A stretch of DNA of 45,152 nucleotides, taken from positions 1 through 45,152 of the forward strand of contig JALSHG010000103.1 in assembly GCA_026982355.1 (NCBI GenBank). Direction: 5' to 3'. The stretch's first letter is position 1. Each line of letters starts with the position of its first letter. Under the pieces are notes generated by a model. The model was not told the DNA's origin. It made no database searches and worked only from the letters and a program-made list of their open reading frames with translations. Shown piece by piece: positions 1 to 45,152 of the stretch. The DNA is from Thermodesulfovibrio sp. Lineage in GTDB: Bacteria > Nitrospirota > Thermodesulfovibrionia > UBA6902. The position numbers and the translations under genes were made by a program.

Positions 1-803
1 CGTTATTGGCGACACGAGGTCGCTTTAGTTATTGTTTAGCTTCAAGAAATTCTTGAAGACTAAACCCGGTGTTTCACCACCGGTATCAGGGAAAGGCATG
101 CTACCATTGCGCTGATGATGGGGTGTGAAGCCCTTTCGACAATGTACCGAAGGCTGCAGACAGCCGGGGTGGAAATCGTGAGACGGACGCCCTCCTGATA
201 GTCTGAAGTCGGGTGAGAGCTATGATTGGATAATATGATTAGCATAAGCAAACATCTGCAGCGCCGTCAGGAAGAACAAGCCAAACAGACTGACAGGCGG
301 AACGTGGCAAGCCCGTATATCCGCTCAGTGCGAAACCTGAGCAGGCGAAACCGCAAGGCACGCTGTTGGATATGCGGGTAAAAGAATCCGGAGAAAGCAA
401 AAGCCGTTGTGTAATGCAGCGGATACGCACAGGCAGGAACATAATCCGGCCCGAAAGGGAGCAGACTTCCGGATGGTGCCTGATTGCGAGAAAGCTTGAA
501 GAACCTTTTTGAAGGAGAAAGCAAATGACGGGAGCTGAAAGCTTACCGGTGCTGCTTCTTACTATAATGTATTGAGGCTTCAAGCGTGTATTGCAAAGGT
601 AATTTAAAGATTGATTGATATTTTTATCAAGCCGGCCTGATTATATGTTTTCAGGCCAAGGGTAAATGTATAATATTAATTGATTTGAATTGCCGGGTTC
701 TGGTGAAACAGGGCCTTACAGGGGCCTGAGCCGTGTGCCGGGAAACTTGCTTGCACAGTTCTTAGGGGGCGACGGAGCCGTGAGGCTCCCGACCTGCCCG
801 GTC
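1..803 (+). mobile_element. ORF-less group II intron (RNA portion without a reverse transcriptase)
   Basis: This stretch has the layout of a bacterial group II intron RNA. It starts with GC-rich hairpins (GCGAC/GTCGC near 8-22; TTTAG..CTAAA with CTTCAAG/CTTGAAG near 36-66). A domain-I-like region follows, containing GGAACGTGGCAAGCCCG and an 11-bp helix CCCGTATATCC/GGATATGCGGG near 323-378. A canonical 34-nt domain V lies at 728-761 and a domain-VI-like hairpin at 765-803. A Shine-Dalgarno and ATG at 514-527 begin a frame (MTGAES...) that stops at 573-575, where an intron-encoded protein would normally start. Only about 150 nt separate that stop from domain V, so the reverse transcriptase/maturase is missing. 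The element could move or splice only with help in trans. Exact 5' and 3' boundaries are uncertain; the 5' end may lie at or just before position 1. Confidence 0.72.
728..761 (+). ncRNA. Group II intron domain V
   Basis: Exactly 34 nt, beginning GAGCCGTGTGC and ending GCACAGTTC, with a GAAA tetraloop at 742-745 and a two-base TT bulge at 751-752. These are the defining traits of the catalytic domain V. Most of the stem pairs; there are two mismatches (C732 with A757, C739 with T748) and several G-U wobbles, which may mean weakened activity. The sequence then runs into TTAGGGGGC and a second hairpin (GGAGCC/GGCTCC, 774-789) with an unpaired A at about 792, matching domain VI and a branch-point adenosine. 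Confidence 0.8.
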
Positions 804-826
804 TGCAAAAATAAGGAGAAAGATCA

Positions 827-1036
827 ATGCCTTATTCGGTATACGTAAACCATCCAAATAACAAAGCAATAGTACACAGTGATTTATGTTCGAACTATAG
901 GTCACGAAGAAGAGATGAAACCCATAATGGTTACTGGAGCCAACTGTTTTCAGATTTTAATGAAGCGATAGAATTTGCAAGAGAAACCGGAAAGAAAACA
1001 ATAGATTGTTGCGCATTTTGCACAGATAGAGAATAA
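827..1036 (+). CDS. Small hypothetical protein with Cys/His pairs
   Basis: 69 aa, preceded by a good ribosome binding site (AAGGAGAAAGATCA then ATG). Composition is polar, with no signal peptide or membrane segment. The visible pattern is His17-x4-Cys22 near the N-terminus and CCAFC (61-65) near the C-terminus, which could form a metal site. I recognise no named family. It starts about 25 nt after the probable 3' end of the group II intron and sits directly before hicBA, so it is probably part of the accessory island. Base composition is more AT-rich than the housekeeping genes to the right, consistent with transfer. Confidence 0.6.
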   Translation: MPYSVYVNHPNNKAIVHSDLCSNYRSRRRDETHNGYWSQLFSDFNEAIEFARETGKKTIDCCAFCTDRE

Positions 1037-1103
1037 AGATATATTTTTATAACTAAATCCCTTATTATTTGTTATCATATTGAAAAATGATGGAGGCAAT
1101 AAT

Positions 1104-1328
1104 ATGTCACAAAAAGTAAGCGTTGTAATAGAAAAAGATGAACACGGATATTATGCTTATTGCCCTGAACTCGAAGGATGCCAAACTCAGGGAGATTCAT
1201 TAGAAGAAGTGATGGCAAACATAAAAGAGGCTATCGAATTATACTTAGAGACATTGTCAGAAGAAGAAATTAAAGAGGCAATAAGTAAGGAAATATTAAC
1301 TACTACTTTAGAGGTTCAGGTTGCCTAA
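1104..1328 (+). CDS. hicB: HicB-family antitoxin
   Basis: 74 aa from the ATG at 1104, which has GGAGG seven bases upstream; an upstream TTG at 1080 is in frame but has no such site. The sequence is a typical partial RNase-H-fold HicB: KVSVVIEKDEHGYYAYCPEL, then the GCQTQGDSLEEV turn and a helical AxxxI..AI..YL segment. There is no obvious C-terminal HTH or ribbon-helix-helix domain, so DNA binding, if any, would have to come from the short tail. It neutralises the HicA RNase encoded by the overlapping next gene. The antitoxin-first order is a common variant of this module. AT-rich relative to the core genes. Confidence 0.88.
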   Translation: MSQKVSVVIEKDEHGYYAYCPELEGCQTQGDSLEEVMANIKEAIELYLETLSEEEIKEAISKEILTTTLEVQVA

Positions 1329-1521
1329 GCTTCCAAGACTAACACCTCAGGAAGCAGAATCAACGCTTCTGAAAAATGGATATGAATTTATCAGGAGCAG
1401 GGGGAGCCACAGGATTTATATCAAGGGGACAAGACGAATGGTAATTCCATTTCATTCCGGCAAAGTCTTACATCCCAAAATTGTCAAACAGGTTATCAAG
1501 GCAATAGAAACAAAAGAATAA
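1321..1521 (+). CDS. hicA: HicA-family mRNA interferase toxin
   Basis: 66 aa, starting with TTG inside the last codons of hicB (8-nt overlap), so the pair is translationally coupled; GAGG lies just upstream. It is a single double-stranded-RNA-binding-like fold. The catalytic histidine is visible in SRGSHRIY (His30), followed by the basic TRRMVIPFHSGK strand and the IVKQVIKAIE helix typical of HicA. The length equals the usual family size and there are no disruptions, so the toxin is probably intact. Expected function: ribosome-independent mRNA cleavage when HicB is depleted. Confidence 0.9.
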   Translation: MPKLPRLTPQEAESTLLKNGYEFIRSRGSHRIYIKGTRRMVIPFHSGKVLHPKIVKQVIKAIETKE

Positions 1522-1578
1522 AACAGCAGCTAACACTTATAAGGCCTCCTGTTGTCAAGGGCAAAGACACACCTATCA

Positions 1579-1599
1579 CGGATTTTCGGAGAAAATCCG
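1579..1599. terminator. Hairpin downstream of hicA
   Basis: Perfect 9-bp stem CGGATTTTC / GAAAATCCG with a three-base loop, 57 nt after the hicA stop. No U-run follows, so a role as terminator is only possible; it may be an RNA-stabilising or IS-related hairpin. Confidence 0.35.
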
Positions 1600-1675
1600 T
1601 CAATTGAAGCGATACGAACAAAAAACAAGCTCTGACTCAGTTTCGCAATCAGCGGCTTCAGCACATATTCTATAA

Positions 1676-1704
1676 GCATGATTCCGGTTTTTTCGGAATC
1701 ATGC
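1676..1704. repeat. Perfect hairpin, left of the IS110 remnant
   Basis: 11-bp perfect stem GCATGATTCCG / CGGAATCATGC with a T-rich seven-base loop. It shares the outer CATGAT..ATCATG sequence with the hairpin at 2042-2070 on the other side of the transposase remnant. Either a terminator pair or the two ends of a lost element. Confidence 0.5.
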
Positions 1705-1785
1705 AATTCTTTAGAACATGTCTGCACCAAACACTTATAGAGGTTCAAATAGCCGGTCAGCCCTGATGGTCCGGGATATCCGGCA

Positions 1786-2005
1786 TCAGCAGAGATCAGC
1801 CAGCCGGTACCAGGCAAACATGCATTCCACTGCTACAACTACATCCTCACGACAATCTTTGATAATCTTCAGAAATGCCTCCCTTGTTGCATCAATGTTT
1901 TTGTGCTTGACGATCTCCCCCTTTTGGTCAATAATACACACACAGACTACGGGCATGGAGATCGACTCCACAATAATACTTGTGCTCCTTTGTGTAGAAT
2001 TTCAT
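1786..2005 (-). pseudogene. IS110-family transposase, 5' fragment (DEDD type), frameshifted
   Basis: Reading leftward from the ATG at 2005 (GGAGGAGG seven bases upstream) the frame gives MKFYTKEHKYYCGVDLHARS, the N-terminus of an IS110/IS1111 DEDD transposase with its first Asp in GVDLHA. The frame then hits a stop in a TGTGTGTG run. The next part, CIIDQKGEIVKHKNI...VVVAVECMFAWYRLADL, continues in another frame (1786-1971) and includes the second acidic residue in AVECMF. After LADLC the frame is lost again, and no transposase C-terminus is present. So this is roughly the first quarter of a normal ~330-aa transposase with at least two frameshifts. It cannot be active. Confidence 0.82.
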
Positions 2006-2041
2006 TCGGCCTCCTCCTTATTAAAAAGATTTTTTGATATA

Positions 2042-2070
2042 TCATGATACTGCTTTTTGCAGTATCATGA
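2042..2070. repeat. Perfect hairpin, right of the IS110 remnant
   Basis: 12-bp perfect stem TCATGATACTGC / GCAGTATCATGA around a T5 loop. Similar design and shared CATGAT ends to the hairpin at 1676-1704. The stretch from here to about 2285 holds no gene I can support; a possible 62-aa minus-strand frame shows no recognisable features. Confidence 0.5.
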
Positions 2071-2290
2071 GAGGGCCTTAATTAGTATCAACCGGTTGGA
2101 GTGAATGCGCAACCTGAAGAACCTTCTTGGGTTTTGATTGTTTTTGATTTTTAAATCGTCTTTTTGGCATATTGTGATTTATTGCTCTTGTCTCTCTATG
2201 CTGTCTCTCCCGGCTTGAATCTATACGCGCTTCGACTTTGACGTTTCCGTGCCCCGGAACAATCATTTGTGGCTGAGTTGCGGTGATTTA

Positions 2291-2299
2291 TGTTATATT
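2291..2299 (+). promoter_or_regulatory. Candidate extended -10 promoter for argD
   Basis: TGtTATATT is a good extended -10 element. With it, transcription would begin at about 2305-2307, only a few bases before the ATG at 2308, implying a leaderless or near-leaderless argD mRNA. No clear -35 box or ribosome binding site is visible. Confidence 0.35.
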
Positions 2300-2307
2300 T
2301 TTACACC

Positions 2308-3504
2308 ATGGATAAAAAAATCATTGAACAGTCAAAGAAATACCTGATGAACACGTACAACCGCTTCCCCATCATGCTGAGGAAGGGGCGCGGGACAAAG
2401 GTCTGGGACTCCACCGGAAAGGAGTACCTCGATTTTGTAGCCGGGATCGCGGTGAACTGCCTCGGTCATTGCCATCCGAGGGTCGTGATCGCCATACAGA
2501 AACAGGCGCAGAGGCTCCTGCATGTCTCCAACCTCTACCACATTGATTCACAGATCAAGCTTGCAAAGCTCCTGGTGGGGCTTTCCTGCGCGGATAAGGC
2601 GTTTTTCTGCAATTCAGGGGCAGAGGCCGTTGAAGGGGCGATCAAGCTTGCGAGGAAATACGCAAAGGACCATTTCATGCCTCACAAAACAGAGATTATA
2701 ACCGCATACGGCTCTTTCCACGGAAGGACTCTCGCGGCCCTGAGCGCCACGGGGCAGGACCGGCTGCGCAAGGGTTTTGAACCCCTGGTGCCCGGATTCA
2801 GATATGTGCCGTTCAATAACATAGATGCACTGAAAAAGGCCGTTACGGACAATACCTGCGCCGTCATGCTCGAGCCCATACAGGGGGAGGGGGGCGTCAG
2901 GATGCCGTCGGAATCCTACCTGAGCGGGGTGCGCGAGATATGCGATGAGCACAAGCTCCTGCTCATACTCGATGAGATACAGACAGGAATGGGGAGGACG
3001 GGGAAGTTTTTCGCCTACGAGCACTTCAATGTCGAACCCGACATAATCACCCTTGCAAAGGGCCTCGGCGGCGGAGTCGCCATAGGCGCCGTACTGGCAA
3101 AAGAGCATGTGGCCGCATCATTCAGGCCCGGCTCCCATGCCTCGACTTTCGGGGGCAATCCGCTTGCCTGCTCCGCGGCGGTGGCCACCATCGAGACACT
3201 GCTTGAGGACGGGTTTCTGCTGGACAACTGCCGGCGTACGGGGAAATATTTTTTCGACAAACTCGAAAAGCTCAAAAGAGACTTTCCTTCTGATATAATC
3301 GATGTCAGGGGCATGGGACTCATGCTCGGACTGGAGCTGACCAAAACAGGGGGGCCGATCGTCGAGTCATGCGCCAGGAGGGGGATTCTCATCAACTGCA
3401 CGAGCGGCAACGTGCTCCGGTTCACCCCTCCGCTTATCATTATTGAAAAAGAAATCGATCACCTCATCGACGTGCTCGAGGATATTTTAGAAAGGCAATG
3501 GTAA
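2308..3504 (+). CDS. argD: Acetylornithine aminotransferase
   Basis: Class III PLP-dependent aminotransferase of arginine biosynthesis (N-acetylglutamate semialdehyde to N-acetylornithine; may also act on succinyl-diaminopimelate semialdehyde). From the ATG at 2308 it is 398 aa, the usual length; the frame also reaches an ATG at 2290 but MDKKIIEQSKKYLMNTYNRF is the normal family start. Visible features are CNSGAEAVEGAIKLAR for cofactor phosphate binding, SFHGRT, LDEIQTGMGRTG with the pyridine-binding Asp (about residue 222) and the Schiff-base lysine in ITLAKGLGGG (about 251). It is followed after 4 nt by argF and then gpmI, so the genes form an operon. Confidence 0.95.
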   Translation: MDKKIIEQSKKYLMNTYNRFPIMLRKGRGTKVWDSTGKEYLDFVAGIAVNCLGHCHPRVVIAIQKQAQRLLHVSNLYHIDSQIKLAKLLVGLSCADKAFFCNSGAEAVEGAIKLARKYAKDHFMPHKTEIITAYGSFHGRTLAALSATGQDRLRKGFEPLVPGFRYVPFNNIDALKKAVTDNTCAVMLEPIQGEGGVRMPSESYLSGVREICDEHKLLLILDEIQTGMGRTGKFFAYEHFNVEPDIITLAKGLGGGVAIGAVLAKEHVAASFRPGSHASTFGGNPLACSAAVATIETLLEDGFLLDNCRRTGKYFFDKLEKLKRDFPSDIIDVRGMGLMLGLELTKTGGPIVESCARRGILINCTSGNVLRFTPPLIIIEKEIDHLIDVLEDILERQW

Positions 3505-3508
3505 CGCA

Positions 3509-4411
3509 ATGAAAAGAGACTTTCTCACATTATCGGACATCACCTCCGAAGAGCTGGCCGCGCTTCTTGAAAGGGCGGCCGCCCTTAAGGCAGGCGCGGA
3601 CCGATCTGCCTGCCCGCTTATGGGCAGGAGCATAGGCCTGCTTTTTGACAAGACATCAACAAGGACGAGGATATCCTTTCAGACAGGCATATACCAGCTC
3701 GGTGCGCAGGCGATCTATATCAATACCCAGGAGCTGCAGCTCGGAAGGGGTGAAACCATCGAAGACACGGCAAGGGTTCTTTCAAGATACCTGCACGGCA
3801 TTGTCCTGAGGACATATGCCCACACCACCATTGAGAAACTTGCCGCCAATGCGACGATCCCCGTGATCAACGGCCTTACGGACCTGCACCACCCCTGCCA
3901 GGCCCTTGCCGACATGCTGACCATAAAGGAGAAAAAAGGCAGGCTCGGGGGGGTGCGCCTCGTTTATGTGGGTGACGGCAATAACGTCGCAAATTCCCTG
4001 CTGGAGGCGGCGCTGATGACAGGAGTGGAACTTGTCCTTGCGTGCCCCAAGGGATATGAGCCTGACAACAGGATATTTACAGGAGTCGTCTCAGGGGGAG
4101 GACGGGTCAGGATTGTCACGGACCCGGAAGAGGCTGTAAGGGATGCGGATGTGCTTTACACCGATGTATGGATCAGCATGGGCCAGGAGCGCGAGGTGGA
4201 GAGGAGAAAAAAGATATTCAGGGGGTATCAGATAAACCGCAGGCTCGTCTCCCTTGCGAAACCCGACGTAATCGTCATGCACTGCCTGCCTGCCCACAGG
4301 GGGGAAGAGATAACCGACGAAGTGCTTGATTCCCCCCGGAGCGTTGTTATCGATCAGGCGGAAAACAGGCTGCACACCCAGAAGGCGCTGCTCGAGATGC
4401 TGGTGAAATAA
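3509..4411 (+). CDS. argF: Ornithine carbamoyltransferase
   Basis: 300 aa, the size of a bacterial OTCase. It transfers the carbamoyl group from carbamoyl phosphate to ornithine to give citrulline. The carbamoyl-phosphate loop STRTR is at 50-54, the HPCQ motif near 130 and the ornithine-side HCLPAHRGEE motif near 257, all intact. The start codon lies 4 nt after the argD stop and the stop codon overlaps the gpmI start (TAATG), so translation is likely coupled. With argD here and a short argA at 12.5 kb, two separate arginine loci are visible. Confidence 0.96.
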   Translation: MKRDFLTLSDITSEELAALLERAAALKAGADRSACPLMGRSIGLLFDKTSTRTRISFQTGIYQLGAQAIYINTQELQLGRGETIEDTARVLSRYLHGIVLRTYAHTTIEKLAANATIPVINGLTDLHHPCQALADMLTIKEKKGRLGGVRLVYVGDGNNVANSLLEAALMTGVELVLACPKGYEPDNRIFTGVVSGGGRVRIVTDPEEAVRDADVLYTDVWISMGQEREVERRKKIFRGYQINRRLVSLAKPDVIVMHCLPAHRGEEITDEVLDSPRSVVIDQAENRLHTQKALLEMLVK

Positions 4412-5934
4412 TGGCCCCCCTCGTGCTTATAGTTCTCGACGGATGGGGCATAGGCGACAACCCCGCCCGGGACGCCACTGAAAAGGCGGACATCCCCTTT
4501 TATAAAGGCCTCCTGAAAGAATACCCGCATACCGCCCTCGGCTGCTCGGGCGGGTCCGTGGGACTGCCCGAGGGTCAGATGGGCAATTCCGAAGTGGGGC
4601 ACCTGAACCTGGGGGCCGGCAGGATCGTCTACCAGGACTATGCAAGGATAAACAAGGCCGTAACAAACGGCGAACTCCCTCAAAACCCGGCACTCGCCGG
4701 CGCAATGAAGGCCGCGGTTGAAAACAGCGGCGCCCTGCATCTCCTCGGCCTCGTGTCGGACGGCGGCGTCCACAGCCATATCAGCCACCTGTATGCATTG
4801 ATCGACCTGGCCGTGAGCTCAGGTGTTGGAAGGATATTCATCCATGCTTTCATGGACGGCAGGGACACGCCCCCTGCCTCCGGCATAGACTACATAAGGG
4901 CGCTGGAGGCATTCATCAAGGATAAACCGCAGGTCGAAATCGCCACTGTATCGGGCAGGTACTGGGCCATGGACAGGGACCGGCGCTGGGACAGGATAGA
5001 GCGGGCGTACAGGGCGCTTGTATCGGGAGAGGGGAGAAAGGTGCGCTCGGCAGCGGAGGCTGTTGAAAAGAGCTATGAGATAAATGAAACCGACGAATTC
5101 ATAACACCCTCTGTTATTTGTGAGGGAGATAGGCCCGTGGGAACAATACGGGACGGGGATTCCGTGATATTCTTCAATTTCAGGGCCGACAGGGCAAGGG
5201 AGCTGACAATGGCCCTGGCCGTCAGGGATTTCAGCTTTTTTGACAGGGGCCGGCCGCCTGAATTAAGCTCATATGTCACCATGACCCTCTATGAGGAGGA
5301 CTTTCCATTCCCGGCGGCCTTTCCACCGCTTAAATTAACCAATATATTCGGTGAAATCATAAGCAGGCGGGGCCTCAGGCAGTTACGGATCGCGGAGACC
5401 GAGAAGTACGCGCACGTCACCTATTTCTTCAACGGCGGGGAGGAAACATCCTTTCCCGGGGAGGACAGGTGCCTCATCCCCTCTCCCAAGGATGTGGCCA
5501 CGTATGACCTGAAGCCCGAGATGAGCGCGTATGCGGTCACGGAAGAGCTGCTGAAGAGGCTTGACGGCTCTGCATATGACTTTGTCCTTCTCAACTTCGC
5601 CAACCCGGACATGGTGGGCCACACAGGAGTCATGGAGGCGGCCGTAAAGGCGTGCGAGACCATTGACAGGTGCCTTGAAAAAATAACCGGCAGGGTCGGT
5701 TCCCTCGGCGGTACGGTCATAATAACCGCCGACCACGGCAACTGCGAGCAGATGACGGACAACGGCCGTCCCCATACCGCCCATACCACGAATCCCGTGC
5801 CTTTTATCCTGCTGAAAAAAGGCCCGGAACTCAGGGACGGCGGCATACTCGCCGACGTGGCCCCCACCTTGCTGGAGCTCATGGGGATCGACAAACCGCA
5901 GGAGATGACCGGCCGGAGTCTGATAATACGTTAA
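4411..5934 (+). CDS. gpmI: 2,3-bisphosphoglycerate-independent phosphoglycerate mutase
   Basis: 507 aa alkaline-phosphatase-superfamily enzyme that interconverts 3- and 2-phosphoglycerate in glycolysis/gluconeogenesis. The N-terminal metal site is in LIVLDGWGIGDN, the phosphoserine in GQMGNSEVGHLNLGAGR (Ser60), the substrate segment in FMDGRDTPPASG and the C-terminal Mn-binding site in TADHGNCEQM followed by PHTAHTTNPVPF. The full length and all motifs are present. It overlaps argF by one base. The coupling of glycolysis and arginine genes is not a pathway relation I can explain; it is probably simple operon packing. Confidence 0.96.
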   Translation: MAPLVLIVLDGWGIGDNPARDATEKADIPFYKGLLKEYPHTALGCSGGSVGLPEGQMGNSEVGHLNLGAGRIVYQDYARINKAVTNGELPQNPALAGAMKAAVENSGALHLLGLVSDGGVHSHISHLYALIDLAVSSGVGRIFIHAFMDGRDTPPASGIDYIRALEAFIKDKPQVEIATVSGRYWAMDRDRRWDRIERAYRALVSGEGRKVRSAAEAVEKSYEINETDEFITPSVICEGDRPVGTIRDGDSVIFFNFRADRARELTMALAVRDFSFFDRGRPPELSSYVTMTLYEEDFPFPAAFPPLKLTNIFGEIISRRGLRQLRIAETEKYAHVTYFFNGGEETSFPGEDRCLIPSPKDVATYDLKPEMSAYAVTEELLKRLDGSAYDFVLLNFANPDMVGHTGVMEAAVKACETIDRCLEKITGRVGSLGGTVIITADHGNCEQMTDNGRPHTAHTTNPVPFILLKKGPELRDGGILADVAPTLLELMGIDKPQEMTGRSLIIR

Positions 5935-5943
5935 CTGCATGCC

Positions 5944-6642
5944 ATGCTCAACGGATTACTGAACCTCCTGTTTCCCCAGGCCTGCCCCGTGTGCCGGAAG
6001 CCCTCGTCAGAGCACAGCATTGCGCCCATATGCGCTGAATGCTGGCGGACGATACGCCCGTACAGGAGCCCGGCATGCAGGAGGTGCGGCGCGCCGCTTG
6101 TTTCGGATGCAGCGGCCACGTGCGGGGATTGCCTCAGGGATGAGCCTTCCTTTGAACGCGCAGTGAACTTCGGGCTCTATGAAGGGGCATTGAGGGACGC
6201 AATCAACCTGCTTAAGTACAGGGGCATAAGGCGCCTGTCCGGGCCCCTGTCGGGGATGATGCTCCGCATGGAATTCCCTGATGTTGACGCGGTTGTCCCC
6301 GTACCCCTTCACGAGAAACGGCTGAGGCAGAGGGAATTCAACCAGTCGGCACTTCTTGCCGCAAGCATAGCCCGGCATATCGGCGCCACGTTGGAAACCG
6401 GCTGTCTCGTCAAAATCAGGGACACGCCCCCTCAGGTGGGCCTGCGCTCACGGGAGAGAATCAAAAACATCAAGGGGGCCTTTGACATCAGGAGGGCCGA
6501 CCGCATCAGGGGCGGCAGGATCCTGCTCATTGATGATGTGGTCACAACGGGGGCGACCGTAAGGGAGTGCTCGCGGGTCCTGAAAAAGGCAGGCGCACGG
6601 GCCATCCATGTGGCGGCACTCGCCCATGGGGTGAGGGATTAG
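5944..6642 (+). CDS. comF: ComF family phosphoribosyltransferase-like protein
   Basis: 232 aa. The N-terminus has four CxxC pairs (Cys14/17, 30/33, 45/48, 60/63), the zinc-finger-like double module of ComF. The C-terminal half is a type I phosphoribosyltransferase fold with the PRPP loop ILLIDDVVTTGAT near 194-206. ComF is linked to natural transformation and, in some species, to DNA repair. A full comEC is present at 32-34.6 kb, so DNA uptake is plausible. The start is 9 nt after gpmI; the next gene (fdhA) converges from the other strand with a 40-nt gap. Confidence 0.9.
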   Translation: MLNGLLNLLFPQACPVCRKPSSEHSIAPICAECWRTIRPYRSPACRRCGAPLVSDAAATCGDCLRDEPSFERAVNFGLYEGALRDAINLLKYRGIRRLSGPLSGMMLRMEFPDVDAVVPVPLHEKRLRQREFNQSALLAASIARHIGATLETGCLVKIRDTPPQVGLRSRERIKNIKGAFDIRRADRIRGGRILLIDDVVTTGATVRECSRVLKKAGARAIHVAALAHGVRD

Positions 6643-6682
6643 GGACAACCGTTTGAACCGTGAACCCGCAGTCTTCAGCCGT

Positions 6683-9373
6683 TCACTTCTCTATCTTTAC
6701 CGCGCAGGACTTGTACTCCGGCGTGCCCGTAATGGGGTCCCTGTATTCGGACGTCAGGAGGTTTGAGAGCGCATTCCTGAAGTGAAAGGTCAGAAACACG
6801 TTGCCCTTCTGCGAACGTTCGGTTATCTTCGCCTTCACGGTGATCTCGCCCCTCCTTGAGGATACCCTGACCGTGTCGCCGTCTCTGATCTTCAGCCTCT
6901 TTGCATCAAGGGGGTTCATCTCCAGAAGCTCTTCGGGCACAAGCTCGACTATGCCGGGGACCTTGCCGGTCATGGACCCGTTGTTGTAGTGCTCGCGTAT
7001 CCTGCCTGTTATCAGCACAAACGGATATTCCCTGTCGGGCACCTCACCGGGCCCCTTGTGGTCAAGGGCCACGAACCTGGCCAGCCCCCCGGGCCTGGAG
7101 AACAAATCGGAGTACAGCGTTTTCGTGCCCGGATGGTCTTTTGTCGGACACGGCCATTGCAGGCTTTCCCTCTCAAGGCGCTCGTAGCTTATGCCGCCGT
7201 AGATGGGGGTCAGGGCCGCTATTTCGTCCATGATCTCGGATGGATGCCTGTACGTCATGGGATATCCCATGAGGTTGGACAGTTTCGATATGACCTGCCA
7301 TTCCGCCATTCCGGACAGCGGCTCTATGGCCTTTCTTACACGCTGTATCCTGCGCTCGCCGTTTGTGAACGTACCGTCCTTTTCGGCAAAGCTTGCGCCG
7401 GGCAGTATCACATGCGCATATTTCGTCGTCTCTGTATGAAACAGATCCTGCACCACGAGAAATTCGAGTGATTGCAGGGCCCTTCTCACTTCGTGCACAT
7501 TCGGGTCGGTCTGGGCGGGGTCTTCACCGAGAATGAAGAGACCCTTGAATTTCCCCTCGCAAGCCTTGTCCAGCATCTCCACGGACTTGAGCCCTGCTTC
7601 AGGGGAGACAGGCACGCCCCATGCCTTTTCAAACTTGGCGCGCACATCCGGGTTTGCAATCGGCTGATATCCCGGAAGTATATGCGGGGCCGGGCCGAGG
7701 TCCGAGGCGCCCTGGACATTGTTCTGGCCCCTGAGCGCCATGATTCCGGTGGACGGCCTGCCTATGTGGCCGCATACAAGCGCGAGATTTGCAATCGCCA
7801 TCGCGTTCTCAGTGCCCGTCCTGTGCTCGGTCACGCCAAGGCCGTAGACGATCATCGCCTTGTCCGCATGCGAATACAGGCGGGCGGCCTCTGTTATCCT
7901 GTCCCCTGATACACCGGTGAGCCTTTCAACCTTTTTCAGGTCATACCCGCGGACCTTTTCCCTGAGCTCTTCAAAGCCCTCGGTCCTGCGTTCAATAAAC
8001 TCCCTGTTCTCCCATCCGTTTTTCAGTATTACGTGTATAAGGCCGTTCATGAGGGCTATGTTGCTGCCGGGGCGGAGATTGAGCCATACATCAGCGCGCT
8101 TCGCCATCCATGTAAGCCTCGGGTCCCCCACGATAAGTCTGGCGCCGTTGCGGAGCGCCTTCTTGAGATAAATGGAGACAATGGGATGCGCCTCCGTGGG
8201 GTTTGAACCGAACAGGAACAGGGTGTCGATCTCCGGCATCTGCGCCAGTGAATTGGTGGCGGCTCCCGCCCCCAGGCTGGTGGCCAGACCGGCCACAGTG
8301 GGAGCGTGTCAGACACGCGCGCAATTGTCCACGTTGTTGCTTCCGAGGGATGTCCTGACCCATTTCGCAAGGAGGAAATTCTCTTCGTTGGTGCACCTTG
8401 CAGATGAGAACGCCCCGACCGCATCAGGGCCGTATTTCTTCAGCAGGGCCTTGAACCTTGACGCCATCACCTCAAGCGCCTCATCCCATGAGGCCGTGAC
8501 GAATTTCACTCCCTTCCTGATAAGCGGGCTCTTTATTCTCTCGAAACTGTGTATGAAGTCATAACCGTAACGCCCCTTGATGCACAGGTTGCCGTGATTG
8601 ACCGGGGCGTCGTACGCGGATGTGACCTTCACCACCCTGCCGTCCCTGACATTCAGATCAAGGTTGCAACCCGTGCCGCAGTAACCGCACGTGGTCCTCA
8701 CCTTTTTCATTTCACAGGCCCTGCCCCTGCCCATGGACTTTTTGTCCGTGAGCGCGCCGGTGGGGCAGGTTGATACACACTGGCCGCAGAATTCACAATT
8801 CGCAAGGGTGCGGGGCCTGCCGAAGGCCGTATCAGGCCTTGCATAAAAGCCCCTGCCCGTAAGGTCGATTGTTCCCGCCATAACGACTTCATTGCATATC
8901 CTTACGCACCTGCCGCACAGGATGCACTTGTTGGGTTCGTATCTTATGAATGGATTGGCTTCCCTGACAGGCAGATCCCATCTCTCCCCTTCCAGGCGGC
9001 TTCCGTCAACACCGTATTCATAGGACAGGTCCTGCAGTGTGCAGTCCCCGCTCTTCTCGCATCTCATGCAGTCATTGGGATGATTGGAGAGCAGGAGTTC
9101 AACAATGGTTTTTCTTATTTTCCTTATGGTGTCGTTCTCTGTGGTGACAGCCATATTATCCGCCACCGGCGTTGTACAGGCAGACAACGGCCTTGCCACG
9201 CCCTTGATATGCACGAGACACAGACGGCATCCGCCGTAGGGTTCCAGACGGTCATCGTGGCAGAGAGTGGGAATGCGCACCCCCAGCCTTTTTGCGACCT
9301 GAAGTATTGTCTCATCCTTTTCACAAGCGGCCTCAATACCGTTTATAGTTATTTTCAACTTCCCCTCAGACAA
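6683..9373 (-). CDS. fdhA: Formate dehydrogenase catalytic subunit, selenocysteine-containing (TGA read through)
   Basis: The full frame runs from the TTG at 9373 (GGAGG five bases upstream) to 6683, 896 aa, with one in-frame TGA at 8311-8309. Around it the protein reads NNVDNCARV-U-HAPTVAGL, the active-site motif of Mo/W formate dehydrogenases, so the TGA is selenocysteine 355 and not a gene break. Domains in order: NuoG-like 2Fe-2S ferredoxin (Cys38, 49, 52, 66); His98/Cys102/105/111 cluster; two 4Fe-4S clusters (Cys150-160 and 193-203); 4Fe-4S of the molybdopterin domain (Cys229, 232, 236, 264); then the bis-MGD-binding and C-terminal molydopterin-dinucleotide domains. No Tat signal, so cytoplasmic. 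Last gene of the operon; the ferredoxin modules hand electrons to the NuoF/NuoE-like partners upstream. Confidence 0.95.
8280..8311 (-). promoter_or_regulatory. Selenocysteine codon plus SECIS hairpin in fdhA
   Basis: TGA at 8311-8309, then 12 nt, then the hairpin GTGGCCGGTCTGGCCAC (8296-8280) with stem GTGGC/GCCAC and GGTCT in the loop. In E. coli fdhF the SelB-recognised loop GGUCU also begins 18 nt after UGA, the same spacing as here. This is a canonical bacterial SECIS and implies selA/B/C/D elsewhere in the genome. Confidence 0.93.
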
Positions 9374-9405
9374 ATCTACCTCCCTTGCAGGAATTTAATA
9401 GAAAA

Positions 9406-9867
9406 TTACTCCCATAAGTATTCAACCATATTAATGAATTTATCATTCATGCTGCGCAGTATCTCGCAGATTTCGATGGCAAGGTCACACACGATTTTAT
9501 AGGCGATATGCGGATGTTCCTGCAGAAATTTGTCCATATCCGCCTTCTTGATCACAAACACCGTCGATCTTTCCACGGCCTCCACCGAAGCCGAATGCGA
9601 ACGTCCGTCAAGGAGGGAAAGCTCGCCGAAAAAGTTGTCCTTCTTAAGGATTGCCAGGACCTGTTTGCTGCCGTCCTTGGTCTTCCTGGTGACCCTGAAT
9701 TTGCCCGAATTAATGATATGAAGACCCTGCTGGCGGCTGCCCTCTTCCCAGACCACGGCGCCCTTGGGGAAAGTAACATTCTTGACAATAGCGGCAACTT
9801 TTTTCAGCTCGGCATCCGAAAGGTCCCTGAACAATGTTATTTCCCTTAATCGTTTCAAAGTCGGCAT
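9406..9867 (-). CDS. Stand-alone cyclic-nucleotide-binding domain protein
   Basis: 153 aa, Crp-like beta-roll only. The cup motif FFGELSLLDGRSHSASVEA (about residues 86-104) resembles the phosphate-binding cassette, although the family's usual R-(S/T)-A at its end appears as H-S-A. A C-terminal helix follows, but there is no helix-turn-helix, so it is not a transcription factor by itself. It sits between the NuoF-like and FdhA genes (27 and 32 nt gaps) on the same strand and so is co-transcribed with the enzyme. It may act as a small-molecule-sensing accessory or regulatory subunit; that is an inference from position only. Confidence 0.85.
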   Translation of the reverse strand: MPTLKRLREITLFRDLSDAELKKVAAIVKNVTFPKGAVVWEEGSRQQGLHIINSGKFRVTRKTKDGSKQVLAILKKDNFFGELSLLDGRSHSASVEAVERSTVFVIKKADMDKFLQEHPHIAYKIVCDLAIEICEILRSMNDKFINMVEYLWE

Positions 9868-9894
9868 AATAAACCCCTCCTTAAAAAACCCTCA

Positions 9895-11679
9895 TCATAG
9901 AATTGAACCAAACGGGCAGGCATCATAACACGCCCCGCACTTTATACACTTTTCCTTGTCAATAACGGCCTTCTGCTTCTTCTCCCATACAACGGCTCCC
10001 GAAGGGCATACACGGAAGCACTTGCCGCACATCCTGCAAAGCTCGGCGTCTACCGCATACCGGCGCAAGGACTTGCAAGCCCTGGCCGGACAAATGCCGT
10101 CTTTTATATGCGCCTCGTACTCTTCCCTGAAGAAATTGATGGTCGACAGAACAGGATTCGGCGCTGACTGTCCCAGACCGCACAATGATGAGAGTCTTAT
10201 ATCTGTCCCGAGTTCCGTGAGGAGGTCGATATCTCCTTCCTTTCCCCTGCCCTCCGTGATTCTCGTCAGAACCTCCAGCATTCTCTTGGTGCCGACCCTG
10301 CACGGAACACACTTGCCGCAGGATTCGTTCTCGGTAAATGTCAGGAAGAACCTTGCCATCTCGACCATGCATGTAGTGTCATCCATCACAACCATGCCGC
10401 CGGAGCCCATCATCGAACCTATGTTGACCAGGGACTCGTAATCCACGGGCATATTGAGGTACGATGCAGGAATACACCCCCCGGAGGGCCCTCCGGTCTG
10501 CACGGCCTTGAAGCGGCGGTTTTTATCCTCCATGCCTCCGCCTATGTCATAGATAATCTCTTTCAGCGATATACCCATGGGCACTTCTATCAGACCCGTG
10601 TTTTTCACCTTTCCTGTAAGGGCAAAAAGCTTTGTCCCCGTGTTCTTCTTGGTTCCGATCGAGGCAAACCATCCTGCGCCTCTGTTCATTATGATCGGGA
10701 TGTTTGCAAGTGTCTCAACGTTATTCAGGGCTGTCGGCCTGCCCCACAGGCCTTTATTGACGGAGCGGGGAGGAGTAGGTCTCGGGGTGCCGCGCTTCCC
10801 CTCTATTGACCGCATAAGTGCCGTACTTTCACCGCAGACAAATGCTCCTGCTCCAAGCTTTATTTCTATATCAAAGTTCATACGGCTGTTGAAAATCTTC
10901 TTCCCAAGAAACTTTTTTGCCCTTGCCTGGCTCAATGCCGTTCTGAGCCTGTCCACCGCAAGGGGATATTCGGCCCTTATATAGATATAGCCCTTTTCAG
11001 CGCCTATTGCATGAGCTCCGATAATCATTCCCTCGATTACCGAGTGGGGATTGCCTTCTATTATGGACCTGTCCATAAACGCACCGGGGTCTCCCTCATC
11101 AGCGTTGCAAATGATATATTTAGGCGTCCCCCCGGACATTTTGCAGAATTCCCACTTGAGACCGGTTAAGAACCCTGCACCGCCCCTGCCGCGAAGGCCT
11201 GAAGCCCTTACCTCTTCTATAACCTCAAAGGGATCCAGTGACAGGGCCTTTTTTGCCGCCTTATATCCGCCTATATCAATATATGACCTGATATCCTCGG
11301 GGTCTATCTGTCCGCACTGCTGAAGGAGTATCTTGGTCTGTTTGCTATGAAATGTGTGATAATCAGGGCCTACGAGCCACTCCTCCACGGGATTACCGCT
11401 GATTATGTGTTCGTCGACGATGCGGCTTACCTTGTCCGGCGATACAAGCTGGTATGTAAATGATTTTCCGTTGCGGACAACGTCCACCAGCACGTCCTTT
11501 GCACAAAAGCCCCGGCAGCCTGTCTTGCTGACGCACTTTTTACGAACCGCGGCCCTCACTTTACGGGCAGCGAGCGTTTTATTGAACTCATCAATAACTT
11601 CCTGGCTACCGGCCGCCAGGCCGCCGGTGCCTACACAAACCTTGATAACCAGACCTTCCAAACCGTTATTATTCATCAT
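9895..11679 (-). CDS. NuoF/HydB-like flavin-iron-sulfur subunit (NAD(P)H-reactive) of formate dehydrogenase
   Basis: 594 aa. The N-terminus is a thioredoxin-like 2Fe-2S domain (Cys49, Cys55, Cys59 region CVSKTGCRGFC). The centre has the NuoF core: FMN/NADH loop GRGGAGFLTGLKW, CNADEGDPGAFMDR, and the ESCGKCVPCRVG 4Fe-4S motif. The C-terminus carries two ferredoxin clusters (CRMCGKCFRVCPSG and CIKCGACYDACPFG). This architecture is that of HydB/HylB/NfnB-type subunits in electron-bifurcating hydrogenases and NAD-dependent formate dehydrogenases, longer than complex I NuoF. With the NuoE-like gene (7 nt upstream) and FdhA it should link formate oxidation to NAD and perhaps ferredoxin. Whether it bifurcates cannot be decided from sequence alone. 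Confidence 0.92.
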   Translation of the reverse strand: MMNNNGLEGLVIKVCVGTGGLAAGSQEVIDEFNKTLAARKVRAAVRKKCVSKTGCRGFCAKDVLVDVVRNGKSFTYQLVSPDKVSRIVDEHIISGNPVEEWLVGPDYHTFHSKQTKILLQQCGQIDPEDIRSYIDIGGYKAAKKALSLDPFEVIEEVRASGLRGRGGAGFLTGLKWEFCKMSGGTPKYIICNADEGDPGAFMDRSIIEGNPHSVIEGMIIGAHAIGAEKGYIYIRAEYPLAVDRLRTALSQARAKKFLGKKIFNSRMNFDIEIKLGAGAFVCGESTALMRSIEGKRGTPRPTPPRSVNKGLWGRPTALNNVETLANIPIIMNRGAGWFASIGTKKNTGTKLFALTGKVKNTGLIEVPMGISLKEIIYDIGGGMEDKNRRFKAVQTGGPSGGCIPASYLNMPVDYESLVNIGSMMGSGGMVVMDDTTCMVEMARFFLTFTENESCGKCVPCRVGTKRMLEVLTRITEGRGKEGDIDLLTELGTDIRLSSLCGLGQSAPNPVLSTINFFREEYEAHIKDGICPARACKSLRRYAVDAELCRMCGKCFRVCPSGAVVWEKKQKAVIDKEKCIKCGACYDACPFGSIL

Positions 11680-11686
11680 TTTAAAG

Positions 11687-12142
11687 TCAGCTTATCTCCT
11701 TTATCATTTCCGGCACCCTGTCGAGAGTCATCTTCCCGAATACTTTTTTGTTTACAATGAATACAGGGGCGATACTGCAGGCGCCCACACATGCAACACT
11801 CTCTATGGTGACCTTGCCGTCCCTGCTGGTGTCTCCACCTTCCGGGATTGCAAGGTGCTCTCTCAGACTGTTGATTATGGGAGCCGAGCCCTTCACATGG
11901 CAGGCGGTTCCGCAACAGCCGGTTATAATATTCTTGCCGCGCGGCTTGAGGTAAAACTGCGCATAAAAAGTAGCCACGCCGTAAAAGTTGCTTGCCGGAA
12001 TATTGAGCTGCTCCGAAAACCAGTTCACCGCATCTTCCCGGATATATCCGAAACTCTCCTGCATGTCCTGTAGGATGGATATGATGTTTCCCTTTTCCCT
12101 GTGATACCTGTCAAGAATTTCACGACATTTTTTTTCAATCAT
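11687..12142 (-). CDS. NuoE/HydC-like 2Fe-2S subunit of formate dehydrogenase
   Basis: 151 aa, the size of NuoE/HydC. It has a short helical N-terminal bundle (MIEKKCREILDRYHREKGNI...LQDMQESFGYI) and a thioredoxin-like 2Fe-2S domain with the cysteines in GCCGTACHVKGS and CVGACSIAPVF. First gene of the minus-strand operon; the start ATG at 12142 has AGAGGCGG ten bases upstream. It pairs with the flavin subunit that follows after 7 nt. Confidence 0.93.
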   Translation of the reverse strand: MIEKKCREILDRYHREKGNIISILQDMQESFGYIREDAVNWFSEQLNIPASNFYGVATFYAQFYLKPRGKNIITGCCGTACHVKGSAPIINSLREHLAIPEGGDTSRDGKVTIESVACVGACSIAPVFIVNKKVFGKMTLDRVPEMIKEIS

Positions 12143-12224
12143 GAAAACCGCCTCTTCCCGGAAAAAAATAAATTGTTACTGTAGTTGTATAAACCACGAT
12201 TTTCAAAGTCCAGCGTGAACATCC

Positions 12225-12254
12225 ATTTTATCCAAACAGCATTCTTTAAATCAA
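12225..12254 (-). promoter_or_regulatory. Candidate sigma70 promoter of the formate dehydrogenase operon
   Basis: TTGATT (12254-12249), 18-nt spacer, TAAAAT (12230-12225), reading toward the NuoE-like gene with a leader of about 75 nt. The rest of 12143-12387 holds no gene I can support. Confidence 0.45.
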
Positions 12255-12387
12255 ACGCATATAAGGTCATAAGGAAAATTAATAGCCGGTCCTTCAGCGC
12301 GGGTTTCGGCAAAAACGGCGCGTCCGGCGTAACAACATTATCCCGGGCCGTTATGTCACGCCATGCAGTGTCAAGCATCAGGGGTTT

Positions 12388-12469
12388 ATCTTACATCGGC
12401 ATGAGAAATACCGCCAGCGGGCGGGGGAGTTACGGCGGACTCCCCTGCCCGCTTATGGGACATTAAGGT
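12388..12469. repeat. Palindromic repeat copy 1 (short form)
   Basis: Short element with inner inverted arms GGGGGAGTTACGGCGGACTCCCC and the right end TTATGGGACATTAAGG, a variant of the AATG end. It overlaps the 3' end of argA, providing its stop codon. Confidence 0.8.
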
Positions 12470-12935
12470 CTATTATCACCGCCGATTCGTCACATTCAGG
12501 GAACTTGTGGCACTTGAGACACTCACCCCATATCTTGTGGGGAAGGGTGTTCTTGTCTATATCCCTGAATCCCAGCCCCGTGAAAAACCCGGGATTGTAT
12601 GTGAGGGCGAACACCCTCTTGATGCCCAGTGCCCGTGCCTCCCTCAGGCTCTGCCTGACCAGTCTTTTACCGATGCCCCTGTGCTGATATTTCCCCGCCA
12701 CGGCGACGGACCGGATTTCTGCAAGGTCTTCCCAGAGGATGTGCAGGGCTGCGACTCCGACCACTGATCCGTTGTTCGTGCATACAATAAAGTCGCGTAT
12801 GTTTTCGTATATCTCGTTCAGGGAGCGCGGCAGCATGGCCTTCTCGTCTGCAAAGGCGTTAACCAGCGAATGTATGGCCTTTGCGTCACTGATCAGCGCC
12901 TTTCTGACTTTGAATTTCATGATCGATTTTTTCAC
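12453..12935 (-). CDS. argA: GNAT N-acetyltransferase, probable short-form N-acetylglutamate synthase
   Basis: 160 aa single GNAT domain with no amino-acid-kinase domain. The acetyl-CoA loop is in SVAVAGKYQHRGIGKRLV (about 74-91). The sequence resembles the short ArgA-type synthases of deltaproteobacteria and relatives (MLPRSLNEIYENIRDF, GLGFRDIDKNTLPHKIW, CLKCHKFPECDESAV). It would make N-acetylglutamate, the first arginine intermediate, complementing argD/argF at 2-4 kb. The GTG at 12935 has GGGGAG five bases upstream, contributed by a repeat half; an internal ATG at 12920 lacks a site. The last residues (LNVP) and the stop codon lie inside repeat copy 1. Substrate assignment is by resemblance. 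Confidence 0.8.
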   Translation of the reverse strand: MKKSIMKFKVRKALISDAKAIHSLVNAFADEKAMLPRSLNEIYENIRDFIVCTNNGSVVGVAALHILWEDLAEIRSVAVAGKYQHRGIGKRLVRQSLREARALGIKRVFALTYNPGFFTGLGFRDIDKNTLPHKIWGECLKCHKFPECDESAVIIDLNVP

Positions 12936-12971
12936 GCGGACTCCCCTGCACGTTCATGCAACATTAAGGTT
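12934..12971. repeat. Palindromic repeat, half copy
   Basis: Contains GCGGACTCCCCTGC and the end CATGCAACATTAAGGTT. It abuts the next long copy head to tail and supplies the apparent Shine-Dalgarno of argA. Confidence 0.75.
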
Positions 12972-13190
12972 AACCTTACAGTTGCATAAAACCACCGCCC
13001 GCGGGCAGGAGAGTCCGGCGGAAAAGCTTTATCTGCGATACCTTCAGGACATATTCCGCACGGCATATTAACGTCTTTTGGAATTTCACCTTCCGTTAAG
13101 TCCTCCAATAAAGACATATTTCCGATATCCCATCGCTTTATAAAGGTTTTACGCCGGACTCTCCTGTCGGCTTATGCAACATTAAGGTTA
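12972..13190. repeat. Palindromic repeat copy 2, long form (219 bp)
   Basis: Begins AACCTTACAGTTGCATAA and ends TTATGCAACATTAAGGTT, i.e. the two family ends in inverted orientation. The arms GGCAGGAGAGTCCGGCGGAAAAGCTTTAT and its imperfect complement near 13130-13170 enclose a middle of about 110 bp that recurs at 22.6-22.8 kb and 28.6-28.8 kb. On the minus strand the middle is open and reads MSLLEDLTEGEIPKDVNMPC then GICPEGIADKAFP. Its AATG end provides the last four residues and stop of ppx. Confidence 0.9.
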
Positions 13191-14155
13191 AGTCTGTTAT
13201 AAAGCTCAATAAGAATCCCCTCTCTCAGGCCGTAATTGCTTACGGTGATTTCATCGAAACCGAATGCATCCATCAACTTAAGGAGTATAAGCGCCCCCGG
13301 CACGATTATGTCAAGCCTCGCGGGTTCGAGGCCGATGTATCCCGCCCTTTCCCTTGCCGGCATAACCGATATGGCGGAATAGATGCCCTTCACCTGATCC
13401 AGCCGGAGCCTGGAGTTGTGAATCCTGTGATGCCGGAATGTCGCAAGGTTTTGCGTTACAGCGGACAGTGTCGTTATTGTGCCGGCTGTGCCGATAAAAA
13501 CAGTCTCCGGGCCGCATAATCCCGAAAAGTGCGCCACCGCCCGTCTGACCCGCCGTGAGATATCCTCCTCCATCCGGGTTAAATCACTGCCCGCGGGCGG
13601 ATCCTCTCTCATGTGCCTTCCGGCCAGATACACTACGCCGAGGTTCAGGCTGCATACGGTCACCGGCTTGCCGTTGCGGGCGAATATCAGCTCCGTGCTG
13701 CCCCCTCCTATATCGGCGAGCAGCGCCGAGGCCGGCACAGCCATATCCACCAGCATGCCCGCGGCCGTTATCCCGGCCTCTTCTTCGCCGCTGACAATCC
13801 TTATATCGAGCCCGGTCTCCTGTCTCGCCTTTTTTATGAACTCAGCGCTGTCTGCGGCCTCGCGCAGGGCGCTCGTTGCAACGGCCGATGTCCTGTAGAC
13901 ATTCAGGCGTGATATGGTGTCGCTGAATCCCTTAAGCGCCGCCAGGCTCCTGTTTACAGCATCTTCAGACAGGCGGCCCCTGTCATGAATTCCCTCGCCG
14001 AGCCTCGTGATTATCCGTCCGGAGTGAATCTCCCTGAAGGAGAAACTGTTTTTCCGCGGGTCGTGATGCACCTCTGCGACCAGGAGCCTGAATGTATTCG
14101 TGCCTATATCTATTGCAGCGAGGGGATTCCTGTTCACAGGAAGATTATAAGACAA
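13172..14155 (-). CDS. ppx: Ppx/GppA-family phosphatase (exopolyphosphatase / pppGpp phosphohydrolase)
   Basis: 327 aa ASKHA-fold enzyme, the length of the short two-domain Ppx form. Phosphate-1 motif AAIDIGTNTFRLLVAEV near residues 13-29, acidic SGEEEAGI segment, phosphate-2 motif ALLADIGGGSTELIF near 145-159 and GTAGTITTLSAV near 224. It could degrade polyphosphate or pppGpp; the short form cannot be assigned further from sequence. The first frame codon is TTG (14155); a GTG at 14137 is an alternative. It follows the GGDEF-EAL gene by 51 nt on the same strand, so two nucleotide-signalling enzymes are probably co-transcribed. The C-terminal NLNVA and the stop come from the repeat. Confidence 0.9.
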   Translation of the reverse strand: MSYNLPVNRNPLAAIDIGTNTFRLLVAEVHHDPRKNSFSFREIHSGRIITRLGEGIHDRGRLSEDAVNRSLAALKGFSDTISRLNVYRTSAVATSALREAADSAEFIKKARQETGLDIRIVSGEEEAGITAAGMLVDMAVPASALLADIGGGSTELIFARNGKPVTVCSLNLGVVYLAGRHMREDPPAGSDLTRMEEDISRRVRRAVAHFSGLCGPETVFIGTAGTITTLSAVTQNLATFRHHRIHNSRLRLDQVKGIYSAISVMPARERAGYIGLEPARLDIIVPGALILLKLMDAFGFDEITVSNYGLREGILIELYNRLNLNVA

Positions 14156-14206
14156 ACGGAGGATTTTTTTCCGTTCCGTATCTTTAAGGTTTCCCGTATC
14201 TGGAAA

Positions 14207-15727
14207 TCAGACGGGCGGGCATTCCCTCAGGAAGCGCTCTGCCTGGTCCGCCGGCAGGGGTCTGCTGATCCAGAAACCCTGTATCTGGTCACAGCCGTTT
14301 TCTCTCAGGAAATCGGACTGGGCCTTGGTGCCCACGCCCTCGGCGATAACGTTCAGATTAAGGCTGTATGCCATGGCAATGATCGCTTCAACTATTGCAG
14401 TGGCATCAGGATTGTCGGAAATGTCACTGACGAAGCTCCTGTCGATCTTCAGCCTGTCGATGGTGAACCGTTTCAGGACGCTCAGGGACGAATACCCCGT
14501 GCCGAAGTCGTCGATTGACAGGGAGATACCCTTTCGCTTGAGCTGCTGAAGTGTCATGAGCGTCAGTTCGGTCTCCTGCATCACGGCGCTTTCGGTAAGC
14601 TCGAGTTCAAGGCGTTCCGGAGCAAGCCCGGAGATTTCCAGGGCCGTGTCAATGCTTGTCATGAAGCACGGGTTCTGCAGTTGCCGCTGTGAGATATTGA
14701 CCGCTATGTTGATCTCCTGCAGGCCGGCATCCTGCCAGGCCTTGTTCTGGAGGCAGGCGGACTGCAGCACCCACTCCCCGATGGGGAGGATCAGGCCCGT
14801 CTCCTCGGCAAGGGGGATGAAGTCCGCGGGCATCATGAAACCGATCTCCGGGGACTCCCAGCGGACAAGTGCCTCCATGCCCGTAACCCTGCCGGAGACC
14901 AGGTCGATCTGCGGCTGGTAGTGCAGGACAAATTCGTTATGTTCCAGCGCTTTCCTCAGTCTTGACTCAAATGCCATGTGCTCCAGGGCCTTGATGCTCA
15001 TGGCGGGATGGTAGAACTGGAAATTGTTCCGACCGAGATCTTTCGCCCGGTACATGGCGGTGTCCGCATTCCTGAACAGTGTGACCGCATCGACACCGTC
15101 CGAAGGATAGATGCTTATCCCGATGCTTGCGGTCAGCATCAGCTCGTGACCCTTGAACCTGAACGGCTCGGACAGCACCGAGAGGATTTTTTTTGCAACC
15201 GCGGCCGCGTCCTCCATTTCACGGACTTCGTCAAGGAGTACGGCGAACTCGTCACCTCCGGGCCTTGCTATCGTGTCCGCCTCCCTCAGGCACGACTTGA
15301 TTCTCTTTGCCACGTATCTGAGCAGCAGGTCGCCTATATGATGCCCGAGGGAATCATTGATGATCTTGAACCTGTCGAGATCGATGAACATGACCGCGAG
15401 TTTCCTGTCGTGGCGTTTCGCGCGTTTCAGTTCCTGGCTGACCCTGTCATTATACAGGTGTCGGTTCGGCAGGCCGGTCAGGGTGTCTGTTGTGGATAAA
15501 CGTGATATCCTCTGATTACGTTTTTCAAGGAGGCTGTTTGTTGCGTGCAGTTCCCTCGAATTCATGTCAACGGCGCTCTCCAGGAGGCTGCGTTCAAGGT
15601 CGTGATGATTGTAGACCCGCTCGATTTCGGAAAGGAATTTCCGGAACCTGCCGGACCGAAAGGCCGGTTCCGTGGTGTAAAGCTCTCCCAGGCACTCCCT
15701 GAGTTGTGTCTCCAGCAAATGATTCAT
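14207..15727 (-). CDS. Diguanylate cyclase/phosphodiesterase, GGDEF-EAL protein
   Basis: 506 aa. Residues 1-75 are helical with no recognisable sensor domain or membrane segment. The GGDEF domain (about 75-240) has an intact RPGGDEF active site (157-161), the inhibitory I-site RxxD (148-151) five residues before it, and DLDRFKIINDSLGH. The EAL domain (about 253-500) keeps EALVRW (285-290), NISQRQL, ELTESAV, DDFGTGYSSL and AEGVGT, so both domains look catalytically competent for c-di-GMP turnover. The ATG at 15727 follows GAGGGAT; repeat copy 3 lies 25 nt upstream. ppx follows downstream. Confidence 0.95.
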   Translation of the reverse strand: MNHLLETQLRECLGELYTTEPAFRSGRFRKFLSEIERVYNHHDLERSLLESAVDMNSRELHATNSLLEKRNQRISRLSTTDTLTGLPNRHLYNDRVSQELKRAKRHDRKLAVMFIDLDRFKIINDSLGHHIGDLLLRYVAKRIKSCLREADTIARPGGDEFAVLLDEVREMEDAAAVAKKILSVLSEPFRFKGHELMLTASIGISIYPSDGVDAVTLFRNADTAMYRAKDLGRNNFQFYHPAMSIKALEHMAFESRLRKALEHNEFVLHYQPQIDLVSGRVTGMEALVRWESPEIGFMMPADFIPLAEETGLILPIGEWVLQSACLQNKAWQDAGLQEINIAVNISQRQLQNPCFMTSIDTALEISGLAPERLELELTESAVMQETELTLMTLQQLKRKGISLSIDDFGTGYSSLSVLKRFTIDRLKIDRSFVSDISDNPDATAIVEAIIAMAYSLNLNVIAEGVGTKAQSDFLRENGCDQIQGFWISRPLPADQAERFLRECPPV

Positions 15728-15752
15728 GGCAATTATCCCTCTTGTTAAGAAT

Positions 15753-15847
15753 TATCCTTACAGTTGTATAAAAAACACCGCCCGAAGGCAGGAGAGTCCG
15801 GCGGTTTTACGGCGGACTCTCCTGCCCGCTTATGCAACATTAAGGTT
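15753..15847. repeat. Palindromic repeat copy 3 (short form)
   Basis: Reads CCTTACAGTTGTATAAA at the left and TTATGCAACATTAAGG at the right, with inner arms GGCAGGAGAGTCCGGCGG and CGGCGGACTCTCCTGCCCGC meeting directly. It is the long form without its middle. Lies in the leader of the GGDEF-EAL gene. Between it and the next fragment (15848-16055) I see no gene. Confidence 0.85.
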
Positions 15848-16055
15848 ATGAAAAAAAAGCCTTATCCGCCTCGACTTTGTTTCTACTATATAATCGTCAA
15901 TTGCAGAATTTTTCTTGAATTGCGGACAGGACACAGGATTTCCCTTCAAGCATACCTTCACCCGGCATGTCCCTAAAGACCCCCTCATGGTTGAAATCTC
16001 TGGCCCGCCTTGCCCCGGGCCGATACTTCTGCTAACATTAATAGCATCGGAATGG

Positions 16056-16157
16056 TTCGCGGAGAGGGGAGTCCGCCGTAAGACCTTTATAAAGCGATGG
16101 GATATCGGAAATATGTCTCTGTTGACTGTAAGATAAACCTTGATGTTGCAAAAAGGG
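16056..16157. repeat. Palindromic repeat, rearranged fragment of the long form
   Basis: Contains GGGGAGTCCGCCGTAAGACC, TTTATAAAGCGATGGGATATC and AATATGTCTCTGTTG, which match the left half and start of the middle of the long copies, then jumps to an end-like ACTGTAAGATAAACC and TGATGTTGCAAAA. So an internally deleted long copy. It lies directly before the ferritin-like gene. Confidence 0.75.
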
Positions 16158-16164
16158 GGAAGAG

Positions 16165-16665
16165 ATGAATGCAGTAGAGATGGCGAGAAAGATGGAGACG
16201 GACGCAATCGGGTTTTATACGGAGGCGGCCGGCAGGACGGCCTATCCGGCGGGGAAAAAGATGTTCGAGACAGTAGCGGAGGATGAAAAAAAACACCTGG
16301 AAATCGTTAACCGGCTGCTGGAGGGACTTGACATCCATGATGAGGATGTGCCTCCCATGAAAGACATCAGGACGGTGTTCGAGGAGATGAAAGATGAAAT
16401 GATGGAGAGGGTGAAAGCGACCTCGGATGAACTTGAAGCCTTCAGCATCGCTGTTCGCATGGAAAAAGAGGGGGTCGAGTTCTACAGAAAACTGTTGTCG
16501 GAAGCCCGTACCGAAAAGGAAAAAAAACTCTTCGGCAAACTCCTTCGGGCGGAACTGCTGCACTATGACATCTTTGAGAATACGTATAATTTTCTCCGGG
16601 ATACCGGCAACTGGTTTATGTGGGAGGAACACAGCATCGTCGACGGAGGAACACCCTCGGCATAA
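16165..16665 (+). CDS. Ferritin-like/rubrerythrin-type diiron protein without rubredoxin domain
   Basis: 166 aa, almost all helical. The four-helix bundle shows paired acidic metal ligands: E(11)..Y..AA, then EDEKKHLE (about 39-46), EKEGVEFYRKL (about 95-105) and RAELLHYDIFE (about 132-142). This matches the erythrin domain of rubrerythrins; the C-terminal rubredoxin CxxC module is absent. Likely a cytoplasmic peroxide-scavenging or iron-handling protein, in keeping with anaerobic metabolism. The start ATG follows GGGGGAAGAG. The stop TAA sits in the GCATAA of a degenerate repeat end. Confidence 0.85.
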   Translation: MNAVEMARKMETDAIGFYTEAAGRTAYPAGKKMFETVAEDEKKHLEIVNRLLEGLDIHDEDVPPMKDIRTVFEEMKDEMMERVKATSDELEAFSIAVRMEKEGVEFYRKLLSEARTEKEKKLFGKLLRAELLHYDIFENTYNFLRDTGNWFMWEEHSIVDGGTPSA

Positions 16666-16746
16666 TGCCGTGCGGGCAGGGGAGTCCGCCGTAACACCTC
16701 CGGACTCTCCTGCCCGCGGGCGGTGTTTTATGCCGCTGTAAGGTTA
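16658..16746. repeat. Palindromic repeat copy 4 (short form)
   Basis: Arms GCGGGCAGGGGAGTCCGCCG and CGGACTCTCCTGCCCGCGGG, with the right end TTTTATGCCGCTGTAAGGTT. The left end is degenerate (GCATAATGCCG) and includes the stop of the ferritin-like gene. The hairpin lies between two convergent genes, so it could terminate both. Confidence 0.82.
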
Positions 16747-16750
16747 AGAT

Positions 16751-18286
16751 TCAAGGCTGTCCGGCGGTCAGGAAAACACCGCCGCGCCGGCTGTCTCCCC
16801 ATCCGTGCATTTCACCGTTCACGCAGTGGACCCCTCCGAAGTACATGTTCTTTGTGTTCCACCTGTTGATGTCATAATGCGCGGCCAGTTTTCCGGCAAC
16901 ATCCGCGGGCAGGCCGGGTTCCGTGTGAACCGTGCCGTCCTCCAGGTGGATGCGCGGCGCCTCAACGGCCTCCTCAAGGGGACGCTTGAAATCGATTATG
17001 TTCAGCAGCACCTGCAGCACCGCTGTCTTTATCCTCTTGCTCCCCCCGCTTCCCATGACCACATCCGCCCTGCCGTTCCTGAGGATGATCGCGGGAACCA
17101 TCATGGAAGAGACCCTTTCGCCCGGCGGGGAGGAGAAGAAACCGTCAGGGTGAAGGTCATCCTCGCCCATCATGTTGTTCAGCATTATGCCTGTCCCCGG
17201 AATAAAGCGGCCGGAGCCCGAGCCGTTTGATGTGGTCATTGATGCGGCGTTTCCTTTTTCGTCCACTGTGCTTATGTGGGTCGTCCCCTGCGTGGCGATA
17301 AAGGTCCTTTCAGATACGTTCCTGAGAAAGGATTCAATCAGCGGGGACAATTCCGTGCTGTCCAGGGGGCGGGCCGTACCGCTGCGGTTTTTCACCGGCC
17401 TGAAATCCTGCATCCGCTTCATGAGCTCGACGAGCGTTATGAAGAATTCCCCTGATTCACGGCATACGGATGAGAGCCTTATGTTTTCAATGAGTCTCAG
17501 TCCGAGCGCCAGCATCATCCCGCCTGAGGACGGGGGGGGATTTGTGAGTATCTCCCTGTCGCGGTATGCGATGCGCAGGGGGTTCCTCTCGATCACCCTG
17601 TATGCCTCCAGGTCTCCCGGTGTTATGAGGCAGCCGTGTTTTTTCATCTCTTCCGTGAAATTCCGCGCTGCCTCTGCACTGTATATGTCGCTTCGCCCCT
17701 CTGCGATCCCCCCGAAAAATTCCTTCAGCAGGGGGTTGAACAGCCTTCCGCCCTGTTTCATGCATTCGCCGCCGGGGGTATAGATTTCCCTGCCGTAGCC
17801 GGTTGATCCGAATATGGGCTCAAGCAGGTTCAGGAAGTATTCCTGCAGCGCCGTGACCTCCACGCCTTCCCGCAGGCAGGACAACGCGGGCGCCAGAACG
17901 GTCTCCAGCGGGAGGGTGCAGAGACTCCTGTGAACATGAAGCAGCCCCTTTAACATGCCGGGCACCGCCGCAGAGGGAAAGCCGGTATGAAAGACCTGTG
18001 TGCACTCCGGGAAATGGATATCCACCGGGGTCATGGCGGGTTTTCCGTCCGTCCTGCTCCCGAGGCCCGGAGTGTTTACAAAGAAATCAAACAGTATGTC
18101 TTCTTTCTGTTCCGCAATATGCGCCAGCAGAAACCCGCCGCCTCCCAGGCTCGTGAGGGTCGGCTCTGCAGCCACTGAGGCGAATCCGGCCGCCACTGCG
18201 GCGTCGAAGGCATTGCCGCCGAGTGAAAACATGTCCCCGGCGGCCCGGGCCGTCAGCGGATGTCCCGATGCAACAGCGCCTCTCAT
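16751..18286 (-). CDS. Gamma-glutamyltransferase-like Ntn hydrolase
   Basis: 511 aa GGT-fold protein. The autoprocessing nucleophile Thr335 is in GTTHISTVDEKGNAAS, and the small-subunit NGSGSG, GIMLNNMMGE and MGSGGSKRI segments are intact, so self-cleavage is expected. No signal peptide is visible, unlike secreted GGTs. In the classical enzymes the DFRE motif holds the Arg that binds the glutamyl carboxylate; here that place reads FDFFVNTPG, as in a GGT-like subfamily, so substrates other than glutathione are likely. Its ATG overlaps the stop of the upstream GCS2-type ligase (ATGA), linking gamma-glutamyl bond synthesis and transfer. Confidence 0.9.
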   Translation of the reverse strand: MRGAVASGHPLTARAAGDMFSLGGNAFDAAVAAGFASVAAEPTLTSLGGGGFLLAHIAEQKEDILFDFFVNTPGLGSRTDGKPAMTPVDIHFPECTQVFHTGFPSAAVPGMLKGLLHVHRSLCTLPLETVLAPALSCLREGVEVTALQEYFLNLLEPIFGSTGYGREIYTPGGECMKQGGRLFNPLLKEFFGGIAEGRSDIYSAEAARNFTEEMKKHGCLITPGDLEAYRVIERNPLRIAYRDREILTNPPPSSGGMMLALGLRLIENIRLSSVCRESGEFFITLVELMKRMQDFRPVKNRSGTARPLDSTELSPLIESFLRNVSERTFIATQGTTHISTVDEKGNAASMTTSNGSGSGRFIPGTGIMLNNMMGEDDLHPDGFFSSPPGERVSSMMVPAIILRNGRADVVMGSGGSKRIKTAVLQVLLNIIDFKRPLEEAVEAPRIHLEDGTVHTEPGLPADVAGKLAAHYDINRWNTKNMYFGGVHCVNGEMHGWGDSRRGGVFLTAGQP

Positions 18287-19392
18287 TTGAAAAAGAGCTC
18301 CCGGACCGCCCTGATCATGTTGTTGAAGCCGTCCCTCTTTTTGCCGTAATACAGTTTTTTCTGGATATGCGCGCCGGTCGAGCGCCTGAGTATCTCCGGT
18401 ATCCCGTCAAGGTACGCGCCTGAGCCGAGCTTTTCCGCAACAGGCCTTACATGCCTGTACAGGTCTATCGCGGCCTCTCTCATCCGGCATCTCCTGCCGA
18501 AAAACGGATCCACAAAGAACCCTTCAAGCCCGTACCGGGCCGCCTGCCATTTATTCGACCGGAGTATCTGTATGTGGGGCTCCGGCTCCTCATGCTGCTC
18601 GGCCAGTGTTATCACGAGCGCCTGGACAAGCGCGGTGACGGCCAGTACGTCATGCAGTGAATAGGGCATGTCGCACACCCTCACCTCGACGGTGCCGAAG
18701 TCGGGATGGGGCCTCACGTCCCACCATATATCCTTGACGGATTCGATGATCCCGCTCTTTTCAAGCAGGGCGACGACGGTGGTGTACTCCTCCCAGCCCT
18801 GCAGGGAATCGGGAATGCCTGCAAGAGGAAGGTCTTCAAACAGCTTGGCCCTGTATGACATGAGCCCCGTGTCCTCGGATTCATAGAACGGCGATGACGT
18901 GGTGAGGGCAAGCAGTACGGGCAGGTAAATCCTGAGATTGTTATTGACCTTGATGACCTTTTCCCTGTCGTCGACTCCTATATGCACGTGCAGCCCCTGG
19001 CTTATGAATCTCCTTCCGACCAGTTGCAGCTCTTCCATTATCTTTTTATAGCGGGGATGGTCCGACACAATCTGGTCGGAGCCTCTTGAAAACGGATGAA
19101 GGCTGACCGAATAAAGAGCCGCGCCCAGCCCCCCTGCAATATCTCCAAGTAGCGAATAGGCGGCCTTCAGGTCATCTTCCACTTCCGCCACCGAGCCGCA
19201 TATTCCCGTGTTGATCTCGACCATGGAGCGGATGAACTCCGGCTTGATCCTCTGCCTGTGGGACGGCGGCACCTTTTTCAGGATTTCAGGCGCCAGGGGT
19301 GCAAGCTCAAGTGTCCTGCCGTCGATTATCTGTATCTCCAGCTCCACCCCTATAGTCGGAGCCGGGGACTTGTTGAAAACGAGTTTCGCCAT
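18283..19392 (-). CDS. Glutamate-cysteine ligase family 2 (YbdK-type carboxylate-amine ligase)
   Basis: 369 aa, the size of GCS2/YbdK proteins. Features: GVELEIQIIDGRTLELAP at the N-terminus (metal-binding Glu residues), FIRSMVEINTG, GLHVHIGVDDREKV near 133-146, and SSPFYESEDTGLMSYRA. The family forms gamma-glutamyl amide bonds using ATP; YbdK itself has only weak cysteine ligase activity, so the true acceptor is open. It overlaps the GGT-like gene by four bases. A short repeat copy sits 9 bp before the ATG, inside the leader or promoter region. Confidence 0.88.
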   Translation of the reverse strand: MAKLVFNKSPAPTIGVELEIQIIDGRTLELAPLAPEILKKVPPSHRQRIKPEFIRSMVEINTGICGSVAEVEDDLKAAYSLLGDIAGGLGAALYSVSLHPFSRGSDQIVSDHPRYKKIMEELQLVGRRFISQGLHVHIGVDDREKVIKVNNNLRIYLPVLLALTTSSPFYESEDTGLMSYRAKLFEDLPLAGIPDSLQGWEEYTTVVALLEKSGIIESVKDIWWDVRPHPDFGTVEVRVCDMPYSLHDVLAVTALVQALVITLAEQHEEPEPHIQILRSNKWQAARYGLEGFFVDPFFGRRCRMREAAIDLYRHVRPVAEKLGSGAYLDGIPEILRRSTGAHIQKKLYYGKKRDGFNNMIRAVRELFFK

Positions 19393-19401
19393 CTGAAAAC
19401 A

Positions 19402-19462
19402 AACCTTGCGGCGGCATTAAAATATCGCCGACTCTCTCCTGCCGGCTTATGCAACATTAAGG
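19402..19462. repeat. Palindromic repeat copy 5 (single-stem form)
   Basis: AACCTTGCGGCGGCATTAAAA at the left, TTATGCAACATTAAG at the right, one inner arm GACTCTCTCCTGCCGGC between. It fills the gap between the M20 amidohydrolase stop and the YbdK-type gene start. Confidence 0.8.
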
Positions 19463-19474
19463 GCAGGGTTGAGT

Positions 19475-20653
19475 TCATTTCCTGTGCAGGGTCTTTACGG
19501 CATGCCTCACAAGCTCGGAAAAATAGGCGGCGCCGACCCTGAGCACCTCTTCATCGAAATCAAAGTTCGGGCTGTGGGATGATATCTTTTCATGCCCTTC
19601 CCTCGCGGCCCCGAACCTGACAAAACACCCCGGGACATTCTGCAGGTAAAACGAAAAATCCTCACCTCCAAGGCTCGGCAGGTCGAGCCGGACGGCCCTG
19701 TCCCTCCCCGCGAGCTTCTCCGCCACGTGCCTTGCAATATCGCAGGCGGCTTCTTCATTTATGATCGGGGGATAGCCGGGTTTGTGATTGAACTTCACAT
19801 CCGCGTCATAAAGTATCGAAATGGAGGAGGCCAGTTTCCGGATCTTGTCCACCATCTGGTTCCTTGCCGATTCGTCGGTGGTCCGGATGGTTCCTTTTAA
19901 TACCGCTTTTTCGGCAACCGCATTGTATACGGACCCGGCCCTGAGATAGCCTATTGTCAGCACTGCAGGATGAAGTGGGTCTATCTCCCTTGAAATGATT
20001 GTCTGGAGACTTGTCACCATCTGGCTTGCGATAAGCACCGCGTCCGTGGTTTCATGAGGCCTTGCAGCGTGCCCCCCCCTGCCGGTGATCCTTATGTCAA
20101 AGGCGTCGGTGTAGGCCGTATGCACCCCGCTCTTGATGCATATATCGCCCACCTCGTAATGCCTTTCGATATGGCCTCCGAAGATCATGTCGACTCCGTC
20201 AAGGACGCCTTCTTCAATCATGGGCCGCGCCCCCCCTTCGCCTTCTTCAGCGGGCTGAAATATGAAGACCGCATTCCCGCCGGGCGGATTCTCCTTCAGA
20301 AGCGCCGCCGCACCCAGGAGCATGGCCACGTGCCCGTCATGCCCGCATGCGTGCATGACCCCCTGGTTCCTTGAAGAAAACGGAAGGCCTGTGTCTTCGG
20401 TTATCGGAAGGGCGTCCATATCCGCGCGCAGGGCTATGGTCGGGGCCTTTTCGCCGGTCAGCAGTTTGCCGACCACCCCTGTACGCGCCACACCCGTCCT
20501 GTGCTGGATACCGAGTTTCTTCAGTTCTCCGGATATCAATTCAGCCGTTTTCTCTTCCTTGAAGGCCAGTTCAGGCCACTGGTGAATCGCGCGCCTGATG
20601 TCGCGCATCCATTCAAACAGCTCATCATTTACGATTCTCCTGATCCTGTTCAC
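19475..20653 (-). CDS. M20D-family amidohydrolase (N-acyl/IAA-amino-acid hydrolase type)
   Basis: 392 aa, full length for M20D. Metal-binding residues are visible in HACGHDGHVAMLLG (Cys103, His105), QPAEEGEGGARPM (Glu136/137) and GGHIERHY (His161), with GGEDFSFYL near the C-terminus carrying the last ligand region and the dimerisation (lid) domain between. These enzymes hydrolyse N-acyl amino acids, hippurate-like amides or, in relatives, diaminopimelate derivatives. Substrate is not predictable. Possible start at GTG 20653 with GAGGGG about 11 bases upstream. Lies between aspS and the gamma-glutamyl pair on the same strand. Confidence 0.9.
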   Translation of the reverse strand: MNRIRRIVNDELFEWMRDIRRAIHQWPELAFKEEKTAELISGELKKLGIQHRTGVARTGVVGKLLTGEKAPTIALRADMDALPITEDTGLPFSSRNQGVMHACGHDGHVAMLLGAAALLKENPPGGNAVFIFQPAEEGEGGARPMIEEGVLDGVDMIFGGHIERHYEVGDICIKSGVHTAYTDAFDIRITGRGGHAARPHETTDAVLIASQMVTSLQTIISREIDPLHPAVLTIGYLRAGSVYNAVAEKAVLKGTIRTTDESARNQMVDKIRKLASSISILYDADVKFNHKPGYPPIINEEAACDIARHVAEKLAGRDRAVRLDLPSLGGEDFSFYLQNVPGCFVRFGAAREGHEKISSHSPNFDFDEEVLRVGAAYFSELVRHAVKTLHRK

Positions 20654-20710
20654 CGGATGATACCCCTCTCAATACAGCCCCCTCCCGCCGGGGGAGGGGG
20701 GACTTTATGG

Positions 20711-20735
20711 CGCCGATTCATGCAACATTCAGGTT
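20711..20735. repeat. Palindromic repeat, AATG-end remnant
   Basis: CGCCGATTCATGCAACATTC then AGGTT, a diverged AATG end. The aspS stop codon (20736-20734) overlaps its last bases. Confidence 0.65.
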
Positions 20736-22512
20736 ATTCCTCTGTATCAAGTTTAATATACAGCTCTTTCAGTTGCCGTGCATCAACTTCGGACGGTGCA
20801 TTGCTGAGCGGGCATACCGCCTTCTGGGTCTTGGGGAATGCAATGACATCCCTTATCGAGTGAGCGCCGGCCAGTATCATGACCAGCCTGTCAAGTCCCA
20901 GTGCAATGCCGCCGTGAGGGGGCGCGCCGTACTGCAGGGCGTCAAGCAGGAAGCCGAATTTGGCCTGAGCCTCCTCAGGGCTTATGTCCAGCAGTTGAAA
21001 CATCCTGGACTGGACGTCTTTTTTATGAATACGTATGCTTCCGCCGCCGATCTCACATCCGTTCAGCACTATGTCGTATGCCTGTGCCCTGATGTCCCGG
21101 AGGCCGTCCCTGCCTGCTGTGTCTTCTGCAAAAAACTTCTCCAGGTCTTCTTCGTCCGGAGCCGTAAACGGGTGGTGCATGGCCTCATACCGCCTTTCCT
21201 CCTCGTTCCATTCAAACAGCGGAAAGTCGGTTATCCAGGCGAACCTGTAGACACCGTCCCTGACAAGTTCAAGCCTCCGGCCCATCTCATTCCTCAGCCT
21301 TGCAAGGCAATCATTGGCAACATCCTCCTTGTCGGCGACAAACAGGAGCAGGTCCCCTTCCCCGGCCTCAAGCCTCTGTGCAAGGTTCCGCAGCGTCTGG
21401 TCCCCGAAAAACTTTGCTATGGGGGATTCAAAACCGTCCCTGACCTTTATCCAGGCCAGCCCCTTTGCTCCGTAGCCCTGCACCTCCCTTGTAAGGTCAT
21501 CCAGTTCCTTCCTTGAATAGCCGGCCAGCCCCTTTGCATTGATTCCCTTTACCATTCCCCCGCGCGACAGGGTGTCGAGAAACACCCTGAAAGAGGACTC
21601 CCTTACAATATCGCCGACGTCTTTCAGCTCGAGGCCGAATCTCAGGTCGGGCTTGTCGGTGCCGTAGCGCTGCATTGCGTCATGATAGGTCAGCCTCTGA
21701 AAGGGTTCCGCGAGTTCCGTTCCGTTCGTGTCCTTGAAGACCTTTCCGATCATCTCCTCGACAAGGCCCATGATGTCTTCCTTTTTTACAAAGGACATCT
21801 CCAGGTCGACCTGCGTGAACTCGGGCTGCCTGTCGGCCCTGAGGTCTTCATCCCTGAAGCATTTCACGATCTGGTAGTACCTCTCCATGCCCGAGACCAT
21901 GAGTATCTGTTTGAATATCTGCGGCGACTGCGGCAGCGCAAAGAAATGCCCCGGATTCGTCCTGCTGGGCACGAGGTAATCCCTTGCGCCCTCAGGGGTG
22001 CTCTTTGTCAGCACAGGGGTTTCTATCTCCAGAAACCCCCGGGAATCGAGATATTCGCGGAATGCCTTCACCGCCCTGTGCCTTACAAGGAAATTCCGCT
22101 GTATTGCAGGCCTTCTGAGGTCGAGGTACCTGTACCTGTAGCGGAGTGACTCCGATGCCTCGGTTTCGTCCTCGATCACAAAAGGAAGCGGCCTGCATTC
22201 ATTCAGGACCGTCAGTTTCCTTGCCACCACTTCAATCCGGCCGGTGGGGATGGAGGGGTTCTCCGTGCCTTCGGGTCTCTTCCTCACATCCCCCTGCACC
22301 TCAATGACGAATTCGTTCCGTATCCTGTGCGCCGCCCTGTGAATATCCGGATCCACTTCAGGACTGAACACTACCTGGACAATTCCGCTCCGGTCCCGCA
22401 GGTCGATAAACACCACGCCGCCGTGGTCGCGCCACTTGTTGGCCCACCCGGCCATGACGACCTTCTCACCTATGTTTTTCTCCGTAAGCTCACCGCATGA
22501 ATGTGTTCTCAT
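20734..22512 (-). CDS. aspS: Aspartate-tRNA ligase
   Basis: 592 aa bacterial-type class II synthetase. Order: OB-fold anticodon domain ([20 protein letters not shown]), class II motif 1 ([17 protein letters not shown]), motif 2 ([19 protein letters not shown]), the bacterial GAD insertion domain (about 300-420) and motif 3 ([16 protein letters not shown]). All are intact. It charges tRNA-Asp and, if non-discriminating, also tRNA-Asn; the presence of gatCAB elsewhere would bear on this. The start ATG at 22512 is preceded by GAGGCAGAGTA. Long repeat copy 6 occupies the upstream region. Confidence 0.97.
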
Positions 22513-22603
22513 TACTCTGCCTCGCTTCTTGTTTTTATTTTACTTTATCCCTGCATTTGCATCGGCATAAAATCCCCCGGACGGGCAGATTCCTCTGACT
22601 GTT

Positions 22604-22818
22604 AACCTTACAGTGGCATAAAGATGCCGCCTGCGGGCAGGGGAGTCAGGCGGAAAAGCTTTATCCGCGATACCTCGGAGGGTATTCCGCACGGCATATC
22701 GACATCCCTTGGAATTTCACTCTCCGTTACGTCCTGCAACAAAGACATGTTTCCGATATCCCATCGCTTTATAAAGGTTTTACGGCGGACTCCCCTGCCG
22801 GCTTGTGCAACATTAAGG
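22604..22818. repeat. Palindromic repeat copy 6, long form (~215 bp)
   Basis: Begins AACCTTACAGTGGCATAA and ends TTGTGCAACATTAAGG. Same arms and middle as copy 2, including TTTCCGATATCCCATCGC and TTTATAAAGGTTTTACGGCGG. The minus-strand middle reads MSLLQDVTESEIPRDVDMPC before a one-base deletion breaks the frame. Fills the gap between aspS and the pseudouridine synthase gene. Confidence 0.9.
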
Positions 22819-22864
22819 CTTACGGTTGCATTGGAATACCGCCCGGCTGGTTACCGCAACATTG
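22819..22864. repeat. Palindromic repeat copy 7 (single-stem form)
   Basis: CTTACGGTTGCATTGGAA ... ACCGCCCGGCTGG ... TTACCGCAACATTG. It abuts copy 6 and provides the last codons and stop of the pseudouridine synthase gene. Confidence 0.7.
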
Positions 22865-23573
22865 TCTCTTTTTTCAGTCTTTTGACCTCTTCAGGTGTAA
22901 GATAACGGAATTCCCCGGGCTTCAGACCGCCCAGTTCAAGCCCGTTGATCCTTGTCCTTATCAGCTTTATGACGGGATGCCCGACCCTTTCGAGCATCCG
23001 CCTTACCTGCCTCTTCCTGCCTTCATGTATTGTTATCTCTATCCATGAATTGGCCTTTGCCTTCTTTACCCTTCTGACCCTTGCAGGTGCGGTCACGCCG
23101 TCTTCAAGCTTTATCCCCTTTTCCAACTTCTGTATGTCCCTGTCCTCGAGAAAGCCGTCTATTTTCACACGGTATGTCTTGGGTATCCTGTGTTTCGGAT
23201 GCAGTACGGCGTTTGCCAGTTCTCCGTCGTTGGTCAGGATGAGAAGCCCTTCCGAGTTGAAATCCAGCCTGCCCACAGGAAAGACCCCGGCCCTGACGCG
23301 TTTCAGGTAGTCCCTTATGGTGGGCCTTCCCTCCGGGTCCTCCATGGCCGTCAGGCACTTCATGGGTTTATTGAACATGAGGTAAACCCTCGGGCCCGTG
23401 GGGCGTATCAGCTTGCCTTTGACCTTGATGTGGTCCCTCTCCGGATCGGCCTTCATGCCGACGACCGCCGGCACGCCGTTGACTGTCACCAGGCCCTCGA
23501 GAATCATCTCCTCGGCCTTTCTCCTTGAGGCGATACCGCATCTTGATATTATCTTCTGAATACGTTCTTCCAT
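22851..23573 (-). CDS. rRNA pseudouridine synthase, RsuA/RluB/RluE family
   Basis: About 240 aa from the ATG at 23573 (MEERIQKIISRCGIASRRKA); the frame is open up to 23615, but the S4 domain normally begins right at this point. The S4 RNA-binding domain spans 1-60, followed by the synthase domain with the catalytic Asp in PVGRLDFNSEGLLILTNDG and the LHEGRKRQVRRML-like ITIHEGRKRQVRRM motif. It modifies 16S or 23S rRNA; RluB-like specificity (23S) is likely but not proven. The C-terminal TMLR and stop lie within repeat copy 7. Confidence 0.9.
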   Translation of the reverse strand: MEERIQKIISRCGIASRRKAEEMILEGLVTVNGVPAVVGMKADPERDHIKVKGKLIRPTGPRVYLMFNKPMKCLTAMEDPEGRPTIRDYLKRVRAGVFPVGRLDFNSEGLLILTNDGELANAVLHPKHRIPKTYRVKIDGFLEDRDIQKLEKGIKLEDGVTAPARVRRVKKAKANSWIEITIHEGRKRQVRRMLERVGHPVIKLIRTRINGLELGGLKPGEFRYLTPEEVKRLKKETMLR

Positions 23574-23655
23574 TTCCAGCGTGTCTTTGACCGGTTGCGC
23601 AACGTTGTAACTCATTCAAGTGCCATTAATATTATCATAAACGGCAGGTAATAGC

Positions 23656-23708
23656 ATTTACAGACGGCGGCATAAAAATACCGCCCGCCGGCTTATGAAC
23701 ATTAAGGT
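23656..23708. repeat. Palindromic repeat copy 8 (single-stem form)
   Basis: TTTACAGACGGCGGCATAAAA, inner CCGCCCGCCGGC, end TTATGAACATTAAGG. Between the pseudouridine synthase start and the DUF805 promoter. Confidence 0.78.
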
Positions 23709-23713
23709 CAAGG

Positions 23714-23742
23714 TTGACAAATACTATATCATATAGTATGTT
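23714..23742 (+). promoter_or_regulatory. Consensus sigma70 promoter with a palindromic operator in the spacer
   Basis: TTGACA (23714-23719), 17-nt spacer, TATGTT (23737-23742). The spacer and -10 box contain the perfect palindrome ATACTATAT-C-ATATAGTAT (23721-23739). A dimeric repressor bound here would block RNA polymerase. Reads toward the DUF805 gene with a leader of about 140 nt. Confidence 0.65.
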
Positions 23743-23889
23743 CATATGTGCTTTTATCTGCCCTGAAAGGCATTTTCGGCGATTCCCTCTTCCCTTACCC
23801 CGGCGGCAGGTGCAAAAGTTTCAGCTTTGAACAGACGGAGCAGGTGTGCCGGTGCCGGTCCCTTCCATATAATAATGTAACACGATGTT

Positions 23890-24261
23890 ATGAGGAACGC
23901 GGAACTTAAAGAAAAGGAAATGAAATGGCCCTGGCTGCTCTTTTCTTTTCAGGGCCGGATCAGCAGGAAACCCTACTGGATTTTCAATCTTATAATCCTG
24001 TCCGGCTGGATGCTGCTCGGTCTGTTCACGGAGGTTTCCCCCGACATCGACCAGGTCAGCAGGCCGCAGTTGATGTTCATGCTGTGGATACTCTGGCCAA
24101 GTCTCGCCATACAGGCCAAGCGGTGGCATGACCGGGACAAGTCGGCATGGTGGATACTTGTGAATTTCATACCGGTCATCGGGCCTTTCTGGGCGCTTGT
24201 CGAAAACGGCTTCCTGCCCGGCACACCCGGTGACAACAGGTTCGGTCCTCCCTTCAAATAA
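23890..24261 (+). CDS. DUF805 family membrane protein
   Basis: 123 aa. FSFQGRISRKPYW at the N-terminus, two or three hydrophobic segments (about 28-46, 60-75, 88-103), the signature AIQAKRWHDRDKSAWW and the tail GFLPGTPGDNRFGPPF are all hallmarks of DUF805 inner-membrane proteins (YhaH-like). Function unknown. The first ATG (23890) has no clear ribosome site; ATG 23920 (MKWPWLLF) is an alternative and follows AAGGAA. Isolated gene with its own promoter, convergent with the aldolase gene. Confidence 0.88.
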   Translation: MRNAELKEKEMKWPWLLFSFQGRISRKPYWIFNLIILSGWMLLGLFTEVSPDIDQVSRPQLMFMLWILWPSLAIQAKRWHDRDKSAWWILVNFIPVIGPFWALVENGFLPGTPGDNRFGPPFK

Positions 24262-24271
24262 CCTGCGGTAT

Positions 24272-25633
24272 TCAGTCAAGCACGTTGTCGGCCACTTTCT
24301 TTCCGACGATCACGGGTTTTACGGTCGATGAAACAATCTCTTTTGTATTGTTGACTCTCAATTCATTAAAGAGGATGTCGAATTTCTCCCCGAGCTCTTT
24401 CATGATCGGCTCCTTGACATCAGACGGCAGGTCCCACCACTTCCGCTTTAAGGGCCCGAAGCCTTTCTTGCGGGTCTTGTAGATAAACTGCTCTTCCGTC
24501 TGGCCCTCTTTTTTCTCGTTTGCGAAGTTTTCCTTTATATACCTGTAGACCTCCTCCCTGAATGCAGGGGGCAGCGCAGGGCTGTCGTACATTATGTTCT
24601 GAAAGCCCGTCGCAAGGTGGACCTCGGAGGTGGTCGTCTCCGGAAAATGGTGAAATGCCTCGTCAGGCAACGTGGATGCGCCGTGCTGGACAGCTCCCGA
24701 CAGGCCGTATTCCTTTCTCGCCACCTCGGAGAGCTTTCTCAGTGTGTCGAAATCTATCTTCACCTGTGCAAGCGAGCCGTCCGGCAGCACAACCCCGCCG
24801 TGAGACGTGCCTGTCTGCACGCTCATCTTGCTCACGCCCTTGCCTGCCTTGAATATCTCGTTGAAACCGTCAAGATACGCCCTCAGCTCTTCGGGGGTGC
24901 TGTTCTTACCGCCTATTTCTCCTATTTCCCCGCCTATGGACACTGTAATACCCTCGGGCTCGATCCCGCGTATGTATGTTGCAAGGGCTGCGGCGGCCTC
25001 GAAATTCGGCCTCTGTTCTTCCCTGATGTCTTTCTTGTCGAGGTCTACAAGCGTGGATGTATCAAGGTCGATGTTGTAAAACTCGGCGTCAACGGCCTCC
25101 CTGATAAGCCCCCTGACATATTCCATCTCGGGCTTCGGATCGGCCATGTAGTATTTTCTTACAAGCTGGAAGTGGTCTCCCTGAATAAACACCGGGCCGG
25201 TAAAGCCTTCCTTTACCGCAGCCGCAAGCACAGCGGCGGAATACTCGAGGGGTCTCTGTTTTGTATAGCCTATCTCCGAGCGCGCTATCTCGAATATCAG
25301 CGCCCCGATGTTCTTTTCCAGGGCCTTTCTGAAAATGACCTTTGCCGTGTCATAGGTCAATCCCCTGATATTTATTGCAGGCACTGTAAAGCCGGGATAA
25401 TTCCTGCCCATCTCTTCATAGAGGGACTGGATGGACGCAGGCACGGCCCCCATCTGCTTGGCTGTCTCGATTACGAGTCTCTGCAGCGCCTTTCTCTTTT
25501 CTTCGTCGGGATTGAAAACCGCCTCGTAGATGAGCCCGTCCATAAGGGCCCTTACCGAGTCACTGTCGTCAATCTGAACCCTGCCGTTGCTGATAGTGAT
25601 GCTCTCTCTGAGTTTTGCCAGTATTTCCGCCAT
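24272..25633 (-). CDS. Class II (zinc) fructose-bisphosphate aldolase-like protein, long form
   Basis: 453 aa. The barrel shows the class II aldolase residues: FIQGDHFQL with a metal His, IGGEIGEIGG, TGTSHGGVVLPDG, and GAVQHGAST. It is about 100 residues longer than the E. coli enzyme because of an N-terminal helical extension (about 1-75) and a C-terminal tail (GFGPLKRKWW...). It resembles the long aldolase-type proteins seen in thermophilic and deltaproteobacterial lineages. Role: F1,6BP formation or cleavage, giving hexose phosphate for the inositol genes upstream on the same strand. Good start: GGAGGTAAC before the ATG. Confidence 0.85.
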   Translation of the reverse strand: MAEILAKLRESITISNGRVQIDDSDSVRALMDGLIYEAVFNPDEEKRKALQRLVIETAKQMGAVPASIQSLYEEMGRNYPGFTVPAINIRGLTYDTAKVIFRKALEKNIGALIFEIARSEIGYTKQRPLEYSAAVLAAAVKEGFTGPVFIQGDHFQLVRKYYMADPKPEMEYVRGLIREAVDAEFYNIDLDTSTLVDLDKKDIREEQRPNFEAAAALATYIRGIEPEGITVSIGGEIGEIGGKNSTPEELRAYLDGFNEIFKAGKGVSKMSVQTGTSHGGVVLPDGSLAQVKIDFDTLRKLSEVARKEYGLSGAVQHGASTLPDEAFHHFPETTTSEVHLATGFQNIMYDSPALPPAFREEVYRYIKENFANEKKEGQTEEQFIYKTRKKGFGPLKRKWWDLPSDVKEPIMKELGEKFDILFNELRVNNTKEIVSSTVKPVIVGKKVADNVLD

Positions 25634-25644
25634 GTTACCTCCTT

Positions 25645-25712
25645 TACCTTTACAGTGGCTAAAGATTACCGCCGGCAGGGCAGGCGAGCCTGCCCGTGTC
25701 TATGCGCCGTTC
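25645..25712. repeat. Palindromic repeat copy 9 (diverged)
   Basis: CCTTTACAGTGGCTAAAGA at the left, GGGCAGGCGAGCCTGCCC hairpin, then TGTCTATGCGCCGTT, a diverged AATG end. The IPCT/DIPPS gene ends in it (LNGA-stop). Confidence 0.6.
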
Positions 25713-27058
25713 AACGATACCCGTCCGTTTTCATACAGCACCTTCACTCTCCTGATATTTTCGATATTCATCAGCAGAGCGATGACAAGAAGAATCAGAA
25801 AGGGCTGATTGATCAAGGCGCCGATAAATATCAGGAACACCCTGACATCCCGTCCCATCCTGAGGTAGTGTCGGCCCTCACCGAGCTTTTTCTTCATGAA
25901 GCCGTCATACTTGTCGGCCGTGTAGCTGTTCATGAAAGCGCCTATCACGGCCATGAAACCGATAAAGAGAGTGAGAAAATCCCTGCTCTCATAATAGGCA
26001 TGCCAGGTCAGGCCGAAGAGCATGAACGCATCCGCATACCTGTCCAGCACGGCATCAAACCATCCCCCGAAATCACTTCCGCAGTGTTTCAGCCGCGCCA
26101 CCTCCCCGTCACAGCCGTCAATAACGGAAGATGCCTGGGCGATCAGTGCGCCGATAACCAGGGGTACGTACCCGCTCATAAAGAAAAACGCCGCTGCGGT
26201 CATGGAAAGGACAAAGGAGACGACCGATATCCGGTTCGGCGTGATGCGGGTCTGCACGAGATATTCTGTAAGCCTCATCGACAGGGGCCTGTTAACGTAC
26301 CTTGAAACAGGCCCGTCGGAGGATTTTTTCAGTTGCTCCATCAGGTGCCTTTCAGCCTTCCGGAAGGCGGCTTCGTCGTCTATATCTATCCAGAAGCCGT
26401 CTTCAATATCAAATGCCCTGGCCTTCCCCTCACGGGCAAGCACCCTTATCCCCCCGGATAAAGAGTCGTCGTTGTCTCGTGCAATGCTTGTCTCAATCGC
26501 TGGAAAAATCGCCGGGGAACAGAGGAATATACCGGTATCGTAAGCATTGTACCGGGCGATATGCTTTCCTATATCGATGACCCTGCCGTTCTTGACAGCG
26601 ACCTTTGTGACATCGTCTATGTCAACGAGGTTGTTTGCACTGATACGGGAGTCGGTTCCAAGTATAACCTCGCCCTTCCGCCTCCTTGCACCCTGAAGCT
26701 TCCTTATTATTTCCTCATCAAAGAGATGGTCTCCCATCAACAGCAGGAAATACTCGTTCAGCACATCCTTCGCCTTCAGCACCGATATGCCGTTTCCCTT
26801 GTCCCATTCGTCGTTTATGACATGGGTGATGTTGATATTCCTGTGCCGGCTGAGGCTGTCGAGAAACTGCCTCACCTTCTCGCCGTTATAGCCGGTCACA
26901 ACATGGAAATGCTCTATCCCGCAGTTTTTTGCGGCAAGAATCACCCGTTCAATAATGGGGAGACCCTTGAGTGGGAGGAGAGGCTTGGAATCTCCTTTGC
27001 CGGACAGTCTGCTTCCTTTGCCTGCCGCAATGATAAGGCACTTTAAAGGCTTTATCAA
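25700..27058 (-). CDS. Bifunctional inositol-1-phosphate cytidylyltransferase / CDP-alcohol phosphatidyltransferase (IPCT-DIPPS type)
   Basis: 452 aa fusion. Residues 1-240 are a sugar-nucleotidyltransferase domain ([34 protein letters not shown]). The C-terminal part is a membrane CDP-alcohol phosphatidyltransferase with motif DGCDGEVAR-x8-G-x3-D-x3-D near 318-340 and several transmembrane helices. This fusion is known from di-myo-inositol-phosphate (DIP) synthesis in thermophiles: CTP + inositol-1-P gives CDP-inositol, which is then joined to a second inositol-1-P. It starts with TTG overlapping the stop of the inositol-phosphate synthase gene (TTGA). The final residues come from a repeat. 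Alternative role: an inositol phospholipid. Confidence 0.88.
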
Positions 27059-28236
27059 CCTCTTCCCCTCGTGATGAGTTCCTCGGAGACCTTGCCGGCC
27101 GGTTCATCCCTGAAGCCGTTTTCAGCGACCACTCCTTCGATATCCTGACCGGCGATGAATTCCTCGGTCATCTTGTATGCTATATCATCGGTGAACTGGC
27201 GCGGCGGGTGCTTCATGAAGTAAGCGGACGGGGAATGCAGCACGCCGCCCGTGCCCCTGAGGAGTGCGAGCTTGCAGCACCTGATGGCGTCTATGGCGAC
27301 CCCGGCGGAATTCGGGGAGTCCTCCACGGACAGCCTCAGTTCGAGATTCATGGGTATGTCGCCGAAGAGTTTTCCCTCTATACGGATGAAACAGATTTTG
27401 TTGTCCTTCTGCCACGGCACATAGTCGCTGGGCCCTATGTGAATGTTTTCGGCATCAAGCTTTGTCTCGAGGATTGACTGTACGGCCTCTGTCTTTGATT
27501 TCTTCTTGGACGCCAGCCTGCTTCTGTTGAGCATATTCAGGAAATCGGTGTTCCCCCCGGTGTTCAACTGGTAGGTCCTTTCAATCTTCACGCCTCTTTT
27601 CCCGAACAGGTCGGCCAGTGTCCTGTGCGTGATTGTGGCGCCGAGCTGGGCCTTTATGTCATCGCCGATGATGGGAAGGTTCCTCTCTTTGAACCTTGCC
27701 GCCCACACAGGGTCGCTTGCAATAAATACGGGCATATTGTTTATAAAGCCGATCCCCGCCTCCAAGGCGCATTCGGCATAAAACCTGGCTGCCTGTTCAG
27801 AACCCACGGGAAGGTAGTTGAGCAGTATCTCTGCGCCTGACTCCCTGAGGGTTCCGACTATCTCCGCCTTTGACGCTTCAGGTCTTTCGCTGACGACAAA
27901 TGTAAACTTCGGGTCATAGTCCTTCATGTGTTCGGAAAAGCCGTCGAGGATTTTTCCCATCTGCACCGTCACCCCTGTCCGGGGCATGTTGTCGCAGAAG
28001 ACCGCCGTGCAATTCGGCAGGGCGAATATGGCCTCATTAACATCCTTTCCAACCTTTCTGCCGTCGATGTCGAATGCCGCCACGACTTCAATGTCATAGG
28101 GTTTGTACCCCCCGATGTCCCAGTGCATCAGCCCGATGGCATCCGCTGCGGACTTGTTCCTGTAGTACTCCATACCCTGGAGCAACGAGCTTGCACAATT
28201 ACCTACTCCTGCGATGGCAATCTTGATCTTTTCCAT
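27055..28236 (-). CDS. Inositol-3-phosphate (myo-inositol-1-phosphate) synthase
   Basis: 393 aa from the ATG at 28236 with GGAGG seven bases upstream; the open frame upstream to 28278 adds residues with no such site. It has a Rossmann start [49 protein letters not shown], the catalytic-domain segment [33 protein letters not shown] and KSKTEAVQ. It converts glucose-6-phosphate to inositol-phosphate using NAD. Prokaryotic short form. It is the first gene of an apparent operon with the IPCT/DIPPS fusion and then the aldolase-like gene. Confidence 0.93.
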
Positions 28237-28462
28237 AGCAATTCCTCCCTGGCATAGAAATTTTAAGAATAGAATCAACAGACAAAAAGATACAGTAATA
28301 AAATCATATCAGAAACCGATTAATCTATCAACTGTAAAATGACGCCGCCGGCAGCACGGAAAATTCACGGCAGGGGGGAGGGGAAAACGCACCGCAGGCG
28401 GTATTTCCCTCACGGTGAAGATCACCGCTGTCCGCGGGAAAACCAGGCGCCTGATTTTTTTC

Positions 28463-28491
28463 TTTACAGCGTTGTGCGGATATGTTATAAC
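28463..28491 (+). promoter_or_regulatory. Sigma70 promoter upstream of the molybdenum-cofactor operon
   Basis: TTTACA (28463-28468), 17-nt spacer, TATAAC (28486-28491), with an extended -10 TGT just before. Transcription would start near 28498 and run about 335 nt through a MITE-like segment and a long repeat before the ModE-like gene. Confidence 0.55.
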
Positions 28492-28514
28492 GATAATATA
28501 CGGACAAATTAATG

Positions 28515-28599
28515 CTTATTGTTGAGCCTCCTGCAAAAGTATGAAAACACAGCAGGATGTCATTCTGACCTTGTTTCAGAATCTGAAAAAAACAATAAG
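28515..28599. repeat. Small inverted-repeat element (second, unrelated family)
   Basis: 85 bp bounded by a perfect 9-bp inverted repeat CTTATTGTT (28515-28523) and AACAATAAG (28591-28599). Inside is ATTCTGACCTTGTTTCAGAAT (7-bp arms ATTCTGA/TCAGAAT), which resembles REP-type sequences common in many bacterial genomes. Only one copy is visible here. Confidence 0.5.
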
Positions 28600-28601
28600 T
28601 T

Positions 28602-28815
28602 AACCTTAATCTTGCATAAACGTGCAGGGGAGTCTGCCGGAAAACCTTTATAAAGCGATTGGATATCGGAATATGTTATTGTTGCAGGAAATAACGGAAG
28701 TGAAATTAAAAAAGACGTTGATGTGCTATGCGGAATATGTCCTGAAGGTATCGCAGATAAAGCTTTCCCGGCAGACTCCCCTGCTCCGTCGCCGGTATTT
28801 TACGCAACTGTAAGG
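28602..28815. repeat. Palindromic repeat copy 10, long form (~214 bp), opposite orientation
   Basis: Begins AACCTTAATCTTGCATAA and ends TTTTACGCAACTGTAAGG, so reversed relative to copies 2 and 6. The middle, now on the plus strand, reads MLLLQEITE, a one-base frameshift, then EIKKDVDVLCGICPEGIADK and AFPADSPA. From 28723 the frame stays open into the ModE-like gene. Confidence 0.88.
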
Positions 28816-28833
28816 CAGACAGGCGGGAAGGTG

Positions 28834-29172
28834 ATGGAGATACGCTCGAAAATATGGCTTGAGATCAACGGGGAACCGGTCTTCGGCAGCGGCAGGGAGG
28901 CCCTGCTCAGGGCTGTCGACAGGCTGGGCTCCATCAACAAAGCGGCCGGAGATATCAACTTATCGTACAGGAGGGCATTGAGCTATATACAGTCAATGGA
29001 GGAGAGGCTCGGGATCAGGCTGGTCGAGAGAAAGGCCGGAGGCCGGCACGGCGGCGGTGCGGCGCTTACCAAAGAGGCAAGGGACTTTTTACGGAAATAT
29101 ACGGCGCTTTGCAAAGGAGTAAACGAGATGATGGACAGGAGATTCAGAAAGGTCTTCGGCGGAAAAGGATAA
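28834..29172 (+). CDS. ModE-like molybdate-responsive regulator (DNA-binding domain only)
   Basis: 112 aa LysR/ModE-type winged helix: RSKIWLEINGEPVFGSGREALLRAV, SINKAAGDINLSYRRALSYIQSMEERLG and LVERKAGGRHGGGAALTKEARDFL. The family's molybdate-binding MOP domains are missing, a common truncated form. The ATG at 28834 follows GGGAAGG; the frame is open further upstream through the repeat to 28723. It precedes two molybdenum-cofactor genes, so it probably controls molybdate or cofactor genes, possibly together with the formate dehydrogenase operon (inference). Confidence 0.88.
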   Translation: MEIRSKIWLEINGEPVFGSGREALLRAVDRLGSINKAAGDINLSYRRALSYIQSMEERLGIRLVERKAGGRHGGGAALTKEARDFLRKYTALCKGVNEMMDRRFRKVFGGKG

Positions 29173-29190
29173 GGATTCCGGGGATTGATC

Positions 29191-30273
29191 ATGTGTGAGA
29201 TACGGGATGACGGGGATACCGGCAATGCCGGCACAAAAACAGTGCCGGTGGATGAAGCCGTCGGAATGGTCCTCTGCCATGACATCACGGAGATAAGACC
29301 CGGCGAGTTCAAGGGCCGTGCGTTTAAAAAGGGGCATATTGTCCGCAGGGAGGATATCGGCCGTCTCAGGCAGCTCGGGAAAGAGCGCCTCTTTATCCTT
29401 GAGATAAAAGAAGACGAGATGCATGAAAATGATGCCGCACATGCCGTTGCAAGGGCGCTTGCCGGCCCCGGCGTCCGTCCGGAGGGTGAACCGGTTGAAG
29501 GTAAAATCAATCTCGTGGCGGAGAGGGACGGGCTGCTCGAGGTCCGCCGCGATGCCCTGCTTGAATTCAACATGCTCGGTGAGGTCATGTGCGCCACACT
29601 GCACAGCAACTCGGTTGTCAGGAAGGGGCAGGTGGTCGCCGCCGCAAGGGCGATCCCCCTTGTTGTGAAGAAAGCCGTGATCGGGAAGGCGGCCGGAACA
29701 GCGGAGGCCGCCGGCGGTGTCGTAACCGTCAAGCAGATGAGAAGGCCGAAGGCCGGGATAGTGATAACCGGCAACGAGGTCTACTACGGAAGGGTCAGGG
29801 ACGCATTTGAAAAGGTCATAACCGGCAAGATAAAAAAATTCGGCGGGGAGATCACCGGTGTATATTTTGCACCGGATGACGCAGGATTCATCGAAGAGAG
29901 AATCAAGGCCCTGACGGATGCGGGGGCCGATCTGATAATAACCACGGGCGGCATGTCTGTCGACCCGGACGATGTAACAAGATTTGCCGTAAGAAACAGC
30001 GGCGCGCAGGAACTCCTGTACGGTTCGCCAGTGCTTCCGGGAGCCATGTTCCTTGTGGCATACTGCAATACCGGATCAGGCCCCGGCACGGTACCCGTTC
30101 TCGGCATACCGGCATGCGGCATGTATGCCGCGGTGACCGTGTTCGACCTCATTCTGCCGAGGATACTCGCCGGGGAGAGGATCGGCAGGAGGGAACTTGC
30201 AGAACTCGGCCACGGCGGCCTCTGCCTGAAGTGCCGGAAATGCCGTTACCCGGTGTGTCCGTTCGGTAAATGA
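29191..30273 (+). CDS. Molybdopterin-binding protein (MoCF/MogA-MoeA-like domain) with Cys-rich tail
   Basis: 360 aa. The N-terminal part (to about 170) includes VDEAVGMVLCHDITEIRPGEFKG, a MoeA-like opening, plus a linker. The MoCF-biosynth domain runs from about 185 with GIVITGNEVYYGRV, LIITTGGMSVDPDDVT and LPGAMF...PVLGIPACGMYA, the molybdopterin-binding loops. The last residues CLKCRKCRYPVCPFGK carry four cysteines in two CxxC-like pairs, not a standard part of MogA or MoeA. Likely role: molybdate insertion or cofactor handling. It ends in ATGATGATG overlap with moaA, so it is co-translated. Confidence 0.85.
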   Translation: MCEIRDDGDTGNAGTKTVPVDEAVGMVLCHDITEIRPGEFKGRAFKKGHIVRREDIGRLRQLGKERLFILEIKEDEMHENDAAHAVARALAGPGVRPEGEPVEGKINLVAERDGLLEVRRDALLEFNMLGEVMCATLHSNSVVRKGQVVAAARAIPLVVKKAVIGKAAGTAEAAGGVVTVKQMRRPKAGIVITGNEVYYGRVRDAFEKVITGKIKKFGGEITGVYFAPDDAGFIEERIKALTDAGADLIITTGGMSVDPDDVTRFAVRNSGAQELLYGSPVLPGAMFLVAYCNTGSGPGTVPVLGIPACGMYAAVTVFDLILPRILAGERIGRRELAELGHGGLCLKCRKCRYPVCPFGK

Positions 30274-31253
30274 TGATGAAGGATTCCTTCAACCGCCGCA
30301 TAGACTATCTCAGGGTATCCATCACCGACAGGTGCAACCTAAAATGCGTCTACTGCATGCCTTCCGGGGGGCTGAGGCACCTGAAGGAAAACGAGGTGCT
30401 GACCGATGCGGAGATCGTGAGGATTGTGCGGATAGCGTGCGGGCAGGGGCTCAGGAAGGTGCGCATTACCGGCGGCGAACCCCTCATGAGAAAAAATATC
30501 ACCGGGCTGGTCTCCTCGATCAAGGAGACCGGGGTTCACGACCTTGCCCTCACCACCAACGGGATCATGTTATCCGGGCTTGCGGGAGAACTTAAAAAGG
30601 CGGGCCTTGACCGCGTCAATATCAGCCTTGACACAATGGACCCCGCCAGGTACAGGGCGATCACAAACGGCGGCAGCCTTGACCGCGTGTGGAAGGCCGT
30701 TGAGGATGCCGGCAGGGCCGGGCTTTCACCCGTGAAGATAAATGTGGTCCCTGTGCGCGGCCTGAATGACGACGAGATACCCGCCTTTGCATCCCTTACG
30801 TTTGAAAATGATTATCACATAAGATTCATTGAGTTCATGCCGGCCGCCCGTGACGGGACATGGAGAAGAGACAGGTGCGTCAGCTCCGCTGAAGTCATGG
30901 AAAGGATATCAGCGCTCGGCGCCCTGCAGCGCCTTGAGTTCAGGGGCAGGGGACCTTCAAGGAATTTCAGGATAAAGGGGGCCAGAGGTGTCATCGGCAT
31001 CATCAGCCCCCTGAGCGACCATTTCTGCGCATTCTGCAACAGGCTGAGGCTTACCGCCGACGGCAAGATCAGGCCCTGTCTTTTTTCAGGGATTAAAGTC
31101 GATATGAGAACACCCATGAGAAACGGGGCGTCCGACAGGGAGATGGAAAAGCTGTTTTGCAAAGCGGTTAAGCTAAAGCCGCAGAAACATTTACTCAATG
31201 AAAATACCATCTCCCCCGGCCGTTTAAGGGCCATGTCAGAAATCGGGGGGTAA
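30270..31253 (+). CDS. moaA: GTP 3',8-cyclase (molybdenum cofactor biosynthesis protein A)
   Basis: 327 aa radical SAM enzyme that starts molybdopterin synthesis from GTP. The SAM cluster is in TDRCNLKCVYCMPSGG (Cys22, 26, 29). The second 4Fe-4S cluster is in HFCAFCNRLRLTADGKIRPC (Cys253, 256, 270). VRITGGEPLMRKN binds SAM. The normal C-terminal GG (EIGG) needed for activity is present. Three consecutive ATG codons at 30270-30278 make the exact start ambiguous. Last gene of the ModE-MoCF-moaA operon; an intrinsic-terminator-like hairpin follows. Confidence 0.96.
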   Translation: MMMKDSFNRRIDYLRVSITDRCNLKCVYCMPSGGLRHLKENEVLTDAEIVRIVRIACGQGLRKVRITGGEPLMRKNITGLVSSIKETGVHDLALTTNGIMLSGLAGELKKAGLDRVNISLDTMDPARYRAITNGGSLDRVWKAVEDAGRAGLSPVKINVVPVRGLNDDEIPAFASLTFENDYHIRFIEFMPAARDGTWRRDRCVSSAEVMERISALGALQRLEFRGRGPSRNFRIKGARGVIGIISPLSDHFCAFCNRLRLTADGKIRPCLFSGIKVDMRTPMRNGASDREMEKLFCKAVKLKPQKHLLNENTISPGRLRAMSEIGG

Positions 31254-31296
31254 TCTCCGAGCCGGCCCGAGCATCCGTTGAAACCTGATTTATCCC

Positions 31297-31319
31297 GGCT
31301 ATAAGTTTTTCTTATAGCC
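31297..31319 (+). terminator. Hairpin terminator after moaA
   Basis: Perfect 9-bp stem GGCTATAAG / CTTATAGCC with a T5 loop, 43 nt after the moaA stop. The following AAGATTTTC is only weakly U-rich. Confidence 0.55.
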
Positions 31320-31330
31320 AAGATTTTCTA

Positions 31331-31359
31331 TTTACAAAAAGATTCTTTTTTGATAGTAT
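31331..31359 (+). promoter_or_regulatory. Sigma70 promoter for a leaderless TPR gene
   Basis: TTTACA (31331-31336), 17-nt spacer, TAGTAT (31354-31359). The expected start of transcription (about 31366) coincides with the ATG at 31367, and there is no ribosome binding site, so the mRNA would be leaderless. Confidence 0.6.
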
Positions 31360-31366
31360 TCTTTAC

Positions 31367-32008
31367 ATGCATCTGAAGGCCGTCCGCAGATATTTTTTGA
31401 TTTTCTTCCTGTCCGGGGCGCTGATTCCGATCAACTCCCTTGCGCAGAAACCGACTGCCGGGACATTCCTCGAGTTAGGTCTGAAGCATAATGAAAACGC
31501 AGAATATGCCGAGGCCATAGACGCGCTCAAGTACGCAATCAAGCTCAGGCCCAAATATGCAAGGGCGTATTATCATCTCGGCCAGGCGTATTTCGGTCTC
31601 CGCAGGTATACCGAGGCCCTTGATGCATACAGAAAGGCGGCAAAGATAAATCCCAGGTATGTGGATGCGCTCTTTGCCCGCGGCGTGCTGGCCACCATGC
31701 TCAGCAAATACGATGAGGCTATCGCCTCGTTCAAAAAAGTCATCAAGCTCAGTCCGAAACACGCAAAGGCGTATTTCGCACTGGGCAATGTATACAGTGA
31801 AAAGGAAAATTACCAGCAGGCCGTTAAATTCTACAGAAAGGCCGTACAGCTCAGGCCCCGCGATGCAGCCGCGCGCTACAACCTCGGTGTCTCCTACATG
31901 CAGTTGCGGAAGCAGTTGTTATCGCTGGCAAAGAGGGAATACAACGTCCTCAGGAAACTCGACAAAGACCTTGCCGAAGACCTGGGGGAGAAGATAAAGC
32001 TTAATTGA
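31367..32008 (+). CDS. Exported TPR-repeat protein
   Basis: 213 aa. An N-terminal signal peptide (basic MHLKAVRRYF, hydrophobic LIFFLSGALIP, cleavage near SLAQ-K) suggests export to the periplasm. At least four consecutive TPR units follow (about 35-68, 69-102, 103-136, 137-170), each with the A-x-Y-x-L-G / Y-x-x-A consensus (YARAYYHLGQAY, YVDALFARGVLA, HAKAYFALGNVY, DAAARYNLGVSY). A scaffold protein; no partner can be named. It has its own promoter and is convergent with comEC. Confidence 0.9.
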   Translation: MHLKAVRRYFLIFFLSGALIPINSLAQKPTAGTFLELGLKHNENAEYAEAIDALKYAIKLRPKYARAYYHLGQAYFGLRRYTEALDAYRKAAKINPRYVDALFARGVLATMLSKYDEAIASFKKVIKLSPKHAKAYFALGNVYSEKENYQQAVKFYRKAVQLRPRDAAARYNLGVSYMQLRKQLLSLAKREYNVLRKLDKDLAEDLGEKIKLN

Positions 32009-32067
32009 ACCTTACAGTACAGTTGCATAAGCAGGCAGGCGGTGTTTTATGCAACCGTCCGCAAGGT
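32008..32067. repeat. Palindromic repeat copy 11 (short form)
   Basis: AACCTTACAG, TACAGTTGCATAAGC, inner GGCAGGCGGTGTTTTATGC and an end resembling AACCGTCCGCAAGGT. Starts two bases after the TPR stop region and lies between two convergent genes. Confidence 0.72.
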
Positions 32068-32152
32068 GAGCCCGGCCTGGTTCAGGGTTGAAATGTTCAC
32101 GGTCCGGCGGACGGAGAACCCTGGGGCATATAAGACGACCAGCCGTTTAGCC

Positions 32153-34600
32153 TTAAAACAAAAGCCTCAGGTTCCTTATCTCATCGCGCGGATGCAGAAC
32201 CTCTTTCAACCTGCTGTCCGCATAGGTCTCCGTTTTATAAGAACCCTTTCCGAATGTTACCGTCACCGCGCCGTCCCGGTCTGTCCTGAAGATATCCACC
32301 CCTGCATTTCCGAGTCTTTCAAGCGTCTCGGCGTGGGGATGCCGGTAGATATTGTTCCTGCCCACGCTTATCACCGCCGTCCGCGGCCTGACCGTCCCGA
32401 GGAACTCAGCGGTGCCTGATGTCCTGCCCCCGTGGTGGGGCACCTTCATAATATCACTCTCGAGCCGGCTGCCGAGCAATGACAGATTCTCCTCGGCCTC
32501 TTCTTCAATGTCCCCGGTGAAGAGCACCGATACGCCGCCGGATACAATCTTAAGCACAAGGGAATCATTGTTCTGGTTGCAGGGCCCGCCGCGCGGCGGG
32601 GCTGCACAGAACCCGTCGTAGGGGTGAAGCACGTAAACCTTATATCCCCCGGCCTCAAGAACGTCCCCGCGCTGAAGTATCCTGGCGGGAATCCCGTGTT
32701 TTTCTATTTTTGCAAGGAACTTCAGGGCCTCGTCGGTCACCCTGCCGTTTAACCACGCTTCTCCTATATCGAAGTTGTCCACTATGTACATAAGCCCCCC
32801 GAAATGGTCGGGGTGGGGATGGCTTGCCACCAGATAGTCGACCTTTCTTATGCCCCCGGACCACAGATACGGGGCTACGACCATGCGGCCCATGTCAGGC
32901 TCATACCTGCCGCCGTCAATCACCATCACCCTTTTGTCCGGCAGCACCACAACGGATGCGTCGCCCTGTCCCACGTCCAGAAAGGTGATCCTCAGCCTGC
33001 CGTCCTGCAGGTAGGGCATGATTATGTAAACGCACAGGACGAGAACAAGCGGCAGAAAGCGCCACTTATAATACGCCGGGCGCCTGGCGTTTCCCTCGCC
33101 CGGCCTGTTTTTCAGCAGGATCAGGAGGGAAAGATAATAGAGCGCGGTTAATGCAAACGAAGGATTGTGGACGCGCAGGTCTGCATAGGGGACCATGGAA
33201 AACAGTTTTACACCCTTAAGCGTGAAATGCGTGATCTCGGCGGTCAGACCGCCTGCGGGCATCACGTGCAGGCCGGATATGAGGGCCCAGAAACCCGTAA
33301 CCAGGCCGAGCGGAAGGATAATGAAACATACAACGGGCGTTATTATCAGGTTTGTAAGGGGGGCCAGCAGGGGGAACTGTTTGAAATACAGCGCGGCAAG
33401 CGGCGCCGTCCCGAGCACGGCGGAGACGGTTATCAGCACGCCGGTCTTTATCTTTTCCGGGATCGCCCTTATGCCTGCCGGGGCCGGACTGTCCTGCATG
33501 TCCCGCCCCCTTTTCTCCAGGACATACCCGATGGACAGGACGGCAAGGAACGAGAACTGGAATGACAGATCAAACAGCGCATCCGGCTGCCACAGCAGTA
33601 TGATAAAGGCGGCAATGGACAAGGAGTTCAGCCACTGTCCCTTTCTTCCGATCAAGAGCGCCAGCATGAAGATAAAGACCATTATCAGTGATCGGACTGT
33701 CGGCACGCTCGCGCCTGAAATCAGGGCATACAGGAGCAGGACGGGAAGCGCGACCAGGATGGCCGTCTGAGTCGGGGTGATATATAAAGTCATCCTTGCA
33801 AGGGCATTCACCGGAAGGCGGTTGACCAGTCCCCTTACAAGCATGAAAAGAATAACGGCGAGCAGCCCGAAATGCGTACCCGAAATACTCAGCAGGTGTG
33901 CCAGGCCGGTGGAATTAAAGGCATCCCTAATCTCCGGGCCGACGCCTCTTTTAAGGCCCGGCACGATCGCCCTGATAAAGGCCGCCTCCTCCGCCGGCAG
34001 GCTGTTGTCGATAATCATTCCCAGCCTCTGCCTCTGCCTGTGTATCCAGTCCCGCGCCCCGTCTCCTCCGCCGGCAAGCCGAGCCTGCCTGACATAACCT
34101 CTTGCGATGATCCCGTCCTTTTTCAGGTCATGAGAGTATACACCCGGATTGAGAAACGAGGCGGGCTCCCTTAACCCGGCAAGGGCGCTGATCCTCCCGC
34201 CCGGGACAAACAGATATCCCGCATCTCCATCTTTCAGGAGGTCGCCAGGAACAGCGAGCCGGACCTTCCCCCCCACCTTTCCGCCCTCTATGGAGACATC
34301 ATCGATGGTGAAATACAGCCTGTCACCCGACATCTCCGGGACACCGTCGATAACCCCGCTGACCCAGGTGTCGCGGTCAGGCAGTGAAAGCTGCGGCAGG
34401 TCAGGCTGCCGCGCAGCGCTGTAGAGAAACCCGGAGACGAATATCACGATCAGCATAAGCGCCCTTTTCACTTGATGCCGGAACTTGAACCGGAGAAAAA
34501 CAGCCGCTGCAATGCACAGCAGGACAAGGGAGACCGGGAAGAAAGGCAGGAACTTCAGCGCGGCAATTCCTGATATGAAAGACAAGGCGAACCCGACCAT
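32153..34600 (-). CDS. comEC: ComEC/Rec2 DNA-uptake channel protein
   Basis: 815 aa. The N-terminus has two hydrophobic helices, then an OB-like domain (DRDTWVSGVIDGVPEMSGDR). The competence core begins at SISGTHFGLLAVILFM and has about eight transmembrane segments. The C-terminal metallo-beta-lactamase-like domain shows TFLDVGQGDASVV, SHPHPDHFGGL and KVPHHGGRTSG. Full length and all metal motifs intact, so probably a functional channel that imports single-stranded DNA and may degrade the other strand. Together with comF at 6 kb it suggests transformability; other competence genes are not in the window. Confidence 0.95.
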   Translation of the reverse strand: MVGFALSFISGIAALKFLPFFPVSLVLLCIAAAVFLRFKFRHQVKRALMLIVIFVSGFLYSAARQPDLPQLSLPDRDTWVSGVIDGVPEMSGDRLYFTIDDVSIEGGKVGGKVRLAVPGDLLKDGDAGYLFVPGGRISALAGLREPASFLNPGVYSHDLKKDGIIARGYVRQARLAGGGDGARDWIHRQRQRLGMIIDNSLPAEEAAFIRAIVPGLKRGVGPEIRDAFNSTGLAHLLSISGTHFGLLAVILFMLVRGLVNRLPVNALARMTLYITPTQTAILVALPVLLLYALISGASVPTVRSLIMVFIFMLALLIGRKGQWLNSLSIAAFIILLWQPDALFDLSFQFSFLAVLSIGYVLEKRGRDMQDSPAPAGIRAIPEKIKTGVLITVSAVLGTAPLAALYFKQFPLLAPLTNLIITPVVCFIILPLGLVTGFWALISGLHVMPAGGLTAEITHFTLKGVKLFSMVPYADLRVHNPSFALTALYYLSLLILLKNRPGEGNARRPAYYKWRFLPLVLVLCVYIIMPYLQDGRLRITFLDVGQGDASVVVLPDKRVMVIDGGRYEPDMGRMVVAPYLWSGGIRKVDYLVASHPHPDHFGGLMYIVDNFDIGEAWLNGRVTDEALKFLAKIEKHGIPARILQRGDVLEAGGYKVYVLHPYDGFCAAPPRGGPCNQNNDSLVLKIVSGGVSVLFTGDIEEEAEENLSLLGSRLESDIMKVPHHGGRTSGTAEFLGTVRPRTAVISVGRNNIYRHPHAETLERLGNAGVDIFRTDRDGAVTVTFGKGSYKTETYADSRLKEVLHPRDEIRNLRLLF

Positions 34601-34641
34601 ATTCTACTGAATATATCAGAACGGAAAAGATAATACACCTA

Positions 34642-34671
34642 TTGAAAATTCTTATCCCCTTTTTATAGAAT
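34642..34671 (+). promoter_or_regulatory. Candidate promoter of the GldAFG-like operon
   Basis: TTGAAA (34642-34647) followed by TATAGA after 16 nt or TAGAAT after 18 nt, in the divergent gap between comEC and the ABC genes. Leader about 40 nt. Confidence 0.5.
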
Positions 34672-34717
34672 ATGTTGCTGGACGGACACCTCGCAGAGGC
34701 AAGGCATACATGCAACT

Positions 34718-35653
34718 ATGATCCGCGTAGAGAATCTTACCAGGTACTACGGCGGGACGTGCGCCGTGGATGAAATAAGCTTTGAGATGGGAAGTGGCGG
34801 GATTCTCGGTCTCCTCGGCCCTAACGGCGCCGGCAAGACGACGTTCATGAGGATGCTCACCTGCTATCTCAGGCCTTCCTCCGGCAACATAACCGTCAAA
34901 GACTACAACATCCACGAACATCCCATTCAGATAAAGGAGCTTATCGGCTACCTCCCCGAATCCGCGCCGATTTATCCTGACATGCTCGTGTATGATTACC
35001 TGAAATTCGTGGCCGATGTGCGGAATCTGGAAAAGGCCCGGGCGGACTCCAGGATAAAGGAGCTTGCCGGCATGTGCGGTATCAGGGAAGTCATGCACAA
35101 GCCGGTCGGTGAACTGTCCAAGGGCTATAAACAGAGGGTCGGGCTGGCGCATGCGATGATGAGCGACCCGGAGATACTCGTGCTCGATGAGCCCACGTCA
35201 GGACTTGATCCGAACCAGATCGTCGAGATCAGGGATATCATCAGGAGGATCGGAAGGGAAAAGACCGTGATCCTCTCGACCCATATACTGAGCGAGGCTG
35301 AGGCCACGTGCGACAGGATCGTGATAATCAACCGGGGAAAGATCGTGGCGGACGGCGCCACGGATGAACTCAAGCGGCAGGCGGGCAGCGGTTACATCAT
35401 CCACGTCTCACTGAGGCACGGGAACCCCGGCGAGATAACACAGGCCTTCACCGGGGTGCCCGGAATCAGTGACGTGGCCCTTGCCGGCTCCGGCGACGGC
35501 ATAATTGACTTTCGCCTTGCGTGCAGCGGGCAAAGGGACATACGCCCGGATATTTACGGAATCATCAAAAACAACAACTGGCCTCTCCTGGAATTTCACA
35601 GGGAGACCGGGACTCTTGAAACCATATTCAGGGAACTCACGAGGGGGAACTGA
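34718..35653 (+). CDS. ABC transporter ATP-binding protein (GldA-like)
   Basis: 311 aa. Walker A GPNGAGKTT (34-42), signature LSKGYKQRVGLAHAM, Walker B LVLDEPTSGLD, and the switch His in LSTHILSEAE. The C-terminal ~80 residues (IIHVSLRHG...) form the extra domain found in ABC-2-type exporter ATPases. First gene of four: ATPase, permease, GldG-like and DUF4340. In Bacteroidetes related proteins are gliding motility components, but the cluster is widespread in non-gliding Gram-negatives, where the substrate is unknown. Confidence 0.93.
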   Translation: MIRVENLTRYYGGTCAVDEISFEMGSGGILGLLGPNGAGKTTFMRMLTCYLRPSSGNITVKDYNIHEHPIQIKELIGYLPESAPIYPDMLVYDYLKFVADVRNLEKARADSRIKELAGMCGIREVMHKPVGELSKGYKQRVGLAHAMMSDPEILVLDEPTSGLDPNQIVEIRDIIRRIGREKTVILSTHILSEAEATCDRIVIINRGKIVADGATDELKRQAGSGYIIHVSLRHGNPGEITQAFTGVPGISDVALAGSGDGIIDFRLACSGQRDIRPDIYGIIKNNNWPLLEFHRETGTLETIFRELTRGN

Positions 35654-35654
35654 C

Positions 35655-36359
35655 ATGAACAGGGCGGCAACCGTATTCAGGAAGGAATTCAGGGGCTACT
35701 TCATATCACCGATCGCCTATATTGTCATCTCGGTCTTTCTCATACTGACGGGCTGGTTCTTCTTCTCCACCTTTTTCCTGTTCGGGCAGGCCGAGATGAG
35801 GAGCTTCTTCTCCCTGCTGCCCGTGATATTCTCGTTTATCATCCCTGCTGTCACAATGAGGCTGTTTTCCGAAGAATTCAATACAGGGTCCTACGAATTG
35901 ATGCTGACCATGCCCGTATCCCCGCCGGACATCATTATCGGCAAGTTCACCGCGGCCGTGGCATTCGTCGCCGTCATGCTCGCGCCCACACTTTCTTACG
36001 GCATATTCATTTCATTCATCGGGGACCTCGACTGGGGGCCGGTAGCCGGAGGTTATGCCGGGGCCCTGCTGCTCGGGGCTTCATTTTCATCAATAGGGCT
36101 GTTTGCCTCATCGCTTACGCGCAACCAGATCATAGCGTTTATCACCGGCATGTCTTTCTGCTTCGTGCTCACGCTCATGGACAAGATGCTGTTTTTTCTC
36201 CCCGAGGGCGCGCTGAATTTCTTCCAGTACATGGGGGCCGGTTTCCACTTTCAGAATATCTCCAGAGGCATAATCGACTCAAGGGACATACTGTACTTCC
36301 TCAGCATATGTTTTGTTATGCTGTATGCCACTAATCTCGTGATCCGGGAGAGGAAATAG
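35655..36359 (+). CDS. ABC-2 type permease (GldF-like)
   Basis: 234 aa from the ATG at 35655, preceded by GAGGGGG; start and the previous stop are separated by one base. Six hydrophobic segments, beginning YFISPIAYIVISVFLILTGW and ending YFLSICFVMLYATNLVI. The motif RLFSEEFNTGSYELMLTMP is the ABC-2 permease signature. Forms the channel for the ATPase encoded just before. Confidence 0.92.
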   Translation: MNRAATVFRKEFRGYFISPIAYIVISVFLILTGWFFFSTFFLFGQAEMRSFFSLLPVIFSFIIPAVTMRLFSEEFNTGSYELMLTMPVSPPDIIIGKFTAAVAFVAVMLAPTLSYGIFISFIGDLDWGPVAGGYAGALLLGASFSSIGLFASSLTRNQIIAFITGMSFCFVLTLMDKMLFFLPEGALNFFQYMGAGFHFQNISRGIIDSRDILYFLSICFVMLYATNLVIRERK

Positions 36360-36367
36360 GGAATGCC

Positions 36368-38572
36368 ATGAAAAAGTTTTCCGATGCCGCCGGGTATTCC
36401 AGATTCCTGATATATCTTGCTGTAACAATCCTGCTGAACATAGCGGGCATTACATTTTTCTTCAGGGCAGACCTGACTTCAGGCGGGGTGTACTCATTGT
36501 CGGAGGCGAGCAGGAAGGTTGTTTCGACCCTCTCGGAGCCGCTGACCGTCAAGGTGTTTTTCAGCGGCAACCTGCCTGCGCCGTACAATAATATCGAACG
36601 CTACCTCCGCGACCTGCTCGAGGAATATGCGGTTGCAGGCAACAGGTACTTCAACTACAGGTTCTACAACGTCTCGGGCGGTGAAGACGACGAGTCCCTG
36701 AAAAACAGGGAGCTTGCCTCAAGCTACGGCATCCAGCCCGTGCAGATACAGAATATCGAGCACGACCAGGTGAAATTCCAGGAAGCCTACATGGGAATGG
36801 CGCTGATTCACGGCGATATCATCGAGGCCATACCCGCTATAACATCCACGGACGGCCTTGAGTACCGCATCACTTCAACGATCATGAAGATGAACAACAA
36901 GATAAGCGCCCTCCTGCGCCTGAAAGACAACATATCCGTCAAGCTGATCTTATCCTCGTCCCTTGCCGTGGTGGGCCCGTACATGAACATCAGCGGCCTG
37001 CCCGAGCTGCCCGGGAAGATAGAGGAGATAGTGAACAGGCTGAACGAGAAAAACTACGGCAGGCTTTCATTCTCATATCTTGACCCGAGCCTGAATCCCG
37101 CTGACGGGAAACAGGCGGAACATTACAATATCCTTCGTCTCGGGTGGAGCGAGTTCAGGGACAGAACCGGAAAGACAATACCCGCGGGAAAGGGCTATGC
37201 GGGGATCGTCGTTGAGCACGGCGAAAAGTTTGAAACAATCGAGCTGATAAAGGCCATACGCCTTCCGGTCTTCGGCACCCAGTACCAGCTTGCGGATCTC
37301 GCCGGACTTGAAAAAGCCATCAATGAAACCGCGGAAAACGTAATCGATATCAACGAGGAGATCGGCTGGCTCGCGGATCACGGCACCCCTCCGGTGGGGG
37401 GGCTGCCACCCATGTTCGATTTCCGGCGGCAGCAGGACTCGCTCTCAAGCCTCGAGAAACTCCTGTCCGAAGAATACTCCATACGCCGGGTCCGTCTCAG
37501 GGATGAAGATATCCCGGACGGCCTGTCAACCCTTATAATTGCCGGGCCCGGGGAGAAGTTCACCGACTACGAGCTCTACCGGATCGACCAGTTCCTCATG
37601 AAGGGGAACAACCTGGCCGTGTTCCTGGATTCATTCAAAGAGGTCACCCCCGGCGGGGAGGGCATGATGAGCCGGTTCAGGAGGTCGTTTTACACGCCGC
37701 TTGATACCGGTCTCGAAAAACTGCTGGAGCACTACGGTTTAACCGTTAAGAAATCGATCGTCCTTGATGAGAACAGTTACAGGCAGCCGGTGCCGCGCAG
37801 GTTCGGGGGCGGGGAGCGGACAATTTATTACGCGCCGATCATCAAGAACGAGATGATCAACAAAGACGCCGCCTATCTGAAAAACATCAAGGGGCTCGTA
37901 ATCCTGAAGGCATCTCCCATTGAGATCAACGAAAAGAAAATCAGGGACAACGGGCTCAGGGCCGTAAAGCTCTTCTCATCATCCGGGAGGTCCTGGGAGA
38001 TGAAGGGGAGCATCAATCTGAACCCCGTATTTATTACGCCCCCGAAGGACGAGGATGAATTCAGGAGCCTGCCCATGGCATACGTTGTCGAGGGCCCTTT
38101 CCCGAGCTACTTTGCAGGCAGGCCCGTACCCGAGAAGAAAGAACCGGAAAAAGAGGGCGGTGAGGGGAAAAAGGAAAAAAACGGCAGAGAAACCGGCGTC
38201 GACATGTCCGCAATCAGGGGGGAGAGGATCACTATCGAGAAAGGCAGGCCCGGAAAGATATTTCTCATAGGAACCTCCGCTATCCTCAGGGATAACGTAA
38301 TAGACGAGGAAGGCAAGACACCGAATGCGCAGTTTGTCATGAACGTCATTGATTATCTCAACGGGAGGGAAGACATCGCGGTGATGCGCAGCAAGACACA
38401 GAAGTTCAATCCCCTGCGGGACATTGACCCGGCTTCAAAGACGGCCGTAAAGACCGCCAACATAGCCGGTCTGCCCGCGCTTGTTGTCATTGCCGGGATT
38501 ATCGTGTGGTTCCGGCGCACAGCAAGAAAGCGCAGGATTCAGAAAATGTTCGGCAAAGGAGCGTTGGAATGA
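36368..38572 (+). CDS. GldG-like ABC-associated membrane protein
   Basis: 734 aa. An N-terminal membrane helix (about 12-32), then a large extracytoplasmic region with the GldG domain (LTVKVFFSGNLPAPYNNIERYLRDLLEEY; the DUF4350-like segment LIIAGPGEKFTDYELYRIDQFL...NNLAVFLDS) and a C-terminal membrane helix (GLPALVVIAGIIVWF) before a basic tail. A charged low-complexity insert (PEKKEPEKEGGEGKKEK) lies near 580-605. It fits with GldA/GldF as a periplasmic-facing partner. The stop overlaps the start of the DUF4340 gene (ATGA). Confidence 0.9.
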   Translation: MKKFSDAAGYSRFLIYLAVTILLNIAGITFFFRADLTSGGVYSLSEASRKVVSTLSEPLTVKVFFSGNLPAPYNNIERYLRDLLEEYAVAGNRYFNYRFYNVSGGEDDESLKNRELASSYGIQPVQIQNIEHDQVKFQEAYMGMALIHGDIIEAIPAITSTDGLEYRITSTIMKMNNKISALLRLKDNISVKLILSSSLAVVGPYMNISGLPELPGKIEEIVNRLNEKNYGRLSFSYLDPSLNPADGKQAEHYNILRLGWSEFRDRTGKTIPAGKGYAGIVVEHGEKFETIELIKAIRLPVFGTQYQLADLAGLEKAINETAENVIDINEEIGWLADHGTPPVGGLPPMFDFRRQQDSLSSLEKLLSEEYSIRRVRLRDEDIPDGLSTLIIAGPGEKFTDYELYRIDQFLMKGNNLAVFLDSFKEVTPGGEGMMSRFRRSFYTPLDTGLEKLLEHYGLTVKKSIVLDENSYRQPVPRRFGGGERTIYYAPIIKNEMINKDAAYLKNIKGLVILKASPIEINEKKIRDNGLRAVKLFSSSGRSWEMKGSINLNPVFITPPKDEDEFRSLPMAYVVEGPFPSYFAGRPVPEKKEPEKEGGEGKKEKNGRETGVDMSAIRGERITIEKGRPGKIFLIGTSAILRDNVIDEEGKTPNAQFVMNVIDYLNGREDIAVMRSKTQKFNPLRDIDPASKTAVKTANIAGLPALVVIAGIIVWFRRTARKRRIQKMFGKGALE

Positions 38573-39534
38573 AATCGAAAAAAGAAATAGCAATCCTTTT
38601 CTTCATCATAGCCGTCCTTGTCTTTTATATCTCCTCGCGTAAAGACGAAAAGACGCATTACACGTTGCCGGAAGCGCCGGAGATAGCCGCGGACGACATA
38701 ACGAAGATAACCATAAAGAAAAAGGGCTCGGAGACGGTCCTGGTCAGGGAAGGCGGCAGGTGGCTCGTTGGTGAGAAAAAGTACCCGGCGGATGAAAAAA
38801 AAGTAAAAGATATGCTGAAGCGCATCTCGGACCTCACACTGACCGCCCTTGCATCGGAATCGAAAAACTATGCCGTTTACGAGCTTGATGAGAAAAACAG
38901 GATCGAGGTGGCGGCTTATAAAGGCGACCGCCTCCTGCGCAGGCTGAATATCGGCAAACCCGCGGCATCCTACCGTTTCACATTTGTCATGCTTGATGAC
39001 GACCCGCGCGTCTTTCAGGCAAAGGGCGAGATAAAGAGCGAATTCAGCAGGACCGTGTCCGGGTTGCGTGACAGAAAAGTGATGGCGTTCACGGATGATA
39101 TCAGAGAGGTTGTGCTTAAACGGGGCAGGGATGAGATAAGATTCGTGAAGACGGAGGCGCCTGTTCCGGTTGACACGGCGGGAGGGGAAGATGAAAAAGA
39201 ACAGAAAAAGGAAGGGGAAACCTCCGCATGGAAAACCGCCGACGGCAGGGCGGCGAAGGCAGGAGAAATCGACGGCATAATAAACACATTATCCGGGCTG
39301 GTCTGTGACGGATTCATGGAAGACGGGAAGAAAGAGGATCTCAAATCCCCGGTCTTTACGGCAACACTGAAGGGGATTAACACCTACACGATTTCCATCT
39401 TCGGGAAAAAAGACGGCAAGTATCCGGCCGTCTCCTCAACAAGCGAATACCCCTTCCTGCTTTCAGAGTGGAAGGCCGAGAGAATCATGAAGGACTTCGG
39501 CGGCCTGATTGAAGAAAAGAAGAACAAGTCGTAA
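38569..39534 (+). CDS. DUF4340 domain protein, GldG-cluster partner
   Basis: 321 aa from the ATG at 38569 (AAGGAG eight bases upstream). One N-terminal membrane anchor (IAILFFIIAVLVFYISSR), then the repeated DUF4340 pattern: DITKITIKKKGSETVLVREG, WLVGEKKYPADEKKVKDML, and YRFTFVMLDDDPRVFQAKGE. A charged stretch with Glu/Lys (about 200-215) resembles the insert of the GldG-like protein. DUF4340 genes almost always follow gldG homologues; the function is unknown. Confidence 0.9.
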   Translation: MKSKKEIAILFFIIAVLVFYISSRKDEKTHYTLPEAPEIAADDITKITIKKKGSETVLVREGGRWLVGEKKYPADEKKVKDMLKRISDLTLTALASESKNYAVYELDEKNRIEVAAYKGDRLLRRLNIGKPAASYRFTFVMLDDDPRVFQAKGEIKSEFSRTVSGLRDRKVMAFTDDIREVVLKRGRDEIRFVKTEAPVPVDTAGGEDEKEQKKEGETSAWKTADGRAAKAGEIDGIINTLSGLVCDGFMEDGKKEDLKSPVFTATLKGINTYTISIFGKKDGKYPAVSSTSEYPFLLSEWKAERIMKDFGGLIEEKKNKS

Positions 39535-39550
39535 GCGAATAAAATCTTTT

Positions 39551-39658
39551 GATGCTGCATAAACAGGCAGGAGAGCCTGCCGGCAACCCTTCATCTGCGT
39601 GTCTTCACCTTAATGTTGCATAAGCGGGCAGGCGGTGTTTTTATGCAACTGTAAGGTT
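39551..39658. repeat. Two palindromic repeat copies (12, diverged; 13, single-stem)
   Basis: The first (39551-39593) keeps GATGCTGCATAAACAGGCAG and a hairpin GGCAGGAGAGCCTGCC. The second (39608-39658) is clean: CCTTAATGTTGCATAAGC, GGGCAGGCGGTG, TTTTATGCAACTGTAAGGTT. The rest of the gap up to 39836 holds no gene or other feature I can support. Confidence 0.8.
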
Positions 39659-39836
39659 CAGTGAATCTCCCGCATGGCATATCAACTGCCCGTTGTCCGT
39701 GTCCGCAATCTCCCGTCCTGCCGGTGATATTTCAGTGCACGTTTCAGGGACGAGCGGTTCATCCGAGTTGTTATCCCGCGGCGACTTGGATTAAGATATA
39801 AGAGAATCGGTTATTTTCAAACAGAGTGGAGAATCC

Positions 39837-40112
39837 ATGTTCAAACTGATATTCAAAATAATGGTGACGGTGATATTCACGGTTTTTCTTATCATAGGGC
39901 TTGCCGTGTGGAAAGGCGGGGAGCCTTTCAGGATACTGGGGGAAGGCACCATCGTTATAGGGAAGAGCATCTCGGAGTTCGGGGATTACGTGGATGAGAT
40001 TGTAAAAGGCACGAGGAAGGTGAAAAAAACCTATGAAAAGCTGAAGGAATCCGTAACGCCCGAAAAAGGCGCCTTTGAGGAACTGAAGGAATGGGGAAGC
40101 GATAAGATATAA
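39837..40112 (+). CDS. Small membrane-anchored hypothetical protein
   Basis: 91 aa. One N-terminal transmembrane helix (IFKIMVTVIFTVFLIIGLAVW) followed by an amphipathic, coiled-coil-like tail rich in Lys/Glu (GTRKVKKTYEKLKESVTPEK). No family recognised. GAGTGGAG lies six bases before the ATG. Its stop is directly followed by the lolD ATG with no gap, so it belongs to that operon. Confidence 0.65.
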   Translation: MFKLIFKIMVTVIFTVFLIIGLAVWKGGEPFRILGEGTIVIGKSISEFGDYVDEIVKGTRKVKKTYEKLKESVTPEKGAFEELKEWGSDKI

Positions 40113-40811
40113 ATGGCACCCCTTATAAGCGTAAAACGCCTGAACAAGACCTTTTTCTCTCCCGGAAGAAAGCTCCATATATTAAAGGACATAACGTTTG
40201 ACATCGAAGAAGGCGAAATGGTCTCGCTCATGGGGCCTTCCGGGGTCGGCAAGAGCACCCTGCTTCATATACTCGGCACCCTCGACAGACCCACGAGCGG
40301 AACGGTGTTATATGAAGGCAGGGATGTCTTTGCACTCGGCAATGACAAGCTGGCTGATTTCAGGAGCAGGACCGTGGGGTTTGTCTTCCAGTTTCATCAT
40401 CTCATGCCCGAGTTCAGTACCATCGAGAATACCGTAATGCCTGCGCTCATAGCAGGAATAAGATACAGCGAGGCACGGGAAAGGGCCGGGCGCCTGCTGT
40501 CCGAGCTCGGACTTTCCGGGAGATTATCCCACAAGCCCGGCGAGCTTTCCGGCGGCGAGCAGCAGAGAGTCGCTGTTGCAAGGGCGCTCATGCTTGATCC
40601 CAGGGTCGTGCTTGCCGACGAGCCCACGGGCAACCTCGATACGCGCACGGGAGAGGAACTCTTCAGCCTTCTGACCGGGCTGAACGGCAGGAAGGGCATC
40701 ACCTTTGTCGTAGTCACGCACAATGAGGGTATCGCATCACGATGCCGGAGGGTTATAAGGATGAGGGACGGAAGGATTGAGCAGGGGTCAGGGGAAGCGG
40801 ATATGCCGTAA
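40113..40811 (+). CDS. lolD: LolD-type lipoprotein-releasing ABC ATPase
   Basis: 232 aa. Walker A GPSGVGKST (41-49), Q-loop FVFQFHHLMPEF, signature LSGGEQQRVAVARALM, Walker B VLADEPTGNLD and switch His in VVVTHNEG. FQFHHLMPEFSTIENTVMP is characteristic of LolD within the MacB/LolD group. It would power release of outer-membrane lipoproteins, but lolC/lolE are not next to it. Its stop overlaps the next start (TAATG). Implies a diderm envelope. Confidence 0.88.
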   Translation: MAPLISVKRLNKTFFSPGRKLHILKDITFDIEEGEMVSLMGPSGVGKSTLLHILGTLDRPTSGTVLYEGRDVFALGNDKLADFRSRTVGFVFQFHHLMPEFSTIENTVMPALIAGIRYSEARERAGRLLSELGLSGRLSHKPGELSGGEQQRVAVARALMLDPRVVLADEPTGNLDTRTGEELFSLLTGLNGRKGITFVVVTHNEGIASRCRRVIRMRDGRIEQGSGEADMP

Positions 40812-41266
40812 TGAAACCAGAGGATAAAAAAAACCGGTCCGCCGAGCTGAGGGAACTTGCACACGAACTCAAAGACGCATTCGATGCGGTCTCCCCTTTC
40901 ATCGAAAAGCATACGGCGGTAGTCTGCCCTGAATGCAGGCAGGTCTGCTGTCGTGACAAACACGGCCGCCCCGATGAAAATGACCTCGTCTTTCTCAGGG
41001 CGCTCGGCGAGGAGATGCCGGACGGCCGGACGGAGCGGGGGGAATCGGAGCCCTGCCGTTTTCTCACTGAGACCGGCTGTTCCCTGCAAAGATGGAGGAG
41101 GCCCTTCCGCTGCACCTTTTTCTTCTGCGCCCCGCTGTTGAAAAGCCTGGAGAACGACAACGCCAAGCTGTACAGGGCGTTTGTGCAATACTTTCAGCAT
41201 CTGGTGCAGGCAAGGCGCAGGCTTCTCGAGTCCCGGGCAGTCCCTGATCAGGTGTGTGCACCTTAA
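40811..41266 (+). CDS. YkgJ-type Cys-cluster protein
   Basis: 151 aa. Cysteines are arranged as in the YkgJ/CxxCxxCC family: CPECRQVCC (Cys39, 42, 46, 47), CRFLTETGCSL (82, 90) and FRCTFFFCAPL (101 or so, 106). Such proteins are thought to bind zinc or an Fe-S cluster; no firm function is known. It overlaps lolD by one base. The stop codon TAA (41264-41266) is the TAA of the repeat end CCTTAATG. Confidence 0.8.
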   Translation: MKPEDKKNRSAELRELAHELKDAFDAVSPFIEKHTAVVCPECRQVCCRDKHGRPDENDLVFLRALGEEMPDGRTERGESEPCRFLTETGCSLQRWRRPFRCTFFFCAPLLKSLENDNAKLYRAFVQYFQHLVQARRRLLESRAVPDQVCAP

Positions 41267-41303
41267 TGTTGCATAAGCCGGCATTTTTATGCCGCTGTAA
41301 GGT
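41261..41303. repeat. Palindromic repeat copy 14 (minimal form, 43 bp)
   Basis: CCTTAATGTTGCATAAGCCG then GCATTTTTATGCCGCTGTAAGGT. The smallest clean copy: just the two ends and a short inner arm. Confidence 0.85.
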
Positions 41304-41308
41304 ATATA

Positions 41309-41337
41309 TTGACTTCCCCCGGCTGCATCTTTAAACT
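41309..41337 (+). promoter_or_regulatory. Sigma70 promoter of argS, between two repeats
   Basis: TTGACT (41309-41314), 17-nt spacer, TAAACT (41332-41337). Transcription would start near 41344, so copy 15 forms the mRNA leader of argS. Confidence 0.55.
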
Positions 41338-41340
41338 TAT

Positions 41341-41389
41341 CCTTAATGTTGCATAAGCCGGCAGGCGGTTTTTTACGCAACTGTAAGGT
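41341..41389. repeat. Palindromic repeat copy 15 (short form) in the argS leader
   Basis: CCTTAATGTTGCATAAGCCG, GCAGGCGGTTTTTTACGC, AACTGTAAGGT. Would fold as a hairpin with the T6 run in the loop region. No ribosome binding site is evident between it and the argS ATG. Confidence 0.85.
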
Positions 41390-41404
41390 AAAATTATTGT
41401 TCAT

Positions 41405-43072
41405 ATGAAACAGGATACAGTTGAAATAATACGCAATGTGCTGGAAGATCTTAAAAACAGATGGGGGCTGGAGGACATCCCCGGGATCGAGGTGGAGATT
41501 CCCAGGAACGGGGGCATGGGGGACATAGCCACAACAGTGGCAATGAGGCTCGCGAAACCCCTCGGGAAGCCGCCGCGGGAGATCGCCGCCGAGATCGTTG
41601 AAAAGATAAAGGAGCAAGAGGCGGATCTGTTCGAGAGCGTCGAAACCGCGGGACCCGGCTTTATCAATTTCAGGTTCAGGGGGGAGTTCCTCTGCAGAAG
41701 CCTTGCGGAACTCCTTCGTAAAGGCCGCCCGGCCCTCAGGACGGATACCGGGAAGGGCCGGAGGATACAGGTGGAATTCGTAAGCGCCAACCCCACGGGG
41801 CCCCTTCATGTAGGCCACGGCAGGGGAGCGGCTGTCGGGGATGCGCTGTGCAATATCCTGAAGGCCGCGGGCTTTGATGTGCAGAAGGAATTCTATATCA
41901 ACGACGCGGGCCTGCAGGTCAGGCTCCTCGGGGAGTCCGTGTTTGCGCGTTACCGGCAGATACTGGGAACCGGAGCGCCTTTCCCGGAAGACGGCTACAG
42001 GGGCGCCTATATTGAATCAATCGCAAAAGAGATACACGACAGATACGGCGACCGCTACAGGGAGCGGACGTTTGAAGAATGCGGGGAGTTTTTCACGGAG
42101 TATGCATACAGGATGATGCTTTCCGGCATTGAAAGAGACCTCAGGGACTTCGGGGTGGTCTTTGACAGGTGGCAGAGCGAAAGAGAGCTTCATTTGCAGG
42201 GAAAGGTAAGGGAGGCACTGGAGGAACTCCGGTCAAAAGGACTGCTCTATGAAAAAAACGGGGCCACATGGTTCAGGTCATCCCGGTTCGGGGATGACAA
42301 GGACAGGGTTGTCGTCAAGCAGGACGGCGAATACACCTATTTCGCCTCTGACATCTGCTACCACAAGTACAAGCTTGAGAGAGGCTTCGACACCATCATA
42401 GACATATGGGGGGCCGACCATCACGGCTACGTGCCGAGGATCAGGTCCGTGCTGGAGGCGTTTGACCTGCCGCGGGATAAATTCAGGGTGATACTCATCC
42501 AGATGGTGAGCCTGCTCAGGCACGGCGAGCCCGTGCAGATGTCCAAAAGGGCCGGTGAGTTCATCACGCTGCGCGAGGTGATGGACGAAGTCGGAGCCGA
42601 TATCACCCGGTTTATCTTTCTTACAAGGCGGGCGGACAGCCATCTTGACTTTGATCTTGACATTGCAAAGGAACAATCGGCTGAAAACCCGGTATTTTAC
42701 GTGCAGTATGCATTTGCAAGGATTTCAAGCCTGTTCAGGCAGGCATCTGAAAGGGGTATCAGGATTGAGGATGCGGAAGCAGGAGCGGCTGATTTGAAAA
42801 TGCTGGCGGAACATGAGGAAACATCTATCATAAAAAAGCTGCTTCAGTATATAATGGTGGTGGAAAGCGCGGCCCACGCATGCGAGCCGCACAGGATAAC
42901 CTATTACCTGCAGGAGCTTGCGGGCATGTTCCACGCCTATTACTATAAATACCGGATAATATCCGGCGACGACAGGCTTACCCGTGCGAGGCTCGCTCTC
43001 TGCAGGGGGGTGCAGATCGTGCTGGAGGACGGACTGGGCCTGCTCGGTGTCAGCGCCCCGGAGAAAATGTAA
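41405..43072 (+). CDS. argS: Arginine-tRNA ligase
   Basis: 555 aa class I synthetase. The N-terminal Add1-like tRNA-recognition domain begins at VEIIRNVLEDLKNRW, the HIGH-type motif is ANPTGPLHVGHGRGAAVGDAL near 130, the KMSKS-type motif is QMSKRAGEF and the helical DALR anticodon domain includes the C-terminal LCRGVQIVLEDGLGLLGV. The length is near the bacterial norm. Its promoter and leader are bracketed by two palindromic repeats. The membrane protein gene follows after two bases. Confidence 0.96.
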   Translation: MKQDTVEIIRNVLEDLKNRWGLEDIPGIEVEIPRNGGMGDIATTVAMRLAKPLGKPPREIAAEIVEKIKEQEADLFESVETAGPGFINFRFRGEFLCRSLAELLRKGRPALRTDTGKGRRIQVEFVSANPTGPLHVGHGRGAAVGDALCNILKAAGFDVQKEFYINDAGLQVRLLGESVFARYRQILGTGAPFPEDGYRGAYIESIAKEIHDRYGDRYRERTFEECGEFFTEYAYRMMLSGIERDLRDFGVVFDRWQSERELHLQGKVREALEELRSKGLLYEKNGATWFRSSRFGDDKDRVVVKQDGEYTYFASDICYHKYKLERGFDTIIDIWGADHHGYVPRIRSVLEAFDLPRDKFRVILIQMVSLLRHGEPVQMSKRAGEFITLREVMDEVGADITRFIFLTRRADSHLDFDLDIAKEQSAENPVFYVQYAFARISSLFRQASERGIRIEDAEAGAADLKMLAEHEETSIIKKLLQYIMVVESAAHACEPHRITYYLQELAGMFHAYYYKYRIISGDDRLTRARLALCRGVQIVLEDGLGLLGVSAPEKM

Positions 43073-43074
43073 TC

Positions 43075-43516
43075 ATGCTTTATGTTACAGCATTAGTCAT
43101 TCACGTGGTATCGGTCCTGATATGGATCGGCGGGGTCGCCTTTGTGACAATGATCACGTTTCCGATGATACAGAGGGCCGGCAGTTCGCTTGACCAGGTC
43201 CTGATGTTCCAGGGGGTTGAACACCGTTTCTCGAAGATCGCAAAGGTGATGGTGGTACTGGCCGGGCTGTCGGGGTTTTACCTGCTTTATGAAAAAGGGC
43301 TGAGCGCCGGCGTGTGGATAATGATCTTTGTATGGGCGTTTTATGCATCGCTGCTGTTCGGCCTGGAGAAACTGATCTTCAAGAAACTCTTCAGCGCCCC
43401 TTCGGGGGAGCAGCTCGATACAAAAAAGGTTTTCAACATGCTGCAGGTATTCCACTGGTTCGTGCTCACCCTGAGTTTTCTGGCGATTGCGGCCGGGATA
43501 TACACAGCGCACTATT

Positions 43517-43518
<2 letters not shown>
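43075..43518 (+). CDS. Four-helix membrane protein, CopD/HemJ-like
   Basis: 147 aa with four hydrophobic segments (about 3-28, 55-72, 80-103, 122-144). The first has VIHVVSVLIWIGGVAFVTM, a His-containing helix typical of the CopD/HemJ-like group that binds haem or copper; a second His lies in QVFHWFVLTLSF. Without a close homologue the function stays open. It follows argS by two bases. Stop TAA overlaps the first bases of repeat copy 16. Confidence 0.75.
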
Positions 43519-44747
<1,229 letters not shown>

Positions 44748-44837
44748 AAGGAACGGTTCCGTCTTTCTTTCCCTTGCCGTCAAGGGATGGGCGAGACGGT
44801 ATTCAGAACGGAAATCCGGATAATACCTCCGCCGTTT

Positions 44838-45066
44838 CCTGTCCCCCGCTCTCACCGGATTCAACTCTGCACGCTTCGAGTAAATGATTCTCTTTTGTAT
44901 GAGTATGGCTTTGTATCTTCCCTGAAATATGTGTCCCGCTCTTTTGTGTTTCCTGTTAAATATCTGCTGACCTTATTTATTGCAGCAAGTATGTTTTCCC
45001 GTCCTGATCGTCTCTGAAAACGGCTTCCCGCGCGTTGCCTCTTGAGGTGATGTTGTTCTGCTCGAC
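44838..45066 (-). pseudogene. REP-associated tyrosine transposase (RAYT / Y1_Tnp) remnant
   Basis: Reading leftward, NNITSRGNAREAVFRDDQDG (about 45057-44998) is the N-terminal block of RAYT proteins. After a stop at about 44978 another frame gives FNRKHKRAGHIFQGRYKAIL, the conserved middle block, continuing to LNPVRAG (44864-44844), the following block. The region with the HUH metal-binding histidines and the segment between the second and third blocks (YLLELSRYIH-like) have been deleted. It is therefore a short, multiply deleted pseudogene. The remaining stretch 44748-45152 shows no intact gene; GGAACGGTTCC after tgt might be a weak hairpin. Confidence 0.75.
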
Positions 45067-45152
45067 AAATTAGGAACAACTATTTCGAGTTTAAAGTTAG
45101 TCCTTTCAGGTTTTCAAGTTTATAAACATTTGCCGGAATATCATATTCCAGC

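Follow-up and report, generated by a model that had tools for sequence, protein, structure and literature searches.

Results

A decayed transposase downstream of tgt

The window, by which we mean the whole stretch of DNA that was analysed, is the complete contig G000:C103 (45,152 bases) of a genome (G000) of 2.62 Mb in 119 contigs. At its right end the gene tgt, used as an orthologous anchor, is followed by a scrap of a tyrosine recombinase, a decayed transposase (relic 1) and the 3' end of an IS3-family element, within which the contig ends (45152). Palindromic repeats are found in the rest of the window (Table 1).

A preliminary description had reported a decayed RAYT transposase at 44838-45066, based on three blocks of amino acids. 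These blocks are present on the minus strand in two frames, SRGNAREAVFRDDQDG in frame -3 (45054-44986) and FNRKHKRAGHIFQGRYKAIL and LNPVRAG in frame -1 (from 44966 downwards), and they are far above chance. In a tblastn search of the window with G005:C112 (281 aa), the closest of the intact homologues identified, the frame -1 and frame -3 stretches were matched at E 1e-13 and E 5e-4, respectively, and no other match below E 0.7 was obtained; the far end of the frame -1 alignment extends beyond relic 1. A 39-aa fragment of relic 1 matched intact homologues with up to 74% identity (E 2e-12), and the DNA identity between relic 1 and G005:C112 was 78-82%. The existence of the relic was thus confirmed and its extent was not: the borders were trimmed to 45053-44844, given that the IS3 end and the recombinase scrap directly adjoin it.

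Compared with G005:C112, about 120 nt including the HUH motif (NHYH) are gone from relic 1, 8 nt including the codon for the catalytic tyrosine of the Y motif are deleted, two single bases are also missing, and the sequence ends past the LNPVRAG block with the C-terminal (3') part absent. The catalytic part had been described as lost, and indeed both the HUH motif and the tyrosine, which are present in intact relatives, are deleted here, which makes relic 1 a non-functional remnant of its family. No Pfam match was obtained at E 0.1 for the 71-aa read-through of relic 1 or for the open reading frame of a second relic (see below), and the identification of both therefore rests on alignment to relatives. 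These results confirm that relic 1 genuinely derives from a RAYT-superfamily transposase (Y1/HUH) and is dead; in itself it is ordinary.

Table 1. Positions of the annotated features in the window
Feature	Position	Strand	Evidence
Full-length 214-bp MITE, TTAA on both sides	12974..13187	+	
90-bp MITE with internal deletion, TTAT duplication	15756..15845	+	empty site in G001:C96
Full-length 213-bp MITE	22606..22818	+	
Full-length 212-bp MITE	28604..28815	-	
49-bp solo MITE end pair, TTCA on both sides	39608..39656	-	
MITE R-type end closest to relic 1, 1,324 nt away	43520..43535	+	
tgt, tRNA guanosine(34) transglycosylase, orthologous anchor gene	43593..44747	+	TIGR00430, E 5e-162
Tyrosine-recombinase N-terminal (SAM-like) domain scrap, joined to relic 1	44756..44842	-	DNA identity
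Relic 1, decayed TIRYT-type transposase (RAYT superfamily, Y1/HUH)	44844..45053	-	tblastn, DNA alignment, deletions
IS3-family element, 3' end (C-terminus ending in KLENLKGLTLNSK and stop, plus terminal repeat)	45054..45152	-	DNA identity

The border of the IS3-family element coincides exactly with the start of transposase similarity in relic 1, and because the element abuts this start the 5' part of the relic is invisible here. The element was identified by its identity to G008:C27 (94% over 99 nt) and G042:C32 (86%), the latter containing a 310-aa open reading frame that scores above the NCBIfam transpos_IS3 cut-off. On the other side, the recombinase scrap is 76% identical to a second scrap in the same genome (G000:C12:98097-98178; L105 4098-4179) and has a short match (34 nt at 88%) to G041:C27, in which the open reading frame matches Phage_int_SAM_4 (E 1e-10). 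Both recombinase scraps lie near other mobile debris, and we take them to be possible relics of integron-type integrases. An Rfam scan of positions 43400-45152 gave no match.

The genus was represented by three genomes, G000 and the incomplete sister genomes G001 (85%) and G002 (88%). At the orthologous tgt site in G002 (G002:C290) there is no relic, and an epimerase-like frame (named by eye) follows shortly after the gene. Neither the DNA nor the protein sequence of relic 1 was found when the whole of the available G001 and G002 sequences was searched.

The family of the relic and its own ends

The intact homologue G005:C112 passes the NCBIfam model REP_Tyr_transpos (97.2 bits versus a cut-off of 80) and matches Pfam Y1_Tnp (E 2.9e-13). 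Its C-terminus gives a weak match to HTH_3 (E 1.2e-4; 22.5 bits, cut-off 23), in a region that is missing in the relics. Twenty places with at least 54% identity to G005:C112, itself included, were treated as close relatives, and two of these are themselves truncated, with open reading frames of 35 and 137 aa. The ends were counted at 53 places obtained from 64 tblastn lines, leaving out alignments that began beyond residue 5, duplicate places and relic 2. The 13-mer GGGGTCARGTCTT (at most 2 mismatches, within 300 nt) was present upstream of 19 of the 20 close relatives and its reverse complement downstream of 16, with both sides found in 15, as compared with 11 of 2650 windows in the shuffled control. 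Among the 33 more distant genes it was present upstream in 9 and on both sides in 5. The end pair of the intact relatives is GGGGTCARGTCTT/AAGAYYTGACCCC, and their terminal inverted repeats fit GGGGWSAS; the ends of relic 1 itself are lost. The exact 13-mer occurs in 44 of the 81 genomes searched, with only 2 occurrences in G000.

The sequence GGGGWSAS is given as the end consensus of TIRYTs/TIRtrons by Di Nocera 2013 (PMC3733652), and Quentin 2018 (PMC6006769) places 20 of 26 TIRYTs in subclass 2.1, which is described there as having no REPs and an HTH-type C-terminus. Judged by its sequence features, the relic family is of the TIRYT/TIRtron kind, with an apparent affiliation to the TnpA-Y1 subclass 2.1 type. 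The intact relatives share with this group the Y1/HUH core with the NHYH and YxxLNP motifs and ends that fit the consensus, and may also share an HTH-like C-terminal region, as the weak match above would suggest; no GTAG REPs are reported for the subclass. The window copy differs in being dead, with the HUH motif, the tyrosine and the C-terminal part absent.

A second TIRYT relic (relic 2) is located at G000:C27 (L104 from 436; features 383-577) and is identical to relic 1 at 67 of 68 aligned positions over their common part. The start of relic 2 is intact (MARPLRIEYEGAVYHITSRGN...), its internal deletion differs from and exceeds that of relic 1, and an end of its own family, GGGGTCAGGTCTTG, is kept upstream (C27:383). 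A fragment of a palindrome end is found about 25-50 nt past the end of the transposase sequence (L104, about 600-635), which we read as chance in a repeat-dense genome, still leaving one coincidence.

Small units of the form GGGGTCAGGTCTT...AAGACCTGACCCC, 52-281 bp in length, were also seen in relatives (L210, L211, L212, L213, L214, L215, L216 and L218). Those of 52 bp are palindromes, some near-perfect, and those of 124-281 bp contain no full gene and seem by eye to retain the 3' end of the TIRYT gene, some apparently being TIRYT genes with internal deletions. No obvious target duplication was seen at these units. In an empty-site comparison of the TIRYT at G038:C52 with G043, G041 and G045, the orthologue was split over two contigs.

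The palindromic repeats

Typical copies of the palindrome are 212-215 bp long with inverted ends CCTTACAGTTGCATAA (L) and CCTTAATGTTGCATAA (R), in which CCTTA is followed by CAG or ATG, making the two ends asymmetric. Target duplications were looked for at the flanks of 61 element copies, taken partly from the window and partly from fetched loci, using 2000 shuffles as control. The same 4-mer was found on both sides of 30 copies (shuffles: mean 16.5, maximum 25), and matching 4-mers were also found in 10 of the 21 copies with TTAA on neither side (shuffles: mean 2.0, maximum 8); for the same 61 copies there was no excess at lengths 2, 3, 5, 6 or 8. Among three sites compared between genomes only one was a clean empty site, that of the 90-bp copy at 15756-15845, which is absent from the sister contig G001:C96, where a single TTAT is present versus two in the window. 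The other comparisons were less clean, with the 13 kb site replaced by other sequence and more than the MITE missing at the 22.6 kb site.

The palindromes have the features of IS1380-type MITEs, given that they are short, non-coding and present in many copies and that shared inverted ends, target duplications and one empty site were observed. The exact L end was counted 86 times in G000, 94 times in G002, 3 times in G001 and 50 times in G078. It was present in 9 of the 81 genomes, and the reversed-pattern control was zero throughout.

The 20-mer TTAACCTTACAGTTGCATAA from the MITE end was found in 46 stretches, mostly from Nitrospirae MAGs and also from gammaproteobacterial ones (L138, L170 from Ectothiorhodospiraceae NORP100, L133, L166 and L171), and elements of 302 and 312 bp inside TTAA/TTAA were seen in gammaproteobacterial MAGs. 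These gammaproteobacterial ends suggest either transfer between phyla or binning error.

A candidate partner element of the IS1380 family

In the gammaproteobacterial contig L133 a frameshifted DDE_Tnp_1_4 gene lies beside an identical 20-mer end, and this led to a search of the 81 genomes with PF13701. A complete IS1380-family element of 1,531 bp was found in the genome of the window itself (G000:C48:159-1689; L232), with a 481-aa open reading frame that scores above the NCBIfam IS1380 cut-off (234 bits versus 180) and the layout TTAA-CCTTACAGTGGCATAA ... 481-aa ORF ... TTTTGCCACATTAAGG-TTAA. Its L and R ends agree with the MITE consensus at 15/16 and 14/16 bases, respectively, and share the CAG/ATG asymmetry. 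Such an end pair was found at this locus only among the 30 PF13701 loci tested, and when the locus was shuffled 3000 times an L-type end with at most one mismatch appeared in a single shuffle. The encoded protein shares 73-76% identity with the L133 gene product and no more than 31% with the remaining PF13701 proteins that were fetched. The contigs L146, L171, L166, L147, L135 and L158, which carry unpaired ends with reading frames next to them, had also been considered as autonomous copies; L133 apart, no transposase was recognised by eye, and the Pfam search covered L133.

IS1380 elements favour TTAA-type targets. The likeness to this family lies in the score of the open reading frame and the inverted ends, and, for the derived MITEs, in the 4-bp TTAA-like duplications and the short, non-coding, multi-copy derivatives; the difference lies in the low identity to the other fetched PF13701 proteins, the single gammaproteobacterial copy being the exception. 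A search of the PMC open subset, based mainly on titles and the beginnings of abstracts, gave no report of MITEs derived from IS1380 elements in Nitrospirota.

From these end sequences we infer that the G000:C48 element or a close relative probably mobilised the palindromes. The ends differ at 1-2 of the 16 bases, and past the first 20 nt or so the arms have nothing obvious in common, so that this particular copy is not necessarily the source of the MITEs. The same imperfect matches and differing interior arms could indicate that the palindromes are TIR-MITEs of another, unsampled DDE transposase and that the ends of the G000:C48 element became alike by convergence or capture. It would fit this reading that G001, which has the repeats, gave no match in the PF13701 search, and that the PF13701 gene of G002 was checked and had no MITE-type ends. 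However, both asymmetric ends and the flanking TTAA/TTAA agree simultaneously, the L-type end is rare among the shuffles, and in another phylum the identical 20-mer end has a related gene of the IS1380 type next to it; we regard an origin from such a second transposase as improbable.

The relic and the palindromes

The preliminary description had suggested that relic 1 was left by the enzyme that mobilised the palindromes, and had placed the nearest repeat about 1.2 kb away, in line with the measured 1,324 nt. Relic and palindromes do lie on one contig, a palindrome fragment does adjoin relic 2, and RAYTs have been proposed to mobilise REPs elsewhere, all of which would be expected if the palindromes had been moved by a RAYT as REP/REPIN-like single-strand elements. 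Proximity is uninformative in this case, because at 55% of the window positions a repeat end is no more than 1.3 kb away.

The search of G000 gave no intact copy, and the flanks of intact genes were therefore examined in relatives. These carry a different end pair, GGGGTCARGTCTT/AAGAYYTGACCCC, and the end kept at relic 2 is of the same kind. Window-type MITE ends near Y1 loci were at background level (6 in 174 kb versus 28 in 871 kb resampled), and the MITE-end matches seen near TIRYTs all had 3 mismatches. The repeats are present in all three genomes of the genus and an intact Y1_Tnp gene in none (two of the three being 85% and 88% complete): a search with PF01797 (E 0.001) gave no match in G000, G001 or G002 and did give matches in 60 of the 81 genomes searched, and as this model detects neither relic the result covers intact genes only. 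Palindromes thus occur where intact RAYTs were not found. The genome G078 has both MITEs and Y1_Tnp genes, and therefore co-occurrence alone cannot separate the enzymes.

The palindromes resemble the REPs/REPINs of RAYTs (TnpA-REP) in being palindromic, dispersed and present in many copies. They differ in being about 213 bp long with TIRs and target duplications, in having ends that do not resemble those of RAYT-type genes in relatives, and in that the searches of the genus gave no intact Y1 transposase that could be their cognate. Y1 transposases are not known to make target duplications, and the 4-bp duplications and long TIRs would be unexpected of Y1 chemistry. Together with the existence of an IS1380 element whose ends match, these results largely contradict mobilisation of the palindromes by the RAYT that left the relic, and this origin is very unlikely.

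Discussion

We consider it highly probable that relic 1 is a dead TIRYT and that the palindromes are IS1380-family MITEs with a partner at G000:C48, the relic being unrelated to them; relic and palindromes are most probably neighbours by chance. In the course of events that we infer, deletions would have removed the catalytic motifs of a TIRYT copy downstream of tgt in this lineage, and the IS3-family element seen in the sequence would have cut off the 5' part of this copy. The IS1380 DDE transposase is predicted to bind the CCTTACAGTTGCATAA and CCTTAATGTTGCATAA ends of the MITEs and would move them into TTAA-like sites, giving rise to the 4-bp duplication; their putative autonomous counterpart, with matching ends, is present in intact form in this genome.

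The tempting connection between a RAYT and its REPs is in this way removed as unsupported and replaced by a testable pair of transposase and MITE, which a single genome contains in full. The combination of a TTAA-targeting MITE in high copy number and an intact IS1380 partner would be useful for studying MITE amplification in bacteria. More tentatively, and with slightly less than even confidence, we suggest that a subfamily of IS1380 whose ends are asymmetric has, together with its 213-bp MITE, reached very high copy number in a genus of Nitrospirota, has also entered other families and the Gammaproteobacteria and may be mobile to this day, and that, separately, the class of TIRYT to which the relics belong leaves end-pair units of 52-281 bp as non-autonomous derivatives in relatives.

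Some MITE ends were observed back to back or in tandem (window 12954-12989 and 41261-41388; L190, L201 and L207), an arrangement suggestive of insertion of one copy next to or within another. Several contigs start in or next to a MITE copy (G000:C18:64, C56:142, C82:27, C34:55 and C90:121), and the assembly therefore seems to break at MITEs.
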